Below, piece by piece: positions 1 to 64,000 of a stretch of 64,000 bases of DNA. This DNA is from Halobacteriovorax sp. JY17 (lineage in GTDB: Bacteria; Bdellovibrionota; Bacteriovoracia; Bacteriovoracales; Bacteriovoracaceae), in contig NZ_NJER01000001.1 of NCBI RefSeq assembly GCF_002753895.1, positions 1,674,910 to 1,738,909 of the forward strand, given 5' to 3'. A model generated the notes under the pieces. The model worked only from the letters and a program-made list of their open reading frames with translations. It was not told where the DNA came from and made no database searches. Position numbers and translations under genes: made by a program. Position 1 is the first letter of the stretch. Every line of letters starts with the position of its first letter.

Positions 1-181
1 TAATGAAAAAACGACAATAGTCATTGCTCACAGGCTTTCAACTATTCGACACGCTCACCAGATTTATGTTTTAGAACAAGGGCGCGTAAAAGAAAATGGC
101 ACACATGAGGAATTACTTGGTTTAGATGGCATTTATAAAGGTTTATGGAATGTTCAGACTGGGGATAGCTTAGAAGCGTAA
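1..181 (+). CDS. ABC transporter ATP-binding/permease protein, C-terminal end (partial)
   Basis: Frame 2 reads about 59 residues to TAA at 179-181 and is cut by the window start. It begins just after Walker B and contains the H-loop stretch [10 protein letters not shown] followed by [14 protein letters not shown]. This is the standard end of an exporter-type (MsbA/MdlB-like) ABC ATPase that couples ATP hydrolysis to efflux or lipid flipping. The membrane half is outside the window, so the substrate is unknown. The last 12 bases overlap the convergent gene on the minus strand. Confidence 0.9.
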
Positions 182-883
182 TAGCATTTCATATTTTCCA
201 GAGGCTTTTAACTTTCTAATTCCTTCGTCTAGCTTGGAGGCAAGTAATTTAGATTTGGGACTTTGGAGATTGAAGGCGACATAGATATCGCTCATATGAT
301 TTGGTATCGCTTTTTTCACTTCATTTGCCCGCGGATTTTTTCTTAAATAATACTTTGCAACTTCATCAAACATAATTGTCAGCGAAACTCTCTTCGTAAC
401 GATCATACTAATGATTTGTTCTTGTGTGTTGACGTAGAAAATTTTGAAATTCTTTTTATACTTTTCAAAGTTATTACCGTATTCATATCCCCTAATAAGC
501 ACTAGTGATGTTCCATTTGGAATTTCTGAAATATTTTTAAATTTAAAATCATAGTCAGCATGATGAAAGAAGGATGCTTGAGATTTTAAGATAGGTTCAT
601 TCCCAAAGTGATATTGCTTCTGAGTTGATTCTTGTTTGGTAACACTGTAGCAGCCATCTAATTCTCCATTGCTAACAGTTCTTAGCGCTCTAATATACGG
701 GAAGACTGTTATTTTTACTGGGATAGAGACTTCATTAAAAGCTGCACCAACAATATTAGTGGCTATTCCTTTTCCTAATTTATCAGAATAGGGTGGCCAG
801 CTATCTTCAACTGCCAAATTTGCTTCTAAAGAAAGTACTGAAAAATTAAGAAGCAGAAGAATAAGTGTAATAAAAATTTTCAT
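170..883 (-). CDS. Periplasmic solute-binding protein, family 3-like
   Basis: 237 residues with a signal peptide (about residues 1-21). The body looks like a small extracellular solute-binding protein family 3 (amino-acid-binding type): an N-terminal DSWPPYS segment, then [13 protein letters not shown] and the usual second lobe. Family members bind amino acids or related small molecules in the periplasm. There is no permease or ATPase gene beside it; the neighbouring ABC fragment is an exporter type and convergent. It may therefore be an orphan binding or sensory protein, as is common in Bdellovibrio relatives. The ligand cannot be inferred. It is probably transcribed alone from the 884-911 gap. 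Confidence 0.7.
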
Positions 884-911
884 TTCACAAGACTAATATA
901 AAAAGATGAAT

Positions 912-1256
912 TTAGTATGGGTAAAAACATTCAAAATCAATAAATCTTATCTTAGATCCCATTAAAACTTTCATATTTCCACCGTACTTTGATTTTCTTT
1001 CTTCAGGAGGAAGGGTTTCTTCTTTTACGATTTTAAATGGAACAGGGTGGCAAACAGCTCTCATTCTTGAAATGGCCTTATTTCTTCTCATTTTTGTCAG
1101 CTGATCAATGCCATAAGGATTGTAGACTACTGTTCCACCAATATTTTTACCATTTTTAGTAAGAATAATTTCTAATTCAGGGGCAATTCCCTTTGTTGTG
1201 CTGGCGCACCCGGAAATAAATGCCGCAATAAATATCAAGGATAATATTTTTTTCAT
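912..1256 (-). CDS. Small hypothetical lipoprotein
   Basis: 114 residues. The N-terminus has a lysine pair, a hydrophobic run and a lipobox ending FISGC, so Cys17 is the likely lipidated residue. The mature part is short and basic, with a Cys-His pair and a later Cys near the end. I do not recognise the family. Its ATG overlaps the stop of the upstream gene (ATGA, 1253-1256), so the two are probably translationally coupled. Confidence 0.6.
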   Translation of the reverse strand: MKKILSLIFIAAFISGCASTTKGIAPELEIILTKNGKNIGGTVVYNPYGIDQLTKMRRNKAISRMRAVCHPVPFKIVKEETLPPEERKSKYGGNMKVLMGSKIRFIDFECFYPY

Positions 1257-1549
1257 AAGCTGTCCTCTTTAGTCACGTCTTCTAGAATTTCGAACGGGAC
1301 TGTTTTGTGCAATGTGTTCAGAACTTGTCTTAATTCTTGCTCAAGTCCTGTATGTGCCTTTATTGTTATGTCTCTATAACTTTCTTTTAAAGATTCTTCT
1401 AAAGTTGAGTAAAATGATAGTCCCTCATTTGCTTCTAATTGAAAATAAGTAAATGCTGCGTCAGCCTTTGGGACTCGGATTATTAAGTGAATCACTTGGT
1501 TATTTGCATCTTTGTAGGTCATTGCGTTGCCACCGATTTCATTTTCCAT
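1253..1549 (-). CDS. Hypothetical cytoplasmic protein
   Basis: Up to 98 residues, no signal peptide, no recognised domain. Two starts are possible. The first ATG (1549) has no clear ribosome binding site. A second in-frame ATG nine codons later (MTYKDAN) is preceded by GGTGG at good spacing, so a protein of about 89 residues is equally or more likely. It is coupled to the downstream lipoprotein gene by a 4-base overlap and is divergent from the gene at 1591. Confidence 0.5.
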   Translation of the reverse strand: MENEIGGNAMTYKDANNQVIHLIIRVPKADAAFTYFQLEANEGLSFYSTLEESLKESYRDITIKAHTGLEQELRQVLNTLHKTVPFEILEDVTKEDSL

Positions 1550-1590
1550 TACTATATTATTAAGAGCTTATATGTCATGGAGGACGAAAA

Positions 1591-2361
1591 GTGAAAAGTA
1601 TTTCTGAAAAATTCTTGTTAGGGCGTTTTTGTGTGCTAACTCTTCGAAATATTCTATGTTTATCACTCATGATTTCAGTGTCCTCATGTTCTTGGATAAG
1701 TAGCAAGAGAAGTCTATTTGGTGACGAAACAGAGTCAAACGAAGCCGAGCAGAGGAGTGCAAAGCTTCAGTCAGTACCTAAAGAGCAGTATGAGCAGCTT
1801 CAAAGAAAGTATAATGAACTACTAGCTAAAACTAAAGACAATATGCCAGCACAAGCTGAAGAGGGGAAGATGGCCCCTGAGGATATTGTGAATCAATTGA
1901 ACCAGGCTAAAGAAAATAGCGATCTAGTTGAGACTGTTGATGTCTTTGGTGGAGAGATGGTACCGAAGAAATTGAATTCAATTGATAAGCGTACTGTTGT
2001 GGCCGCTGTAAATGTTCCTGCATCAGAAATTGAATCTCAAATTATTAAGCTTGAGCGTGCTCAAGCTTTAACAGCGCAAAATAAATTTGATCAATCCCTA
2101 ACGATTTTAAAAGAATTGGAAAAGAGTAACGTTAGGCAAGTTAAGGTGAGAGCTAAGTACGAAATTGGTGAATTACTTTTCATTCAAGGTGAGTATGATC
2201 TTGCTATGCAAGTCTTCGAGGAAATTATTCATAGAGAGGCGTTTTCTGGAGTTGTTTTAAAAGTTCTAGGTAGGTTGATTGTTTGTAGTGAGAAGTTAAA
2301 ATTATCTAAGAAGAAACAGAAATATTATTCTATTCTTCACGATTTCTTTGAGCAGGCTTAA
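1591..2361 (+). CDS. TPR-type lipoprotein
   Basis: 256 residues from a GTG start with a strong TGGAGGA site just upstream. The N-terminus carries a hydrophobic segment ending SVSSC, so Cys33 is a likely lipidation site. Residues about 60-90 are charged and coiled-coil-like. The C-terminal third (about 150-250) resembles tetratricopeptide helices (AQNKFDQSLTILKELE, then GEYDLAMQVFEEII). TPR lipoproteins usually scaffold envelope complexes. The stop overlaps the ATG of the LysM gene (TAATG), so the two are probably expressed together and may act together at the cell wall. Exact role unknown. Confidence 0.65.
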   Translation: MKSISEKFLLGRFCVLTLRNILCLSLMISVSSCSWISSKRSLFGDETESNEAEQRSAKLQSVPKEQYEQLQRKYNELLAKTKDNMPAQAEEGKMAPEDIVNQLNQAKENSDLVETVDVFGGEMVPKKLNSIDKRTVVAAVNVPASEIESQIIKLERAQALTAQNKFDQSLTILKELEKSNVRQVKVRAKYEIGELLFIQGEYDLAMQVFEEIIHREAFSGVVLKVLGRLIVCSEKLKLSKKKQKYYSILHDFFEQA

Positions 2362-4499
2362 TGAAAAGAAATAAATTAATAAATTTATTATTATGGATAC
2401 TGATTAGTCAGGGAACCTTTGGACAAGATCTTGATGGTCTTGATCTTATGGATGATGCTGACATCTCAGTATTAAAAGATGAGACTAGCACTGCCCCGAG
2501 AACAATTGATCTTTCTGATATAGAAGAAATAGATGACCTCGAATCTTTGAAAGAAGATGCTGGCGAAGATATTTTTGCGAAAGAGGAAAAAGACTCTTCT
2601 AAAAAAGAAGAATTCTTTTCGTTAGATGAAGACCCTGAAGTTATTGTTAAAGAAAATGTTACTGTAACGAATGAGAGCGAGCAGAAAGTTGGAGGTAGTG
2701 GTGACAAGCCTGAAATCTTCGATGTTGGTGCAGAAGAGCATAAGCTCTTAGAGTTATCTAAGTATGTCGAAACAAAAATTCCAGCTAAAGAATGGAATGA
2801 AATATCTACTGGATCAAAGCTTGATAAGTATGTAGTTCAAGAAGGGGATTGGCTTTGGAAAATTTCTCAAAAGCTTTTTGGCTCGGGATTTTACTACTCT
2901 AAAATCTGGTCTCTAAATCCTCATATTACAAATCCCCACGAGATTGAGCCTGGCATGGTCTTGGCCTTTGATACAGGTAGTTCTGATGAAATGCCATCTA
3001 TAGAAGTTAGCGCATTTGATGAAGCATTGAATCCATCGAGAAAAGGTGGCAATGAAGGGATTAAGTCTAAGAAGTTAGACTTTTCTTCTTTCGGAGAAAA
3101 TGTTGAACCGAATTGGATAAAAGAAAGAAATAAGTTAATTGAAAGTGGAGCTTATTTTCAATACGCTTCAGTTGAAACTTATGAAGATTTATTTGAGATA
3201 GGAAATTTACAGCTTCGAAACGAATACAAGAAGTACGACCCACCAGTTCCAGATATTGTGATTCAGGAGCCAGGTGATGAGTATGACAGTTCAGGCTTTG
3301 ATAGAAGCTCAATTATTAATTTTGATATAAAAGAAGGGTTCTACCTAAATACATTTATCACTACAAATGTTGTTCAGGACCTCGGTGAAATTGAGGCAAC
3401 CCAAAAAGAATCTATTTTTATTCAGAAATTTGATAAGGTTTATGTAAAGTTCGATAATTCAGTAAAGGTTAAACCAGGCGATAAGTTTTCAGTTTATTCT
3501 GCAGCAGGGAAGAGTAAGCATCCTATCTCTGATAGAGAGGGTTATAAGTACTATATTTCGGGGCAACTAAGGGCCATTAGAAAAATAAATCATGTGTGGG
3601 AGTGTGAAGTATTTGATTTATCTGGACTTGTTTCTAGAAAAGATAGACTAACTGTCTATACTCCTAAAATTAATAGAATCACAAAGACCTTTAATAAGAG
3701 AAATATTGAAGGCGCAATTATCGATACATTTAAAGACACAATTAATGGGATCTCTTTTGGGGATGTTGTCTATCTTGATAGAGGGCGTGCTGATGGAGTT
3801 GAGCTTGGAAATGTTTTTGAGCTTTATTCATTTAAGGATTACGGAACAGAAAAGAAGATTACACCAGATCCAACATATAAAATTGGCGAGGCTGTTGTCA
3901 TAACTTTAACTGATAATTTTTCAACGGTTCTAATTACAAATAGTAAGGTTGATATTCCTGTAGCCACTCTTGCTCTATCAAAAACAGAAGAGCAGGCAGC
4001 AAGAGCTTCAATGCTTAAAAAGGGAGCGGAGCTGGCCGAGGTTAGTGTCACAGAGCAAAATGCATTGGATGAACTTGATGTTGAGTTGAACTTAGATGAT
4101 ATCTCGGAAGATTTACTCAAAGCAGCAGACAGAGTACAACTAACTGACGATGAGCTTGAAGAACTTGAGAGACAAGAGAGAGAGAAGTCTATCATTAAAG
4201 ATCATGAGAAAGATCTCTTAGAGCTTGAAAGACTTGAGTCTGAGATAGTTGAGGCCGAAACAGCTCTCAACGAGGCAAGAGTTGATGAGGATAAATTTTT
4301 GGAGCAGCAAAACTTAGACATTGTCGAAGGTAACCAAGCGAAGAAAGATCCTGACGCATTCGAGTCATTAAATGATATTGAAAATGAGGCAGGACTCAAG
4401 TATATGGATGAAGATATAAATTCTAAAGAAAACCCATACGGTCTTACAGAATTTGATCTGGAAGAGATTGACGAGTTGTTAAATACTGACACATTATAG
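2361..4499 (+). CDS. LysM-domain secreted protein with acidic coiled-coil tail
   Basis: 712 residues with an N-terminal signal peptide (about 1-21). An acidic low-complexity stretch follows. One LysM domain lies at about 154-205 (YVVQEGDWLWKISQKLFG, then PHEIEPGMVLAF); LysM binds N-acetylglucosamine-containing glycans such as peptidoglycan. The middle of the protein is beta-rich without a recognised domain. The last 170 residues are very acidic and helical, with long Glu/Asp runs. The gene is coupled to the upstream TPR lipoprotein and ends before a strong terminator. I infer a cell-wall-attached structural or assembly protein; no catalytic motif is visible. Confidence 0.7.
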   Translation: MKRNKLINLLLWILISQGTFGQDLDGLDLMDDADISVLKDETSTAPRTIDLSDIEEIDDLESLKEDAGEDIFAKEEKDSSKKEEFFSLDEDPEVIVKENVTVTNESEQKVGGSGDKPEIFDVGAEEHKLLELSKYVETKIPAKEWNEISTGSKLDKYVVQEGDWLWKISQKLFGSGFYYSKIWSLNPHITNPHEIEPGMVLAFDTGSSDEMPSIEVSAFDEALNPSRKGGNEGIKSKKLDFSSFGENVEPNWIKERNKLIESGAYFQYASVETYEDLFEIGNLQLRNEYKKYDPPVPDIVIQEPGDEYDSSGFDRSSIINFDIKEGFYLNTFITTNVVQDLGEIEATQKESIFIQKFDKVYVKFDNSVKVKPGDKFSVYSAAGKSKHPISDREGYKYYISGQLRAIRKINHVWECEVFDLSGLVSRKDRLTVYTPKINRITKTFNKRNIEGAIIDTFKDTINGISFGDVVYLDRGRADGVELGNVFELYSFKDYGTEKKITPDPTYKIGEAVVITLTDNFSTVLITNSKVDIPVATLALSKTEEQAARASMLKKGAELAEVSVTEQNALDELDVELNLDDISEDLLKAADRVQLTDDELEELERQEREKSIIKDHEKDLLELERLESEIVEAETALNEARVDEDKFLEQQNLDIVEGNQAKKDPDAFESLNDIENEAGLKYMDEDINSKENPYGLTEFDLEEIDELLNTDTL

Positions 4500-4538
4500 A
4501 GATCTCTATAAGTAATAAAATTATGCTAATAGTCAAAT

Positions 4539-4568
4539 AGGGTGAAGCTTGCTTCGCCCTTTCATTTT
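4539..4568 (+). terminator. Rho-independent terminator after the LysM gene
   Basis: AGGGTGAAG and CTTCGCCCT form a GC-rich stem around a CTTG loop (one G-T pair), followed by TTCATTTT. It closes the TPR/LysM operon and separates it from topA. It also argues against using the in-frame GTG at 4542 as the topA start, because that codon lies inside the stem. Confidence 0.75.
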
Positions 4569-4583
4569 AATAAGGATATTTAT

Positions 4584-7133
4584 ATGGCCAGCTCAGAAGC
4601 TGTAGAAGAGAAAAAATCTTCTAAGAAGACAGCAAAAAAGACCGCCGCAAAAAAAGCTACTTCTAAGAAGAAGACTGCTAAGAAAAAGGTTGCCAAGAAA
4701 GCAGCTAAGAAAACGGCGAAGAAAGTAACTTCTAAAAAGAAAACCTCAAAGAAGAAAACTGGCAAGAGAGATCTTGGCGACTATAGTCTCGTTATTGTGG
4801 AATCACCTTCAAAGGCAAAAACGATTAAGAAGTACCTTGGAAGAGGTTACCAAGTCGTAGCGTCTAACGGGCATATTAAAGATTTACCAAAGTCTAAACT
4901 TGGTGTTGATATAAAAGATAATTTTCAAATTGATCTTGTTCCAATTACGGGTAAGAAAGATAAGATCGAAAGAATTCAAGAATTGGCCAAAGATGCAAGT
5001 GCTATCTACCTCGCTCCCGATATGGACCGCGAAGGAGAGGCGATCGCTCACCATTTAGCAGAAGAAATTGGCGGAAAAAAGAAGATGTACCGAGTTGTTT
5101 TTAACGCGGTAACTAAGTCTGCTGTAAATAATGCCATTGAAAACCCAACTGAACTTAATAAGTCTATGTATGAATCACAGCAGACGAGAAGAATTCTTGA
5201 TCGTCTAGTGGGATATAAAATTTCTCCAATCCTTTGGGATAAAGTTCAAAGAGGAATATCTGCGGGACGTGTACAGTCCGTTGCTCTTAGAATCATCGTA
5301 GAAAGAGAAGATGAGGTAAATGCGTTTATTCCTGAACAATGGTTTTCTATTCACGGTGTTTGTGAAAAAGATGCGCAGAAGTTTGAAGTAAAATATTACG
5401 GAGAATCTGATAGTAAGAAGACTGATTTAACTGATAAAGACTTTGTTGATAAAATTCTTAAAGACGTACAAGGTAAAGACCTTAAAGTTGTCGATGTTAA
5501 GAAGAAAGAAAGAAAGCAAAACCCAACACCTCCTTTTACAACATCAAAGCTTCAACAGGAGGCTGCGAATAAATTGGGCTATACTGCAAAGAGAACAATG
5601 ATGACTGCGCAGAAGCTCTATGAAGGTATTCAGCTTACCGAGCATGGAATGCAAGGTCTTATTACTTATATGAGAACTGACTCTGTGAGAACTGCTCCTG
5701 AAGCAATGTCTTCTTTAAGAGAATTCATCACTGATAAGTATGGAAAGGATTACTTATCTATAGACCCAATTGAATATAAGAAAAAAGGAAGCTCTAAGGT
5801 TCAAGATGCCCACGAGGCCATCCGTCCAACCAATTTAGCTTTCACTCCTGACTCTGTTCGCGGAGATCTTGAACCTGATCAACAAAAACTCTATGAACTC
5901 ATTTGGAATAAATTTATTTCTTCTCAAATGAGTCAGGCAGTTATTGATCAAACTACAGTTATGATGGAGAGAGAAGGACATTTCTTCAAAGCAAATGGTT
6001 CTATTATAAAGTTTCCAGGTTTTAGAACAGTCTACTTAGAAGCAGCAGCGGAAAAGAGATCTAGAAAAGGTGGGGACGATGATGATGATAATGAAAATGA
6101 ATCAGGGGAAGTTAAAAGTGGTATCCTTCCTGAAATTTCTGAAGGGGAATCTTTTAAGCCAATTGAAGGGCCGACAGATCAAGAGCATTGGACATCTCCG
6201 CCGCCAAGATACAATGAAGCGTCGCTGGTTAAATCTTTAGAAGAGTTTGGGATTGGTAGACCATCTACATATGCGGCCATCATTTCTAATATTCAAGATA
6301 GAGGATATGTTGAGAAAACAGAAAATAGATTTCTTCCAACTGAGCTTGGAATTGTCGTCTGCAGAATGCTTGTTGAAAGTTTTCCAAATGTAATGAATAT
6401 TAAATTTACTGCAGGAGTAGAAGAGTTACTTGATCAGATTGAAGACGGAACAATTAAGTATAAGAAAGTTTTAAAAGAATTCTGGAAAGACTTTGAAGTC
6501 ACACTTGAAAAAGCAAAAGAGGAAATGAAAAACCTCAAAAAACAGCTAATACCAACGGGAATTAATTGCGTAAAGTGTGATGATGGTGAGTACCATATTA
6601 AATGGGGAAGAAATGGGCAATTCTTTGCTTGTTCAAATTACCCCGACTGTAATTCAACTCAAGATTTTAAAAAGCACCTTGATGGAAGTTATGAAATTCT
6701 ACCAAAAAATTGGTTTCATGATAATTGCCCAACTTGCCAGAAGAGGCTTGAGGTTAAAAAAGGTAAGTACGGAAGATTTGTTCGATGCGAGGATTATCCT
6801 CAGTGCGATACAACGCTTCCATATACTTTAGATATTAAATGCCCAGAGTGTAACGTCGGTAAATTTGCAGAAAAGAAAAGCCGTTACGGGAAGATTTTCT
6901 ATGGATGCTCAAATTATCCAAACTGTGAAAATGCTTCATGGACAAAACCATACGTCCAAGATTGTCCTTCATGTGGATATGGAATTATGGGATTTAAAGA
7001 AACTAAGAGAGATGGAAAGCATCTTGAGTGTGCGAAGTGTAAGTTCAAGCTTGAATGGGAGCAAACTAAGTACGGTAAAGAAGAGCTAGAAAAGCAAAGA
7101 GCAGAAGAAGAGGCCTTAAAGGGAAATGATTAA
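4584..7133 (+). CDS. topA: DNA topoisomerase I with lysine/alanine-rich N-terminal tail
   Basis: 849 residues of type IA topoisomerase, which relaxes negative supercoils. The chosen ATG is preceded by AAGGAT; an earlier in-frame GTG (4542) lies in the terminator stem. Residues about 10-61 are a histone H1-like Lys/Ala/Thr/Ser tail. TOPRIM follows (VIVESPSKAKTIKKYLG near 70, DMDREGEA near 146-153). The catalytic tyrosine is probably Tyr362 in ITYMRTDSVR. Four C-terminal Cys4 zinc ribbons are visible (CVKC...C-C, CPTC, CPEC, CPSC). An acidic insert with a run of Asp lies in the middle of the enzyme. The stop overlaps the next gene (TAATG). The core is standard; the basic tail is unusual. Confidence 0.97.
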   Translation: MASSEAVEEKKSSKKTAKKTAAKKATSKKKTAKKKVAKKAAKKTAKKVTSKKKTSKKKTGKRDLGDYSLVIVESPSKAKTIKKYLGRGYQVVASNGHIKDLPKSKLGVDIKDNFQIDLVPITGKKDKIERIQELAKDASAIYLAPDMDREGEAIAHHLAEEIGGKKKMYRVVFNAVTKSAVNNAIENPTELNKSMYESQQTRRILDRLVGYKISPILWDKVQRGISAGRVQSVALRIIVEREDEVNAFIPEQWFSIHGVCEKDAQKFEVKYYGESDSKKTDLTDKDFVDKILKDVQGKDLKVVDVKKKERKQNPTPPFTTSKLQQEAANKLGYTAKRTMMTAQKLYEGIQLTEHGMQGLITYMRTDSVRTAPEAMSSLREFITDKYGKDYLSIDPIEYKKKGSSKVQDAHEAIRPTNLAFTPDSVRGDLEPDQQKLYELIWNKFISSQMSQAVIDQTTVMMEREGHFFKANGSIIKFPGFRTVYLEAAAEKRSRKGGDDDDDNENESGEVKSGILPEISEGESFKPIEGPTDQEHWTSPPPRYNEASLVKSLEEFGIGRPSTYAAIISNIQDRGYVEKTENRFLPTELGIVVCRMLVESFPNVMNIKFTAGVEELLDQIEDGTIKYKKVLKEFWKDFEVTLEKAKEEMKNLKKQLIPTGINCVKCDDGEYHIKWGRNGQFFACSNYPDCNSTQDFKKHLDGSYEILPKNWFHDNCPTCQKRLEVKKGKYGRFVRCEDYPQCDTTLPYTLDIKCPECNVGKFAEKKSRYGKIFYGCSNYPNCENASWTKPYVQDCPSCGYGIMGFKETKRDGKHLECAKCKFKLEWEQTKYGKEELEKQRAEEEALKGND

Positions 7134-8104
7134 TGAACTCTTGGAAAGAAGCCTGGAATAATTCTCCTGGCCCTAGAACTAGAGCTGAGTACATAAAACT
7201 TAGTGCAAAGGGATTTTGCATGGGAACTGCTGATCTTATTCCTGGGGTATCAGGGGGAACAGTCGCTTTTATCACTGGAATCTATGAGCCTCTTTTGGAG
7301 GCCGTTGCTTCTATTAAAAAGGACTTCTTTGTAAATCTTATTACTCTTAGATGGAAAGAAGCCTTGTCTTCAGTTCATTTAAGATTTCTCATACCACTTG
7401 CCTTTGGGATGATTTTTGCCATTCTTTCGCTGGCAAGATTAATGCACTATCTAATTAATGAGCAACCTGTTCCAACTTGGGCAGCATTCTTTGGGCTAAT
7501 TGCAGCTTCTATTATTGTTATCTGGAAAGATATTGATGGACCAACAAAGCCTGCTAATATAGGCTTCATTTTTATTGGGGCAGTTGTCGCTTGGATTATG
7601 GTGAGTTTAATTCCTGTGACGACTCCATTTGATTGGTGGTTCATTTACCTCTGTGGGGTAATTGGAATTACGGCTATGATTCTTCCGGGACTGAGCGGAT
7701 CTTTTCTTCTCTTAATTCTTGGGAAGTACGAGTATATAACAGGAGCTGTGAAGAATCCCTTTCTTGTTGAGAATATGATTACGCTTGGAGTATTTCTGTG
7801 TGGAACAATTTCCGGACTTCTTGGCTTTTCAAAAATACTTAATTACTTTATGAAGAATTATCGCACTCAAACGATGGCGGTATTAACTGGTATTTTAATC
7901 GGGTCAATGAAGAAAGTTTGGCCTTGGAAAGAAGTTCTAGAAACAAAGATAGTTAGAGGAAAGGTTCGTATCTTAAGAGAAGCAAATATTTTTCCTTCAG
8001 AATTTAATTCACAAACTGCACTTGCCCTTGCTTTAATAGTAGTATGCTTTATTGCTATTCTAGTAATGGAAAAACAAGGTAGTAAGAAAGTATCAAATAC
8101 ATAA
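7133..8104 (+). CDS. DUF368 family membrane protein (undecaprenyl phosphate translocase family)
   Basis: 323 residues with about eight hydrophobic segments. The N-terminal motif GTADLIPGVSGGTVAFITG and the later MILPGLSGSFLLLILG are hallmarks of DUF368. Work on this family (PopT) links it to recycling undecaprenyl phosphate across the inner membrane for peptidoglycan and LPS synthesis; that role is transferred from the family, not shown here. Translation is coupled to topA by TAATG. A tRNA gene starts only 9 bases after the stop, so the mRNA probably continues through it. Confidence 0.85.
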   Translation: MNSWKEAWNNSPGPRTRAEYIKLSAKGFCMGTADLIPGVSGGTVAFITGIYEPLLEAVASIKKDFFVNLITLRWKEALSSVHLRFLIPLAFGMIFAILSLARLMHYLINEQPVPTWAAFFGLIAASIIVIWKDIDGPTKPANIGFIFIGAVVAWIMVSLIPVTTPFDWWFIYLCGVIGITAMILPGLSGSFLLLILGKYEYITGAVKNPFLVENMITLGVFLCGTISGLLGFSKILNYFMKNYRTQTMAVLTGILIGSMKKVWPWKEVLETKIVRGKVRILREANIFPSEFNSQTALALALIVVCFIAILVMEKQGSKKVSNT

Positions 8105-8113
8105 AAGTTGCAA

Positions 8114-8190
8114 GGGGCGTTAGCTCAGCTGGATAGAGTAGGAGGCTTCGAACCTCTTGGTCGGGGGTTCGAATCCCTCACGCCCCGCCA
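8114..8190 (+). tRNA. tRNA-Arg (anticodon UCG)
   Basis: A full cloverleaf can be folded: acceptor GGGGCGT with ACGCCCC, D arm GCTC, anticodon stem GGAGG with CCTCT, loop CTTCGAA giving anticodon TCG, and T arm GGGGGTTCGAATCCCTC. The discriminator G and the CCA end (8188-8190) are encoded. The anticodon reads CGA and probably other CGN arginine codons. It lies 9 bases after the DUF368 stop and 17 bases before the next ATG, with no separate terminator, so it is probably processed from a longer transcript. Confidence 0.95.
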
Positions 8191-8207
8191 CTTTTAAATC
8201 AAAAACT

Positions 8208-8582
8208 ATGTTTAAATCAAATCTACTTCACTATATTCTCGGCTACTCTCTTTCATTTCTCCTGGGGTGCACGCTTTGTAATTTTCTCTTTATCTATTTT
8301 GATCTCAATATGGTTCTCAGTTCTTCGCTCGTAGGTCTTGTTGGGTCTCTGGCTTTCTTTAAGAATAAAGAAGCTCAAGCGGCAATTTTCTGTGGAAGCT
8401 TTGCTGGTATGAGTGATCCAAATCTCTTCTATGATTGGACAGAGCTTCTCGTTATTAGTTTTGCGGGAGGATTAATTCTCTTCTTTTTAAGAAAGAAACT
8501 TATTGGACTTGGGGGGAAACTTGGTGCAGTGGCCTTTTCAAGCTTACTCTCTCTCTTATTATTTAGAGGAGTCTTTAAATGA
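8208..8582 (+). CDS. Small membrane protein, hypothetical (copy A of a related pair)
   Basis: 124 residues and three to four hydrophobic segments, probably inner membrane. The start chosen is the ATG at 8208; a longer reading from 8157 would begin inside the tRNA. No clear Shine-Dalgarno is visible. The second half (FAGM..., then GLGGKLG about 32 residues later, then a hydrophobic tail) matches the same pattern in the next gene, so the two look like diverged tandem copies. Its stop overlaps the next ATG (8579-8582). No known family recognised; its operon neighbour is a UPF0016-type transporter. Confidence 0.6.
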   Translation: MFKSNLLHYILGYSLSFLLGCTLCNFLFIYFDLNMVLSSSLVGLVGSLAFFKNKEAQAAIFCGSFAGMSDPNLFYDWTELLVISFAGGLILFFLRKKLIGLGGKLGAVAFSSLLSLLLFRGVFK

Positions 8583-8938
8583 TCTTTGCTGTAGTCGCCT
8601 CGATCGCCACTTATGAGCTGTCAAAAATTGAGAAGATAGGGGCAATTAGGGCATCGTCTATCCTAGGGATTTTTATTTACTTTCTAGGGCTACAGTTTTC
8701 AACTTTAGATATAGAGGTTTTATTCGGAGCAACTTTTGTTGGAATGTGTAGCTCCAATAGAATAAATAGATTTGAGCTTGTGTTGGCCACATCAATTTAT
8801 CTATTTGCCTTATCTACTTTAAGTCGTTACTTTACTGGTTTTGGTGGATTACTAGGGATGAGCTCTTTTATTGGAGTCTTCACGATATTTATACTAACAT
8901 CAATTCATAAGAAATATTTTAAAGAAAGGAGAGGCTAA
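8579..8938 (+). CDS. Small membrane protein, hypothetical (copy B of a related pair)
   Basis: 119 residues, hydrophobic, probably four membrane segments with a basic C-terminal tail (HKKYFKERRG). FVGM and GFGGLLG are separated by about 31 residues, mirroring the preceding protein. Coupled on both sides: ATGA overlap with the upstream gene and TAATG with the downstream UPF0016 gene. Function unknown; a small two-subunit membrane complex with its neighbour is possible but only inferred. Confidence 0.6.
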   Translation: MIFAVVASIATYELSKIEKIGAIRASSILGIFIYFLGLQFSTLDIEVLFGATFVGMCSSNRINRFELVLATSIYLFALSTLSRYFTGFGGLLGMSSFIGVFTIFILTSIHKKYFKERRG

Positions 8939-9207
8939 TGGACTGGTCAGTGTTTAGCGCCACATTTATAACTATTTTTATTGCAGAAATTGGTGATAAA
9001 ACTCAATTTGCTGCCCTTGCTGCAGCGTCAGAAACTAAATCCACTTACTCGGTTTTATTTGCTACTATTTTAGCTCTATCTTTGGCCGGAACATTAGGGG
9101 TGGTCTTTGGAAGCTTACTTGGGAAGTATATTGATCCTATTAAAATGAAGTATGCATCGGGGAGTGCGTTTATTTTGATGGGAGTTTGGATTCTCGCTAA
9201 AAAGTAA
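8938..9207 (+). CDS. Half-size UPF0016/GDT1 family cation transporter
   Basis: 89 residues with three hydrophobic segments. It has the family motif EIGDKTQ at residues 17-23. UPF0016 (GDT1/TMEM165, bacterial MneA-type) proteins move Mn2+ or Ca2+ out of the cytosol, and the acidic motif lines the path. Most members carry two copies of the motif in about 200 residues; this one has a single copy, so it must assemble as a dimer or use a partner. The next gene along is not a second half. AGGAGAGG lies upstream of the start. Confidence 0.8.
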   Translation: MDWSVFSATFITIFIAEIGDKTQFAALAAASETKSTYSVLFATILALSLAGTLGVVFGSLLGKYIDPIKMKYASGSAFILMGVWILAKK

Positions 9208-9309
9208 TTTGGACTCTTTTTGTCGGACATGCATATTAATTTTATCTAAAGAACCAAAAAATATCATTTATTTCTTCAATCTTCAGTAAAGAATCCGAAT
9301 AGTTATTCA

Positions 9310-11289
9310 ATGAATGAAAAACCAAAGTCCCACTTATCCTTCGAGCTTTTGAAGTGGATCTTAATATGCTCAACTTTCTTCACGTTCTTAGGAACGGGGG
9401 TTCAGCTTTATACTGATTATAAGTCAGGTATAAAAGTTATCAATGCAACTCTTGGCCAGATAAAGGATAGTTATGTTCAATCAATTTCAAATAGTTTATG
9501 GAATTTAGATGATGAACAAATCTCTATTCAAGTTGTAGGGATTAAGAAGCTAAAAGATATACAATATATTAAAATTTCGGAGAAGAGAAATAATGGCTTC
9601 AAAGTGTATTCTGAAGTCGGGGAATATCAGAAAAAGAATACAATTGAACAAGAGTATCAACTTGAATATCGAAATGGTGATAATGTCATTAATATTGGTA
9701 CTCTGCAGGTGCAAGCAACTCTGGATGGATTATTCTCAAGACTTTTCGATAAGATTCTCATCATTCTAATTACTCAAACCGTTAAAACGTTTATTGTTTC
9801 ATTTTGTATTCTCTATATTATTCATGTTCTTGTTTCAAAGAAGATTATGACTCTCGTTTCATTTGCGAAGCAATTAAGAATTAAAAATCTTGATTCCCCT
9901 ATTATAATAGATCGAGAGGGTAGTAAGCTCGATGAGATTGATGAGCTTGCAAAATCTATGAATCAAATGCGTGTTCACTTGAAGTTATCAGTTGATAAGA
10001 TGAAGCGAAGTGAGAAAAATATCATTGAAGAAAGAGATTATTCTAATGGGCTAATCAATGGTAGTCCCTATATTATTTGTGGTCTTTCTCCGAAAGGTGT
10101 TGTTAATTTTTTAAATCCAGTAGGTTTAAATATCACTGGCGTAAAGAGAAATGAAATTATTGGAAGAGACTTCTTTAAAACTCTAGGTGTTTCTGGAAAT
10201 GAAAGGTTGGTAAAAGAGTTTTTAGATGAGAGTCGATTTACAGAAGTTAAGGATTTTATTTTGCCTCTACTTTCTAAGCGTGGAACTGAAATTGTAATTA
10301 ATTGGTCGACTCTCTTAAGACGTAATGTTGAGGGAGAGATTATTGAAATTATTGGTTTTGGTTCAGATATTACACAGAAGCATGTTGCCGAGAAAGAATT
10401 GAAAAAGTATCAGCAACAACTAGAAGTTTTAGTGGAAAAGAGAACAGCGGAAGTAGAGCAAAAGAATTCTGAGCTCAATGAAAATATTAGCGAGCTTAAG
10501 ACTATGCAAACTCGCTTAATTGCTCAGGAGAAACTAGCCTCTCTTGGGAGTTTAACATCGGGAATTGCTCACGAGCTTAATAATCCTCTTAACTTTATTA
10601 TAAATTTTGCAGAAGCTGGTAAGGAAATGTGTACAGACTTGGTGAGTGATTTAAATTCTGATTCACCAAATATTATAGAAATTAAAGAGTCCTTAGACGA
10701 GCTAAAAAGTTTCAGTGATATTATTCACATGCACGGTAAGAGAGCGGAAGTGATTATTCGCTCTATGCTTGATCATTCGAGATCAAAAGAATCTGAAAGA
10801 TCGGCAGAAAATTTGAATGTTCTAATTGAGGAGAATGTTAACTTTGCCTTTCATGCAATTAAGGCAAAGTATCACGGCTTTAATGCAAAAATAGAATTAA
10901 ATTTATCTGATGATCTTCCAAGAGTTACTGTTGCTAAAGGAGAGTTCGGACGCGTTCTCTTGAATATGTTTACAAATTCATTCTACTCGATGAATTTAAA
11001 AAAAGAGGAAATGAAGGAGAGCTTCGAGCCAATTATGGGGATTACTTCTTTAGAAGAAAATAATCATGTCGTCATAAAGATTCGTGATAATGGTGTGGGT
11101 ATAGAGAAGGATAAGCTGAAGGATATCTTTGATCCATTTTTTACAACAAAACCAACAGGAGAGGGAACAGGGCTAGGTCTCTCCTTAAGTCATGAGATCA
11201 TTGTAGGCGTACATCAAGGTGAGCTTGATATTCAAAGTGAAGCCGGTGAATTCGCTGAGTTCACTATTAAGATTCCAAAGGATTCCTAG
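9310..11289 (+). CDS. Membrane sensor histidine kinase (HAMP-PAS-HisKA-HATPase)
   Basis: 659 residues. Two membrane segments (about 14-34 and 150-175) flank a periplasmic sensor of about 115 residues. HAMP lies at about 176-230, PAS at about 240-358, then a coiled coil. The phosphoacceptor is probably His421 in SGIAHELNNPLNFI. The ATPase domain shows an N-box (LLNMFTNSFYSM), DNGVG and GEGTGLGLSL. No receiver domain and no adjacent response regulator gene, so its partner is elsewhere. The signal is unknown. The stop overlaps the convergent pentapeptide gene. Confidence 0.92.
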   Translation: MNEKPKSHLSFELLKWILICSTFFTFLGTGVQLYTDYKSGIKVINATLGQIKDSYVQSISNSLWNLDDEQISIQVVGIKKLKDIQYIKISEKRNNGFKVYSEVGEYQKKNTIEQEYQLEYRNGDNVINIGTLQVQATLDGLFSRLFDKILIILITQTVKTFIVSFCILYIIHVLVSKKIMTLVSFAKQLRIKNLDSPIIIDREGSKLDEIDELAKSMNQMRVHLKLSVDKMKRSEKNIIEERDYSNGLINGSPYIICGLSPKGVVNFLNPVGLNITGVKRNEIIGRDFFKTLGVSGNERLVKEFLDESRFTEVKDFILPLLSKRGTEIVINWSTLLRRNVEGEIIEIIGFGSDITQKHVAEKELKKYQQQLEVLVEKRTAEVEQKNSELNENISELKTMQTRLIAQEKLASLGSLTSGIAHELNNPLNFIINFAEAGKEMCTDLVSDLNSDSPNIIEIKESLDELKSFSDIIHMHGKRAEVIIRSMLDHSRSKESERSAENLNVLIEENVNFAFHAIKAKYHGFNAKIELNLSDDLPRVTVAKGEFGRVLLNMFTNSFYSMNLKKEEMKESFEPIMGITSLEENNHVVIKIRDNGVGIEKDKLKDIFDPFFTTKPTGEGTGLGLSLSHEIIVGVHQGELDIQSEAGEFAEFTIKIPKDS

Positions 11290-11831
11290 TTAACACCCAT
11301 GAAATTCATTCCAAGGCTATTCGCTATTTCTCTAGAGAAAGGAAGTAATGTATTTATATTATACTTTGCTCCCTTCAAGTTACATTTTTCAAAAGTAACA
11401 TTTCGAAGATCTGTATTAGAGAAATTCGCATCTTTTAAGTTACAATCTACAAACGTACTATTTAATAGTTTTGACCATCTGAAATCGGATTTCTGGGCCT
11501 TACAGCTAATAAGTTTAGAGTTTGAAAGGTCAACGAATTGAAAGTTAACATTAGAAATGTTGTTACTAACAAAGTTGTTCGATTGTAAGTTAGACCAGGC
11601 AAAAGAAGACTTTTCTAAATTCGTGTTTTGAAAAGATGCTTTCTTGATATTACATTTCTGTAAATTTGCTTTGGTAAGATGTGAGTGCTTCACTCTTATT
11701 CTATCCATTTTGGAATTTTGGAAAGTCGACTTTGTTAAGTGACAATTGTTGATACTTCCAAGATTCTCAAAGTTTTCGAGAGTAAAGGTGTTAATCTTCT
11801 TGTTTTTGATGCATTGTGTTTTATTTTCCAT
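11286..11831 (-). CDS. Pentapeptide-repeat protein
   Basis: 181 residues from the ATG at 11831, which has AAGGA about eight bases upstream; an in-frame ATG 13 codons earlier lacks a site. Residues about 20-160 are successive five-residue units of the A(N/D)(L/F)xx type (for example KANLQ, KASFQ, DANFS, NVTFE, LKGAKY). Such sequences fold into a right-handed quadrilateral beta helix. Some relatives mimic DNA and bind gyrase, many have unknown roles, and no signal peptide is present, so it is probably cytoplasmic. It converges on the sensor kinase. Confidence 0.8.
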   Translation of the reverse strand: MENKTQCIKNKKINTFTLENFENLGSINNCHLTKSTFQNSKMDRIRVKHSHLTKANLQKCNIKKASFQNTNLEKSSFAWSNLQSNNFVSNNISNVNFQFVDLSNSKLISCKAQKSDFRWSKLLNSTFVDCNLKDANFSNTDLRNVTFEKCNLKGAKYNINTLLPFSREIANSLGMNFMGVN

Positions 11832-11928
11832 TTTGTCAATCCTTCTGTGGAATGCAGAGGTATCGTACAAATAAAATTTGATAAAATCGAGTATTTTTCT
11901 TTAGAATTCGGTTTTTTATTGAGAATTG

Positions 11929-13155
11929 TTAATAGAAACTCTTGCAGGAGGTCTTTTGACCCGGTGCTCCCCACCTCATATCCAGTGAATCATTTGGATG
12001 GGATGAAATTCTCTGCTTAAGACTTAGGTCAAAGAAGTTCTTGAGATCGTAGGAGACTTCTTGGTTATTAAGGTTAAGCTGAATTTGGCATAAGTTTTTT
12101 AAGTCATCCCTAGCTTGTTCGCTTTGATTCTTTCTGAGTAGGGAGTCTAGCCCATTTCTCAGAGTTGAGCTTAATTCACCGGAAGACTCTGATTGTCTGA
12201 TTTTCTTCCAGCCATAGAGAAGTCTTTTTATTCCATTTAGTAGGGATTTGTCTCGAGAGGGAGTCGAGTGTTCATCATATTCTGAATAGTTCATACAGCG
12301 GTTGTTGATTGATGCTAAATAATTCTGGGTCGCGTAAACTTCTTTCTTTCTAAGCTTGAGTTGTGAGCATAGGTTCTTAACTCTTCGAAGGAGATTTTCT
12401 TCTAAAGTGTCTTCTCTTACCTTTAGAAGGTCGAGAACCCTTGGGAAGAAGTAATCACTTCCAGCGGTATCTAATAATTCATATTGAGAGAGGGAATAGT
12501 CCTCAAGTTCGGAAGATTTTCCCAAAAAGGGTTGAACTCTCTTGAATCCCCAAGGTTGGCCACTAAGTATATGAAGAGGCATACCTTCTCTAGTTTCAAG
12601 CTCTCTCACTTTTACTGGTGTTGTGGAGCTATAAAGAACGAGATGTCCTGTAGGGAGAATTTCTTTAATCATGGAAGCGTGTCTTACGAATTCGCCATTG
12701 GTTTCCCATCTTGCCACGTAGAAATCACCCGGCCTTAATTGACCAGGGTTTATTGGGTAGGAGTTAAACCTCGCAAGTCCTTCGGTTCCAATAGTGTCTC
12801 CAATAAGGTGAATAAAGGCTTTCACTCTTTGAATAGGATCAGAGATAGAGTCAAATTGCGTTGTTTTATTTGTTAGATTATTTCTATTGCTAGAGTCTAA
12901 CTTTAAAGTGAACTCGGTTTTTGTTTCAAAGGCATAGATTACTTGAGCCGCAATAATGGCGTCAGCGCAATCAGTTCTTATACCGTACCATGGTGAAGAA
13001 GGACTTTGAAAAATAGCAGTGGAATAGGCATCGGAAGAGATCCAACTAGAAAAGTCTTGTGACGTTTCTTCGCTCCATTTCGTATTGGAGTCCCATACCT
13101 GAGCGAAAGGCTTACCACAAGATAGAATGAATATGATTAAGAGGAGAGTCTTCAC
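11929..13155 (-). CDS. Secreted protein, possible NlpC/P60-like cysteine peptidase
   Basis: 408 residues from a GTG at 13155, giving a clean signal peptide (KTLLLIIFILSCGKPFA). The GTG overlaps the stop of the upstream L,D-transpeptidase gene (GTGA), so the two are coupled. Residues about 55-200 contain YGIRTDCADA, then GDFYVAR, then RHASMIKEI, an order that resembles the Cys and His of papain-like NlpC/P60 or CHAP domains. The C-terminal half is charged and helical. With the transpeptidase, I infer cell-wall modification. The peptidase assignment is tentative. Confidence 0.5.
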   Translation of the reverse strand: MKTLLLIIFILSCGKPFAQVWDSNTKWSEETSQDFSSWISSDAYSTAIFQSPSSPWYGIRTDCADAIIAAQVIYAFETKTEFTLKLDSSNRNNLTNKTTQFDSISDPIQRVKAFIHLIGDTIGTEGLARFNSYPINPGQLRPGDFYVARWETNGEFVRHASMIKEILPTGHLVLYSSTTPVKVRELETREGMPLHILSGQPWGFKRVQPFLGKSSELEDYSLSQYELLDTAGSDYFFPRVLDLLKVREDTLEENLLRRVKNLCSQLKLRKKEVYATQNYLASINNRCMNYSEYDEHSTPSRDKSLLNGIKRLLYGWKKIRQSESSGELSSTLRNGLDSLLRKNQSEQARDDLKNLCQIQLNLNNQEVSYDLKNFFDLSLKQRISSHPNDSLDMRWGAPGQKTSCKSFY

Positions 13156-13655
13156 GGGAGAATTTCTAGCTCCACACCATTGGGAACGAGGTCCCAAATT
13201 TCTTTCATATCACTGTTTGAAACGGCAATACATCCATTGGTCCAGTCCATACTCAAAAGTATTGATTCAGCGATTCTTCTTTCTGTTCCCGTTAGTCTTT
13301 GTATTTTATTTGGTAGGCCATGAATAAAGATATTGTCGCCGGGGTCAACTCCGAGCTCCTTCGCATTTCTTAAATCACTTTGATTAGGATAAGAGATGTG
13401 TAAGCTTAAGTAGTATGAACTCTTAGGGTTTCTCCAGTCAATTCGGTACTTTCCTTCGGGAGTTTTATTATCTCCGCGCATTTCTTTAGGTCCGAGTGGA
13501 TTTTTTCCAAGCATTATGTCATAGGTCTTAACGACATCATTTCGATGGTCAATAAGCTCAAGTGTTCTGGACTCTTTTCTCACTTCTAGCCTTACAATTT
13601 TTGCAAAGGACGCCTGTGTGATCATGAGGGAGAGGAGGAGTAAAATTTTCTTCAT
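13152..13655 (-). CDS. L,D-transpeptidase (YkuD domain)
   Basis: 167 residues with a signal peptide (about 1-18). The YkuD catalytic pattern is present: IHGLPN (His112) and, 27-30 residues on, WTNGCIAVSN (nucleophile Cys142). These enzymes make 3-3 peptidoglycan crosslinks or attach proteins to the wall in the periplasm. The usual Ser/Thr-x-GC-x-R pattern reads TNGCIAV here, with Val for the common Arg. It is the first gene of a two-gene unit with the downstream secreted protein. Predatory relatives use many such enzymes to remodel walls; that link is inference. Confidence 0.9.
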   Translation of the reverse strand: MKKILLLLSLMITQASFAKIVRLEVRKESRTLELIDHRNDVVKTYDIMLGKNPLGPKEMRGDNKTPEGKYRIDWRNPKSSYYLSLHISYPNQSDLRNAKELGVDPGDNIFIHGLPNKIQRLTGTERRIAESILLSMDWTNGCIAVSNSDMKEIWDLVPNGVELEILP

Positions 13656-13833
13656 AGTTCTATATAGCAGTGAGATAACTTTGGAGCAACAAGATATGTA
13701 TTATTTACGCTGCCTAGTGTCTGTTATTTTAGTAGTTTAGATAGTTGACAGGGTCTGTAAAATCTCCAATGATCGCTTCTTTTTAAAATAATTATTATAT
13801 AGTCTAAAAGAACGATCTTAAAATGGAGTCAAT

Positions 13834-15798
13834 ATGAAAAAGTGGATACTTCCGCTATTAATCTCATCTGTAGTTCATAGCACAGCTTTTGCTGGGCTAG
13901 GTGATGTATTAAAGCCCTCACATATTCAAGAAAGAGTAAGAGAGGAAGTTGCAGATCTCGATATCTCATTTCGCTTAGAGCTCTTTGATATTGATCTCTT
14001 TGAGGGACTCGGGATTTCTTCTCGTTATAGATATGAAGTAGAGCCTTCTTATATTGCAAATTACCATACGAGAGTTGATCGTTGGGAAATGAAGACAGAT
14101 ATTAGAGCGGGAGACATTCTTAAGGATGTCATTGATTCCCCAATTTATTTAAATATTGATAGAGACGCTAGTATTTACTTTGTTAGACAATTTGAATCTA
14201 AGTGGGAAGCCTCTAAGGCATTACCTTATTTATTGAATAGGCTTCCAATAAATGCTGAGAGAGCGCTAAAGTATCTCTCTCCTGGAGATTTTGTAAGTAT
14301 CCCTTCGGATATGACTGTCGCATTTGGAGCTTCAACAGGTTTTTTAGATAGAGTTGATGGAATAGAGGCCGATGCAAACCTCTTCTATATGCTAAAGGGG
14401 AAATTTCTTATTCACGTCTTTAGAATGAAAGACAATAAAGTAAGAGTTAAGCTTATTGCCCAGAAGTCTAATGGTATTGGGGCAAATACTTCTATTGGTG
14501 CAGAGTTAGAGTTCTTTGGTATTTCAATTCTTGATAAGCAAATAAAGAAAATCTTTGAATTAGATGCACTTGAAATTGGAATGGGAAAAGGAAAAGGTTC
14601 TCAATTTCTTATTGATTATATTTTTGATTTAGATGATGAAAAGGCGAGGGAAGCTTACAATAGTATTCTTTCATCCACTTATAAATTTAAAGATCTTGAA
14701 ATTTTTAGAGAGTTTGCAAATGAGAGAGAGCTCGATATTCGTTTACTATCAAGTTATGAAATGGCCGATAATATTTCAAAGGAAGATGTAGATTTAAAAG
14801 AGAAGAGAGTTGAGAGAGTTTTTAAAGGTGCTAATAACTATGATTATAATAATAATAGACTTAAATTAGGTTTATTATTAGCAAGTTTTGATAGAGATGT
14901 TTCTTACACAGAAAACCTTGTTTCTTACGACGCTACTAATGGTGAAAAGCATTACTTCTTCTATCCAATACATACAAAGTCAAAGAGTCAGAAAATTGGA
15001 ATCAGTCCATTTAAATACAAAGAAAACACAAGAATCTCTTACTTTGGTTTAGTGCCAGTTAAGAAGAAAGAAGATCTGGGAAGTACTTATTCTGATTATG
15101 GTTTTACTTATGATTTAAAAGATAAATACTTTAGGCAATCAGAACAGGTAAAATTAAAGCAATTGATTAGAGATAATATTCCTGGAGATATTTACGAATC
15201 TATTGATTGGGCCGAGTTTGATGAAACACAGGCCCATAGGTCTGCGAGAGGTTTCTTTCAAGTTATTTTTAAAGCACAAGCTTTTGAGTCCCTAAAAAAT
15301 ATTACTGAACAAGAACTTTATGACAAATTAGTTGATTTTTATAAAGAAAGAAAACTACTTACTGCTGGGCCTGTCCACGGAGTATGGAGGAGAATTTGGA
15401 GAACTGTTACAATTCTTGGAGTAACTGAGAGAATGTCTTTAAAGAAAGTTTCTAAAGCTCTTCACTCAGCTATGACTAATATAGAACTCGGCGCAAAGGA
15501 GAGAGTTAGAAAACTACTTTCTCTACGAGAAAATAATCTCTTTGAAAAAGTAGGTGTAGGGTTTCTTGTAAGTTTACTTCCTAAAGAAACACTAAAAGAT
15601 AATCTATTTATCACTTTAAAGTTACATGCTCTAAGCACTGAAGAAGTTACGCTGAAATTTGGAGATCAGAAGTTCTCTAAAATCTATGATGAACTTAGAT
15701 TTGCTCACGGGGCAATTAATGATCGCTCTTGGGACTTGAGGATCGCTACTGATCAAGACTTAACTCCTGAAGAAGAGTCCCTTCTTTTAAATGAATAA
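13834..15798 (+). CDS. Large secreted protein, hypothetical
   Basis: 654 residues with a signal peptide (about 1-20, ending STAFA). TGGAG precedes the ATG. The mature protein has alternating beta-rich and charged helical parts. I recognise no domain, no catalytic motif and no membrane segment. It is monocistronic: promoter region 13656-13833 shared with the divergent L,D-transpeptidase, and a strong terminator four bases after the stop. Base composition matches its neighbours, so there is no sign of recent transfer. Confidence 0.6.
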   Translation: MKKWILPLLISSVVHSTAFAGLGDVLKPSHIQERVREEVADLDISFRLELFDIDLFEGLGISSRYRYEVEPSYIANYHTRVDRWEMKTDIRAGDILKDVIDSPIYLNIDRDASIYFVRQFESKWEASKALPYLLNRLPINAERALKYLSPGDFVSIPSDMTVAFGASTGFLDRVDGIEADANLFYMLKGKFLIHVFRMKDNKVRVKLIAQKSNGIGANTSIGAELEFFGISILDKQIKKIFELDALEIGMGKGKGSQFLIDYIFDLDDEKAREAYNSILSSTYKFKDLEIFREFANERELDIRLLSSYEMADNISKEDVDLKEKRVERVFKGANNYDYNNNRLKLGLLLASFDRDVSYTENLVSYDATNGEKHYFFYPIHTKSKSQKIGISPFKYKENTRISYFGLVPVKKKEDLGSTYSDYGFTYDLKDKYFRQSEQVKLKQLIRDNIPGDIYESIDWAEFDETQAHRSARGFFQVIFKAQAFESLKNITEQELYDKLVDFYKERKLLTAGPVHGVWRRIWRTVTILGVTERMSLKKVSKALHSAMTNIELGAKERVRKLLSLRENNLFEKVGVGFLVSLLPKETLKDNLFITLKLHALSTEEVTLKFGDQKFSKIYDELRFAHGAINDRSWDLRIATDQDLTPEEESLLLNE

Positions 15799-15801
15799 TC
15801 G

Positions 15802-15824
15802 AAAGGCCCTATAGGGCCTTTTTT
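15802..15824 (+). terminator. Rho-independent terminator
   Basis: AAAGGCCCTA and TAGGGCCTTT form a perfect inverted repeat running into a T tract (15819-15824). It ends the transcript of the 13834 gene and insulates pdxH. Confidence 0.9.
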
Positions 15825-15861
15825 ATTTGTCCAAGAGATTTAAAAATGGCATATTTTAGCC

Positions 15862-16464
15862 ATGGAAAACTTAAAGAAATTTGATATATCAGAAAATCCA
15901 ATAGAAACTTTTAGCGACTGGTTTACTAAAGCGAAAGAGCTAGATTCTTATCCTGACGCTTTTTCTCTGGCCACTGCGGATAATTTGGGAAATGTTTCTG
16001 TTCGTTATCTTCTCTATAAGGGGATAATTGAAGATAAGTTTAGTTTTTATACGAATTATAATAGTAAGAAAGCTAAACAGTTGGATGAGAACCCTAAAGC
16101 GTCCATGGCCTTTTTCTGGAGAAACTTTGGAAGGCAAGTTCGAATAACTGGTTCTGTGTCTAAAATGACGATGGAGCAGTCGAGGGGCTATTTTAATAGC
16201 AGAGCAAGAGATAGCCAAATCGCTTCCTATATTTCTAATCAAAGTGAAAGTATTTCAAGTCGAGAGGATTTATTGCAAATTCACGCAGACACTTCTCTAG
16301 AGTTTGAAGGAAAGGAAATTCCTTATCCTACAAATTGGGGAGGGTATTTGATAGATGCCCAGGAGATAGAATTTTTCATCTATGGGGAGCATCGATTAAA
16401 TGATAGGATTTTGTTTAAAAGAGATATAAATAGAAATTGGAAAGTAGAGAGATTACAGCCCTAA
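15862..16464 (+). CDS. pdxH: Pyridoxamine/pyridoxine 5'-phosphate oxidase
   Basis: 200 residues. The enzyme oxidises PNP or PMP to pyridoxal 5'-phosphate using FMN. Family signatures are in order: VRYLLYKG (FMN binding), FYTNYNSKKAKQL, NPKASMAFFW, RQVRITG, SQIASYISNQS, then the C-terminal substrate-binding PTNWGGY and HRLNDR. Length is slightly short of the usual 210-220. The next gene begins four bases after the stop, so the two may be cotranscribed although functions look unrelated. Confidence 0.93.
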   Translation: MENLKKFDISENPIETFSDWFTKAKELDSYPDAFSLATADNLGNVSVRYLLYKGIIEDKFSFYTNYNSKKAKQLDENPKASMAFFWRNFGRQVRITGSVSKMTMEQSRGYFNSRARDSQIASYISNQSESISSREDLLQIHADTSLEFEGKEIPYPTNWGGYLIDAQEIEFFIYGEHRLNDRILFKRDINRNWKVERLQP

Positions 16465-16468
16465 GCCT

Positions 16469-17026
16469 ATGAAGAAAGCGTGTTTAATTTACTCAATATT
16501 CTTAATGTTATTTTCCATAAATATTGGAGCCGCAAGTGTTTATGGAGGTCTTGGTTATAGTTATGGAGTGGTGACTGCTGAAAGCGATTTTTGGAATGGT
16601 GGGGATGGTTCCTCTCCCGTTCTGACTATGGGAGTTCACTTTACAAAACTTGCTGTTGAACTTTCTTATAGATCTTTTGCCTTTGAAAATATTCACTCAA
16701 CGGCAAGTGGAACCTACAATATTGAAATTTCAAATCAAGTATTAAATCTTGGTCTAAGATATGATTTAAATCAATTCTCTCATTTTAACTTTGGACTCGT
16801 AAGTCATAGTGTTGATGTAGAGTATACGACAAACTCTTCTGCCGCTCTTAATTCTAGCTCAATCACAGGAAGCTCTCTGAGTGTATATATTGGAGGAGGG
16901 GTTCATGGTCAGCTATTTATTCCTGATTTAAGATGGAGTGTTGATGTCAACTACTTCCATAGAACGATGGAATTCGGTGTATTTTCATTTGAAACCGGCA
17001 TTTTCTACAGTTTTTACTCATTTTAG
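16469..17026 (+). CDS. Small outer-membrane beta-barrel protein
   Basis: 185 residues with a signal peptide (about 1-21). The mature sequence is made of alternating strands rich in Gly, Tyr, Ser and Asn (VYGGLGYSYGVV, then LNLGLRYDL). It ends in an aromatic strand with terminal Phe (IFYSFYSF), the usual BAM recognition signature. An eight-stranded barrel of OmpA/OmpW size is likely. Function unknown. It may share the pdxH transcript. Confidence 0.65.
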   Translation: MKKACLIYSIFLMLFSINIGAASVYGGLGYSYGVVTAESDFWNGGDGSSPVLTMGVHFTKLAVELSYRSFAFENIHSTASGTYNIEISNQVLNLGLRYDLNQFSHFNFGLVSHSVDVEYTTNSSAALNSSSITGSSLSVYIGGGVHGQLFIPDLRWSVDVNYFHRTMEFGVFSFETGIFYSFYSF

Positions 17027-17078
17027 AATCAATTTTTCTTAAATAAAGTTAATCTTCCGATACAGCTATTAATACTTT

Positions 17079-17098
17079 CCTTAGAAATCAATCTAAGG
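17079..17098 (+). other. Stem-loop in the 5' leader of the surface lipoprotein gene
   Basis: CCTTAGA and TCTAAGG form a 7-bp stem with a six-base AATCAA loop, ending 18 bases before the ATG at 17117. No T tract follows. It may affect mRNA stability or translation; this is only a structural observation. Confidence 0.35.
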
Positions 17099-17116
17099 GA
17101 ATTAGGAATAGTTTTA

Positions 17117-18985
17117 ATGTTTAGAGGTTTTCAATTTATATTTACTCTATGTCTTCTCATGGTATTACTTGTATCATGTAATGCTGCGAAGGAGTCTGTT
17201 GAAGTTGTAGATCAAGGACGATTTAATCGTCCTCCTGTAAGCTCTCCTGATGGTCCAACGAATGACGATATTTCCCTCATTAATTCTCTCGTCACAATTA
17301 CAAAAGAGAGGCTCTTCCCTGGTGAGCAGGCAATTGTCACTTTCACGGCTAGAGATATAAATGGCGTTGCCATAAGTGAAGGTGGTCTGGATGTGGACTT
17401 CTCTCTTGTTGGAGATGGAACTTCTACAGGATCATTCTCTGCAACAGTAGACTCTGGAGATGGGGTTTATAAAGCAACTTTAACAGGTGTTAACTTTGGA
17501 TCAGAAAATACTATTCGTGTTGTAGTTGAAGGAAGTACGATTCTTCAAATAAATCCTTATGGGTTACATGTTGTCAGTGGAGATTTCTTTAGAGAAATAG
17601 ACTTAAGCTCTGCTACTGATCAGGATGAATATCAAGTAAAAGTAAATTTAACTACTTTAAATTTTGACTATAGTAAGGCAGAGGCAAATGGTGAGGATAT
17701 TCGCTTCTTTGATGAGAACTATAATGAGCAAGATTTCTGGATTGAAAAGTGGGATCCTGCGGGAGATTCTACTCTTTGGGTAAAAGTTCAAAACTCAGGG
17801 GTAAGTAAGTTAATTCTTGTGTATGGAAATGATTCCATTCCTACAGGCTCTAATAAAGAAGCTGTTTTTAGTTATGATGTAAATAAAGATGTCTATTATG
17901 AGCTCTCAACTGTAGCTGGTCCAAGAAGTTATAATGTTTCTTCATATACAAGTAATAATAACGTGAGTATTTTAACAAATTCGGGTTATACGTCGCAATC
18001 TCTTTCCCCAAGTTTGGCGACAACTTTTAATAATGTGGTTAATGGCCTGATAGGTGTTGACGGTCCAATTTCCGGTCGTTTTCTGACTTTTAATGACGGT
18101 TCAGATACTGTAGCTCCTCTTTCATTTTCTTCAACAGTACTTAATTATCCTAAATCTCGAGGGACCGATGATTGGGATATTTATAATCCTAATTCTGTCG
18201 CTGCAAATTTCTCTATAACTAATTATGATAGCGCAGGAAATCAGGTTAACTCTAACTCTTATGTTTTGGCGCCTGGAACTACTCAGCATATTAATTATGA
18301 TGTTTCTAAAATGGGGCTAATTGAAAGTGATATTCCTATACTGGGACTTTACTATCATTCGGATGTAAGTGATGGTGTTGTGATGATGAGGCCATCAACT
18401 GATATTATAGGTCCTGCCGCAACGACAGGTTCTGTTGGAATTGTTGAGAATGGAACTAGTGGAACAATATATTTTTCTACAGGAGCAACTCAAGCCTTTT
18501 CTGGTGATAAAGGAGATACTATTGATTTTTCTGGTGGGGGAAGTCAGAATGCGCCTTATGGAATTCGAATCATCTCTAATAAGGGAGTCACAGCAGTTAG
18601 TCAGGCAGACTCTGATGGATCCGATTCTGCATCTTTTTGGCCAACAGATGAAATGGATAATGATTATATCGTTCCAGCAAACTCTCAATATGTTGTCATA
18701 GTTTGTACCGAGACAGTTAATCTCACTTTAACAGATCCGGGTGGAAATGATGATTCGGGAGTGTGTATTCCAAGTGGTGGAAATAATCCGGGAATGATTT
18801 CCTTTGGTAGCGCCACTGTTGTAACTTTTCAAGACGGTGCGAGAGTTACGGGTGATGCGAACTTCTTTATGTACTATGAATATGATGTTGAAGATGAAAC
18901 GAATGTGACTTCTTGGAAACAAGCGAGGGCCTATTCTCCAATATCTGTTTCTACAAGTGTAGGTGTAGAGCAGAGTTGGGATTAA
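17117..18985 (+). CDS. DUF2341-containing surface lipoprotein
   Basis: 622 residues. The signal ends LVSC, so Cys21 is the probable lipidated residue. Residues about 55-145 look like an Ig-like/invasin-type beta sandwich (LFPGEQAIVTFTARD). Residues about 155-245 match the DUF2341 pattern (NGEDIRFFDENYN, then STLWVKVQ, then ILVYGND), found in adhesin-like and ConA-like proteins. The remainder is a long beta-rich region full of Ser, Thr, Asn and Gly. Probably exposed on the cell surface; ligand unknown. Its stop overlaps that of the convergent PilZ gene. Confidence 0.65.
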   Translation: MFRGFQFIFTLCLLMVLLVSCNAAKESVEVVDQGRFNRPPVSSPDGPTNDDISLINSLVTITKERLFPGEQAIVTFTARDINGVAISEGGLDVDFSLVGDGTSTGSFSATVDSGDGVYKATLTGVNFGSENTIRVVVEGSTILQINPYGLHVVSGDFFREIDLSSATDQDEYQVKVNLTTLNFDYSKAEANGEDIRFFDENYNEQDFWIEKWDPAGDSTLWVKVQNSGVSKLILVYGNDSIPTGSNKEAVFSYDVNKDVYYELSTVAGPRSYNVSSYTSNNNVSILTNSGYTSQSLSPSLATTFNNVVNGLIGVDGPISGRFLTFNDGSDTVAPLSFSSTVLNYPKSRGTDDWDIYNPNSVAANFSITNYDSAGNQVNSNSYVLAPGTTQHINYDVSKMGLIESDIPILGLYYHSDVSDGVVMMRPSTDIIGPAATTGSVGIVENGTSGTIYFSTGATQAFSGDKGDTIDFSGGGSQNAPYGIRIISNKGVTAVSQADSDGSDSASFWPTDEMDNDYIVPANSQYVVIVCTETVNLTLTDPGGNDDSGVCIPSGGNNPGMISFGSATVVTFQDGARVTGDANFFMYYEYDVEDETNVTSWKQARAYSPISVSTSVGVEQSWD

Positions 18986-19659
18986 CTTGTAAATTTTACT
19001 CCAACTTTAAATCCATCTAATTTCTCACTATTTTGTCTAATACTCACCACTTCTCCAGACATCTTTTTAGGAACTTCTTTGGAGTTAATTGCTACCACTT
19101 GAATTTTCTCTCCGATATCAAACTCGGAAGGATCGTCTACTTGAAACCCCATACCACCTCCAGAGATATCATAGAGAAGAAAACTTTGTTGATGAGAGAG
19201 TTCTCCATATGAATCGACTCTTCGAAGAGAGACAGATTGATCACTACTGGCCTGAACTCTTGGAGAGTTTCTTAGGTGTTTAAACTTATCTTCATTCTCT
19301 TTTTCTATGAGCTCGACGTCTTTTAGAAATGCTTTGGACACTTTTTGAATTTTCTTTGGTATTGGGAAAATCATCATTTCTTTGGATATATCTCTGGCCT
19401 TAAACTTAAATGCTAGAGATATATCTGCGCAATAGAAGAAGAACTCATCAATGGATTTGAATTTAAAGCCTTTAGAACTACAAGGAGAGATATGAATTAT
19501 TTGCTTAATGAGATCAACTTTTCTAATAACAGCATATTGAACTATTCTATTTTCTTCATCGCGCTGCCATAGCCAAATACGACCTTTATTTTGATTAAGT
19601 ACTCTAAAGAAAGAATGTATTTCGAATTCGTCAGTAATTGACCCATCTTCTTGAATCAT
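18982..19659 (-). CDS. PilZ-domain protein (c-di-GMP receptor candidate)
   Basis: 225 residues. The C-terminal PilZ domain (about 128-225) has both c-di-GMP contacts: RNSPR (RxxxR) near 130 and DISGGGMGF (D/NxSxxG) near 163-171. The N-terminal 110 residues are basic and beta-rich and may be a YcgR-N-like or degenerate domain. Both motifs intact suggests nucleotide binding. Such proteins control motility, adhesion or secretion; the target cannot be told from context. Convergent with the surface lipoprotein gene. Confidence 0.85.
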   Translation of the reverse strand: MIQEDGSITDEFEIHSFFRVLNQNKGRIWLWQRDEENRIVQYAVIRKVDLIKQIIHISPCSSKGFKFKSIDEFFFYCADISLAFKFKARDISKEMMIFPIPKKIQKVSKAFLKDVELIEKENEDKFKHLRNSPRVQASSDQSVSLRRVDSYGELSHQQSFLLYDISGGGMGFQVDDPSEFDIGEKIQVVAINSKEVPKKMSGEVVSIRQNSEKLDGFKVGVKFTS

Positions 19660-19717
19660 TAAATTCTCCTATGAGTTCTATTATTCCTCAAAAGAGAATT
19701 TTGGTCTACAGATGAAT

Positions 19718-20212
19718 TTAAGAAACTTTCTTTATATTCTCACTTTTCTTCTGTTGATGAAAGTACTCATTCATAGCTGTGGGGATTTCTTGAAAGAAAT
19801 CATCATGTCTAAAGTGAATGTTATCAATTCTTTGTTTTTCTTGACTTGCCTCTGTAAATACTTTTTGAATACGAAAGATTGGTCCAGCAATTCTGTGTGA
19901 GAAGAAAAGGCCGAAAGTACATAAAATGATTGAAAGAATTGATGAGCTGACAATAAAGACGAGCGTCATAAACTCTTGCTGCTCAAGTAAGAGGCGATAG
20001 AAAGGATGATTACTTGGAAGATTGAGTGTTTCTCCATAATTCATAAATCGATTGAAGAATACCCAGTTCGCCCCGTGCATAACTCCCATGGAGACGATAA
20101 CTGAAGCAAGAATAAACCCCATAAACTTCTTTTGAAAAGGAGGATTTATAAGAAACTTCTTACCTTGGAATAGGAGTCTATAGACTTTACTTCTTTCAAA
20201 ATTACTTTTCAT
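19718..20212 (-). CDS. Two-pass membrane protein with HAMP-like segment
   Basis: 164 residues from the ATG at 20212, which has GGAG eight bases upstream; a TTG four codons earlier overlaps that site. Two membrane helices (about 29-50 and 84-105) flank a short periplasmic loop. SHRIAGPIFRIQ just after the second helix is typical of a HAMP linker, but no kinase or methyl-accepting domain follows. Possibly a stand-alone HAMP signalling adaptor. Follows the 20225 gene after a 12-base gap and is probably in the same operon. Confidence 0.55.
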   Translation of the reverse strand: MKSNFERSKVYRLLFQGKKFLINPPFQKKFMGFILASVIVSMGVMHGANWVFFNRFMNYGETLNLPSNHPFYRLLLEQQEFMTLVFIVSSSILSIILCTFGLFFSHRIAGPIFRIQKVFTEASQEKQRIDNIHFRHDDFFQEIPTAMNEYFHQQKKSENIKKVS

Positions 20213-20224
20213 ATATATCTCCAA

Positions 20225-21004
20225 TTATAATTCAAATCCAGTGAGCATTTCCTCAATTTCTTCAGGAGTATAATCCATTTCAAGAAGTTTCTTTTCAAGA
20301 TCGACTTCTTGATCTTCTGCTGCTTGTAGAAATTCTATCTGAGCATCTTCTGGTAAATCTTCAAACTCTAGCGGCTTTTTTTCAGTTTCTTGTTTATCAA
20401 GCGTCTCTAGCCGAGCAAGAGTTTCATCTTTAGACTCATAACTCTCTTCAATGAAAATATTTTTAAACTTATATATTTCTTTTTTAAACTCTTTAGTATG
20501 AGAGAACTTTCTAATCTTCTCCATTTGCTCAGGACTAAATCCTAAGTCTTCAAAAATAATACTGCCTTTAAAGTCTCTTAAGTCAAAGTTTTCTCTTATG
20601 ACAAAGTAGTAGAGAAGTTTTATATCGAGATATTCTAAAGGAGAATTTTCGAGGTCTAGTTCTTTATTTAGATTGGTTATTTCTTTTTGAATAGATTTAA
20701 GTGCGGATAGATTTTCTTTAGCTGCGTAGAAGTCTTCAATGAAAGTAATAATAAGAGAGTCCTTGCTTCTTTGAAGGTTTATATCGGCAGAGGAAAGTTC
20801 TCGAAAATTAGGAGCGGAAGAGCTCTTCTCCGATAGATCATTTAGAGTGTTTAATAGAGCAATCGTTTTCTTCTTGTCGTCATTCAATAGAGATTCATTC
20901 GAGCTAACTTTATCTTTAAGCTCTCGATAGGACATGTAGGAATATGTCCTTAAGCATAGACAAAAAACAAATATTCCAAATGTGGAAATTGAAAGTTTCT
21001 TCAT
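20225..21004 (-). CDS. Hypothetical secreted or anchored helical protein
   Basis: 259 residues. A hydrophobic N-terminus (about 5-22) could be a signal peptide or an anchor. The rest is charged and helical with coiled-coil potential (about 30-115). The last 50 residues are very acidic with repeated LE/EE pairs. No family recognised. Upstream partner of the HAMP-like protein. Confidence 0.5.
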   Translation of the reverse strand: MKKLSISTFGIFVFCLCLRTYSYMSYRELKDKVSSNESLLNDDKKKTIALLNTLNDLSEKSSSAPNFRELSSADINLQRSKDSLIITFIEDFYAAKENLSALKSIQKEITNLNKELDLENSPLEYLDIKLLYYFVIRENFDLRDFKGSIIFEDLGFSPEQMEKIRKFSHTKEFKKEIYKFKNIFIEESYESKDETLARLETLDKQETEKKPLEFEDLPEDAQIEFLQAAEDQEVDLEKKLLEMDYTPEEIEEMLTGFEL

Positions 21005-21123
21005 GCTGCTTTACCCCAGTCTTATATGTCTCTAGCATATAGGAACTGGCTTTGGAGGCAATTTAAGGGGGGAACTTTATTAAAAAGTGATAAGTAATGG
21101 ATACTAAAGGGGAGGTAGGAATT

Positions 21124-21147
21124 GACTTGCCCATAGTAGTGGGCAAG
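21124..21147. other. Intergenic stem-loop (CTTGCCCA / TGGGCAAG)
   Basis: The gap 21005-21186 contains an 8-bp perfect stem with a six-base TAGTAG loop. It lies downstream of the OmpA-like gene and upstream of the 20225 gene on the minus strand. Neither side has a strong T tract, so a weak terminator or an mRNA-stability element is possible. Confidence 0.4.
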
Positions 21148-21186
21148 GTCAAATTTTTGTTAGCAATAAACGTTGTCAGTAGGCCT

Positions 21187-22677
21187 TTAATCGGCTTTTT
21201 GTAACTCGAAAATGATCTCAACTCTCTGTGAAGATGGACAATCAAAATCACCGCACTTCATTTGTGAAAGGCTAGCAGGTCCTCTTGGAAGAGGTCTAGG
21301 CTCTGAGAATGATTTTCCAGAGATAATAAGCTTCGATCTGATTTCGTTCTTATGAGGTAGGTTTGTATTCTCATCAATCATTATGGCCACAATAGATTTT
21401 GCTCTTTGTAGACTTATTTCCATGTTGAATTGATAGGCCCTTTTTGAGGCTAGAGTTGGATCGACATACTTTCCTTCAAATAGAGGGGAGGAGTGACCAA
21501 TGATGTGAATATTTTCTAATCTCTCTCTTAATTTATCTTTTGTGAATATTTGTTCACTATAGGCACTCATAATAGTTTGAAGTTTCATTTTAGATTCTTC
21601 ACTTAATTCAGATTCTCCAGTTTTAAAGAAGAAGCTTTCGTCTAGAATAATTTTCAAATGGCTAGGGTCTACTTCAACTAAGTAACCAAGATCGACATTG
21701 CTCTTTACTGGTTCGTAGTTAACAACACTTGCAGGCATTCTACTTCCCTGTGCAAGGTACTTCGATTCAATTGAGTTCACTTTCTCTATTGCAGCTCCAT
21801 ATTTTTGCTGAAGTAGGTTGATATGGTTGCTATATTCTGCTTTTATATTTTCAGCGTAAGTCTTTAGTTGAGAATTTTTTCCTATTTCCGCTTCTAGCTT
21901 TTTTTCTAACTCTTTATAAGATACTTTGTAGTTCTCTAATTGTTGATTAGACTTTTTTAATTGCTGTGCTAGCTGATTATTTCCTGTCGCAACATCCTCT
22001 AAATCTTGATATTTTTTTAACTGATCTTGATAGCTAACTATTGTCATATTCTTCATGTGCAATTGGTTTTGAAGACCTCTAATTTCCTCAATATGTTTAC
22101 TTTGAGTTAGTAGTGCCACCTTTTCCATTTCTTTTGGCATTTCATTGAATGAATCTGTAAGGTTTTTAATTTTAAAATTTAGTTTTTGAATTTTCTGTGA
22201 CAACTGAATCGTTTGATTCTTAATTGATTTTTTTAGAAATTGAATTTTTAAATCTTTTTGAACAATAAGACCCTTAAGCTCTGAGACCTCTTGCTCTTGG
22301 TCATCAATATTGCTGCTCAATTCTCTTTTTTGAAATTCGCCTTTGACTCTTTGAGAGAAAGAAAGTTTTTCAATCTTAGAATTGAGAGACTTTGTGAGTT
22401 TCATGTATTCAAAGATAGCTTTATTTTTCTTATCTAAGACACTATCAATATTCTTAAGGACAGCGTTCTTTTCTTCATGAGTAAGAAGTAGCGTTTTCAT
22501 TGATTCGTCGTGTGGGCTTAGCTTAGCGCTCAAGGCCTTTATACCATCAATACTAGAGTTGAAAGTTTGAAGACTGCTCATTTCTGAGTGGGATTGCGTT
22601 TTGGCGAGAGCATAGTCTGGACCTAAACTGAAAAGAGTGGTGATAAGATACAATTTTGATACATTCTTAGAATTCAT
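21187..22677 (-). CDS. OmpA-like protein with long coiled coil
   Basis: 496 residues with an N-terminal signal (about 1-25). Residues about 60-300 are a long heptad-rich coiled coil. The last 160 residues are OmpA/MotB-like: IILDESFFFKTGESELSEE (strand and helix), then IHIIGHSSPLFEG, then SLQRAKSIVAIMIDE. OmpA-like domains bind peptidoglycan through meso-diaminopimelate. This resembles envelope tethers and some gliding or adventurous motility proteins with coiled coil plus OmpA-like end. Monocistronic; divergent from the 22903 operon across 225 bases. Confidence 0.72.
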   Translation of the reverse strand: MNSKNVSKLYLITTLFSLGPDYALAKTQSHSEMSSLQTFNSSIDGIKALSAKLSPHDESMKTLLLTHEEKNAVLKNIDSVLDKKNKAIFEYMKLTKSLNSKIEKLSFSQRVKGEFQKRELSSNIDDQEQEVSELKGLIVQKDLKIQFLKKSIKNQTIQLSQKIQKLNFKIKNLTDSFNEMPKEMEKVALLTQSKHIEEIRGLQNQLHMKNMTIVSYQDQLKKYQDLEDVATGNNQLAQQLKKSNQQLENYKVSYKELEKKLEAEIGKNSQLKTYAENIKAEYSNHINLLQQKYGAAIEKVNSIESKYLAQGSRMPASVVNYEPVKSNVDLGYLVEVDPSHLKIILDESFFFKTGESELSEESKMKLQTIMSAYSEQIFTKDKLRERLENIHIIGHSSPLFEGKYVDPTLASKRAYQFNMEISLQRAKSIVAIMIDENTNLPHKNEIRSKLIISGKSFSEPRPLPRGPASLSQMKCGDFDCPSSQRVEIIFELQKAD

Positions 22678-22902
22678 TCTTCTTCCCTTAACTTAAGTTA
22701 CTCTTTGATTTATCGGAAGCTTTTTTGGAATCTTTAGCGTTTTTGTCGGTTATTTAGGGCCTTTGTGATGTCTAAGTTGTTGAAAATATTTAGTTGGTCA
22801 AGTGGGAGTAATGTGAAATATAAATAAATAACTCAATATTATGAATTGTATTTCTGAATTCAATTCGTTAGCATTTATCAAAATATTCTTGGATTTTTAT
22901 AT

Positions 22903-23847
22903 ATGATGAAAGTAAGTATTCTTCTCTTCTTTATGCAATTTAATGTCTTCGCTCTTCCAGCTTGGGTAAATTCTCCAATGACTTTCTGTCCTCCCACTGA
23001 ATTATGTGCAGTTGGTGAAGCCGCGGGAGCCTTAGGGGCTGAGGTTGCGGCGAGAGAATCTTTAGCGAAAATCTTCAGTACAAAAGTGAAAAGTAGTAGT
23101 TCAATCGTCACAACTTCTGAGTCTAAAACAGACGGAGATGGAGTTATTTCTGGAGATGTGAGCGAAGACACTTATAAGAATATTCAGGAGTTCACAGAAG
23201 AGGTGATTGAAGGAGCCTATATAAAAGAGCGCTTTGAAAATTCTGAGAGCTTCTTTGCTTTAGTTGCTCTTCATAAGAGAAAAACTTCTAGTATCTTTGA
23301 AGATAGAATGAAGACTATAGATTCAGAGGTAAAGTCTTTTATTGCTGACGGAAGAAGAAGTTCTTTAAATAAAGCACTGAAGAAATTAAAGATTCGATCG
23401 GCAATTCACGATAGATATAGAATCCTAAGAAATATAGATTACCCCGGACCAGTTAAAGTTTCAGAAATCTTGACTCTAAAAAGAGCAAAGAAGGCCCTAG
23501 GGGTTAAAGTTTCCTTAACAGTTAAAGAAATAAGTAAGACAAGAGAAGTTTTAAAGTCTGTGAAGCTGAACTTGTCAGATAATGATTTCATTATAACAAA
23601 AGAAAATGGGGATTATAAAGTAGCTGTTTCTCTTACTCAGGAATCACAATATATAAAGGTAAAGGGCTTTGTTAAGAATAAATTTATTTTAAACGCGAAG
23701 AGCTTTGATAAAACTGGTAACGAAATTGGTGCCCTAAAATATGAAATTATCCAAACGGGAAGAAGTGTGGAACAAGCATACGAAAACGCAGTTCCGGGAA
23801 TTAAGAATTTTATAAATGAAAAGTTTGATGAATTAAATATAGATTAA
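22903..23847 (+). CDS. LPP20-like secreted protein
   Basis: 314 residues with a signal peptide (about 1-17) but no lipobox. PPTELCAVGEAAG followed by an Ala-rich helix (AARESLAKIFSTKV) matches the start of LPP20-type domains, which occur in outer-membrane-associated proteins. The second half is beta-rich without a known domain. First gene of a run of four (22903-26856) with small gaps, next to another LPP20-like lipoprotein, an LpoB-like protein and a COG3014-like protein. Probably part of one envelope complex. Confidence 0.65.
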   Translation: MMKVSILLFFMQFNVFALPAWVNSPMTFCPPTELCAVGEAAGALGAEVAARESLAKIFSTKVKSSSSIVTTSESKTDGDGVISGDVSEDTYKNIQEFTEEVIEGAYIKERFENSESFFALVALHKRKTSSIFEDRMKTIDSEVKSFIADGRRSSLNKALKKLKIRSAIHDRYRILRNIDYPGPVKVSEILTLKRAKKALGVKVSLTVKEISKTREVLKSVKLNLSDNDFIITKENGDYKVAVSLTQESQYIKVKGFVKNKFILNAKSFDKTGNEIGALKYEIIQTGRSVEQAYENAVPGIKNFINEKFDELNID

Positions 23848-23857
23848 GGAGTTTCTA

Positions 23858-24547
23858 ATGAAAAAATCGCTATTAGTCGTTTCATCTCTTTTACTACTGG
23901 CCTCTTGTGGATCGTCTGACAAGGAAAGAGTAGTTGAAGAACGTGAGAACACTGAGATTCAAAGAGATTATGTTGTAAAAGATGCAAGTTCTAACTATAA
24001 GCCAGGTTGGATTGAAGATCCTGAAGTATGGGCGAGGGATAAAGGTAAAGATATAGCTAAGTATAGATACTTTTCTTTTGAAACAGAGCCTAAGGTTTCT
24101 AGAAGAATTGCCTGTGACATTGCTAAGGCCAATGTGAAAGCAGATATTGGTGGTGAGATTGCGACTTTCATTGATAAGCAACTTGCTACATCAACGGAGG
24201 GAAATGCCTCTGTTGATGAGAATAACCCAAATCTTCAGCCTTTAAGACAATATGTTGAAAGTACTCTTGCTGAAAAAATCCAAGCCTTAATAAATGGTGC
24301 GGCTATTGTGAAGACATATTGGGAAAAGCGCGCTTATAAAGCAGAGCTTGGGGCCAAGAAAGATTTTAGTGCTTACACCTGTGCTGTATTTATAAGAATG
24401 GATAGTAAGCGTCTTGCTGATGCTGTTGATCAAGCGGCTAACTTTGTTGCTAATCAAGCAGGGGATGAGGCGACGAAATCTAACGTTAAGAAAGCATTAG
24501 ATAATGCTGCAGAAAACTTTACTAAGGCCAAGAAAGGCGAAATTTAA
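23858..24547 (+). CDS. LPP20 family-like lipoprotein
   Basis: 229 residues. Lipobox LLASC, lipidated Cys17. After a charged linker, KPGWIEDPEVWARDKGKD and an Ala/Lys helix (CDIAKANVKADIGGEI) resemble the LPP20 fold; a long Ala-rich C-terminal helix follows. Starts 10 bases after the preceding gene. AAGGAG lies upstream of the ATG. Role inferred only from company with LpoB: possible outer-membrane scaffold. Confidence 0.65.
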   Translation: MKKSLLVVSSLLLLASCGSSDKERVVEERENTEIQRDYVVKDASSNYKPGWIEDPEVWARDKGKDIAKYRYFSFETEPKVSRRIACDIAKANVKADIGGEIATFIDKQLATSTEGNASVDENNPNLQPLRQYVESTLAEKIQALINGAAIVKTYWEKRAYKAELGAKKDFSAYTCAVFIRMDSKRLADAVDQAANFVANQAGDEATKSNVKKALDNAAENFTKAKKGEI

Positions 24548-24562
24548 TATTAGGAGAATATA

Positions 24563-25171
24563 ATGAAGAAAATATTAGCAACACTTTTAACACTCTTACT
24601 TGTTACTAGTTGTGGAAGTTTTCAGGCCAAGAGAGTCGACTCTGCAGAATCTGATGAAAAAGCAATGGAGATTACTGATCAATGGGTACAAGGTGATACT
24701 GAAAGAGTCGTAAAAGAAATTTTAGAAAATATTTCTACTCACAAAGGCTTTAAGAGATACTTACAAAAGAGTGGGAAAACGCCAACTGTATTTATCGGAG
24801 AAGTTAAGAACTTAACTTCGGAGGCGTACTTTCCAATTAATGATATCAATGATGAATTTTTAAATGAAATTTCTTCAAGTGGAGATTTTATTCTTGTTGA
24901 TGCTTCAGCAAGAGAAAATATTTTAAAAGAAATTACTTATCAAAATGATGGGATGGTTGATCCAAATACTGCAAAGAATATTGGTAAGCAAGTTGGTGCG
25001 GATGTAATGATTTTTGGAAATGTTTACATGAAGCCGGCAACTAGAAAAGGGAAGACAATTAAGCAATACTCGATCAATGTTCGTATGACTAATATTGAAA
25101 CAGGTCTTGAAGTTCTAAGAACTAGAGCTAAGCTTTCAAAATTTTCTGAGCAAAGTGGAAGTGGATGGTAA
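24563..25171 (+). CDS. LpoB-like lipoprotein activator of penicillin-binding protein
   Basis: 202 residues. Lipobox LVTSC, Cys17. The globular domain (about 65-190) follows LpoB closely: PTVFIGEVKNLTSEA, then FILVDASARENILKE, then DGMVDPNTAKNIGKQVGAD, then a closing strand pair (YSINVRMTNIETGLEVL). In E. coli LpoB spans the periplasm from the outer membrane and stimulates PBP1b. Whether the partner here is a class A PBP is inference. The stop overlaps the next ATG by seven bases. Confidence 0.82.
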   Translation: MKKILATLLTLLLVTSCGSFQAKRVDSAESDEKAMEITDQWVQGDTERVVKEILENISTHKGFKRYLQKSGKTPTVFIGEVKNLTSEAYFPINDINDEFLNEISSSGDFILVDASARENILKEITYQNDGMVDPNTAKNIGKQVGADVMIFGNVYMKPATRKGKTIKQYSINVRMTNIETGLEVLRTRAKLSKFSEQSGSGW

Positions 25172-26856
25172 AAATTCATAAACTTCTTACTTTTCTAATA
25201 ACTCTCTCTCTGTTGGCCTCTTGTGCAACAGGGGGGAGAAAGATATCTAAGCAGTTGAGAACAGACGTTGAATCCGGTGACTACTCCAAGGCGCTAGCGT
25301 CTTTGGAGGCTTCGGAGTTCTTTAAGAAGAATGAAGAGTCAAGACTACTTTATCTTATGGAGAAAGGTCTTATTCTACATGGTCTAGGTCATTACGGACA
25401 GTCTATTAAGGCCTTAGAAGAAGCGAAGGAATTGGCGAGAAAGCAGTATACAGTTCGTTATTCAAAGAAGTTAAAAACTTATATTGGAAATGAGAGTTCT
25501 GATATTTACTACGGTGAAAAATATGAACTCTCAACGCTCTTCTATTATCAAGCGCTCAATCACTTTCTTTTGTCTTATAAAGACAAAATTGACGAGCAGA
25601 AAATTGAAGAAGGTGGAAAGCTCTCTCTTACTTGGAAAGATCAAAGTGCAAGTGAGAGAAGGCAGGAACTTTATAGAGCAAGAGCGGAGCTTCTAGCTTG
25701 GGATTCATTTTTAAAAGACTTAAAGAATGAAAGATCTGGTGAGGCTATTTTTAAAAATGACCTTGCAGCAAAAATTTTGGGCGGAAGAATTCACGAAACA
25801 ATTGGAGGCTCAAAAGATTTAGAAATTGCTTTTCAACTCTATAAAGACGCCCATGACTTACTGGTTAAAAATTACAATGCTTATAAAACATTTAATTTAA
25901 AAAGTAATGACTTCGTTAAAGACTTCGATAAATTTCCAAAACTCGGTATAAAGAAAGTTGAAAAAGACTATGTTACAACTACTAAACATCAAAGTGATCT
26001 TAGAAGCTATTTAGGTGGAAAAATTTTAGGATTATCTAAGAAGCTTAGACCAAGAACTTGGAAGAGAGAAATTGCTCCTTTTGATATAGATACTAAAGTG
26101 ATTAGGCCAATGGGTGTTGGTAATGTTGCAATTCTTATTGAAGAAGGTCTCATACCTGCAAAAGTTCCATCAAAGCAGTTCTTCGGTCTTGGAGATAGTT
26201 TAGCAAAAGAGAGTCCAGCTCTCGCTATTATTCTTGGTAGTTTTGCTGCAGATATTTTAGGCCTTATGCCTCCCGCTGGAAAGTATGATCCTGTAGGCGC
26301 AAATGTAGGTATGGCGGTAGGATATGTGGCTGCAAGCCAAGCAGCTATTTCATTTGAGTTACCAATTATCGAAAAGCATACTGTTGAAGGTCCCCTTGTT
26401 CTGGAAGTATGGGATAAGGAATCCAAGGTAAAAGAAGTTATTGTTCCTCTTGTAAACCCTATGGGGGATATTGCAGATCAAGCCGTCATTGAGCAATCTG
26501 GTTGGTTATATCCAAAGCTTGGTGCAAGGCTTGCGACAAAGCATGTGATTGCAATCTTAGCCGCCTACGCAACTTATAAGGCCTTGAAAGAGAAGAATGA
26601 ATTTCTAGCGAAGAGTGGTGCTGTTTTACAGTATATTGCTTCAAGTAAAGGAATTGAGGCTTCTGAACAAGCGGATACAAGACAGTGGACAACTATTCCT
26701 GCGAGTATTCGAATGACAGAACTCAGCCTCAAGCCTGGAACTTATAACTTCAAAGTTAGAGTCGATGGTAAGGAAAATAGTACTAAGTCAATTGGTCAGG
26801 TAATTGTAGAAAATAAGAAGAAAAAGTACTTCATTCAAAAAAGATTAAAGCTCTAA
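25165..26856 (+). CDS. COG3014-like lipoprotein
   Basis: 563 residues. Lipobox LLASC, Cys20. Residues about 30-270 are helical with TPR-like units (GDYSKALASLEASEFF, then GHYGQSIKALEEAKELA). The middle holds a hydrophobic Ala/Gly stretch (about 340-395), and the end is a beta domain with LKPGTYNFKVRVDG. Domain order and the position beside LpoB and LPP20 genes fit the uncharacterised COG3014 family, which tends to sit beside lpoB in gammaproteobacteria. Mechanism unknown. Confidence 0.65.
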   Translation: MVKIHKLLTFLITLSLLASCATGGRKISKQLRTDVESGDYSKALASLEASEFFKKNEESRLLYLMEKGLILHGLGHYGQSIKALEEAKELARKQYTVRYSKKLKTYIGNESSDIYYGEKYELSTLFYYQALNHFLLSYKDKIDEQKIEEGGKLSLTWKDQSASERRQELYRARAELLAWDSFLKDLKNERSGEAIFKNDLAAKILGGRIHETIGGSKDLEIAFQLYKDAHDLLVKNYNAYKTFNLKSNDFVKDFDKFPKLGIKKVEKDYVTTTKHQSDLRSYLGGKILGLSKKLRPRTWKREIAPFDIDTKVIRPMGVGNVAILIEEGLIPAKVPSKQFFGLGDSLAKESPALAIILGSFAADILGLMPPAGKYDPVGANVGMAVGYVAASQAAISFELPIIEKHTVEGPLVLEVWDKESKVKEVIVPLVNPMGDIADQAVIEQSGWLYPKLGARLATKHVIAILAAYATYKALKEKNEFLAKSGAVLQYIASSKGIEASEQADTRQWTTIPASIRMTELSLKPGTYNFKVRVDGKENSTKSIGQVIVENKKKKYFIQKRLKL

Positions 26857-26888
26857 AGACATCAAAGTAAAATTCCGAAAATAGATCA

Positions 26889-27857
26889 ATGACTGCTTTA
26901 TCTAAATCATTGATTCTATTTTCTTTTTTACTTCTACTTCAAGTTGTAGAGGCGAAATCATTTGAGCGACGTCAAAGAGTAATTCATATTGATTCAGAGG
27001 TAAATTGGAAGTCTAGCTGGTTTAATTCTAGAGTAGGTAAAGAAAAGTCTTTGGATAAGGTTATTGAAACACTTAAAACTTCCCGCACTGGAAAGCTTGT
27101 TTTAGAAAAAGCTTCTTTAAAAGCAAGAAGTGTTGGTTCGACTCTGCGTGATGTTATTGATGCTGGCAATAGTTCTCTAACTGATACGACACTTATCAGA
27201 AAATTTTCCCCAGAAAACCCTAGTGAGATTCACTATCAAACAAAGTCTAAAGTTTATTTAAACAAAGGACTTTCTTTTAAAGATGCGGTTTTAGATCTGG
27301 CTCATGAACTGACTCATTACTCATACCGCGAGCCATTTAACCCTTATATCTCAAACTTTACAGTAGACCAATTTGTGAGCTCTGTTATTGAAGGAAGAGG
27401 TGGAGAGGTTGATGCTTATTTAATTGAATGTAGAGTTCTAAAAGAATTAAGACCAAGTAGTTTCAGCGTTAATTCAAATTGTAAGAATGTTGTGGACTCA
27501 ACAACAGGTAAATTCTCAAAGGCCCTCGGAATTGAAAGATTCTATGATGTGGGACAATTTTCTGGCAACTTTGATGAAATCATCAATAAATATGGTTGGA
27601 AAAAATCTCGCTTCCCTAAAATCGGCAACGGAGAAGCTCTTTATATTTCTTCGGCCTATGGGCTGCCTTACCCTGTGGCAGCACTTAGTGAATTTACAAC
27701 AATTATGGGGAAAGCTTGTGAAAATGATTATAATCGTCTGGCCATGATGCGTGATGGAATATCATCAAATACACGTCAGCCAGCCTCAGCAGCGCATGGG
27801 CAATTCAAAAATCTCTATGCTTCTTACAAGTCGCGTTGTTCACAGTTTCGTCCTTAA
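26889..27857 (+). CDS. Secreted protein with HELTH zinc-peptidase motif
   Basis: 322 residues with a signal peptide (about 1-22). The HExxH motif HELTH is at 139-143 in VLDLAHELTHYSYRE. A possible third ligand, Glu173, lies 30 residues on in EGRGGEVDAY, an arrangement typical of gluzincins. Four cysteines in the second half could form disulfides. No family name recognised. An HExxH alone is weak evidence; the hydrophobic residues before it and the downstream Glu make a metallopeptidase plausible. It lies 32 bases after the COG3014-like gene, possibly the same operon. Confidence 0.55.
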   Translation: MTALSKSLILFSFLLLLQVVEAKSFERRQRVIHIDSEVNWKSSWFNSRVGKEKSLDKVIETLKTSRTGKLVLEKASLKARSVGSTLRDVIDAGNSSLTDTTLIRKFSPENPSEIHYQTKSKVYLNKGLSFKDAVLDLAHELTHYSYREPFNPYISNFTVDQFVSSVIEGRGGEVDAYLIECRVLKELRPSSFSVNSNCKNVVDSTTGKFSKALGIERFYDVGQFSGNFDEIINKYGWKKSRFPKIGNGEALYISSAYGLPYPVAALSEFTTIMGKACENDYNRLAMMRDGISSNTRQPASAAHGQFKNLYASYKSRCSQFRP

Positions 27858-27936
27858 ATCTTATTTTGACTAATCTCGTCGTCTCATATTGCACAGCATT
27901 TGTCTGAGTAAATCGGTATTTTTTCACGCCCTTACA

Positions 27937-27965
27937 TTGACTAAAACGTGTCCTAAAGGTAAAAA
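27937..27965 (+). promoter_or_regulatory. Candidate sigma-70 promoter of the nuo operon
   Basis: TTGACT (27937-27942), a 17-base spacer and TAAAAA (27960-27965) form a reasonable housekeeping promoter about 50 bases before the nuoB ATG. The -10 matches four of six consensus positions. The rest of the 27858-28016 gap shows no gene. Confidence 0.4.
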
Positions 27966-28016
27966 TTATGAGATAATTTCAAAAATCTAAAATTGAACAA
28001 AGAAAGGAAAACGCTA

Positions 28017-28499
28017 ATGCAAGACAGCGTCGTTTTGATGAAGTTGGATGACTTCTTTAATTGGGGTCGTAAGAATTCTCTATGGCCTATGACATTTGGT
28101 TTAGCATGTTGTGCAATCGAAATGATGGCAACAGGTGCTTCTAAGTACGACTTGGAAAGATTTGGTTGTGGAGCTTTTATGGCCACACCAAGAAGAGCTG
28201 ACTTAATGATTGTTGCAGGAACTGTAACTCTTAAGATGGCCCCAAGAATTAAAACTCTCTATGAGCAAATGGCAGAGCCAAGATATGTAATCTCAATGGG
28301 ATCTTGTGCAAATAAGGGGGGACCTTATTGGCAGCACGGTTATCACGTTCTTAAGGGTGTTGATGAAATCGTTCCGGTTGATGTTTACGTTCCAGGATGT
28401 CCTCCGAGACCGGAAGCTTTAATCGAAGGTTTAATGACTCTTCAAAAGAAAATAGCAAACGAAAGACTTCTTAGAGATAAGTGGGTGAAGCATGCATAA
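28017..28499 (+). CDS. nuoB: NADH-quinone oxidoreductase subunit B
   Basis: 160 residues from the ATG at 28017 with AAGGA upstream; an earlier in-frame TTG overlaps that site. The four ligands of iron-sulfur cluster N2 are all present: the Cys31-Cys32 pair in [10 protein letters not shown], Cys97 in MGSCANKGG and Cys128 in [11 protein letters not shown]. NuoB passes electrons to quinone at the base of the peripheral arm. First gene of nuoBCDI; its end overlaps nuoC by eight bases. Confidence 0.97.
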
Positions 28500-29193
28500 T
28501 GAAATTGTCACATTTTTAAATGCTGAAGTTGCAGGTTGTAATGCCGTTGCTAATATTGCAGAAGTTGGTGATAGCTCAGTAACAATAGCTTCAACTCATA
28601 TTAAGCAAGCTTGTTCTGCTCTTAAAAATAGCGATAAGTTTAAAATGAATGTTCTTCAAGTTATCTCAGGTGTTGATTACCTTGAAGAAAAAGAAATTGA
28701 AATCAATTACATCATGGCGAGCTTCATCGAAAATACAGAGCTAATTTTAAAGGCCCGAGTTCCAAGAGGGGATGACAATAATCTTCCTTCTGTTGAGAGC
28801 GTTTGCGATATATGGAAATCTGCAAATTACCTAGAGCGTGAAACTTATGACATGCTTGGTGTAGTTTTTGAAAACCATCCTGATCATAGAAGAATTCTCT
28901 GCCCTGATGATTGGGAAGGTTATCCACTAAGAAAAGATTATGTCGTTCAAGAAAAATATATGGATATGCTTGTTAATCCTCCAGAGAAAATTAATAGAGA
29001 TGATATTGAATTCTTTGCAAAGATGAGAATCAATCACGAAGATCCAACACAAGTTTCTGGTTCATGGGTTGATGATCATGCATGGATCGATCAAGACTTA
29101 GCCAATAAAGCTAAGGATAGAGTTGCTGAAATTAAGGCAGCAAAGAAAGCTAAGACTGATTCAGCAGACTCAGCCGAAGAGAAGGGAGAGTAA
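28492..29193 (+). CDS. nuoC: NADH-quinone oxidoreductase subunit C
   Basis: 233 residues. NuoC is a structural subunit of the Q-module. The family signature is clear: [20 protein letters not shown] then [12 protein letters not shown]. After it comes a helical extension rich in Lys, Ala and Asp that is longer than usual. Separate from NuoD, not fused. Ends one base before the nuoD start. Confidence 0.95.
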
Positions 29194-29194
29194 G

Positions 29195-30328
29195 ATGGAT
29201 ATTTCTAAACAAGAAAAACTTCACACTGATCTTCTAACTCTTAATATGGGTCCTCAGCATCCGGCGACCCACGGGGTTCTTAGAGTTGAAATTAAAACGG
29301 ATTCAGAAATAATTGCAGATGCTATTCCACATCTTGGATATCTTCACAGATGTAAAGAGAAGCATTCTGAATTTCTAGATTATAGAGGAATCATTCCTTA
29401 TACAGATAGAATGGATTATCTTGCTGCAATGAATATGGAGCATGGTTACTGTCTAGCTATTGAAAAAATGCTTGGAACTGAAGTTCCTAAGAGAGCAGAG
29501 TATATAAGAGTTATGATGGCCGAGATGCAGAGAATTGCCTCTCACTTAATGTTCTTTGGAACATATGCCATTGACCTTGGAGCCTTTTCTCCATTCCTAT
29601 ACGCTTTCCAAGATAGAGAATTTATCCTTAGAATTTTTGAAGAACTTTCAGGAGCGAGGCTTCTTTATAACTATATCTGGATTGGTGGAGTTTGGACTGA
29701 CATCAATGATTCTCAATTAAAGAGAATTGAAGACTTCTTAGTAGAGCTTGAAGAGAATGTTAAAAAGTACCACGCTCTAGTAGGTGAGAACTCAATCTTC
29801 ATTGGAAGAACTGCAAATGTAGGCGTGATCTCAAAAGAAACTGCTTACGAATTTGGAGCTACAGGTCCTGTTCTGAGAGGTTCTGGAATTGACTGGGATC
29901 TAAGAAAGAAGAGACCATACTCGATCTATGAAGAATTTGATTTTAATACAGTTGTTGGTGAAGGTATTAAGGGTCAAGTTGGGGACTGCTGGGATCGTTA
30001 TTACGTAAGAATAATGGAAATCTTTGAATCAATTAAAATTGTTCGCCAGTGTCTTGAAGGAATTGAGGAAGGTCCTATTATGGGGAAAGTTCCAAAAGTT
30101 CTAAAAGTACCAAAAGGTGAAGTCTACATGAGAACTGAGTGCCCAAGAGGTGAGCTTGGTTACCACATTGTTGCAGATGGAACTAAGAATCCTTATAGGG
30201 TTAAAGTTAAGTCATCATGTTTTACTCACGTATCAATGCTACCTGTAATGGCCCCTGGTCAGATGATTGCTGACTTTGTTGCTTCAATTGGTTCAATTGA
30301 TATCGTTCTTGGAGAGGTTGACCGATGA
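29195..30328 (+). CDS. nuoD: NADH-quinone oxidoreductase subunit D
   Basis: 377 residues from the ATG at 29195, with GGGAGAG just upstream. NuoD forms the quinone-binding cavity with NuoB and is related to the large subunit of NiFe hydrogenases. Typical segments: LNMGPQHPATHGVLR, GYLHRCKEKHSE, SGARLLYNYIWIGG, and a C-terminal PVMAPGQMIADFVASIGSIDIVLGE-like end with the usual D-R terminus. Overlaps nuoI by four bases (ATGA). Confidence 0.97.
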   Translation: MDISKQEKLHTDLLTLNMGPQHPATHGVLRVEIKTDSEIIADAIPHLGYLHRCKEKHSEFLDYRGIIPYTDRMDYLAAMNMEHGYCLAIEKMLGTEVPKRAEYIRVMMAEMQRIASHLMFFGTYAIDLGAFSPFLYAFQDREFILRIFEELSGARLLYNYIWIGGVWTDINDSQLKRIEDFLVELEENVKKYHALVGENSIFIGRTANVGVISKETAYEFGATGPVLRGSGIDWDLRKKRPYSIYEEFDFNTVVGEGIKGQVGDCWDRYYVRIMEIFESIKIVRQCLEGIEEGPIMGKVPKVLKVPKGEVYMRTECPRGELGYHIVADGTKNPYRVKVKSSCFTHVSMLPVMAPGQMIADFVASIGSIDIVLGEVDR

Positions 30329-30849
30329 ATACAACAACATTTACTACAACAAGACAACCGGAGCCTCTTACTTTTAAGAAGTGGTTCTTAAATATTTACA
30401 ATGCTGTGAGAACTGTATCAGCTGGTATGGGAATTACTCTTAAGTATGTTTATGGTGTAAAGCCTGTGACTATTGAGTATCCAGAAGTTAGAGAAATTCT
30501 TCCTGAAAACTCAAGATCAAGACTCTTTAATGATGCTGAAAATTGTATTAGTTGTTACCAGTGTGCGGTAGCCTGTCCTGTTGATTGTATTTATATTACA
30601 GCAACGAAGAGAGATAAGGACGCACCAAAGCTTAAGGCATCAAATGGTAATCCAATTAGATTAGATCTTCATCAATATACAATTGATACAGCACTTTGTT
30701 GTTACTGCGGACTTTGTACGACAGTTTGTCCTACTGAGTGTCTAACACATACAACTGATTATGAATTCGCCCAATACACGCTTGATTCAATGAAGTATGA
30801 CTACCTTGCTACGGATATTAGAGCTTGGCGTGATAGAATTGTGAAATAA
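30325..30849 (+). CDS. nuoI: NADH-quinone oxidoreductase subunit I (2x[4Fe-4S])
   Basis: 174 residues. Two ferredoxin motifs carry clusters N6a and N6b: Cys74, 77, 80, 84 (CISCYQCAVACPVDC) and Cys125, 128, 131, 135 (CCYCGLCTTVCPTEC). They relay electrons to N2 in NuoB. An N-terminal amphipathic region (about 15-45) sits at the membrane. Directly coupled to nuoD, where nuoE-H normally intervene. A strong terminator follows. Confidence 0.95.
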   Translation: MNTTTFTTTRQPEPLTFKKWFLNIYNAVRTVSAGMGITLKYVYGVKPVTIEYPEVREILPENSRSRLFNDAENCISCYQCAVACPVDCIYITATKRDKDAPKLKASNGNPIRLDLHQYTIDTALCCYCGLCTTVCPTECLTHTTDYEFAQYTLDSMKYDYLATDIRAWRDRIVK

Positions 30850-30877
30850 GTTTAGTATAAAATTTAAAATAGAATCT

Positions 30878-30906
30878 AAGGCCTTCAAATTTGAAGGCCT
30901 TTTTTG
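30878..30906 (+). terminator. Rho-independent terminator of the nuo operon
   Basis: AAGGCCTTCAAA and TTTGAAGGCCTT make a 12-bp near-perfect inverted repeat followed by a T tract (30899-30905). It ends nuoBCDI cleanly, so further nuo genes are not transcribed from here. Confidence 0.92.
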
Positions 30907-31021
30907 TGTAAACTTTCTTCGTTAAATAATCCTAATTATTCCTAACAGAACCATAACTGTAATGATGAAAGAGTGAGTGGTAATTAAGTCTCAATCAATA
31001 ATTTTGTCCTAAGGAGACTCT

Positions 31022-31393
31022 ATGAAATTTCTAGTAGCACTTTTCTTATTATCAACTCTAGCTGTTAGCGCTAATACTGTGGAATCAATTTACCAAGTAG
31101 ATTCTGCTCTTCACCCGCTTTTAAAAGTTGAAGTTGCACAGGCATTAACTGATAAGTTTAATTGCATTAATCCATACGGAATTAAAGAAGTTGAGACGGT
31201 AGTTGAAGTTGATCGTGTTGACCAAGGTGTTGTTGACTATTACTACACAACGACTTTTTCTGTAAATTATACTTATGATTATCACCCAAATAGCACGAGG
31301 GTAGTAGTTAGAAGTGCTAAGTACGCAGGATCAAATCCAACAGTTAAGTGGACTGATATCGAATCGATTGAAGGGCACATTCTTTGTGATTAA
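31022..31393 (+). CDS. Small secreted protein, hypothetical
   Basis: 123 residues with a signal peptide (about 1-17, ending AVSA) and AAGGAG upstream of the ATG. The mature part is beta-rich with many Val, Tyr and Thr and two cysteines (one in NCINPYG, one near the end) that could form a disulfide. No family recognised. Monocistronic, between the nuo terminator and a stem-loop at 31421. Confidence 0.55.
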   Translation: MKFLVALFLLSTLAVSANTVESIYQVDSALHPLLKVEVAQALTDKFNCINPYGIKEVETVVEVDRVDQGVVDYYYTTTFSVNYTYDYHPNSTRVVVRSAKYAGSNPTVKWTDIESIEGHILCD

Positions 31394-31420
31394 TTAAATT
31401 TTAAATAGTTAAGTTCCTAA

Positions 31421-31438
31421 GCCCCTTTTATAAGGGGC
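31421..31438 (+). terminator. Stem-loop, possible weak terminator
   Basis: GCCCCTT and AAGGGGC form a 7-bp GC-rich stem with a TTAT loop 28 bases after the 31022 gene. No T tract follows, so termination efficiency is uncertain. Confidence 0.45.
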
Positions 31439-31475
31439 CCTAATCCTAAAAAAATTACTAATATGAACTAGAGTT

Positions 31476-31505
31476 TTGACTTTTTTTTATAGGTCTTGAT
31501 ATGAC
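31476..31505 (+). promoter_or_regulatory. Candidate sigma-70 promoter
   Basis: TTGACT (31476-31481), an 18-base spacer that includes seven T, and TATGAC (31500-31505). It lies about 20 bases before the ATG of the cysteine-rich secreted protein, giving a short leader with an AGGGGA binding site. Confidence 0.5.
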
Positions 31506-31525
31506 CAAAGAAAAGGGGAAATTAT

Positions 31526-31831
31526 ATGAGAACTTTGCTTCTAATAGTACTGTCAGTAATTAGTATTAACGCAAATGCGTATTATACTTCAAGAGCAAAT
31601 TGCTTTTTAATAAGTGGTGCAAAGGCACAGTGTGAGGCTTGTAATTTCGCTTCATATAGACCACTTCGTTGTTCTTTAAATATCAACGGAAGAACGAGTT
31701 ACGGTTATAATTTTAGCGGTGTTCAGCATGGTGTGATTATGCCTGGTCAATGTATGAGAGGGTTTGTTTTTGCGAATAATCCTTATATGGATCCACTTAT
31801 TGGAGCTAACGCAAGCGTTACTTGTAGATAA
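31526..31831 (+). CDS. Small cysteine-rich secreted protein, hypothetical
   Basis: 101 residues with a signal peptide (about 1-18, ending NANA). The mature 80-residue protein has six cysteines, including QCEACNF, and many Ser, Asn and Gly. An even number suggests three disulfides and a compact extracellular fold. No family recognised. It has its own promoter and terminator, so it is expressed as a single gene. Confidence 0.55.
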   Translation: MRTLLLIVLSVISINANAYYTSRANCFLISGAKAQCEACNFASYRPLRCSLNINGRTSYGYNFSGVQHGVIMPGQCMRGFVFANNPYMDPLIGANASVTCR

Positions 31832-31832
31832 A

Positions 31833-31857
31833 AAAGGAGCTTTAAAAGCTCCTTTAA
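31833..31857 (+). terminator. Rho-independent terminator
   Basis: AAAGGAGCTTT and AAAGCTCCTTT form an 11-bp hairpin starting two bases after the stop of the cysteine-rich gene; the T run is short (CTTTAAGG). Confidence 0.65.
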
Positions 31858-31881
31858 GGAATTTGTATTTTGTATTAAATT

Positions 31882-32033
31882 CTATTGATTAAGATGCTCG
31901 TACTTTTCATTAGTCAAAGTGTGCAAGAATGCAATGATGTCATCTTCTTCTGCATCAGTAAGTCCCGTTTCTGGATTAATGGTCCCTGCAACATCTCTTG
32001 TATTGCAAAAGTGAACTACTGTCTTATTTTCTC
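31882..32033 (-). pseudogene. C-terminal remnant of a di-heme cytochrome c peroxidase/MauG-type protein
   Basis: On the minus strand an open frame of about 50 codons ends at TAG (31882-31884) with no start codon; an in-frame TAG lies just upstream. It reads VVHFCNTRDVAG, then GLTDAEEDDIIAFLHTLTN. That is the usual tail of cytochrome c peroxidase/MauG-like proteins (a FYNTRD-type segment, then E-DIVAFLKTLT). No heme CXXCH is left. The fragment touches the 3' end of the downstream-facing methyltransferase gene. I read it as the leftover of a gene destroyed by deletion. Confidence 0.7.
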
Positions 32034-33232
32034 TCTAGAAGTATTCCCTTTAGATAATCTCCCTCGGGAAATCCTCCAAGTGAAATACAATCTTCTTCCA
32101 TTCTAAGCCCTTTACAAACTTTTAAAGAGCTTGCATGAGCAAGTTGTTCAATTCTTTCATTGAACTTTCTTCTTAGAACATGATGAGTATTGATAAAGGC
32201 AACAATTCTACCTTTCTCACTTAAGCACTCTTCCATCATAGGGATTAATTTATCGTAGCTCTTAAGTGCGCTTTGACTCTTTTTCCCATCGCTCGAAAAG
32301 CTTGGAGGATCACAAACGATAAGGTCAAATTTCTTTCCTTCTGCGATATATTGCTTAAGGGCTTTCTCCACTGACATAATCTTACTATGATGATTTTCAG
32401 ATTTTAATTCAGGGTTTATTTCAAGGTTTTTTTCAAGCCATTTGATATAGTCATTAGATAGGTCAACACTATGAACATCAGTTGCTCCATGGGCGAGAGC
32501 AAAGAGACTAAAAGCACCAGTATAAGAATAGAGATTTAATACTGAATCAGCATTTCTAAATTCATTTGTGAGCTTCTTTCTAATTGAAGACATATCACTA
32601 TAGATTCCAATATCGTATCTATAATCAAAGCGAAGATGGTAGTTGATTCCAAACTCTTGTATTGTAATTTCAGTTAACTTATTTTCAAGGTTCTCAAAAT
32701 TTACAGAGTCTGAAGTTTTTCTCTGTTGAAAAATAAATTTATCAACCTCTGGAAAGTGTGTTCTACAATGGGCCTTAACAAGACGTCTGATATCATTTTT
32801 AAAAAAGAACCAAAAGTCAGAGTAAATTTGAATAAGGGCAACATTTCCAAACTTTTGAATCATGAGCCCTGGGATTCCATCTGCCTCTGCGAAGCAAAGA
32901 TAGAAATTATCTCTTTGAAGTTTTTCTAGAACAGACTTACGTCTAAGGAAAGATTCTTCTAGTCTTATTCCAAATGCTCTAATAAACCCATTTGGAGACT
33001 CTGGCAGTTCTGTTCCAATTTCCCAAATTCTAGCTTTTACTTTCTTATGATTTGGATCGTGCAGTAGTAGTAGCCTCTCATCACTATTTGGATTTTTTCC
33101 AATGAGGAGGTTTTCCTTTCTCGGAAATTCTTTTGTGAAAGAATCTTCTGTTACCCAAGGATGGCCTTTCTTTGCATGCTTAAGTGTCGCAGGGTGAAGT
33201 TTGACCCTTGAGAGTTTATGTTTTTTTACCAT
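32024..33232 (-). CDS. RlmI-like 23S rRNA (cytosine-C5) methyltransferase
   Basis: 402 residues. N-terminal PUA-like domain (about 1-75, with HPWVTEDSF), a middle domain, and a SAM-dependent Rossmann domain: VLNLYSYTGAFSLFALAHGA (SAM loop), VHSVDLSNDY, then the FDLIVCDPPSF catalytic motif. This order fits the RlmI/YccW family, which methylates C1962 of E. coli 23S rRNA. Exact site here is not provable. Begins four bases after the upstream 90-residue gene. Confidence 0.85.
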   Translation of the reverse strand: MVKKHKLSRVKLHPATLKHAKKGHPWVTEDSFTKEFPRKENLLIGKNPNSDERLLLLHDPNHKKVKARIWEIGTELPESPNGFIRAFGIRLEESFLRRKSVLEKLQRDNFYLCFAEADGIPGLMIQKFGNVALIQIYSDFWFFFKNDIRRLVKAHCRTHFPEVDKFIFQQRKTSDSVNFENLENKLTEITIQEFGINYHLRFDYRYDIGIYSDMSSIRKKLTNEFRNADSVLNLYSYTGAFSLFALAHGATDVHSVDLSNDYIKWLEKNLEINPELKSENHHSKIMSVEKALKQYIAEGKKFDLIVCDPPSFSSDGKKSQSALKSYDKLIPMMEECLSEKGRIVAFINTHHVLRRKFNERIEQLAHASSLKVCKGLRMEEDCISLGGFPEGDYLKGILLERK

Positions 33233-33236
33233 GGAA

Positions 33237-33509
33237 TTAAAGCTCGTCTTTTAAGATAGCCAATTTTTCAATGGCATTTTCTGTCGTAAATAGTAGTAGA
33301 TTTGTAAGAGCAAACGGATCATTGAATTCTTCGATCCCTACATCAATTAATCTCTCTTTCATACTAAGTGTTAACTCTGTATAAGGGTCGATTTCATGAC
33401 AAATCCCTTTTAGCTTTGAGATGAGAATTTCTAGATTCATAATCTCCACGCTAGGCGTGTAGAGCTCGGGATTCTTCAGTTGTGAATTTTCTTCGTTCGT
33501 TGTTTTCAT
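33237..33509 (-). CDS. Hypothetical protein upstream of the rRNA methyltransferase
   Basis: 90 residues, acidic, helical, no signal peptide and no recognised domain. Its stop is four bases before the methyltransferase start, so the pair is probably one transcript. Divergent from the gene at 33575. Confidence 0.5.
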   Translation of the reverse strand: MKTTNEENSQLKNPELYTPSVEIMNLEILISKLKGICHEIDPYTELTLSMKERLIDVGIEEFNDPFALTNLLLFTTENAIEKLAILKDEL

Positions 33510-33574
33510 GTGAGTTGTTTATTTCAAAAAATCCTTTTAACGTCAATCGTCAATCTTCTTTGGAGTTCATAAGT

Positions 33575-34381
33575 ATGGAATATCTCGTAGTTTTTCTCCC
33601 TTTTATTTTATTGTTAAAACCGAGGAAGCTACTAAAATTCCGTTCAAGTAGCTATAAAGATGTTATTGAACTTATCGAGGGGTTAGAAATTACTCCTCCA
33701 AAAAAAGAGAGTGACCTTTACCGAGTAGCAAAACTTCTCCTCGAAGTAAGAAAAATCTATGGAGCCAAGGCTTTTGAATCTTTAATGATTTTAAAGAAGG
33801 AGGCATATAAATCGGATAGGGAGAGGAAGAAGCTTAAGGGAATTCTCTATGGCGCCTACTTTCAGCAGCTAATTATGGCCCTTTTAATACTCGTTATGAT
33901 TTTTATTACAAACTCTATGTTTGAGAGCTCTCCTACAACCTACATAATCATTTTTCTTCTTCAAGTCTTAGCGATCTTATTCCTGCTTGGAGCAAATTAT
34001 CTCCTAGAAAAGCTCTATATTAGAGGAGGAGTTATTAGGCTTAAGAATCTTCTTATTGTGAAGTCCTTATCTCAGAGTGGCCTCTCTGTGAGCCGAGTGC
34101 TTAAGAATATAGACTGGGAGGGAATGAAGGAGAGCTCATCGAAGCGTCTGTCTAAGTGGGATGAACTCTTTTTCTCAATTCTATCTAAGTGGCAAGAAAC
34201 TGGGCGAGGCCTTGTTGCTAATTTAGATGAATTAGAAGAGGAATTGGAGTTTCTTCGTTCATTTGGAGATAAGAAATTTCATGATTATATGAATGGAGCC
34301 AAATTCTTTGCCCTACTAATAGGTGGTTTCCTAGGCTATTTCGTCTACCTCTTTAGTTTTGTGGGAAAGCTTCTAACTTAG
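33575..34381 (+). CDS. Membrane protein, possible TadB/TadC-like (T2SSF-type) platform
   Basis: 268 residues from the ATG at 33575, with TGGAG upstream; an earlier in-frame start at 33482 would overlap the divergent gene. A hydrophobic N-terminus, two membrane helices (about 97-145), a cytoplasmic helical domain and one C-terminal helix. The cytoplasmic part has QSGLSVSRVL and ETGRGLVANLDELEEELEFL, which resemble the helices of T2SSF domains (aGlsl-aL, then GG-L-eiL-lR). A TadB/TadC-type inner-membrane platform would suit the Tad locus 3 kb away, which has none. Tentative. Confidence 0.4.
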   Translation: MEYLVVFLPFILLLKPRKLLKFRSSSYKDVIELIEGLEITPPKKESDLYRVAKLLLEVRKIYGAKAFESLMILKKEAYKSDRERKKLKGILYGAYFQQLIMALLILVMIFITNSMFESSPTTYIIIFLLQVLAILFLLGANYLLEKLYIRGGVIRLKNLLIVKSLSQSGLSVSRVLKNIDWEGMKESSSKRLSKWDELFFSILSKWQETGRGLVANLDELEEELEFLRSFGDKKFHDYMNGAKFFALLIGGFLGYFVYLFSFVGKLLT

Positions 34382-34476
34382 CTAAATTGACGCTTCAAGA
34401 GATTGTATTTTGGGCCTAGCTGTAATAGTTTAGTATTTAAATTTTCAATACTTATGACACAAAGCAGAGGTAACAA

Positions 34477-36162
34477 ATGGCCCAGCCAAACGACAAGCAA
34501 ATCATCTACTCAATGAATAGAGTGGGGAAAGTAATTAAGAGTAAACATATCCTAAAGAATATTTCTCTTTCCTACTTCTATGGCGCGAAGATTGGTGTTC
34601 TAGGTCTTAACGGCTCTGGTAAGTCGACACTTTTAAAAATTCTTGCGGGGATTGATGAGGATCATCTTGGGGAAACTCATATGGCCAAGGGTTATACTGT
34701 TGGTTACTTAGAACAAGAGCCAGCGCTTGATCCTGAAAAAACAGTTAAGGAAATTGTTCAAGAAGGATGTCAGGAAGTTGTTGATATGCTCGCAAAATTT
34801 GATGAGATGTCGATGAAGTTCTCTGAGCCAATGAGCGATGATGAAATGAACGATCTCTTAGATAAACAAGCTAAGCTTCAAGATGCTCTTGATCATGCAG
34901 AAGCTTGGGAGCTTGACAGTAAGCTTGACCTTGCAATGGAAGCACTTAGATGTCCACCGAGCGATCAAAAGTGTGGTGTTCTTTCTGGTGGGGAAAAAAG
35001 AAGAGTCGCTCTATGTAGATTGCTTCTTCAAAAACCAGATATTCTATTATTAGATGAGCCGACTAACCACCTTGATGCAGAAACTGTATGGTGGCTTGAA
35101 AGACATCTTCAACAATATAAGGGAACAGTAATTGCAGTTACCCACGATAGATACTTCTTAGATAATGTTGCAGGTTGGATACTTGAACTTGATAGAGGAC
35201 AGGGAATTCCATTTGAAGGTAACTACACTGATTGGTTAGATCAAAAGTCGAAGAGACTAGCACAAGAAGAGAAGACTGAATCTAAAAAGCAAAAAGCTAT
35301 GAAAGAAGAGCTTGAGTGGATTAGAAGTTCTCCTAAAGCTCGTCAGGCTAAATCAAAAGCAAGAATCAAAAGCTATGAAGATAGATATAGAGATTCACAG
35401 GAAAAGAGAAATGAAACAAATGAACTCTTTATCCCTACTGGACCTAGGCTTGGTAACTCCGTTATTGAAGCGACTAGTGTGGCCAAAGCATTTGACGATA
35501 GAGTTCTCTATGATAATTTAAATTTCCAACTTCCTCCTGGTGGAGTTGTTGGTATTATTGGTGCTAACGGTGCTGGTAAGACAACATTATTTAGAATGAT
35601 TACAGGAGAGCAAGAACCAACTTCAGGAACATTTAAAGTAGGGGAAACTGTAAAACTTAGTTATGTGGATCAGGGACGTGCTCTTGACGCTAATAAAACA
35701 ATTTATGAAACCGTTTCTGGTGGTACTGAGTTTTTAAAGCTTGGAGAGCAAGAGGTTAATGCTAGAGCTTATATTGCGAAGTTTAACTTCTCTGGCGAAG
35801 ATCAGAAAAAGAAAGTCGGAGAGCTGTCAGGTGGGGAGAGAAATAGAGTTCACCTTGCTTCTACTCTTCTAACTGGTGGTAACGTTCTTCTACTGGATGA
35901 GCCTACCAACGATCTAGATGTAAATACACTTCAGGCCCTAGAGAAGGCTCTTGTGGACTTTCCGGGGTGCGCGGTTATTATTTCCCATGATAGAGCTTTC
36001 TTAGATAGACTTGCGACACATATTCTAGCGTTTGAAGGTGATGGAGAGTCAATTTGGTTTGAAGGTAACTTTGCTGATTACGAAGAAGATAAGCGTAAAC
36101 GTCTTGGAGATGCAGCTGTCAATCCTAAGAGACATACTTACAAGAAGCTTACGAGAGATTAG
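34477..36162 (+). CDS. ettA: Energy-dependent translational throttle protein (ABC-F)
   Basis: 561 residues, two ABC ATPase domains and no membrane segment. Walker A GLNGSGKST and GANGAGKTT; signatures LSGGEKRRVAL and LSGGERNRVHL; Walker B LLLDEPTNHLD and LLLDEPTNDLD. The inter-domain linker is basic (QKAMKEELEWIRSSPKARQAK). EttA binds the ribosomal E site and gates the first peptide bond according to ATP/ADP ratio. The length and first-domain insertion fit EttA rather than Uup or a resistance ABC-F. Aspartate kinase follows after two bases. Confidence 0.93.
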   Translation: MAQPNDKQIIYSMNRVGKVIKSKHILKNISLSYFYGAKIGVLGLNGSGKSTLLKILAGIDEDHLGETHMAKGYTVGYLEQEPALDPEKTVKEIVQEGCQEVVDMLAKFDEMSMKFSEPMSDDEMNDLLDKQAKLQDALDHAEAWELDSKLDLAMEALRCPPSDQKCGVLSGGEKRRVALCRLLLQKPDILLLDEPTNHLDAETVWWLERHLQQYKGTVIAVTHDRYFLDNVAGWILELDRGQGIPFEGNYTDWLDQKSKRLAQEEKTESKKQKAMKEELEWIRSSPKARQAKSKARIKSYEDRYRDSQEKRNETNELFIPTGPRLGNSVIEATSVAKAFDDRVLYDNLNFQLPPGGVVGIIGANGAGKTTLFRMITGEQEPTSGTFKVGETVKLSYVDQGRALDANKTIYETVSGGTEFLKLGEQEVNARAYIAKFNFSGEDQKKKVGELSGGERNRVHLASTLLTGGNVLLLDEPTNDLDVNTLQALEKALVDFPGCAVIISHDRAFLDRLATHILAFEGDGESIWFEGNFADYEEDKRKRLGDAAVNPKRHTYKKLTRD

Positions 36163-36164
36163 TC

Positions 36165-37265
36165 TTGAGAATTTTTAAATTTGGTGGCAGTAGCGTAAAA
36201 GATGCTACTGCCATGAAGCGAGTTGCAAATATTATTTCAAGTCACGAGAAGTGTCGTGTCGTTGTTGTTAGTGCAACGAAGAGTACTACTAATGAATTGG
36301 AAGTTATTGCAAATGCTTCAACTCTTTCGGAAGTAAATCTTACAGAAAAACTCATTCAAAAATTAATGAATAGACATAGAGATATCACTAGAGAGCTTGA
36401 ATTAGATATTGAGTTATCACTATTTGAAATTGAAAGTGAACTTTTTGAAATCTCTAAAAGTATGAATGGTGACGGAAAAGTTATTTCAAAGAAAATGGAT
36501 TCTCTCTACAGTATTGGAGAGAGGTTATCTAGTTTAATTCTTTCAAGGTATCTACAGAGAGTTTCTTCAAAGAATGTCATACTAAAAGATATTCGAGAAG
36601 TTTTAAGAACAAACGATCAATGGAATTTAGCCTCTCCTTTAATTGGAGAGACATTGAAAAATATTGCTAAATGGGGTGAGATTTCTGAGAGTGACTTAAT
36701 TATAACTCAAGGATTTATTGGCTCAACAATGACTGGGGAGACGACAACTTTAGGACGAGAAGGATCTGACTTTAGTGCGACGATTCTAGGAGAAGTTCTA
36801 GATGCAAGTGAAGTTACTATTTGGACTGATGTCGCAGGGGTTGCTACATGTGACCCACGAGTTTTAAGTAGTGCAAGATTTATCCCTCTGCTGAACTATA
36901 AGCACGCGGCCCTCTTGGCCCATTTTGGAGCTAAAGTTCTCTTTGAGAGGACATTAGAGCCAGCGATTAGAAAGAAATTTCCAGTACTAGTTAAGTCAAC
37001 TCTCTCTCCTGCTGAGTCTGGAACTCGAATTCATGAACTTCCGATTAAAAGCGGTCCAATAGGCCTTGCTATTGATAAGGATATTCTAACTATTGTTGGT
37101 GAAAAATTATTAGCAAAGGATATTATTCTTCCTCTGAAAGAACTTTCTGAGTTTGAAATCTATAAGCAGACTGATGAATATATCAGTTTAAAAATTCTTA
37201 ACGAAGATATTGAAGTTTTTGCGGAGAAAATACATCCTTGGATTCTAGAATATCTTCATAATTAA
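36165..37265 (+). CDS. Aspartate kinase with shortened regulatory region
   Basis: 366 residues from a TTG start. The enzyme phosphorylates aspartate at the entry of the Lys/Thr/Met/DAP pathway. Motifs in order: KFGGSSV, SIGERLSS, ITQGFIGS, LGREGSDFSATILGE, then WTDVAGVATCDPRV. The kinase domain ends near 285. Only about 80 residues follow, where most LysC proteins have two ACT domains (about 400-450 residues in all), so feedback inhibition may be lost or altered. Its last 68 bases overlap the convergent Tad ATPase gene. Confidence 0.88.
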   Translation: MRIFKFGGSSVKDATAMKRVANIISSHEKCRVVVVSATKSTTNELEVIANASTLSEVNLTEKLIQKLMNRHRDITRELELDIELSLFEIESELFEISKSMNGDGKVISKKMDSLYSIGERLSSLILSRYLQRVSSKNVILKDIREVLRTNDQWNLASPLIGETLKNIAKWGEISESDLIITQGFIGSTMTGETTTLGREGSDFSATILGEVLDASEVTIWTDVAGVATCDPRVLSSARFIPLLNYKHAALLAHFGAKVLFERTLEPAIRKKFPVLVKSTLSPAESGTRIHELPIKSGPIGLAIDKDILTIVGEKLLAKDIILPLKELSEFEIYKQTDEYISLKILNEDIEVFAEKIHPWILEYLHN

Positions 37266-38307
37266 TTTTTCCAGCTTCATGACCAAGCAATTCAATTGCA
37301 CTTTTAACTTTCTTATTTTCCATGAAAATGATGATGTCAATTCCTGTCGATATTAGTTCTAGAGCAATTTCATTATTCATTCCACCAATTCCGGAGTAAA
37401 GGCAAAGAAGGGTGGAAATTCTCTTTGGACAATCCATTGCACTACTTGCATGAAGAGTTGTGAGTATTCCCTTATGACCAGTATTTGTACTTAAGATAAG
37501 TGGCACGACCTCGTGGGATCTTATTTCTCCGAGAACAATCCTTTCTGGGCGCATTCTAAGGGCGTAGGAACAATAGTCACTTAAAGAGTGACGAGGCTTT
37601 TCACTCGCTACAAGCCTTGTTGTTGTAGGCCCTGGAGATTTTAGCTCTAGTGTATCTTCAATTATAAAAATGTGCTGATTTTCCTCTGAGTAAGTAAGAA
37701 GGGAAGATAGAAAAGATGTTTTTCCTGAGCCCGTTGATCCACAAACAATAATATTTTTCTTCTCATTAAACTTCTCTAAAATAATCTCCTTATCTTGAGA
37801 GTTATTAAAGAAACTTTCTATTGAGTAGGACTCTTGACTATGGAATCTTATAGAGCACTTATGAGAATGTTCTTCTGAAAGAGAGGCATGAGTTAGAGTC
37901 ACACGAATGTTTCGACCAAGTTTACTGGCCTTGAAGCTTACAAATGGGCTAGAGATATTCCAGTCAACTTTATATTCTAAACAGAGAAGCTTATAGCTTA
38001 AAGTAATATCCTTAAAATCTAAGTCTGTAGAGAAATTAGTTGTTCTCTCTTTTTGGAAATATTGAATACTTTCTTCATTGTGAATAATAATTTCCTCAAG
38101 CCCATCTCTCATTTTTAAAAAACTAAAGTGACAAATTGTTTCAAACCAATTATTTAATTTTTCCTTAGGTAGAAGTATATGCCAATCCTCTCCAAACTCT
38201 ATTGTTAGGTTTGTATGAATATTTGAAAGACTTGGATAGTGGCTTCGGCTAATGGAATCATTTATGTATTTTCTTGAAATCTTATAGATATCTTCTGCTA
38301 TATTCAT
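37198..38307 (-). CDS. CpaF/TadA-type secretion ATPase
   Basis: 369 residues, short for CpaF/TadA (usually 420-480). Motifs: Walker A CGSTGSGKTS (189-198), Asp box IIEDTLEL (215-222), Walker B RIVLGEIR (256-263) and His box HKGILTTLHASSA (278-290). The hexameric ATPase powers Flp pilus assembly or type II-like secretion from the cytoplasm. The N-terminal domain is reduced. Its start overlaps the secretin stop (ATGA) and it is the last gene of the Tad operon. The 3' end overlaps the aspartate kinase gene by 68 bases. Confidence 0.88.
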   Translation of the reverse strand: MNIAEDIYKISRKYINDSISRSHYPSLSNIHTNLTIEFGEDWHILLPKEKLNNWFETICHFSFLKMRDGLEEIIIHNEESIQYFQKERTTNFSTDLDFKDITLSYKLLCLEYKVDWNISSPFVSFKASKLGRNIRVTLTHASLSEEHSHKCSIRFHSQESYSIESFFNNSQDKEIILEKFNEKKNIIVCGSTGSGKTSFLSSLLTYSEENQHIFIIEDTLELKSPGPTTTRLVASEKPRHSLSDYCSYALRMRPERIVLGEIRSHEVVPLILSTNTGHKGILTTLHASSAMDCPKRISTLLCLYSGIGGMNNEIALELISTGIDIIIFMENKKVKSAIELLGHEAGKINYEDILESKDVFSPQKLQYLR

Positions 38308-39683
38308 GGGAATCTCTCCAGTTGTACAAAGAGTTTAATATTCTTAAAAGTTTCTATTTCTGATGTTGAGGAGAATAATCTTCCAAGGATTGGTATTCTT
38401 GATAGATAGGGAAGAGAGCTATCCTCACTCTGAATTCCTTGATGGCCAATGTCAACAATCTGCAAGGATTCATTTAGTTGTAACCTCACTCTGGATTTTG
38501 TTCTATTTGAACTAATCGTTGCATTGGCGCCATTAGAAATAGGTCTAGATAACTCGGTTTCTATGTTTAAAAAGAATTGATCATTCTCCTTTTCAATTTT
38601 TGTCTTTAATTTAAGACCGGCAAATTTCCAATTTGTTGTAAACTCATCGTTCGACCCTTGAGTAAAAGGTATTTCACTTCCAATACTAATTTCACCTTCA
38701 TTATTAATTCTTGTCATAAGTTCTGGAGTAGCAATAGAAGAGAGCTTAATATTCTTGTTTTCAAAATTTATTAAATTTTCACCAATAAAGGAATTTAAGT
38801 CTTTCTTTAAGAGAGCATAGAGATTATTAGAAATTTTATTAAGACCTAAGGAAAGTACTTCACTACTTGCGGACTCAAGTAAGATAAGACGCGTTTTTAA
38901 TTTATAATTTGGGAGAAGAAGTGCCTCATCGGTTTGAATAAATATGATTGGAATATCACTTAACCAATAGTCAGTTATAGATTTTAAGTCATAATTTGAC
39001 TTCGGGAGCTTACACTTAATGGGAATTGAATCAAATTTACAAGAAACATTGGTGATCTTATTTTTAATAAAATTCCCATAGATGAGATTTGCTATTTCTT
39101 TTTGTAAGTTTTCAGAAAGTTGAGTTTGATTATTAATTTCGAAGTTCTTATTTACTTTTTCTAGCTCTCTTGAAAAAGCTATTAACTCTTGTAGAGTTTT
39201 AATTTCTCCGCAGGCCATGATCGTCGAATTAACAAGGCTTGCTTTGAGACCGATTGAATTTAGAGTAAGGAGTGTCATTCGTGCCTTTGATATTTGCACT
39301 TTCGTATGTATGAAAATATTAAATTCTTGCGTTACTCCTCCTTTTCTCCAGACCTTTAGGGAGCTATGACCTTGCTGTTTTGCTCTGATCATAAGACTTT
39401 CTTTTGCTGCATAGTGTTTTATTGAAATGAGTTCTTTATTACTGGTGGCATAGTTAACAAGCCCGCTAACGGGGATTTTTCTGTACTCACCAATTGCTAA
39501 GTGAATAAATTGAATGTCAGTATTTTCTTGATTACAGCTACTTACGGCATTTGGTGCCAGGAGAATTAAGCAGTTAACTATTAATACTTTGACAACTTGG
39601 CCAGATCTAGGTAAAAACTTGGTTCTACTTCGCGTAGAATTAATAGAGAAATTTAAGTTTTTAAGATATAGGAGAGTAATCAT
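38304..39683 (-). CDS. CpaC/RcpA-type outer-membrane secretin
   Basis: About 459 residues from the ATG at 39683. Residues about 25-50 form a hydrophobic signal. Next comes a pilus-assembly N-terminal domain (IGEYRKIPVSGLVNYATSN, then GHSSLKVWRKGG). The C-terminal secretin core includes GSEIPFTQG and the typical ending YLSRIPILGRLFSS. Secretins form the outer-membrane pore for the pilus. The start is uncertain: it has no clear Shine-Dalgarno and its ATG shares CATG with the small basic gene on the plus strand. Earlier readings run into that gene and its terminator. Confidence 0.8.
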   Translation of the reverse strand: MITLLYLKNLNFSINSTRSRTKFLPRSGQVVKVLIVNCLILLAPNAVSSCNQENTDIQFIHLAIGEYRKIPVSGLVNYATSNKELISIKHYAAKESLMIRAKQQGHSSLKVWRKGGVTQEFNIFIHTKVQISKARMTLLTLNSIGLKASLVNSTIMACGEIKTLQELIAFSRELEKVNKNFEINNQTQLSENLQKEIANLIYGNFIKNKITNVSCKFDSIPIKCKLPKSNYDLKSITDYWLSDIPIIFIQTDEALLLPNYKLKTRLILLESASSEVLSLGLNKISNNLYALLKKDLNSFIGENLINFENKNIKLSSIATPELMTRINNEGEISIGSEIPFTQGSNDEFTTNWKFAGLKLKTKIEKENDQFFLNIETELSRPISNGANATISSNRTKSRVRLQLNESLQIVDIGHQGIQSEDSSLPYLSRIPILGRLFSSTSEIETFKNIKLFVQLERFP

Positions 39684-39810
39684 GGTATCTAATACAAGAA
39701 TTACAAAAACTAGAAGATCAAATAAGAAAGTTAAAGCTGGTTCTAGAAGAAAGGCTGCGAATAGAAACAAGGGTACAACTCCTAAGTTCGCGATCCACCA
39801 AGACAAGTAA
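39682..39810 (+). CDS. Very basic 42-residue protein
   Basis: A short gene with ATAGGAGAG in front of ATG, encoding 42 residues rich in Arg, Lys, Asn and Thr (TRRSNKKVKAGSRRKA, then NKGTTPKFAIHQ). No hydrophobic segment. The composition resembles small ribosomal or nucleic-acid-binding proteins, but no family is recognised. The gene lies antisense to the gap in the Tad operon and ends before two hairpins, the second with a proper T tract. That binding site and terminator are the main evidence it is real. Confidence 0.7.
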   Translation: MVSNTRITKTRRSNKKVKAGSRRKAANRNKGTTPKFAIHQDK

Positions 39811-39827
39811 TCGCTTTTTTGATTTAA

Positions 39828-39844
39828 GGGCAACTCGATTGCCC
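39828..39844 (+). other. Stem-loop GGGCAA/TTGCCC
   Basis: Six-base stem, five-base loop, between the 42-residue gene and its terminator. Followed by GATAAATTTA, so not itself a good terminator. Confidence 0.45.
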
Positions 39845-39854
39845 TGATAAATTT

Positions 39855-39880
39855 AGCCCGCCATATAGTGGGCTTTTTTT
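39855..39880 (+). terminator. Rho-independent terminator of the small basic gene
   Basis: AGCCCGC and GTGGGCT form a 7-bp stem with one G-T pair, then seven T (39874-39880). On the minus strand the hairpin lacks a T tract, so Tad transcripts could pass. Confidence 0.88.
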
Positions 39881-40172
39881 ATTTCCAGTAAACTCCAAGC
39901 ATTTCTTCCATTACTTCCTCGTTTCTATAAACCAGTTTGACTTCCTTATTTCTATCTAAGCAGATGTGAGTTGCTATTACTTCTTGTTTTTGACATGGTC
40001 CATACTCGATCTTGTATATGTCCTTACTGACTTTAAAGCGCTCATTCATAACTTTCTCAATCTGTTGCATCGACTCCTTATCACTTCCTTCATATGTAAT
40101 TAAAACGAAAGGAGTGTCCTTAGAAAAAGAGTTTAAAGAGAGGAGCATGAATAGACTAAAAACTAATTTCAT
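39879..40172 (-). CDS. Small secreted protein in the Tad operon, hypothetical
   Basis: 97 residues with a signal peptide (about 1-18). The mature part is charged with two cysteines (GPCQKQE and HICLDR) that could pair. No family recognised. Its start overlaps the preceding gene by 17 bases, which places it in the pilus operon; it may be a periplasmic assembly factor. Confidence 0.55.
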   Translation of the reverse strand: MKLVFSLFMLLSLNSFSKDTPFVLITYEGSDKESMQQIEKVMNERFKVSKDIYKIEYGPCQKQEVIATHICLDRNKEVKLVYRNEEVMEEMLGVYWK

Positions 40173-40617
40173 AATTTTTCCTTTCGCTAGTAATCACTTT
40201 TCTTAGCGGGATTAATTTCCAGTTATTTGGCTTATTTATTATCCAGGAGGATTTATCTTTTGGAATTTCAAGTGTTACGAGAAGAGCTCCATCTGGAGTC
40301 TTTTCTCGTAACACTATTTGAACACTTTCTATTTCTTGAAGAGATTTTTGATTGATTAAATTCGCCTTTTCTTGATCTTCGGGAACTATTGAGTCAACTT
40401 CTAATTTAATAATGGTATGATTTATACTTAGCTCTTTCGTGACTTGTGTTATCTCCTGCGTAGGAGAGTCTTGAACAAGTGTTCTCGCTATATGTGATAA
40501 AAGAAAAATGATAAGAAATTGAAAGAGAAGTTTCTTTCGATCTTGCTTACTTTTTTTCTTGGTAGACTCTTTGTACATTTGAAGGGGTGAACTCATTCCA
40601 CTTTCTTTCGAATTCAT
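40156..40617 (-). CDS. Single-pass membrane protein in the Tad operon, possibly CpaB/RcpC-like
   Basis: Up to 153 residues. A basic N-terminus (STKKKSKQDRKK) precedes one membrane helix (about 30-45); the rest is periplasmic and beta-rich (PDGALLVTLEIPKD). That layout is like CpaB/RcpC, but the sequence is short and the SAF domain is not clear. GAGAG sits before the first ATG, giving a 71-base overlap with the upstream gene; later ATGs (residues 8 and 14) would shorten this. Assignment by position only. Confidence 0.4.
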   Translation of the reverse strand: MNSKESGMSSPLQMYKESTKKKSKQDRKKLLFQFLIIFLLSHIARTLVQDSPTQEITQVTKELSINHTIIKLEVDSIVPEDQEKANLINQKSLQEIESVQIVLREKTPDGALLVTLEIPKDKSSWIINKPNNWKLIPLRKVITSERKNYEISF

Positions 40618-40738
40618 ATAAATCTCTCTTTTCTACAATTTTTAAATGGGAGTCAATCTTTACGAAACTAGCTAGACAGCAAGTTAACATAAAGAGAAAT
40701 ATTGCCAATTCTATTTCTGCAAATCCTTTTTCATTCAT
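40547..40738 (-). CDS. TadE-like minor pilin
   Basis: 63 residues. N-terminus MNEKGFAEIELAIFLFML: a short charged leader, cleavage expected after Gly5, and Glu at +5 of the mature chain, followed by a hydrophobic helix. This is the type IV/Tad prepilin signature processed by a prepilin peptidase. The charged C-terminus is short. Overlaps its upstream neighbour by ATGA. Minor pseudopilin of the TadE/TadF kind is the best reading. Confidence 0.7.
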   Translation of the reverse strand: MNEKGFAEIELAIFLFMLTCCLASFVKIDSHLKIVEKRDLYEFERKWNEFTPSNVQRVYQEKK

Positions 40739-41319
40739 ATTTCATAGACCTTAGTGAAGATTTTTACTTCTTTACTAAACTTGTTATCGACTTTGATTGA
40801 TGATTTGAGAATAAGAACGTTATTAAGAGAGACATTTTTTTCATTAATGGAATAGAAGTATCCCTTCTTTGTTCTCTCTATTATTGTGGTTTGATCAAAG
40901 CTTCTTTGAAAGGAGACTTTCGCTCTCATTTTATAAGGAGAATTTAGAAGAATATTGACCTTAGTCGTCTTTGCGCATTCATTAATTTTGTAAATATCCT
41001 TATAAAACTTAATCAATTTGAATTGCTGTAAAGACTTTAAAGAAGTCAGCGCCGCTTTTGCTGGCGTCGATATTTGAGGGAGTGGAGCTTTTGAAGCATA
41101 GTAGGAGATTTGAATAAGTCTATTGGTTTGGTTGATATCACCTATAAATTTACTTTGGTAAAAGTGTGATTTCCTCATACATAGAAGAGATTTGAGTCTA
41201 ACTCTATTATTCTTTAAAGAAATTAACTTTGTTAGAGTCACTGTACTTATTCCACTTAATGCCATTAAAAGAGTAAGGCATAGAAAAATTTGGGTAGAAC
41301 CTCTTTGATTTAGCTTCAT
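40735..41319 (-). CDS. TadG/pilin-like membrane protein
   Basis: 194 residues. N-terminus NQRGSTQIFLCLTLLMALSG resembles TadG/TadE-type proteins (RG-S/G before a single hydrophobic helix), but Phe occupies +5 where pilins have Glu. The periplasmic part is basic with two cysteines. ATGA overlap with genes on both sides. Probably an accessory pilus or envelope anchor protein. Confidence 0.55.
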   Translation of the reverse strand: MKLNQRGSTQIFLCLTLLMALSGISTVTLTKLISLKNNRVRLKSLLCMRKSHFYQSKFIGDINQTNRLIQISYYASKAPLPQISTPAKAALTSLKSLQQFKLIKFYKDIYKINECAKTTKVNILLNSPYKMRAKVSFQRSFDQTTIIERTKKGYFYSINEKNVSLNNVLILKSSIKVDNKFSKEVKIFTKVYEI

Positions 41320-41555
41320 TTCTTTAAGCCTATTACTTTATCAATAGTGATAAATTCTTCGTTGACTTGGACTTTTAATATTTGATTACATTTAAATAGT
41401 GTTTGATTTCGGTTCTTAACTATTGCGGAGGTTATCTTCTTGAGAAGAAGGTGATGCTTTTCACTCTGACACCTTGATTCTTGAGCAACACCCCACGAGC
41501 CATAAAGAGCGAGAAGAGAGATTTTAAAAATAAGTGTAGTCTTTAAAATCTCCAA
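41316..41555 (-). CDS. Small secreted protein in the Tad operon, hypothetical
   Basis: 79 residues from a TTG codon two bases after the pilin stop; no ATG is available. Signal peptide about 1-24, mature part basic with two cysteines (SRCQSE, FKCNQ). No family recognised. Overlaps the next gene by ATGA, so translational coupling supports it as a real gene. Confidence 0.5.
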   Translation of the reverse strand: MEILKTTLIFKISLLALYGSWGVAQESRCQSEKHHLLLKKITSAIVKNRNQTLFKCNQILKVQVNEEFITIDKVIGLKK

Positions 41556-41557
41556 AT

Positions 41558-41737
41558 CTATCTCGCTGGAATGTGCTTCACAATATCCTTTCTCATCTTC
41601 TCAACTCTCGTATGCACGCTTTCGCCAAATTGTTTCATCGCGACTAGGCAAAATATACCCACCAATGATGAAATGATGATGTACTCCATAAGACCTTGTC
41701 CTTTTTCATTTCTTAAGATTTTCTTTGCTATAGACAT
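41558..41737 (-). CDS. Flp/Tad-type major pilin
   Basis: 59 residues, with AAAGGAGAA before the ATG. The sequence KGQGLMEYIIISSLVGI carries the class IVb Flp signature: cleavage after Gly13, Glu at +5 and Tyr at +6, then one hydrophobic helix (about 20-35). The C-terminal part is short and basic (MRKDIVKH). Flp pilins polymerise into adhesive pili. First gene of the operon, about 25 bases downstream of a sigma-54-type promoter. Easily missed because of its length. Confidence 0.88.
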   Translation of the reverse strand: MSIAKKILRNEKGQGLMEYIIISSLVGIFCLVAMKQFGESVHTRVEKMRKDIVKHIPAR

Positions 41738-41772
41738 GAGTTCTCCTTTATTAATCTTCGATGATTAAAGGC

Positions 41773-41788
41773 TGCACAGGCTTTGCCA
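41773..41788 (-). promoter_or_regulatory. Candidate sigma-54 promoter of the flp/tad operon
   Basis: Read on the minus strand: TGGCAAAGCCTGTGCA. It matches the -24/-12 consensus TGGCAC-N5-TTGCA with the invariant GG and GC at exact 10-base spacing and one mismatch in TTGCA. Initiation about 12 bases on would leave a leader of about 25 bases carrying AAGGAG. RpoN with an enhancer-binding protein commonly drives pilin genes. Confidence 0.6.
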
Positions 41789-41909
41789 AAGTTGAGTGCC
41801 TGATGTTGAGAACTTAGAAAGAATTAGGTTCAGAAATTGTACTAGTAGGTAAAAATAACTACTCGTAATTACGATTGCATGCAAAATTAGAGCAGATTAA
41901 AATAGGGGA

Positions 41910-42557
41910 ATGGAAGATAAAACTAAATTATACGTATTTGCTAAAAAAGAAGTGTTCTTAATCTTTGTGTTTATGATTCTCATATCTATAACCTCATTTC
42001 TACTTGGAGTTAAGATTGGAGTGAATAACTCTTTTGAGAAGTCGGGCTATAGCCAGGACGACATGAGGAAGGTCGAAATTCTCTCTCCTGCTGAAGAGAA
42101 AGTCGAGGAACTTGAAAAGTCAGCTCATACTAGTGATGAAGAAACTTATAAGGCCTTAAAAGAAAAAACGGATATGGCACTAGAGAAGAAAGTCGACGAA
42201 GAGTTTTCTACAGGGTCAAAAACACAGTCGCAACCGGCGGCAACTGTTGAGGAGGCAAGATCTTCGGACCTTCCTCAGTTGGAAGTCAATTCAGCACCAG
42301 TGAAAGATAAGTTGAGTGGAAAACACACTATTCAAGTTGGTTCATTTCCTTCAATTAGCGAGGCTGAACTCTTTGCTAAGGGTTTTAAGGCAAGAGGCTA
42401 TACTACAATTATTAATGAGAAAGATTTAGAGCATAAAGGAACATGGTTTAGAGTTAGTATTGGTGTTTTTGATAATATCAGCGCAGCAAAAGATTATGTC
42501 ATTGAGCATAAATCTCTCTTTAGTTCTTCTGAGTATCGTTTCGTTCAATTTGATTAA
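41910..42557 (+). CDS. SPOR-domain membrane protein
   Basis: 215 residues. One membrane helix (about 15-35) after a cytoplasmic start, a Glu/Lys-rich periplasmic linker, and a C-terminal SPOR domain (about 137-213: HTIQVGSFPSISEAELFAKG, then WFRVSIGVFDN). SPOR binds denuded septal peptidoglycan and targets proteins such as FtsN and DedD to division sites. Single gene; divergent from the flp operon across 172 bases that include a TCGTAATTACGA palindrome. Confidence 0.88.
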   Translation: MEDKTKLYVFAKKEVFLIFVFMILISITSFLLGVKIGVNNSFEKSGYSQDDMRKVEILSPAEEKVEELEKSAHTSDEETYKALKEKTDMALEKKVDEEFSTGSKTQSQPAATVEEARSSDLPQLEVNSAPVKDKLSGKHTIQVGSFPSISEAELFAKGFKARGYTTIINEKDLEHKGTWFRVSIGVFDNISAAKDYVIEHKSLFSSSEYRFVQFD

Positions 42558-42613
42558 TTTCAATTCTTTAAATTTATTGTTATAATAATCCCATAACTTA
42601 CAAAGGTAATTTT

Positions 42614-43687
42614 ATGGGAAATATATATAGCTTAATTATGGCCGGAGGACAGGGGACACGCTTTTGGCCAGAGTCGACATCTAGAAAACCTAAGCAGTAC
42701 CTATCACTTGTTTCAAATCAAAGTCTACTAGCGGATACTTTAGATCGCTTAGATGGACTTGTAGGGAAAGAGCAAAGGTATATTGTTACAGTTAAGGAGC
42801 AAGAGTCTTTGGTTCTTGAAGACTCTGCAAGTAAAATTGGTGCAGGGCAAGTTGTCTTTGAACCAAGTGGAAGAAATACCGCACCCTGCATTCTACTTTC
42901 TTTAGCAACTCTTTTGAAGAACGGAGCGAGTGAGAGTGATGTTGTGGCAATTCTTCCTTCTGATCATGTTATTTTAAATAAAAATGGGTTTCAACAATCA
43001 ATCCAATCCGCAGCAAGTGTTGCCACAGAGAAGAAGAGAATTATTACTATTGGGATTCCTCCTCACTTTCCTCATACAGGCTTTGGATATATTCAAACTG
43101 GTGCCGAGCTTAGTGAGAATGCATTGGATGTAATAACGTTCAAAGAGAAACCAAATTTAGAAACGGCGATAAGCTATCTTGAATCTGGAAAGTATTTGTG
43201 GAATGCTGGAATGTTTGTCGCAGAAATAGGAGTTCTTCTAGGAGAATTTAAAGAGCATAGTCCAGAAATTTACTCATTCTATGACGAGCTATATGCAGCG
43301 ATTGGAAATGATAGCGAAGTCGCGAGGACTTACTCCAAATTACCATCAGTTTCTATTGACTACGCCATAATGGAGAAATCTAAAAAGATGGGTCTATGTA
43401 AGGCCAATTTCGATTGGAATGATCTAGGCTCATGGGATGCTCTTTCAACTGTAGTCGATGAGACGGAGGGAAATACTCTCGTCAGTGCTAAGAACCACTA
43501 TTTTGAAGAGGCTAAAGGCAATGTTATTTATACACCTGATCAGTTCGTTGGACTAATTGGTGTAGAGGACTTAATTGTTATTGCAAATGGGAAATCTGTA
43601 GTTGTTCTTCCTAAGAGTGATTCTCAGAAAGTGAAAAATATCGTTACTTATTTAAAAGATAAAGATTACGGAAAAGATCTCTTATAG
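42614..43687 (+). CDS. manC: Mannose-1-phosphate guanylyltransferase
   Basis: 357 residues, short form with only the nucleotidyltransferase domain and its left-handed helix tail. Signatures: MAGGQGTRFWPEST at the start, RKPKQYLSL, FEPSGRNTAPCILL, then ILPSDH, FKEKP and WNAGMFV. It makes GDP-mannose for surface polysaccharide or LPS. The isomerase cupin domain of bifunctional enzymes is missing. A TATAAT lies in the leader near 42590. The 3' end overlaps purB by six bases. Confidence 0.93.
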   Translation: MGNIYSLIMAGGQGTRFWPESTSRKPKQYLSLVSNQSLLADTLDRLDGLVGKEQRYIVTVKEQESLVLEDSASKIGAGQVVFEPSGRNTAPCILLSLATLLKNGASESDVVAILPSDHVILNKNGFQQSIQSAASVATEKKRIITIGIPPHFPHTGFGYIQTGAELSENALDVITFKEKPNLETAISYLESGKYLWNAGMFVAEIGVLLGEFKEHSPEIYSFYDELYAAIGNDSEVARTYSKLPSVSIDYAIMEKSKKMGLCKANFDWNDLGSWDALSTVVDETEGNTLVSAKNHYFEEAKGNVIYTPDQFVGLIGVEDLIVIANGKSVVVLPKSDSQKVKNIVTYLKDKDYGKDLL

Positions 43688-45007
43688 ATTTTTTCCGCAA
43701 GGATATGCTGTAGTAACTCTTTCAAAAACTTTATCGGTTGTCTTTAAGAAAATATTCTTAATTTCTTGTTTACTTGGTGTCGCAAGCTCAAGCGTTGTAC
43801 CCTTCTCTTTTAGTAACCTTTGCATACTTTGATGAAAGACCTCCGCACTTTGCGTTTTGCTGGCTTCAAAGCTTGCTTGTTGAACAAGGGTGTAGAGATC
43901 ATCTCTTTTAAAGTTAGTACTTTCAATTAAGTGATGTAGATAGTAGCTCGATAGGTAGGTACAGTTTTCGAAAACTCTATTTGTTATAGCTTCTTCATTG
44001 AAAACTAAATTTTCAACTGTGGACTTGAGTCTTGTTAGGGAATATTGAAGAATTCCAAAAGCATCTGGAAGATACATTCTTTCGGTTGAAGAGTGGGAAA
44101 TATCTCTCTCGTGCCAAAGTACAATATTATCCAAGGCGATACTCATGTGAGAACGGAGCATTCTGGCCATTCCGGTTAGGTTTTCTCCACTAATAGGATT
44201 CTTCTTGTGGGGCATAGTTGAAGAGCCCTTTTGGCCTTTCGCAAAGCCTTCGTTGAGTTCTCCCACATCGGACCTGTGAAGGTGTCTAATTTCAACGGAA
44301 ATTCTTTCAATGGCAGAACCGATGAGGGCAATTATTGAAATAAGTTTTGCTATCCTATCTCTAGGAATAACTTGTGTACTATGCTCTTCCGGGAAAACGC
44401 CGAGTTCTTTCGCTGCAATAGCTTCGAGCTCTGGAGTCAAGATAGTGTAATTTCCAACTGCTCCAGAAAATTGAACGCGCAGATCGTTCTTATAAAAGTT
44501 TTCTAGTTCTTCATATCTACGACTAAATTCGCAGTAGTGACCTAGAAGCTTTTGTCCAAAACTCATTGGCTCTGCGTACATTCCATGTGAGCGGCCAATC
44601 GTTACTAGGTCCTTTGTTTCCTCTGATCTATTATAGAGGGCCTGCAAGAGTTTTTTGAACTCAGGAAGAATTTGCTCTAGAGATTGCTTAATCTGGAGAG
44701 TGAGGCCTGAGTCGATAATGTCGCTTGAGGTGACACCGAAGTGGAAGAACTTTCCAATTTCAGGTTCAAGATTCTCTGTAATGGAAGTGCAAAAGGCGAT
44801 GATGTCGTGCCTTGTTTCTTTTTCTATTTCTAATATTCTTGGAACATTTATAACTGCAGTCTTTCTTATTGTCTCGCTCGTACCTTTTGGAACTCTTGTT
44901 CCTTCAAGTGATTTTAAGATAGCTAATTCAACATCTAGATAAGTTTGAAACTTATTTTCTTCAGTCCAAATATTAGAAATTTCTTTCTTATCGTAGCGAG
45001 AGATCAT
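43682..45007 (-). CDS. purB: Adenylosuccinate lyase
   Basis: 441 residues. The enzyme splits SAICAR and adenylosuccinate in purine synthesis, releasing fumarate. Typical motifs: HFGVTSSDIIDSGL, TIGRSHGMYAEP, and the lyase signature GSSTMPHKKNPI that holds the mobile catalytic loop. Length normal for the B. subtilis-type enzyme. Monocistronic, convergent with manC. Confidence 0.96.
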   Translation of the reverse strand: MISRYDKKEISNIWTEENKFQTYLDVELAILKSLEGTRVPKGTSETIRKTAVINVPRILEIEKETRHDIIAFCTSITENLEPEIGKFFHFGVTSSDIIDSGLTLQIKQSLEQILPEFKKLLQALYNRSEETKDLVTIGRSHGMYAEPMSFGQKLLGHYCEFSRRYEELENFYKNDLRVQFSGAVGNYTILTPELEAIAAKELGVFPEEHSTQVIPRDRIAKLISIIALIGSAIERISVEIRHLHRSDVGELNEGFAKGQKGSSTMPHKKNPISGENLTGMARMLRSHMSIALDNIVLWHERDISHSSTERMYLPDAFGILQYSLTRLKSTVENLVFNEEAITNRVFENCTYLSSYYLHHLIESTNFKRDDLYTLVQQASFEASKTQSAEVFHQSMQRLLKEKGTTLELATPSKQEIKNIFLKTTDKVFERVTTAYPCGKNL

Positions 45008-45052
45008 TTAATAGGCTCCAAGTATTATTCGGTATTCTTTAACCGATAAAGT

Positions 45053-45814
45053 TTAAAAGTAAAAAGAAAAATCTAAAGCAAAAGAAGTCCACTGCAAGAG
45101 AAGAGATCTAGCACTTGTCGTTTCTGTATCAGAAGCCTGGGCCCTTTTCACATGTGCGATATTATAATTAAATCTCGCACCCCAGTGAAAAGTATTACTT
45201 GTTCTAAAGTGTACACCTAGATCTGCTTTCATCCCAGGACCGCTATAGGATTCACCTAGGTCTGTAGAGGTCTTATTATAATTAATGAAGGCTCCCATCG
45301 TTTCAAATAGGTTATCACTGGAGAATAAAGTTTGAATAAGACTTGTTCTGTAGGAAAGTCCTGTTCCAAGTGTAATTGTTTTGAGAGACTGTTCAGCTAT
45401 CTCATCGCTTGTAAAACCTGGAAATTGAGCGTTATCATCTGCAACTGCTTTAAACGTAGCAGTACTTTGAGCTCCATAAAATTCCCACCAAGCTCGGTCA
45501 AGCTTTTTAGCATATTGAAACTCTAGGCCAGTGACATCCATTGCCTGCATTGGGTTTGTATTAACATTATAAAGTAAGGAGACGCGTGAGTTATCTTTAC
45601 TGGTTGAGTAACTGTCTAATGAAAGACCCGCTTCGATATCGTAGTTCTTAATTCTTAATTCTTCATCAAGACTTTTTTCTTCCGTTGATTTTCCTGACCT
45701 GAGATATTTCAGATCTCCTTCAAGTTCGTCATCAGTTGGTGGAATATTTGATTGCGCAAAACTCGTACTCATCGTGATTAGTAATATCAACAGAGTTTCT
45801 AATATCTTTTTCAT
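45053..45814 (-). CDS. Probable outer-membrane beta-barrel protein
   Basis: 253 residues with a signal peptide (about 1-20). Amphipathic strands with aromatic ends, and a final strand (TSFALDFSFYF) ending in Phe, suggest an outer-membrane barrel. No family recognised. Its start touches the stop of the upstream TolC-like gene, so the two are probably an operon; it may be an accessory to the exporter. Confidence 0.6.
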   Translation of the reverse strand: MKKILETLLILLITMSTSFAQSNIPPTDDELEGDLKYLRSGKSTEEKSLDEELRIKNYDIEAGLSLDSYSTSKDNSRVSLLYNVNTNPMQAMDVTGLEFQYAKKLDRAWWEFYGAQSTATFKAVADDNAQFPGFTSDEIAEQSLKTITLGTGLSYRTSLIQTLFSSDNLFETMGAFINYNKTSTDLGESYSGPGMKADLGVHFRTSNTFHWGARFNYNIAHVKRAQASDTETTSARSLLLQWTSFALDFSFYF

Positions 45815-47277
45815 TACTTTTTACCTTTCTTAAAGTCTTGTGTCAGGTTTTCGAAAATTTGTCCCGGAAAGTCTTCTAGACCTGCAGTGGTCGCAAGCTC
45901 GACTTTATTATATAGGTGTAGAAACTTACTTTGTTCGAGTAGGATTTGCGCATCAGTTAATTCAATAAGTGTATTTTTGAAATCAATATAGCGAGCTTTC
46001 TTATTCATATAATTTTCTAAAATAGTATCAAATGATTTCTGTAGAGTAGGGATTCTAGCATCTAGAATATTAATCTGATTTTGAAGGTGCTTAACAGTGA
46101 AGTACTGAGACTTGGCAAGAGCTTGAGTATCTCTTTCTGCTTGGGCCTTTCTTGCAAATGCTCTGTGTTTTGAAAGTACAGAACTCTTTGTCGTACGACC
46201 ATTTAAGAGTCCACCTGTTCCGGTGAGTGTCCACGTTGCATTGATTGAAGCCACAATATCAATATTTGAATTTCCTTCTCCAGTTGAATAGGTCGTTCTA
46301 TTTGTATTTGGACTAAAGCGGTAGTCGTAAGCACCTAGCTTCATACTGATTTTTGGTAGAGGAAGATTATTCTTAAGTGCTAGTTCGTAACTTCTCTTGG
46401 CATTCTCCACGTCTTTTAGAGCATCGAGCGTATCTGGATTATTCTTTGCTGCTAGACTTAGAATTTCACTTAATGGAGTTGTTAAGAGTTCATACTTCAG
46501 ACTCTGCTGAAGAATGTACTTTGTACCCACTTCATCATTTATTAGATTAGCTATTGTTTCATTTTGTAGTTGAACTTCGTTTCTAGCTTCTTGAAATTCG
46601 TTCTGTGCCCTAAGATATTCGGATCTTGCTAGATAGTAGTCTTGTTTTGTGATTTTCTTTAAAGAAATTTTCTCTCTATTTAATCTATAAATAAAAGAAG
46701 CGTGACGAAGTTGATCTCTCTTAATTCTTTCCTTCTCATTTAGAAAATAGAGCTTGAAATAAGAAATAATTAAGTCGTGCTTTAACTCTCTCGTCGCCTC
46801 ACTAATATTTTCCTTAGATCTCTTTATATCTGCTTTAGTATTTAGATAAGGAAGATAGTCTTTTCCCCAGTTGAAGAGAGTATAGTCTCCAAAGTTTAGG
46901 GCCAGAGCTCCATCGGGTCTCTTATTTCTAGGAATAGAGTTATTACTTCCACTCTTAACTGTACCAAGGCGGTGTTCAGGACTAATAAGAGTTATGTTGA
47001 CTCTGGGAATCCAGAAATCTTCCCAAGTATCGTCCCACTGCAAATCTAGAATTTGAGAGCTATATTTTCTGATTTGTTGACCGTGGTTCTTTCTTAGACC
47101 TTGTTCAATTACATCATTTAAGTGTAAGGCCTTAACATTGAGTCTGTCCTGAGACGTCTCATCAATTGTTTGAATGTAACTCTCGGAGTTTAATTGTTTT
47201 GGTGTGGGTTGAGCAAAAGTGGCTCCTGCAAGAAGTGCAGTCACTGCTATCCCTGTTTTCTTAATGAATCCGTTCAT
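45814..47277 (-). CDS. TolC-like outer-membrane efflux protein
   Basis: 487 residues with a signal peptide (about 1-22). Long helices with the OEP layout (LHLNDVIEQGLRKNH at the start, YYLARSEYLRAQNEFQEARN, and repeat halves) form the periplasmic tunnel; a Ser/Gly-rich section provides barrel strands. TolC family proteins let inner-membrane pumps or type I systems export to the outside. No pump gene is next to it, only the barrel-like protein downstream. Confidence 0.85.
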   Translation of the reverse strand: MNGFIKKTGIAVTALLAGATFAQPTPKQLNSESYIQTIDETSQDRLNVKALHLNDVIEQGLRKNHGQQIRKYSSQILDLQWDDTWEDFWIPRVNITLISPEHRLGTVKSGSNNSIPRNKRPDGALALNFGDYTLFNWGKDYLPYLNTKADIKRSKENISEATRELKHDLIISYFKLYFLNEKERIKRDQLRHASFIYRLNREKISLKKITKQDYYLARSEYLRAQNEFQEARNEVQLQNETIANLINDEVGTKYILQQSLKYELLTTPLSEILSLAAKNNPDTLDALKDVENAKRSYELALKNNLPLPKISMKLGAYDYRFSPNTNRTTYSTGEGNSNIDIVASINATWTLTGTGGLLNGRTTKSSVLSKHRAFARKAQAERDTQALAKSQYFTVKHLQNQINILDARIPTLQKSFDTILENYMNKKARYIDFKNTLIELTDAQILLEQSKFLHLYNKVELATTAGLEDFPGQIFENLTQDFKKGKK

Positions 47278-47359
47278 TTAAATGTCTCTTTTTTCGTGTG
47301 TGTGTAAGAAATGATACGAAAAAAAACAGGGCCTGAAAAGGGAAGTTTTTAAAGATTAT

Positions 47360-47722
47360 TTATAGTGTGAGTCCGGGGCAGCCGGTACGAACAATACTTT
47401 CTTCAAGGTGAGTAATTTTAATGAGAGAGAGGCGAAGTTCATTTTTTAATTTACCGTAATTTTCTATTAACTTAACCTTTACCGTTTTCTTTTCTTTGGG
47501 AACATACTTTAGAAGCTTTCTGTTTCTAGTGATTAATTCCATGAGTTTTTGCTTATGAGCAACCTTCTGGTTTCTCTTGTCTAATAACTCTTCGCATCTT
47601 CTAGAGATACTCGGATCAGTAATAACAGTATTTTCATAGTCTTGGGCCTGAATCGAAGAGAGTTCGAACAGGAAGCAAAGCGTAAATATAATAAAAAGTA
47701 ATTTTCTAGTTATCATTTTCAT
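47360..47722 (-). CDS. Small secreted helical protein, hypothetical
   Basis: 120 residues with a signal peptide (about 1-26). The mature chain is basic and helical (SRRCEELLDKRNQKVAHKQ), with two cysteines, one near the start and one near the end. No family recognised. It precedes the TolC-like gene by about 80 bases on the same strand. Divergent from kdsB. Confidence 0.5.
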   Translation of the reverse strand: MKMITRKLLFIIFTLCFLFELSSIQAQDYENTVITDPSISRRCEELLDKRNQKVAHKQKLMELITRNRKLLKYVPKEKKTVKVKLIENYGKLKNELRLSLIKITHLEESIVRTGCPGLTL

Positions 47723-47796
47723 TAATTATAATAACATAGCTTGGAAGATTTAATCTAAAGTGTTAAATTCTACCCTTAAGATCACGGAGTCGATTT

Positions 47797-48570
47797 TTGA
47801 ATGAATTAAGAGTTCTCGTACTCATTCCTGCTCGCTATGCGTCGTCGAGGTTTCCTGGCAAACCTCTGGCAAAAATCTCTAAAAAATCAATGATCCAAAG
47901 AGTTTATGAAAATTGTTTGGGAATAAAAAACCAACTTAAAAACTCAGTTGTTAGTGTTGTTACAGACGATTCAAGAATCGAAGATCATATTAAGAGCTTT
48001 GGTGGTGAAGTTGTTCGTGTAGATGATGATGTAGCTTCTGGCTCAGAACGAATCGCACTTGCCCTTGAGAGGTTTTATTCAGATAGAGAATGGGACTTTG
48101 TGATCAATGTACAAGGAGATGAGCCACTTATTGAGAGCGATCTTCTGTCGAGGCTTGCTAAGTATCATTCTGAAAGTGACTTTGATATGGCCACTGTCGT
48201 AAAACCATTTTCTGGAAATGAAGGTGAGCATTCAGATGTAAATAAAGTAAAAGCAATTTACAGTCCTGTACGCGGACAATGCCTCTATTTTTCAAGAGCG
48301 CGTCTTCCATATTATAGAGATCAAGTAGAAGCGCAGGATTGGTTTCTTCATATTGGAATTTATTCATTTAAACCAAATATTCTAAAAGCTTTTTGTAAGC
48401 TTCCGCTCTCGCACTATGAGAATATAGAAAAATTAGAACAATTAAGAGCGCTAGAGAATGGTTATACTATTGGCGCCATAAAAACAGAAATGACATTAAT
48501 GGGCGTAGATGTCCCTGATGATATTAAAAAACTTGAAGGAGTACTCCGTGAAAGGGAAATCGAGTCCTAA
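47797..48570 (+). CDS. kdsB: 3-deoxy-manno-octulosonate cytidylyltransferase
   Basis: 257 residues from a TTG start with CGGAG seven bases upstream; the nearby ATG is out of frame. The enzyme makes CMP-Kdo from CTP and Kdo. Signatures: [49 protein letters not shown] and YFSRARLPY. The 3' end overlaps pyrG by 23 bases. First gene of kdsB-pyrG-kdsA-kdsC, in which pyrG supplies the CTP this enzyme uses. Confidence 0.95.
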
Positions 48571-50155
48571 GAAATTTATTTTTATTACTGGAGGAGTGGC
48601 AAGTTCTTTAGGGAAAGGCCTTGCTGCTGCAAGTATTGCAGGTCTTCTAGAAAGAAGAGGACTCAAAGTTAATATGCTTAAAATGGATCCTTATATAAAT
48701 GTTGATCCAGGAACGATGAGCCCAACTCAGCACGGAGAAGTTTTTGTGACTGACGATGGTGCTGAAACAGATTTAGATTTAGGTCACTACGAGAGATTTA
48801 CTTCGCTGACTTTGAGCCGAACAAGTAATTTCACAACAGGTCAGGTTTATTTACAAGTCATTGAGAATGAGAGAGAGGGAAAGTATCTTGGAAAAACTGT
48901 TCAAGTTGTTCCCCATATCACAGAAGAAATAAAGAGAAGAATTCATATAGCTGCTGAAGATACTGAAGTTCTTCTTGGTGAGATTGGTGGAACAGTAGGA
49001 GACATTGAGTCACAGCCTTTTGTTGAATCCATTAGACAACTTGCTCAAGATGTTGGCCCTGAAAATGTACTTTTTGTTCACTTAGTGCTTGTTCCGTATC
49101 TTGGTGCGGCAGGTGAGTTGAAAACAAAGCCGGCGCAACATTCAGTGAAAGAACTTAGATCGATGGGGCTTTTTCCTCACATTGTTATTTGTAGATCGGA
49201 TAGAGAAATTGAACAGTCTCTAATTGATAAAATTTCTCTATTTTGTAATGTGCAAAAGGAAAATGTTTTCCAATCTATTGATGTCGATACAATTTATCAA
49301 GTACCACTGAGTTTACATGCCCAAGGTCTTGATCAGAGAATTGCAAATCTTCTTGGTATCTGGGCCGCAGCTCCAAAAATTGATGATCTTGAGAAAGTTG
49401 TTTACAACTTTAAGCATCCTCTTAGAAAAGTAAAAATTGGAATAGTTGGAAAATATACTGAGCTTGTAGAATCTTATAAGTCATTGGACGAAGCCTTAAA
49501 TCATGCGGCCAATTCATGTCAGCTAGAGCTAGACCCTGTTTATATAGACGCGGAAGACTTGGAAAAAGGAAAGGATTCAATTCTTTCAGAGGTTCAAGGT
49601 ATTCTCGTTCCTGGTGGTTTTGGTCAAAGAGGGACGGAAGGAAAAATTCAGGCAATAAAATTTGCAAGAGAAAATAAAATTCCATTCTTTGGAATTTGTC
49701 TTGGAATGCAGCTTGCTATGATTGAGTTTGCTAGAAATATAGTAGGTCTAGAGCAAGCAACGAGTGAAGAATTTGGCAGTGCAGGGGACCTGGTCGTTCA
49801 CTTTATGGAAGGTCAGAGTCAAGAGGGAACTAAAGGTGGTTCCATGAGGCTTGGTGCCTACGAGTGTGACCTTGCTGATAAATCGTACGCGAAGAAAATT
49901 TATGGAAGCACTAAAATTAGTGAGAGACATAGACATAGGCTTGAAGTTAATAATTTATATACGTCGAAAATTAGTGATGCTGGAATGATTATTTCTGGAG
50001 TGAATAAAGAACTTGATTTAGTTGAAGTTGTAGAGCTTTCAGATCATCCTCACTTTATTGCTTGCCAGTATCATCCTGAATTTAAATCTCGTCCGTATAC
50101 TCCACACCCATTATTTAAATCATTTATAGAAAAGGCAGATCAATATGGAAAATAA
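48548..50155 (+). CDS. pyrG: CTP synthase
   Basis: 535 residues from the GTG at 48548, with AAGGAG at good spacing. Synthetase domain: [41 protein letters not shown]-terminal glutaminase domain: [19 protein letters not shown] with the nucleophile Cys, and HPEF. Converts UTP to CTP using glutamine. Embedded in the Kdo operon and overlapping both neighbours, which ties CTP supply to LPS precursor synthesis. Confidence 0.97.
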
Positions 50156-50954
50156 GAAAATGGACTTTTTTATAGGTCCTTGTGTTTTAGAAAGTGAAAC
50201 GCTTGCAATGGATATTGCAGGCAAATTAGTTGAAGATCTAAAAGAGTTTGAAGATAAGATTCAATTACATTTCAAAGGAAGTTTTGATAAGGCCAATAGG
50301 TCATCGATTGATTCCTATAGAGGCCCCGGAATTGAAGCAGGTCTTAAGATTTTAGAAAAAGTAGGAAAGACTTACTCTCTACCTACTATTACTGACTTTC
50401 ATCACCCTGAACAGGCCGAGCAGATAGCATCAGTGGTTAAGACATTACAGGTTCCGGCTTTTCTCTGCCGTCAGACTGATATGATTTTAGCTGGAGCCGA
50501 GGCGTGTGCTAAGTATAGTGGTCAATTAAAAGTTAAGAAGGGACAATTTTTAAGTCCTGAAGAAACTAAGAATATAGTGGATAAGGCCTTAAACTTCTTA
50601 ACTAAGGATCAAATTCTATTAACTGAGCGTGGGACGAGCTTTGGTTATAATAACCTCGTCGTTGATATGGCCAGCTTTCAGATCATGAAGAGTTTTGGAG
50701 TTAGAACTATTCACGATGCCACTCACTGTGTTCAAAGACCTGGAGGTCTTGGAACAATTACTGGTGGAAAAAGAGAACAGATCTTTACTCTAGCAAAGGC
50801 CGCTGTTGCAGCAGGTGCAGATGGTATTTTTATGGAGTGTCATCCAAATCCTGAAAAAGCTCTATCTGATTCGGCAACTGCTCTGCAAATTGAAAAAGTT
50901 AAAGAAATCGTCAGGAAATTAATTCAGATCAAGGACGTTGTTAATGCAAGTTAA
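50145..50954 (+). CDS. kdsA: 3-deoxy-8-phosphooctulonate synthase
   Basis: 269 residues. Condenses arabinose 5-phosphate with PEP to give Kdo 8-phosphate. Signatures: [70 protein letters not shown]. Cys in IGPCVLE fits the metal-dependent class, though this is not settled from one residue. Overlaps pyrG by 11 bases and kdsC by 11. Confidence 0.96.
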
Positions 50955-51507
50955 CCTAAGAGATGTTGCAGAAAAATTTAAAGATAAGCTTTTAAAAATT
51001 AAAGTTGTCGCGTTTGATGTTGATGGAATATTAACTGATGGCAGAGTTTGGTATAGTGGCGATGAGATGGGATGGAATCGTTTTACAGATACGCGTGATG
51101 GTTACGGTCTCAAGATGCTAAAGAACTTTGGTTTTAAAGTTGGAATAATTACTGGGGGAGATTCTCTTAGTGTGATTAAGAGATTCAAAGAAAATCTAGG
51201 TCTTGATTTTGTTTACTACGGAAATGAAGACAAGAGAGAGTCTTACAAATTACTTCTTGCAGAAGGGTATCGCCAGGATGAAATTCTCTATGTCGGGGAT
51301 GAGTTCTTCGATGTTCCACTGATGATTGCAAGTGGATTTTCAGCAACAGTTCCTGTTGCTTCTGAAGAAGTTCGAAGAAAAGCTGACTATGTCACTTCTG
51401 TTTCAGGAATTGGTTCTGCCAGAGAAGTTATCGATATTTTAAGGTATGCTCATGGGCTTTACCCTGAAGTTTTAGACTTAGACGGTAATATTATTAACTT
51501 TGAGTAG
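50944..51507 (+). CDS. kdsC: Kdo 8-phosphate phosphatase (HAD family)
   Basis: 187 residues from the ATG at 50944, with AAGGA nine bases before; a TTG two codons earlier is less likely. HAD motifs: DVDGILTDG (nucleophile Asp), ITGGDS, the KdsC-type GNEDKRESY, and VGDEFFDVPLM. Removes phosphate from Kdo-8-P before KdsB activates it. Completes the Kdo pathway except for the arabinose phosphate isomerase, which is not in the window. The end overlaps the convergent LuxQ-like gene by 14 bases. Confidence 0.93.
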   Translation: MQVNLRDVAEKFKDKLLKIKVVAFDVDGILTDGRVWYSGDEMGWNRFTDTRDGYGLKMLKNFGFKVGIITGGDSLSVIKRFKENLGLDFVYYGNEDKRESYKLLLAEGYRQDEILYVGDEFFDVPLMIASGFSATVPVASEEVRRKADYVTSVSGIGSAREVIDILRYAHGLYPEVLDLDGNIINFE

Positions 51508-53614
51508 GTTTTCCAATAGGGATGCTTACTTCGAAGTGAGCACCACTTTCTTGTGCTTCACTTACTAAAATTAAATCACCAGACATCTCTCTCATGAGCT
51601 GTCTGGAAATGCTTAGACCAAGTCCTGTTCCACTCCCCATTCCCTTTGTTGTATAAAAAGGAGAGAATACTTCTTCTTCTATTACTTTAGGAATTCCTGG
51701 GCCTGAGTCGATGAAGTGTATAACACATATATCTTCTTTGACTTCTGTTGAAATTTTAATTTCTTTAATACTTGAATCTTTTAAAGCATCAATTGAATTG
51801 TTAATTAAGTTTACAAGGACTTGGGAGAATTGAGTTTCTTTCGTTATAATATTAAGAGTTGTATCAAGAGAAGAAATATCTAATTTGATTTTATTCTTCT
51901 TCATTTTTTCTTCAATAAAGATAAGAGTTTTAGAAAGAATAGTGTTCAAATTCTTTGATTCAAGTTTATCTTTACTTCCTTCCCTTGAGAAATCTAAGAG
52001 ATTCGAAATAATCTTTGAAGTTCTATTTACTGAGCTTTCAATATTTCTCATGGTTGTAGAAATCTTGTTTTTCTTTTCTTCGCTTTGTATTTCAATGAAG
52101 CTGAGCTCGTGTTCTAACATTGTTAGAGAGAGTGAAATGATACCCATTGGGTTGTTGATTTCATGTGCAATACTACTTGCTACCTCACCAATTGCAGCTA
52201 GCTTTTGATTGTGAATTGACTTTGATCTCTCTGCTTCTATTTGAGCCTGGGTTTCTACTTTCTCTGTATTATCTATACATTGTATGAAGATATAATCTTC
52301 TTTCTTATCTTGTATAAAGGTCCAGATGGTATTCTTCCATACTTCAGTACTTTTAAAGTTCATCTCCAGTTCAAAATGCTCGGATCTTTCTTTTAATGAG
52401 GTGAAAACCTTATTAAATTGTGAATTTTCTGTTAACACAGTATCAAGTAGAATATTTCCATTTTTCTGTTTAATTTGAAAAAGCTCTATTGCGGCTTTAT
52501 TTGTTTGAATAATATTTCCCTTATAGTCTAGTATTAAAAGTGAAATAGGTGAGGAGTCAATGAACTTCGCTAGCTGAGATTTCTTCTTTTGAAAGTTATT
52601 AAAAACTTCAATGAAGTTTTCTTCAATGACATTAAACTCTCGAATGATACTTTTTCTTGGAACAGTTGGTATATTTCGAATCATCAGAAGATTAATGGTA
52701 CTTAGCAATCCTTCAAGGGGAGGTGTTATAGTTCTATTGGCAAGATATATTGTGAGGATACATAGAAAAATAGATATGAAGAGAGTTAAAATAAAATTTA
52801 TAATATATGAACTCTTTAGATTTTTAATATAGTCGGAGCTTGTTTGAAGAACAACTTTGAGCCGATTGTTTCCATCAATGGGAATACTCCCTATGAAAAA
52901 TAGTTTACTCTTCACTTGTATAAGCTGATTAAAATCTGCAGTACTTATCTTGTGAATCTCTTCTTGACTGAGTTCCTGAGTTCCAGATACGAAAGTATTA
53001 TTTACAAGAAAGAAAACGTTGTGATTATTTATCTTTTCAGAGAGTCCACTAATGAATTTATTTTTATTATTAATTATATAACCACTATGTATTGTTGCTA
53101 AAACACGGCCAGTGACTTTTGAGATAATTTCTTCTTTTGCAAAGATAATGACATTTTTATTCTCGGTAATATATAGGTTTAGTTCTTTTGGCAGAGGGTT
53201 GTTTGTAATGTAGTTTCTTACTATCTCTCTACTATTAAGTATGTTGAGGCTGACATCAATAATACTTTCTTCACCATCATAGGTTAGAAAAAGAAAATCA
53301 GCATCTAATGATTCATGTATGCCTTTATATAATGTATTTTCTATTTCTTTTTTATCTCCTCTTTCTAGACTTTGAATTAGAGATGAATTATTTACGTATT
53401 GAGACAGTTTGTTACTTCTTATATTTAACTGTGAGTTTATGAAAATTTGAGTGATCTTTTCTTCGTCTTTAAAATCATCAATAGTCTTGTCTCTAAGAAG
53501 TAGCATTGATGAATTAAACTGATTATAAAAGAGAGGGATCGTGACAAGAATGACAATGATGATAATAATCATTCCAAGGAGTACTGAAATCTTATAGTCT
53601 TTAGTTTCTTTCAT
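51494..53614 (-). CDS. LuxQ-like membrane sensor histidine kinase
   Basis: 706 residues. Membrane helices at about 10-30 and 270-292 bracket a 240-residue periplasmic domain, the size of the double-PAS (dCACHE) domain of LuxQ. A HAMP-like linker, PAS at about 345-455, phosphoacceptor His484 (SIAHEINNPMG), then N-box NLINNSIDAL, DSGPGIP and GSGTGLGLSI. It ends after the ATPase domain, so it has no receiver domain, unlike Vibrio LuxQ. It overlaps the LuxP-like gene by 14 bases, in the same order as luxPQ. Kinase certain; AI-2 signalling inferred from its partner. Confidence 0.88.
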   Translation of the reverse strand: MKETKDYKISVLLGMIIIIIVILVTIPLFYNQFNSSMLLLRDKTIDDFKDEEKITQIFINSQLNIRSNKLSQYVNNSSLIQSLERGDKKEIENTLYKGIHESLDADFLFLTYDGEESIIDVSLNILNSREIVRNYITNNPLPKELNLYITENKNVIIFAKEEIISKVTGRVLATIHSGYIINNKNKFISGLSEKINNHNVFFLVNNTFVSGTQELSQEEIHKISTADFNQLIQVKSKLFFIGSIPIDGNNRLKVVLQTSSDYIKNLKSSYIINFILTLFISIFLCILTIYLANRTITPPLEGLLSTINLLMIRNIPTVPRKSIIREFNVIEENFIEVFNNFQKKKSQLAKFIDSSPISLLILDYKGNIIQTNKAAIELFQIKQKNGNILLDTVLTENSQFNKVFTSLKERSEHFELEMNFKSTEVWKNTIWTFIQDKKEDYIFIQCIDNTEKVETQAQIEAERSKSIHNQKLAAIGEVASSIAHEINNPMGIISLSLTMLEHELSFIEIQSEEKKNKISTTMRNIESSVNRTSKIISNLLDFSREGSKDKLESKNLNTILSKTLIFIEEKMKKNKIKLDISSLDTTLNIITKETQFSQVLVNLINNSIDALKDSSIKEIKISTEVKEDICVIHFIDSGPGIPKVIEEEVFSPFYTTKGMGSGTGLGLSISRQLMREMSGDLILVSEAQESGAHFEVSIPIGKPTQS

Positions 53615-54686
53615 TTGAATACCTAAAAGCTTTTTCTATAAGTGAGCTTATTTCTGGGCTACTTGTTTCTTTAGTTATGAGAGTCATACTGCCTGAGAAA
53701 ATTTGAGGTACTTTCTTCGCATTACCTTGGAGGTCTAGTTTTATCGCTTCTGCTATAGCAATGGCACTATCGTCATTCATACGCATGACAGAGAAATCAA
53801 TTCCATTTTTAGTTCTTAGAAGGCTATCTATTTCAGCACTTCCTCCTCCCCAGCCATTTAAGAGAAATTTATGGTCAGCCTTAAACATTTGCGCCTTAAG
53901 ACTTATGTCTGTAGCACAAGATATGATTAAATCTATTTTCTTATTGCGACTAAAAAGGTCCTTAAGTGCAATTTCCACTTTCTTTGGGTTTGCATCTGTA
54001 TAATATCTGCTTACAAGTTTCCATTTTCTATCTTTTGAGAGTTCCTTTATAGCGTAATCTCCCCGCATTTTACTAACATAGCCCTTAGAGTGATAAAGCA
54101 CAGCGTAGCTTCCACCGTTAGGTAGTCTTCTTCCTACTTCTTCAATTAGTTTCTGTGTTCCTTCTTCATGATCAAAACCCACATAAAAGAAGGGTTGGTT
54201 CTTTTCCCAAGACTTCAAAGGTGTTGTTATATTTAGTAAAATTAACTTAATAGGAGAGTAGGCGAGAGTTTGATTAATCAACTTTGAATGCTCTTTGACG
54301 TTTAGAGTGAAAATTAGGTAATCAGGCTTCTTCTTTATTGCCTCTAGTATTTTTGCAGATTCTTTCTTAATATTTCCACCTGTAGGAGTAGGAATAACTT
54401 CAAGCTCAAAAGCAACTTTACTTTCAATAAGTCTCTTTTTGAGCGCCATTATATTTCTCCTCCAGTAATCAGATACTTGATCTTCTGGATAGATCATCAC
54501 AATTTTTGTTTTCTTCACTTGTTTAATTGAAATTTCTTGAGCAGCGTTTTCGACTAATTCTTTAAAACTTCTTAGAATACTAATCTGGTGAGGATATTTA
54601 TTTAAATAATCTTGATAATGCCAATACTCATCCGATGATGTAGTAAAAGAGATAACCAATAATAGAGCAGCGCATATAATCTTCAA
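53601..54686 (-). CDS. luxP: LuxP-like AI-2-binding periplasmic receptor
   Basis: 361 residues from a TTG start with AAAGGA seven bases upstream; signal peptide about 1-19. The sequence follows Vibrio LuxP along its length: DQVSDYWRRN, PDYLIFTLN, LNITTPLKSW, QPFFYVGFDHEEG, KGYVSKMRGD, NGWGGGSAEID, MRMNDDSAIAIAEAIK, AFRYS. By recall of the V. harveyi structure, the nine residues contacting AI-2 borate diester correspond to Gln70, Ser72, Trp75, Asn152, Arg208, Thr259, Asp260, Trp279 and Arg302 here, all conserved. It should bind AI-2 and control the adjoining kinase. Confidence 0.9.
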   Translation of the reverse strand: MKIICAALLLVISFTTSSDEYWHYQDYLNKYPHQISILRSFKELVENAAQEISIKQVKKTKIVMIYPEDQVSDYWRRNIMALKKRLIESKVAFELEVIPTPTGGNIKKESAKILEAIKKKPDYLIFTLNVKEHSKLINQTLAYSPIKLILLNITTPLKSWEKNQPFFYVGFDHEEGTQKLIEEVGRRLPNGGSYAVLYHSKGYVSKMRGDYAIKELSKDRKWKLVSRYYTDANPKKVEIALKDLFSRNKKIDLIISCATDISLKAQMFKADHKFLLNGWGGGSAEIDSLLRTKNGIDFSVMRMNDDSAIAIAEAIKLDLQGNAKKVPQIFSGSMTLITKETSSPEISSLIEKAFRYSNERN

Positions 54687-54718
54687 TTTATATCCTTTAA
54701 ATATAACTACTTATCGGA

Positions 54719-54766
54719 AGAGCTTGATTTTACTAAAGTTCTTCTCTAAAACTTGACTCAAGCTCT
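54719..54766. promoter_or_regulatory. Inverted repeat between the luxP-like gene and the DUF493 gene
   Basis: AGAGCTTGA (54719-54727) and TCAAGCTCT (54758-54766) are 9-base complementary arms about 30 bases apart. Within the right arm CTTGACTCAAG (54752-54762) is itself a palindrome. The position in the divergent promoter region suggests an operator, but a chance repeat cannot be excluded. Confidence 0.3.
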
Positions 54767-54813
54767 AGGTTGTTTTAATTATGAGAGGTAATATTCAGAG
54801 TTTAGGATTAAGA

Positions 54814-55071
54814 ATGTCAGAATTAGATAAATTTCAGGCCCTTTTAGATGAGGAGTATACTTGGCCAGCTCCCTACTTATTCAAGTTCATTGTCCCTAAA
54901 ACAGAGTTAGAGACTCTGGAGTCCTTAGTTGAAGGGAATCAAATAACAGAAAAGCCATCAAAGCATGGAAAATATATTGCTGTAAGCTTCACTAAACTCT
55001 GTAATTCCTCTAAAGAAGTTCTGGATATGTATGCAAAGGTTTCTGCAATTCCAGGAATTCTATCTCTGTAG
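54814..55071 (+). CDS. DUF493 (YbeD-like) family protein
   Basis: 85 residues from the ATG at 54814, with AGGA about eight bases upstream; an earlier in-frame ATG (54781) would add 11 residues. Family features: TWPAPYLFKFIVPK, SKHGKYIAVSF and the closing IPGILSL, forming an ACT-like fold. Function of the family is unclear; E. coli YbeD sits near lipoate genes, which is not so here. gpsA follows after 33 bases and may be in the same operon. Confidence 0.75.
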   Translation: MSELDKFQALLDEEYTWPAPYLFKFIVPKTELETLESLVEGNQITEKPSKHGKYIAVSFTKLCNSSKEVLDMYAKVSAIPGILSL

Positions 55072-55104
55072 TAAACTATTAGTAGTTTAATTTTAGGAGA
55101 AGAA

Positions 55105-56133
55105 ATGAAATATGATTACGCACTTGTTGTGGGCGCTGGAGCCTTTGGGACTTCTATAGCATCTGTTCTCGCAAATAATTTTAAGAAAGTTATTTTAAAG
55201 GTTAGATCTGAAGATGTTTATGAAAGCCTCTTAAGAGGAACCAATGAAGTTTATCTTCCAGGCATTGAGCTGGCCGATAATATTGTACCTGCACTCACTT
55301 GGGAAGAAGTCGATAGTAAGACAAGTGGAAAAATTGAAATTATTGTTTCAGGGCTTCCTACTGCAGGAATAAGTGACTTCTTTAAAGAAAACCGTGATCG
55401 TTTTTCAAAGTATTTTGAAGCTGGTGTACCCCTTGTTTCCCTCTCTAAAGGGATTGATCCAATAACATTAGAAATGGCCGATGATCTATTTTTTGATCTT
55501 TGGAATGAGCATAAAGAGTTATTTACTTTCTTGTCGGGGCCAAGTTTTGCGAAAGAAATTTTAGAGGAGCAGGTAACTCTTGTGACTGCTGCAGGGAGAT
55601 CAAAGCATGTTTTAGAAAGTGTTTCTTCCATGCTTGATACATCATATTTTAAAGTTTTACCAAGTTACGATGTGAAAGGAGTTCTTTTAGGTGGAGCTCT
55701 TAAGAATATTTTGGCCATTGCTGGGGGAATTATTGAGGGACTAGGGTATAACCATAATACTAGGGCCGCCATGATTACTAGAGGAATTGCTGAAATGCTC
55801 CGCTTTGGAAAAGTTTTTAATGCAAGACCTGAGACATTCTATGGTCTAAGTGGAATGGGTGATTTAATTCTTACGACTACTGGGGAGCTTTCAAGAAATA
55901 AAACTTTTGGGTTAGAAATAGCAAAGGGAAGAAGCGCTCTTGAAATCATTAATTCACAAAGAACCGTTGTTGAAGGATTTAAAACAGCAAAAGCTGTTCA
56001 TTTAATCTGTGAAAAATATGGAATTCGCGCAAATATTTTCCAAGGCGTTTATCAAGTTCTCTATGAAGAAGCTATTCCTGGAGAAGTACTAAAGAAATTA
56101 ATGAAACAACCCAGTAAATTTGAGCTTGATTAA
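55105..56133 (+). CDS. gpsA: Glycerol-3-phosphate dehydrogenase [NAD(P)+]
   Basis: 342 residues. Reduces dihydroxyacetone phosphate to sn-glycerol 3-phosphate for phospholipids. Dinucleotide-binding VVGAGAFGTSIASVLAN, then LSKGID, LSGPSFAKEI, the catalytic Lys in LGGALKNILAIAGG, and NTRAAMITRG, GLSGMGDLILT. TAGGAGAAG lies upstream. The end overlaps the convergent dsbD-like gene by four bases. Confidence 0.95.
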   Translation: MKYDYALVVGAGAFGTSIASVLANNFKKVILKVRSEDVYESLLRGTNEVYLPGIELADNIVPALTWEEVDSKTSGKIEIIVSGLPTAGISDFFKENRDRFSKYFEAGVPLVSLSKGIDPITLEMADDLFFDLWNEHKELFTFLSGPSFAKEILEEQVTLVTAAGRSKHVLESVSSMLDTSYFKVLPSYDVKGVLLGGALKNILAIAGGIIEGLGYNHNTRAAMITRGIAEMLRFGKVFNARPETFYGLSGMGDLILTTTGELSRNKTFGLEIAKGRSALEIINSQRTVVEGFKTAKAVHLICEKYGIRANIFQGVYQVLYEEAIPGEVLKKLMKQPSKFELD

Positions 56134-58370
56134 TTCAAGCTCTCTTTAATTTCATTTATTGAAATAGTTTCTCCAAGATTTATTAATTTTCCATCCTTGT
56201 TGATAACAAAGTAGGCAGGAACACCAACAAAACCATTCTTTCTAAGCCAGCTTCCAATAACTTCATCTCTCTTTGTCCAATCAGCAAGAAGCAGATGAAT
56301 ATTCTCTTGCTCAACAAGGTCTCTAAAAGAGTCAGTTTCAATAACTAGTCTTTCGTTTACTTTACAGGTAAAGCACCACTTCGCAGTAAAATCGATAAAG
56401 ACCTTCTTTCCTTCTTTAGAGTAAGAATTCATTTTCTCTTCTGACCATTTTTCCCACTGCAGTCCTTTTGCATTCTTCTCTTTTAGTAACATAGATCCAT
56501 TTACCGTTGTAGATGTTCCTACTGGAGCTGAAATAATATTTACTACTAGGGCTATATAGAGAAGATGAAAAGTTATTCTCCAAACTTTAGATTTAGTAAT
56601 CTTCTTTGATAAGTAGAAAGCAAAGAAACAAAGAAGAAGAGCAGTGTTGAGTTTAATCATTACACCGGCCATATTATCAGTTAGAGAAGAATAGACATCT
56701 ATTAACCAAATAGTTGTAAGAAGTAGTGTTAATCCTAGGAATTTCTTTAAATTCTCCATCCACATTCCAGGCTTAGGGAGAAATGAAATCGTAGCAGGAA
56801 AAATTCCCGTTACTAGAAATGGAAATGCTAACCCAATTCCTACAGATAGAAAAATAGCTAAAATAGTTAGATTAGAAGATGTAAAAGCAAAAGTAAGTGC
56901 TGTTCCTAAAAAGGGGGCAGAACATGGAGTTGATAGAATTGTTGCGAGTACCCCTGATGTGAAATCACCAAAGAAGCTATCATTTGTTTCTAGGCCCCCT
57001 AACTTCGTTCCTCCAGGAGTTCTAAACTCAAAAAGTCCGAATAGATTTAGAGCGAAGATGAAGAGTACAAAAATCATTGCAAGTACAAATAAAGGAGATT
57101 GAAGTTGAAATCCCCATCCCACTTGTTCGCCGGCCTGTTTTAGAAGAACAATAGCTAGCGTTAATAGAGAGAAGGTCGTTAAGATACCAAGAGTATAACT
57201 TAGGTTATGTTTTAAAATTCTCTTCTTACTTTCAGCTCTATGCTGAATGAGACCAAAGAGTTTTATAGAGATTACAGGCAGTACACACGGCATGAAATTT
57301 AAAATGAGACCGCCGATAAAAGCTAGAAAGAGGTAGGTAAAGAATGAATTTTCTGAGGAGTCTGTTTGTGTCTGATTTTCTTTCGCTGCGACTTTGGACT
57401 TTTCATTGGTGATCACAGGAGTGAGAAGCTCCGTGAATTTTTCAAATCTTTCTGCGGCAGTTAGAGAGTATGTGTGAAAAGATTTCTTAATGGTATTTGT
57501 TTCTCCTGAAACAGGGTCGGCATAGAGAAATTTTAACTCATAAGGGGATTCAAACTTTCCATCTTTTGGAAGAGGAAGTTCAGGATCCATGTACTCGCCG
57601 TCCCATTCAATCGTATACTTCGCATAGAAGTTACCTTTCTTGTCTTTGAAAAGCTTTTCTCTGATAAAGTTAAAAGGCTCATGAGGAAAGGGCGTTAAAA
57701 TATTCTTCTTTAAATCTACTTCCTTCCCCTGTAGTGACGTAAGGTTGTAGTAGAGGGTTAGTTTATTATCTTCATTTCCAGGAGCTTTCGCTAGGACAAG
57801 ATCAAGTTGATTTGGAAATTCGATCGCTCGAGGTAATTTTTTAAAAATGTCTTGAGTACTTTCTGGAGATACTTCAAGTGTATTTCCAACAATACTTGTT
57901 ATGGAGTAATTCTTTAATTCTCCGCTAACTTCTCCCTTTCCTGGAATACAGATATTCTTACAAACTAGCCAATTGGACTTTATATTGAAATGAGCGTTTG
58001 CAGCAGAGGTAGGAAGTTTAAAGAATAGAGAATAATCATTCTCATACCCAAAGGCGAGCATATCCCCCTCTTCAATATACTTTTGAGGCTCTGGCCATTC
58101 AAGTTCTTCAAGGACGGTGCTCTTTCCGTTAATTTCAAATTCATATTTTATTGGAAGACCTGCATCTCCTGGATTTTTCCAGTAGGTGTGCCAATGGGGA
58201 TGGTTCTGATAATTCAAAACAAGGAAGTGATCAGTTTCAGTGCTTAGAGTTGACGCTGTAAATTTCACAGGTATATCTGGAACTTTTTCTTCTTTGCCAT
58301 TACTCGCGCCTGAGTTTATAGAAAGGGTGAGTAATACTGTGATAATGAACAAAAGAGTATTCTTACTCAT
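56130..58370 (-). CDS. DsbD/ScsB-type thiol:disulfide interchange protein
   Basis: 746 residues from the ATG at 58370 (GGAG nine bases upstream; another ATG lies five codons earlier). Signal peptide, then a ScsB-like periplasmic domain (HWHTYWKNPGDAGLP; redox pair in WLVCKNICIPG). The membrane region has about eight helices with LILNFMPCVLPVIS and STPCSAPFLGTA, the paired Cys that shuttle electrons. The C-terminal thioredoxin domain has Cys666/Cys669 in KWCFTCK. It moves reducing power from the cytoplasm to periplasmic partners. Several cysteine-rich secreted proteins here could be clients. Confidence 0.9.
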   Translation of the reverse strand: MSKNTLLFIITVLLTLSINSGASNGKEEKVPDIPVKFTASTLSTETDHFLVLNYQNHPHWHTYWKNPGDAGLPIKYEFEINGKSTVLEELEWPEPQKYIEEGDMLAFGYENDYSLFFKLPTSAANAHFNIKSNWLVCKNICIPGKGEVSGELKNYSITSIVGNTLEVSPESTQDIFKKLPRAIEFPNQLDLVLAKAPGNEDNKLTLYYNLTSLQGKEVDLKKNILTPFPHEPFNFIREKLFKDKKGNFYAKYTIEWDGEYMDPELPLPKDGKFESPYELKFLYADPVSGETNTIKKSFHTYSLTAAERFEKFTELLTPVITNEKSKVAAKENQTQTDSSENSFFTYLFLAFIGGLILNFMPCVLPVISIKLFGLIQHRAESKKRILKHNLSYTLGILTTFSLLTLAIVLLKQAGEQVGWGFQLQSPLFVLAMIFVLFIFALNLFGLFEFRTPGGTKLGGLETNDSFFGDFTSGVLATILSTPCSAPFLGTALTFAFTSSNLTILAIFLSVGIGLAFPFLVTGIFPATISFLPKPGMWMENLKKFLGLTLLLTTIWLIDVYSSLTDNMAGVMIKLNTALLLCFFAFYLSKKITKSKVWRITFHLLYIALVVNIISAPVGTSTTVNGSMLLKEKNAKGLQWEKWSEEKMNSYSKEGKKVFIDFTAKWCFTCKVNERLVIETDSFRDLVEQENIHLLLADWTKRDEVIGSWLRKNGFVGVPAYFVINKDGKLINLGETISINEIKESLN

Positions 58371-58533
58371 TTTAGGAGGCTCCATGTGAACTTTTCTATC
58401 TTCTATAGATATTATATATTATCAAATTATCGTTATATGCCTATTAAAGTTGAGGGATCTGACTGAAAAATTACCAAAAGTTAACAAATAAAGTGATATG
58501 ATTTAAAAATTGACGAATATAAGAGGCTCGATA

Positions 58534-59322
58534 ATGAAAAGATTTCCAAAATCTATTATTTGCATGACTGAAGAAAGTGTAGAGGTTCTCTACGCTCTCG
58601 GAAGAAGTGAATTGATTGTAGGAGTCTCTGCATATGTTGAGCGTCCACCTGAAGCGAAGAAGAAGAGAACTATTTCTGCTTTTACTCACGCTAATTTAAA
58701 GAGAATTATTGAAATGAAGCCTGATTTAGTCCTAGGTTTTTCAGATATTCAAAAAGACATTGCAAAAGACTTAATCGCAGAGGGATTAAATGTCTTTATT
58801 GCTAATCATAGAAGTATCGAAGGCATCTTAAATTATATCCAAATGCTTGGTAACCTAGTTGGTGAGAATGAGAAGGCTTCCTCATATATTCAAGAACTAG
58901 AAGAGAAAATATCTTACGCTAAATCTAAAGCTAAGACTTTCAAGATAAGACCAAAGGTCTATGTGGAGGAGTGGGATAATCCTCTTATATGTGGAATTCA
59001 GTGGTTTTCTGAAATCGTCGAAATTTGTGGAGGTGAGATTATACATAAAGAGAAGAGCCTATCATCACTTGCTACAGGAAGAATTGTGACAAATGAAGAA
59101 ATTGTAGCGGCTTGTCCTGATATAATACTTGCTTGTTGGTGTGGAAAGAAAGTTGTCTTTAATCATATCTATGAAAGAGCAGGGTTCTCTAGTCTTCCTG
59201 CCGTCAAAAATTCTCAGGTATTCGAGCTTGATCCTGCTATATTTCTTCAGCCAGGGCCCGCTCCAATAGTCTCTGGAATTGATCAACTTCTCGAAATCTT
59301 TGAGAATTATCAGCAAACCTAA
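58534..59322 (+). CDS. BtuF-like substrate-binding protein without signal peptide
   Basis: 262 residues from the ATG at 58534, with AAGAGGC upstream. Fold of periplasmic binding proteins of the BtuF/FhuD class (COG0614): SIICMTEESVEVLYALGR, MKPDLVLGFSD, then WFSEIVEICGG and CPDIILACWCG. There is no hydrophobic leader from this start, nor from the in-frame TTG upstream, so it is probably cytoplasmic. That variant is known as an isolated cobalamin-binding-like protein. No transporter genes adjoin. Ligand unproven. Confidence 0.75.
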   Translation: MKRFPKSIICMTEESVEVLYALGRSELIVGVSAYVERPPEAKKKRTISAFTHANLKRIIEMKPDLVLGFSDIQKDIAKDLIAEGLNVFIANHRSIEGILNYIQMLGNLVGENEKASSYIQELEEKISYAKSKAKTFKIRPKVYVEEWDNPLICGIQWFSEIVEICGGEIIHKEKSLSSLATGRIVTNEEIVAACPDIILACWCGKKVVFNHIYERAGFSSLPAVKNSQVFELDPAIFLQPGPAPIVSGIDQLLEIFENYQQT

Positions 59323-59426
59323 ATAAAAATTCATTTTAATCATGCTTTTTCAAAGAGTCTGCTAAATATTTTAGCAATTTGTCCGATTAGGTAAGAGAAG
59401 ATTAAGGTTTTTAAGAGGATTAACCT

Positions 59427-60149
59427 ATGCAGAAGGCCATTAAATTAACACTACTAACAACGTTCTTAACAAGTTTTGTTTCTTGTGGATTCGTAAATCA
59501 TATTGAAGAGAGATCTGCACAGATCAACCATCAAGAAGATACGATTTTACAATTATCTAAAGAGACGAGAGATTTGCAGTATCAAATTTCAAAATTGAAA
59601 ACTGAAATTGCAGCTCTAGAAACTAAGAATCAATATCTCACTGTTCAGTTAAAAGAATCAATGGGGGAAAGCCCTGCAAGAGCGAGAGGTATTGCCTCTG
59701 TAGCTCCACTAGAAGATGCAACTGATCTTGTGAAGTTTGATGTTTATAAGTGGAAGCCTGATCAAGTATTAGCTGTGGCGAAGAAGGAATTCTCTGCTAA
59801 GAATTTTGAAAAGTCCGCACAATTTTTTTACACATACAAGAAGCAATTTCCTGGTGATAAGAAAATGGATGATCAATTTCTCTTTCAAGCAGGTGTTGCA
59901 TCCTTTGAATCTGGAAAACACTATGACTGGGCAATTACTAATTTTTCAAAGTTAGTAGAAGCTTATCCAACTTCAAAATTTTATAGAGGTTCTAAACTAT
60001 GGATGGCCTTAGCTAATCTAAAAGTGGGTAATGAAGAAGAGTTCTTTATAGCTGCTGAAGAGTTTAGAAAGAAATATAGAAACACTCCTGAATGGAAAAT
60101 ACTGAGTACTCACTATGAAAAAATCGTTCAAAGACACAAAAAGAATTAG
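59427..60149 (+). CDS. CpoB/YbgF-like TPR lipoprotein
   Basis: 240 residues. Lipobox FVSC, Cys20. Coiled coil about 30-78, a linker with RGIASV (87-92), then TPR-like repeats (FSAKNFEKSAQFFYTYKKQF, YDWAITNFSKLVEAYP). This order is that of CpoB/YbgF of the Tol-Pal system, though no tol genes are near. The C-terminus overlaps the FecR-domain gene by 35 bases. AGGATTAACCT lies upstream of the ATG. Confidence 0.7.
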   Translation: MQKAIKLTLLTTFLTSFVSCGFVNHIEERSAQINHQEDTILQLSKETRDLQYQISKLKTEIAALETKNQYLTVQLKESMGESPARARGIASVAPLEDATDLVKFDVYKWKPDQVLAVAKKEFSAKNFEKSAQFFYTYKKQFPGDKKMDDQFLFQAGVASFESGKHYDWAITNFSKLVEAYPTSKFYRGSKLWMALANLKVGNEEEFFIAAEEFRKKYRNTPEWKILSTHYEKIVQRHKKN

Positions 60150-61236
60150 TTTAATCTCTTTCTTTTTCACATTCTTCTTTATGAACCTATCTCTGGCAAA
60201 CTCGCCGGAGATGATGGTTACCTCTGTTAAAGGTAATGCTTTCCTTGTTAGTAAGGGAAAGACTGTAACCTTGAAGCCTGGCGATCATATTTATGATTTT
60301 CAAGAAATCTTCACTGAAGTTGGTGGACAACTAACAACAAAGAATTTTAAAGATCAAGTCTTCCACTTCTCAGGTGGAAGTAGTGCCAAAGTTTTAAAGA
60401 ATTTCTTAGAGTTACAGAATGGATACTTATGGGTTCAGTCTCATGAAAAAAAATCTCAGATTTATAAAATTCAAACACCAAATAGTATTATTTCATTTAG
60501 TGAAGGTGAGGCCATCATAGATTTTGATAATAATATTGTTAAAACTCAGCTTCTTGTTTTAAATGGTCAATTTTCGTTTTCAAATTTATTTGAAAATTAC
60601 TTAAATTTAGATGTAACTTCTGGAAAGTTTTCATTTATTTCAAAAGACTATGAAAATGGAGCACCAAGAAATCCAACCCCTGTGGGGAAGAATACATTTT
60701 CTAAACTTCAGGCATTATTTGATAGATCAAGTGTTGAGCAAAGAGAGATTACTCCTGTTGCTGATATATTAACTGCTCAAGATACTAGAATGCTTGTGAA
60801 AGAAACTCCTAAAAAGAGGTCGATTGCATCAATAGTAGAGCTTGATAGTAAGAGCGATGCTGAAATTATTTATAGAAAGAAACACAAGAGAGACGAATCT
60901 CTAGATACTGTTCTGACTAACTACTATGAAAAGAAGTTATCTAACATGAAGGCTACAAAAACGAAGAAGAAGTTTAGCCCAAGCTATGTTAAGAAGTCGG
61001 GAGTAAAGGTCTATATTTTTGGTCAAAAGAGCAAAAAAGAGAGATCAATTGCCTCTGTTAAATCGACAAGAAAGCCCGCTTCAATTGGTATGGAGCCAGT
61101 AGTTAGAATTAAGAAAGACGCTTTTGAATCTTCACTTACTCGAGAGTATAAGAAACAACTTAGACATGATAAAGAAGTGAACTCACTTATTAATGAATTG
61201 AAAAGTTACGATCAAGACTATAAGCAATCTTATTAA
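60115..61236 (+). CDS. FecR-domain secreted protein with internal repeats
   Basis: 373 residues with a signal peptide or anchor (about 10-29). FecR-like beta domain at about 33-175 (VTSVKGNAFLVSKGKTVTLK, then DHIYDFQEIFTEVGG). The C-terminal part is basic and contains two related blocks of about 45 residues, each starting RSIAS(I/V) (235 and 310) and reaching an LTxxYxKxL segment 31-32 residues on. The upstream lipoprotein carries a similar RGIASV. FecR domains often sense or scaffold in the periplasm; the partner is probably that lipoprotein. Confidence 0.7.
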   Translation: MKKSFKDTKRISLISFFFTFFFMNLSLANSPEMMVTSVKGNAFLVSKGKTVTLKPGDHIYDFQEIFTEVGGQLTTKNFKDQVFHFSGGSSAKVLKNFLELQNGYLWVQSHEKKSQIYKIQTPNSIISFSEGEAIIDFDNNIVKTQLLVLNGQFSFSNLFENYLNLDVTSGKFSFISKDYENGAPRNPTPVGKNTFSKLQALFDRSSVEQREITPVADILTAQDTRMLVKETPKKRSIASIVELDSKSDAEIIYRKKHKRDESLDTVLTNYYEKKLSNMKATKTKKKFSPSYVKKSGVKVYIFGQKSKKERSIASVKSTRKPASIGMEPVVRIKKDAFESSLTREYKKQLRHDKEVNSLINELKSYDQDYKQSY

Positions 61237-61261
61237 TTCCAAAAAAAACATTTATTAGTCT

Positions 61262-61284
61262 AGCGTTTATCTCAGATAAACGCT
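61262..61284. promoter_or_regulatory. Perfect dyad upstream of guaB
   Basis: AGCGTTTATCT and AGATAAACGCT flank a single C: an 11-base perfect inverted repeat. No T tract follows, so it is not an obvious terminator. Downstream lie a direct repeat AAATAGCT (61299-61306 and 61312-61319) and a TATAAT (61350-61355) that could be the guaB -10. A repressor site is possible. Confidence 0.45.
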
Positions 61285-61378
61285 GATTAGCTTCTCTAAA
61301 ATAGCTATGTGAAATAGCTTCCTCATCGTTTTCTATAGACATTTAAGTTATAATTTCAACATCTTAAATAAATTATGA

Positions 61379-62860
<1,482 letters not shown>

Positions 62861-62867
62861 GAATATT

Positions 62868-64000
62868 ATGAAAAGCGAAAAGTTAGTAGATAGAAAAATT
62901 TGGATCGTTGACTTCGGTTCTCAATACACACAATTAATAACAAGAAAGTCTCGGGAGCTTGGTTATTCAAGTGAGATCATTACATTAAAAGAATGTAGAG
63001 AACTCTTTGATAAGAATGAAAGACCAGATGCGCTTGTTCTAAGTGGTGGCCCTCAGTCAGTATTTGAAGATACGTATGATTATTCCTTTATTTTTGATAA
63101 TGAAGATCTTCCAATTCTTGGGATTTGTTATGGAATGCAAATTCTTGGAAAATACTTTGGTGGAAATGTAGAGAGAGGAACAATTGGGGAGTATGGACAT
63201 GCGACCATTGAATTCTCTGGGTCTCAAAAGTTTGAGAATTGCCCAAGTAATATTAGCGTATGGATGAGTCATTCTGATCATATATCAAAACTTCCAAATG
63301 ACTTTGAACTTGCTATTAAAAGTGGAAATGGATTGATTGCAGGGATTGTTCATAAGTCGAGAAAAATTCTAGGGCTTCAGTTTCATCCTGAAGTTGAGCA
63401 TAGCGATCATGGCAAAGATATTCTAAATCACTTCTTTAAAAATATTGCAGAACTTGAGCCTGATTGGTCAGCGAGTGAAATGTTAAAAGAAGCGACAGCA
63501 ATGGTGAAGGCCATTGGAGATAAGAAAGTTCTCTGCGCATTCTCTGGTGGTGTCGACTCTCTCGTTGCAGCGATGTTATCACATCACGTTCTAGGAGAGA
63601 ATCTATATTGCTTCTTCGTTGATCATGGACTTCTTCGTCCGCAAGACTTAGGACACATAAAGTTACTTCAAGAGAAGCTTCCTCTTAATATCGAAATCAT
63701 AGATGTAAAAGAATTATTTCTTTCTAAATTAAAAGGTCTTTCTGATCCTGAAGAGAAGAGAAAGATGATTGGTAATACTTTCATTGAAGTTTTTGAAGAG
63801 AAAGTTCATGAGTTTGAAGATAAGAAAGGAATTAAATTTGATTATCTCCTGCAAGGAACTCTCTATCCTGATGTGATTGAATCTTTTTCACCACATTTAG
63901 AAGATGGAAAATCTGCAACGATTAAGTCTCATCATAATGTGGGTGGGTTACCTGAGAGAATGAAACTTAAATTACTTGAACCATTGAGACATTTATTTAA
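62868..64000 (+). CDS. guaA: GMP synthase (glutamine-hydrolysing), 5' part
   Basis: ATG at 62868; 377 codons are visible and the gene runs past the window. Converts XMP to GMP. Class I amidotransferase domain first: WIVDFGSQYTQLI, LSGGPQSV, ILGICYGMQ (nucleophile Cys), LQFHPEVEHS. The ATP-pyrophosphatase domain follows with the P-loop AFSGGVDSLVAA and FFVDHGLLR. The C-terminal dimerisation domain is outside. Cotranscribed with guaB. Confidence 0.97.
   Translation, partial: MKSEKLVDRKIWIVDFGSQYTQLITRKSRELGYSSEIITLKECRELFDKNERPDALVLSGGPQSVFEDTYDYSFIFDNEDLPILGICYGMQILGKYFGGNVERGTIGEYGHATIEFSGSQKFENCPSNISVWMSHSDHISKLPNDFELAIKSGNGLIAGIVHKSRKILGLQFHPEVEHSDHGKDILNHFFKNIAELEPDWSASEMLKEATAMVKAIGDKKVLCAFSGGVDSLVAAMLSHHVLGENLYCFFVDHGLLRPQDLGHIKLLQEKLPLNIEIIDVKELFLSKLKGLSDPEEKRKMIGNTFIEVFEEKVHEFEDKKGIKFDYLLQGTLYPDVIESFSPHLEDGKSATIKSHHNVGGLPERMKLKLLEPLRHLF

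Follow-up and report, generated by a model that had tools for sequence, protein, structure and literature searches.

The window analysed here is a 64,000-nucleotide stretch of the genome of the marine predator Halobacteriovorax sp. JY17 (contig NZ_NJER01000001.1, positions 1,674,910 to 1,738,909), which harbors a cluster of pilus-related genes and associated features:

33575-34381, plus strand: candidate inner-membrane platform protein, divergent (T2SSF/TadB-like), 268 aa, with two related halves
37198-38307, minus strand: CpaF/VirB11-type assembly ATPase, 369 aa (Pfam T2SSE, E 5.1e-30)
38304-39683, minus strand: secretin, 459 aa with the likely corrected start (Pfam Secretin, E 7.8e-17)
39589-39617, plus strand: promoter-like site of the antisense gene (TTGACA-17-TAAAAA), within the 5' end of the secretin gene
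39682-39810, plus strand: antisense gene for a 42-aa basic protein, nested in the operon
39855-39874, plus strand: terminator of the antisense gene
39879-40172, minus strand: p97, small secreted protein with two invariant Cys
40156-40617, minus strand: p153, probable RcpC/CpaB-like alignment-ring protein, 153 aa, with a membrane anchor and one periplasmic domain in the model
40547-40738, minus strand: p63, small pilin-like protein, TadE-like in topology (motif G^FAEIE)
40735-41319, minus strand: p194, minor-pilin-like, two invariant Cys, a G ahead of the hydrophobic helix and a non-acidic +5 residue
41316-41555, minus strand: p79, N-terminal hydrophobic helix, two Cys, position conserved
41558-41737, minus strand: major pilin of the Flp type with 59 aa and the class III signal KG^QGLMEY
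41773-41789, minus strand: sigma-54-like promoter TTGGCAAAGCCTGTGCA upstream of flp, the sole match within the window

Eight open reading frames lie on the minus strand between 37198 and 41737, as an earlier sequence-only reading of this DNA had counted. Most were described there as overlapping by a few bases; neighbours do overlap or lie 2 bp apart, with the p97-secretin junction as the exception. The order of the genes for Flp, the pseudopilin-like proteins, the secretin and the ATPase is conserved in 65 named Bacteriovoracales loci, and because both the set and its order recur across the family, a chance grouping of these genes is excluded. All of the ORFs are intact, and dN/dS values of 0.03-0.21 for every gene (with dS partly saturated) are indicative of purifying selection. 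The gene cluster is real, intact and less reduced than the earlier reading had it. In kind, the Flp pilin, the secretin, the CpaF/VirB11-type ATPase and the probable RcpC-like protein support its designation as a Flp/Tad-type pilus operon. An Rfam search over 33-43 kb gave no match.

The pilin carries the Flp-type prepilin signature, G^xxxxEY with a hydrophobic stretch, in which G-1, E+5 and Y+6 are invariant in 19 orthologs, and all homologs show strong conservation of the Flp core. Pfam Flp_Fap matched 10 of the 19 orthologs, the copy in the window falling under the Pfam cut-off. A sigma-54 promoter before flp is supported by sequence comparison: scored sigma-54-like sites lie 45-61 nt upstream of flp in each of the five genus members and in several others, and at p<=0.01 such a site was found in 27/65 family loci versus 7/325 control windows. 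The genome contains rpoN. A weak sigma-70 pattern also overlaps the sigma-54-like site.

The small proteins downstream of Flp yielded nothing reliable in Pfam/NCBIfam searches (p79, p97, p194 and p63). Among p194 homologs, G precedes the helix in 61 of 63 and E/D occurs at +5 in none, and GspK-type pseudopilins likewise have no acidic residue at this position. The names TadE and TadG, previously given to p63 and p194, had the N-terminal motif as their sole basis; p63 showed no Pfam TadE match and p194 matched no Pfam family, and the names were dropped for want of a profile match. It is possible that p79 is a leaderless pilin-like or periplasmic subunit, and p97, which gave nothing against CpaB in hhalign, might at a guess be a secretin partner.

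For p153, an AF2 model (pLDDT 84) had 9gzr, RcpC, as its top PDB match in Foldseek (E 0.067, prob 0.96), and the same structure ranked top by VIA, with a Z of 8.2 (next 5.7) and an rmsd of 5.0 over 87 residues. The C-terminal YEIxF motif occurs in 51/58, and hhalign found no match between p153 and the CpaB sequence profile. Judging from the structure model, p153 is probably an RcpC-type subunit of the Tad alignment ring, which would give a role to one of three proteins earlier described simply as small and accessory.

The secretin proposed for this operon was borne out by its Pfam match, in keeping with the secretin of Tad/Flp pili. Its start at 39833 was rejected, as that region is occupied by the antisense gene, and the likely start is the ATG at 39683, 150 bases further in, which is conserved in five genus members. 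The antisense gene itself is conserved not only within the genus but also in other members of the family. Its promoter-like site was read off the sequence and is conserved in the genus; a consensus scan missed it. The 42-aa protein is not thought to be part of the pilus system.

The ATPase is present in 75/77 near-complete family genomes, with catalytic residues invariant in 17 orthologs. It formed its own starred clade in trees; this clade joined VirB11/TrbB in one tree at 80/81 (not starred) and was basal in another, and a topology with the clade as sister to TadA was unrejected (p-AU 0.158). The earlier reading had suggested a short CpaF-type ATPase; the protein is of the CpaF/VirB11 type, but not demonstrably CpaF proper.

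The platform candidate is encoded 2.8 kb beyond the ATPase gene, on the opposite strand. T2SSF matched 4 of 16 of its homologs (best E 9.5e-4) and, weakly, one of ten further homologs; neither the candidate nor any tested homolog passed the curated cut-off of T2SSF (PF00482), and only a likeness to this family, not membership, is suggested. In hhalign, its N-terminal half aligned with TadB at a probability of 90.7 (E 1.2e-6; reversed control 2.6), all runs against TadB giving 80-91% and the reversed and shuffled controls <=2.6%. The two halves matched each other at 48.6% (reversed 0.3%), and the comparison with TadC gave nothing significant. A PDB fold search with the model returned only unrelated helical proteins, an absence that is uninformative for long helices. 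The candidate occurs in 74/77 near-complete family genomes, and in one genome, G031, it is missing together with the ATPase. Its gene keeps its place next to an ABC-F gene even in genomes that have the pilus operon elsewhere, and thus its adjacency to the operon is weak evidence. Taken together, the profile comparisons and co-occurrence support the protein as a diverged platform candidate for the operon's machine.

The operon had been said to have a reduced parts list, with TadV (the prepilin peptidase), TadZ and a TadB/TadC pair absent. TadV and TadZ are indeed not encoded in the operon, no pilotin TadD was found in the locus, and TadB and TadC were not found there as two separate proteins; one divergent platform candidate, however, lies nearby. 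The reduced list is largely unsupported, since both the alignment ring and the platform probably have diverged counterparts here; the Tad parts that seemed missing look less like losses than like components masked by divergence. The genome search proposed earlier located TadV, TadZ and TadB on contig C2 and TadC on contig C3. At 205-213k, C2 carries a near-complete Tad locus equivalent to bd0109-bd0119 of B. bacteriovorus. It is a machine of the same kind as the operon, with Flp pilins in both, but differs in having three Flps, TadV, a CpaB with SAF and RcpC domains, a TadZ-TadA fusion and TadB; CpaC is encoded there too, and its upstream sequence looks FliA-like instead of sigma-54-like. What would have spoken against the earlier reading is a second complete tad locus coupled with decay of this one; a near-complete second locus does exist, but the present operon is intact and under purifying selection. 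As the genome encodes a TadV-like protein (C2, L028) and PilD (L027), it is plausible that a peptidase is supplied from elsewhere in the genome.

With a class III pilin, an ATPase, a supported platform candidate and a peptidase elsewhere in the genome, the system falls within the type IV filament superfamily. Among the closest known systems is the Tad/Flp pilus (type IVb/IVc), represented by RcpA/RcpC/TadA in P. aeruginosa and Cpa in Caulobacter, which shares the Flp motif, the secretin, the CpaF/VirB11-type ATPase, the TadE-like topology and, probably, the RcpC-like ring protein. Unlike in Tad/Flp, the putative ring protein has one domain and no detectable CpaB sequence, a single short platform candidate replaces TadB and TadC, TadV/TadZ/TadD are absent from the locus, and placement of the ATPase clade with TadA lacks tree support. 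The candidate shares with the two-domain PilC/GspF platforms the Domain-TM-TM-domain-TM order and mutually similar halves, but is about 270-300 aa long rather than about 400, with shortened cytoplasmic domains and a profile closer to TadB. A natural competence pilus was rejected, as no ComEC, the DNA channel, was found in the genome (controls positive 10/14).

In Bdellovibrio, the probable counterpart is the flp3 locus. The flp3 gene (bd3297) of these predators has been treated as a non-TAD-associated pilin gene (Avidan et al. 2017, PMC5430801), and in B. bacteriovorus it was reported as silent, never seen expressed and dispensable for predation (PMC5430801), so that the role in attachment suggested by the earlier reading is no more than a possibility. 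In a Bdellovibrio-like genome (G041), Flp lies ~13 genes from a FliA-like gene and is followed by small genes in the operon's order, with a secretin-ATPase pair 5 kb beyond; this arrangement fits a11q_617/a11q_630 and bd3297...bd3306/bd3307. Whereas flp3 was published as outside the TAD loci, the Flp described here sits within its own machine, and a platform homolog was found in none of the 11 genomes of other families searched. Literature on bd3306/bd3307/bd3297 yielded no functional test of bd3306/bd3307.

The best explanation, with a probability of roughly 0.68, is a second Tad-type pilus machine encoded by the locus, strongly diverged and for the most part self-contained. Flp would build the filament, to which p63, p194 and perhaps p79 would contribute minor or tip subunits; prepilins would be cleaved by a shared peptidase encoded elsewhere (TadV or PilD); and the ATPase, turning on the platform encoded at 33575-34381, would drive subunits through the p153 ring and then the secretin. 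Sigma-54 would switch on the operon separately from the other Tad locus. We infer that a pilus is produced and acts at the cell surface in the contact stage.

Alternatively, an accessory set of Flp, secretin and ATPase may borrow TadB, TadC, TadZ and TadV from C2/C3, the 33575-34381 protein being unrelated. All four parts exist in the genome and the latter gene keeps with ABC-F, but the distance of the ATPase clade from TadA makes use of TadB/TadC less likely, the TadB-like profile signal exceeds its controls, and the platform gene accompanies the ATPase in nearly every case, both being missing in G031; we consider borrowing unlikely. More improbable still is a secretion system, in which Flp forms only a short pseudopilus that expels periplasmic cargo via the secretin, as in a T2SS, and no surface pilus forms. 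The very small pilin, the GspK-like lack of an acidic +5 in p194 and the absence of a PilT-type retraction ATPase from the locus are in its favor; however, the Flp core is conserved as befits the main subunit of a filament, and the genome already has a separate T2SS. Pilus machines are known to contain RcpC-like rings (PMC12307814), and Tad ATPases can both extend and retract (PMC12019362). That the operon is a decayed or non-functional relic, as the silent flp3 (PMC5430801) might hint, is scarcely credible given the intact ORFs, the low dN/dS, the retention in 75/77 family genomes and the conserved promoter-like site.

Predators of this phylum need pili for prey entry, and "orphan" Flp pilins are a puzzle in the field. 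A second Tad-type machine would give one such pilin its own apparatus, with a testable platform and ring named, and predicts separate control (sigma-54 versus FliA); it would also indicate that Tad parts can diverge beyond sequence detection. A less likely reading is that the machine belongs to a separate class of type IV filament systems that is sister to Tad and not part of it. Such a class would combine one mini-platform, either never split or re-fused, with a one-domain alignment ring and an ATPase clade of its own; it would be ancestral in the predators of Bdellovibrionota and kept beside full Tad. TadB and TadC are thought to have arisen when a single-chain platform was duplicated and then split (PMC6668835), so that finding a platform of one chain next to an ATPase of the VirB11/CpaF type would have direct bearing on this fission step.

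The eight minus-strand genes at 37198-41737 (flp, p79, p194, p63, p153, p97, secretin and ATPase, the small proteins being named by their length in residues) encode a predicted second pilus machine of Tad type, diverged but with the majority of its parts. All eight ORFs proposed in the sequence-only reading are present, and its secretin and ATPase are both clear, the latter with a T2SSE match. Decay of the cluster, the alternative raised there, is contradicted by pairwise dN/dS values of 0.03-0.21 for every gene, in a comparison in which dS was near saturation.

The window covers C1:1674910-1738909 of a genome of 5 contigs (3.47 Mb in total); relatives with the same locus are, by name, Halobacteriovorax, Bacteriovorax and uncultured Bacteriovoracaceae, and H. 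marinus 36_234_T64 is among the nearest genomes compared, which points to a predator of Halobacteriovorax type. Small genes lie between Flp, secretin and ATPase, a trio co-occurring in 20 family loci, one of which (L071) is without several small genes. Across 65 named loci, Flp was found in 65, p194 in 64, p63, p153 and secretin in 60 each, p97 in 59 and the ATPase in 57, four outgroup loci not being counted and the gaps falling mostly at contig ends; at L187 the small genes were not recognisable. Residues G-1, E+5 and Y+6 of the pilin are invariant in 19 orthologs, 10 of which match Flp_Fap, and the Walker, Asp-box and His-box residues of the ATPase show no variation in 17 orthologs. The ATPase scored alike against TadA and VirB11, in PDB as well, and in trees it formed a firm clade of its own, separate from the TadA rows, with no settled sister. 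Its 3' end overlaps a convergent aspartokinase-like gene by 68 bp (37198-37265).

The p153 model (pLDDT 84) combines a membrane helix with a small beta domain, and its first Foldseek match in PDB was RcpC, which forms the alignment complex of Tad systems (9gzr; E 0.067, prob 0.96). With VIA the match reached Z 8.2 at an rmsd of 5.0 across 87 residues, and the next chain, which is unrelated, scored 5.7. The matched RcpC residues (119-268) appear to fall mostly within the second periplasmic domain, which forms a C12 ring (PMC12307814). Because sequence profiles did not detect this likeness, the match rests on the model, on which p153 would be a hidden RcpC-like ring protein. Its YEIxF-type C-terminus, kept in 51 of 58 proteins, is perhaps a strand docking on the secretin.

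A platform had been thought absent; however, the 268-aa product of 33575-34381 (plus strand), a divergent T2SSF/TadB-like candidate, is probably the platform of the pilus machine. It has TM-like segments near 5-23, 90-121, 123-148 and 242-268. T2SSF was matched by 4 of 16 homologs (best 9.5e-4), and TadB reached 80-82% probability (E ~1e-5) against the family profile, with reversed and ten shuffled whole-length controls all <=0.9%. The N-half alone gave 90.7% (E 1.2e-6) against TadB, and 2.6% when reversed. The halves resemble each other (48.6% versus 0.3% reversed), a property anticipated for platforms of the GspF/PilC type, which have two domains. Three observations speak against the assignment: a fold search of the model in PDB gave no match, the gene keeps its ABC-F neighbour where the pilus operon sits elsewhere, and only 1 of 10 further homologs matched T2SSF, weakly. 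Among 77 family genomes (completeness >=90%), 75 carry the ATPase and 74 the candidate; both are absent from one (G031), and three (G036, G077 and G095) carry just one of the two.

The genome search for TadV, TadZ, TadB and TadC, suggested in the sequence-only reading, found TadZ, TadB, TadC and a TadV-like protein on contigs C2 and C3. C2:205-213k is a near-complete Tad locus with three Flps, a TadV-like peptidase (E 1.1e-4 to PF01478, slightly below cut-off), CpaB, CpaC, a TadZ-TadA fusion (L028:13716-15944) and TadB; C3 carries TadC (L030:9698-10912, a different contig). A Rhs/YD-repeat-like protein immediately 3' of TadB (L028:16923-18551) recalls Bd0109 in the hit locus. Since the TadV-like peptidase and a PilD-type peptidase of the T4aP locus are encoded elsewhere, it is possible that one is shared with the window locus. 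The listed ORFs around two further CpaF-type ATPases (L026:9290-10321 and L023:9898-11031) include no pilin, secretin or platform; one of these ATPases, own_342k, falls in a firm clade together with copies from other genomes of the family.

A Bdellovibrio-like genome (G041) has a Flp, small genes that keep their order, and a secretin-ATPase pair near a FliA-like gene, with spacing consistent with a11q_617/a11q_630, and hence with flp3 (PMC5430801). In HD100, bd3306 'pilQ' and bd3307 'cpaF' lie near bd3297 (flp3), and host-independent strains express bd3307 less than attack-phase cells do (PMC3818213); flp3 itself was silent and dispensable for predation (PMC5430801). The window's pilus locus and this Bdellovibrio locus are likely homologous, with their ATPases as candidate orthologs.

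A sigma-54-like site (TGGCA-N-TGCA) lies 49 nt upstream of flp and recurs in all five genus members, and rpoN is encoded in the genome. At p<=0.01 such sites occurred in 27 of 65 family loci versus 7 of 325 control windows; with 38 loci lacking one, the site is not universal. The stretch TTAAGTTT-N11-GACCGACAA upstream of the other Tad locus resembles, by eye, a FliA promoter.

The secretin stood, but not its originally proposed extent: 39684-39833 is not secretin and holds an antisense gene.

39682-39810, plus strand: gene of a 42-aa basic protein (MVSNTRITKTRR...KGTTPKFAIHQDK)
39855-39874: terminator of this antisense gene
TTGACA-17-TAAAAA: site of the same gene

The predicted secretin start was placed at ATG 39683, with a start context common to five genus members, and the start codons of the secretin and the antisense gene overlap (CATG). 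The antisense unit interrupts the operon; therefore, judging from this arrangement, secretin and ATPase would need read-through or another promoter. The 42-aa protein, without a match in Pfam, NCBIfam or PDB, may be highly expressed and bind ribosomes or nucleic acids. Its gene is conserved in the genus and further family members, occurring also at L061, L062, L063, L064, L066, L072, L076 and L080, and its DNA is identical to that at L061 at 127 of 129 positions, with pS ~0.7 in neighbouring genes.

Follow-up and report, generated by a model that had tools for sequence, protein, structure and literature searches.

A LuxP-family protein paired with a LuxQ-like sensor kinase in luxS-negative Halobacteriovorax

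The 64,000-nucleotide stretch of the Halobacteriovorax sp. JY17 genome analysed here (the window; NZ_NJER01000001.1, positions 1,674,910 to 1,738,909) carries two overlapping genes that a preliminary description read as a LuxP/LuxQ-like pair in a probable predatory bacterium. The locus raises the question of whether a bacterium of this kind is equipped to perceive autoinducer-2 (AI-2), and if so, whose. The host is a Halobacteriovorax and shares its genus with four other genomes (G001-G004); predation by this strain is taken from the genus. The features of the locus are collected in Table 1.

Table 1. Coordinates in the window of luxPQ, its encoded domains and its neighbours.
Feature	Position	Strand	Remarks
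kdsC-like HAD phosphatase, left neighbour of putative insertion	50938..51507	+	
luxQ-like sensor histidine kinase without receiver domain	51494..53614	-	706 aa; Pfam HisKA, HATPase_c, PAS
HATPase_c catalytic domain	51515..51841	-	Pfam E 6e-20
HisKA dimerisation domain	51977..52189	-	Pfam; phosphoacceptor His in AHEINNP (52148-52165)
Cytoplasmic PAS domain (approximate boundaries)	52235..52579	-	Pfam PAS_8, 22.6 bits vs cut-off 21.8
LuxQ-type periplasmic domain between two TM helices	52805..53527	-	Residues 30-270; hhalign and AlphaFold2 model
luxP, periplasmic AI-2-binding protein homologue	53601..54686	-	361 aa; signal peptide; TTG start
Span of the nine pocket codons (Q70 to R302)	53781..54479	-	Codon positions
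DUF493 gene, right neighbour of putative insertion	54814..55071	+	Followed by gpsA at 55105

The TTG start of luxP is preceded by an AAAGGA motif. A phmmer search of the translated product against all PDB chains returned V. harveyi LuxP as the only strong match (E 2.3e-86 to 5e-86 over 340 residues, ~42% identity), whereas the best non-LuxP chain reached E 7e-4. The two proteins have a common length, and the AlphaFold2 model of the window protein (pLDDT 91.6) superimposes on AI-2-bound LuxP (1JX6) with a TM score of 0.96 and an rmsd of 1.4; structures other than LuxP rank below it, at 12-19% identity. In a maximum likelihood tree the LuxP proteins share a single branch that is separate from the sugar binders (support 97/98); the outgroup branches are very long, which makes the exact rooting of the outgroup unreliable, but LuxP membership is clear. 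Sequence, tree, pocket and fold clearly identify the open reading frame as a LuxP-family protein, as the preliminary description had proposed.

That description also listed nine residues of the window protein as AI-2 contacts at a near-constant offset from V. harveyi LuxP, among them the counterparts of Asp267 and Trp289, which we take to be contacts. All nine were found exactly (Q70, S72, W75, N152, R208, T259, D260, W279 and R302), at an offset of +7 to the V. harveyi numbering except for W279, which aligns with 289 (+10), and R302, which aligns with 310 (+8). Seven correspond to the hydrogen-bonding contacts Gln77, Ser79, Trp82, Asn159, Arg215, Thr266 and Arg310 of 1JX6 (PMC9687752), and Asp267 and Trp289 line the LuxP pocket (PMC9920117). 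The nine positions are invariant in an alignment of V. harveyi LuxP with the proteins of the five Halobacteriovorax genomes, and 83 of the 84 LuxP proteins compared carry the nine-letter string QSWNRTDWR, the sole exception being a Campylobacterota protein (L064) in which E replaces Q. E. coli LsrB, RbsB and MglB and two other Peripla_BP_4 proteins of the JY17 genome hold 0-3 of the nine letters. The gap in PDB scores, the prevalence of the string among LuxP proteins and its absence from sugar-binding relatives argue that the match is not due to chance. These data support the view that the AI-2/borate pocket is intact, and on this basis the protein very probably binds borated AI-2.

The same residues bear on the strongest alternative, in which a LuxP-family protein with a changed ligand, such as unborated THMF or another small-sugar borate ester, still signals through the kinase. 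Identity to V. harveyi LuxP is only ~42%, three second-shell positions have changed (Asp136 to Asn, Phe206 to His and Ser265 to Ala) and LuxP structures are also known with 1-deoxy-xylulofuranose-borate and with a formose-derived AI-2 analogue. However, the second-shell positions in question vary across the LuxP set too, and all nine first-shell residues are kept, among them both arginines that lie close to the borate, so that a change of ligand is unlikely.

One of the additional Peripla_BP_4 proteins of the JY17 genome (L093, G000:C1:1294506-1295261; 351 aa) has 3 of the 9 pocket letters; in the tree its branch is very long and is placed, loosely, in the vicinity of LuxP.

The kinase gene starts inside the end of luxP, and the two genes, arranged in luxP-luxQ order, share 14 bases (53601-53614). 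Two transmembrane helices of the kinase enclose a domain of ~240 aa, as in LuxQ. The Pfam LuxQ-periplasm profile (PF09308) gives no score in the window kinase; its orthologue in G002 (L008) reaches 43 bits against a cut-off of 25.7. Profile-profile and fold comparisons were therefore used. Alignment of the periplasmic part with the Vibrio LuxQ N-terminus by hhalign gave 98.4% and E 4e-15. For the structure predicted from residues 1-317 (pLDDT 84.6), the five best PDB matches are all LuxQ periplasmic domains from V. cholerae and V. harveyi (TM 0.70-0.73 on target), a fold partly informed by the Vibrio LuxQ relatives in the input alignment. Identity to the solved LuxQ domains is 11-16%, and given this distance, the contact surface for LuxP could have changed.

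The likeness to Vibrio LuxQ thus covers luxP coupling, a tandem-PAS periplasmic domain of equal size and fold between two transmembrane helices, and the HisKA and HATPase_c domains that follow. The AHE(I/V)NNP motif with the phosphoacceptor histidine is kept in all five Halobacteriovorax kinases. Vibrio LuxQ is a hybrid sensor kinase with a receiver, whereas Pfam finds no Response_reg domain in the window kinase or its orthologues L006, L008 and L009 and does find one in V. harveyi LuxQ (L016). Conversely, the cytoplasmic PAS domain detected by Pfam in the window kinase is not detected in V. harveyi LuxQ, and the score against the NCBIfam LuxQ_Vibrio model (122.7 bits) lies below the cut-off of 1200. 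The earlier assignment of the kinase as LuxQ thus stands for the overlap, gene order and periplasmic domain and fails for the receiver: judged from its sequence, the protein is LuxQ-like in sensing, not in output. Lacking a receiver, the kinase cannot copy the Vibrio relay from the LuxQ receiver through LuxU to LuxO as such and must phosphorylate a separate response regulator. No response regulator gene adjoins luxPQ in a comparison of the locus across the five Halobacteriovorax genomes. Hpt proteins are present in the JY17 genome, none of them linked to the pair.

In all five Halobacteriovorax genomes luxPQ lies between kdsC and DUF493-gpsA. Six genomes from elsewhere in the family, all outside the genus (L105, L107, L108, L110, L111 and L116), have kdsC and the DUF493 gene adjacent, ~15-40 bases apart, beside gpsA. 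The pair occurs in 6 of 129 family genomes, and luxP in 2 of 182 sampled genera of the phylum. The simplest history is a single insertion in the ancestor of the genus followed by vertical descent. A scan for promoters and terminators at the locus gave terminators that were no better than those of shuffled sequence.

The five Halobacteriovorax LuxP proteins form one clade (100/98) outside Vibrionaceae, and its sister is the Campylobacterota metagenome-assembled genome (MAG) protein L064 (98/92). The statement that LuxPQ is best known from Vibrionaceae needs qualification, as LuxP is not confined to that family (the present LuxP set; PMC2561040; PMC12268683). Recent transfer of luxP from Vibrio prey was considered and is ruled out by the separate position of the Halobacteriovorax clade outside Vibrionaceae (100/99). 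Identity of luxP among Halobacteriovorax is 46-63%, compared with 83-93% for gpsA, and dN/dS of luxPQ is ~0.1 where dS could be estimated, a limited estimate because dS is saturated. By these sequence measures the pair changes more rapidly than the housekeeping genes beside it, yet under constraint.

Several other features of the locus and the family were observed. The sixth luxPQ pair belongs to another genus of the same family (G095) and lies at an unrelated locus (L104:9521-12576); its kinase has 640 aa and no receiver, and the pair is either a separate gain or a relocation. A different histidine kinase is found near the DUF493 gene, on the kdsC side, in two other family genera (L106, 3248-4024; L109, 2999-3346; G013 and G095), and sensor genes may therefore have entered this site more than once. 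A gene cluster at 47797-51507, common to all five Halobacteriovorax genomes, combines kdsB, kdsA and kdsC for KDO synthesis with an intervening pyrG (CTP synthase).

A luxS search, proposed in the preliminary description, detected the positive controls and was negative for all five Halobacteriovorax genomes. The JY17 genome encodes an SAH hydrolase, which recycles SAH without making DPD. An AI-2 receiver without the known sender fits the absence of luxS. Among other LuxP carriers, luxS is present in Arcobacter, Oceanisphaera, Motilimonas and others, and absent from Neptuniibacter, Thalassobaculaceae, Desulfocapsa, Desulfococcaceae and G095, several of these being incomplete MAGs. A second alternative is self-signalling, in which LuxPQ would serve to count siblings, perhaps within a single prey cell, where the progeny crowd in the Halobacteriovorax-type life cycle; the DPD would then be the predator's own product, formed independently of LuxS, for example from ribulose-5-phosphate. 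Routes of luxS-independent AI-2 synthesis have been proposed (PMC7584622), but luxS is missing throughout the five genomes and the JY17 SAH hydrolase route yields no DPD, which leaves self-signalling decidedly improbable, more so than a changed ligand. The last alternative, an ordinary ribose/galactose-type binding protein that adjoins a kinase by chance, draws on the Pfam assignment to the broad family Peripla_BP_4 only and on zero matches in NCBIfam, but is ruled out for practical purposes by the tree, pocket, PDB scores and fold, which all set the protein apart, and is opposed by the LuxQ-type periplasmic domain of its partner.

The preferred reading is a LuxP receptor for AI-2, a LuxQ-like kinase on which it docks and a signal of foreign origin; built on the observed homology, pocket, fold, pairing, conservation and luxS absence, it is likely as a whole. 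The pocket of LuxP would bind AI-2 in its borated form (S-THMF-borate). LuxP would dock on the LuxQ-type periplasmic domain of the presumably co-transcribed kinase and switch it between kinase and phosphatase states, and the kinase would act directly on a separate response regulator. We infer this contact and switching, and signalling of LuxP through the kinase is probable on good grounds. Since luxS is missing from the genus, this AI-2 would come from other bacteria, plausibly nearby prey or the prey cell in which the predator grows. Detection of prey AI-2 by Halobacteriovorax is plausible from the gene content, and prey as the biologically relevant source is a tentative proposal, somewhat short of an even chance.

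AI-2 receivers in bacteria without luxS are not new in kind. Rezzonico and Duffy described homologues of LuxP from marine bacteria that lack luxS and proposed a role for them in sensing producers of AI-2 (PMC2561040), and a 2025 survey compiled 267 LuxP proteins, of which three tested beyond the classic set bound AI-2 (PMC12268683). The luxS-negative Neptuniibacter, Marinomonas and Desulfuromonas (PMC2561040) likewise have LuxP with a different signalling partner; these carriers differ in not being predators and in their output domains. Vibrio LuxP (V. harveyi; PDB 1JX6, 2HJ9 and 1ZHH) shares fold, pocket and gene order with the window protein, which differs in its separate clade and in a host without luxS. 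Similar in architecture are Arcobacter and Campylobacteraceae MAGs (L030, L049 and L088), in which luxP is followed by a kinase of 703-709 aa, with no receiver in the two scanned with Pfam (L030 and L049); unlike Halobacteriovorax, these genomes have luxS.

Elsewhere the gene after luxP encodes a LuxQ-type periplasmic domain joined to quite different outputs (L064:7041-8978, L022:3502-6555, L027:2730-5444, L085:7209-9443, L073:7037-10600 and L070:7131-10478), namely GGDEF, GGDEF-EAL, a SpoIIE phosphatase, or a hybrid kinase with receiver and Hpt. From these arrangements the LuxP/LuxQ-sensor module looks portable, and through it AI-2 could come to govern c-di-GMP or phosphatase pathways. The Halobacteriovorax pair is further evidence for the LuxP and LuxQ periplasmic module as a portable sensor joined to different outputs.

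No report of LuxPQ or AI-2 in Halobacteriovorax, Bdellovibrio or other bacterial predators was found in the open-access literature searched, and the Halobacteriovorax papers examined make no mention of LuxP or quorum sensing. The prey of H. marinus BE01 includes Vibrio, Pseudomonas and E. coli (PMC5760749), and an AI-2 cue would accordingly be general and not Vibrio-specific. It is possible, though rather less than probable, that these obligate predators gained and fixed a senderless AI-2 receiver at the origin of the genus and use prey AI-2 to gauge prey density or to recognise the interior of live prey, timing attack, growth or exit. If AI-2 is bound, Halobacteriovorax predators, which are under study for the biocontrol of vibrios, could perceive a compound that is given off by a great many Gram-negative prey and on which vibrios depend for their group behaviour. 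This would give AI-2 sensing without luxS a concrete benefit and would place interspecies listening in a predator-prey setting, both sides of which are testable with luxS-deleted prey.
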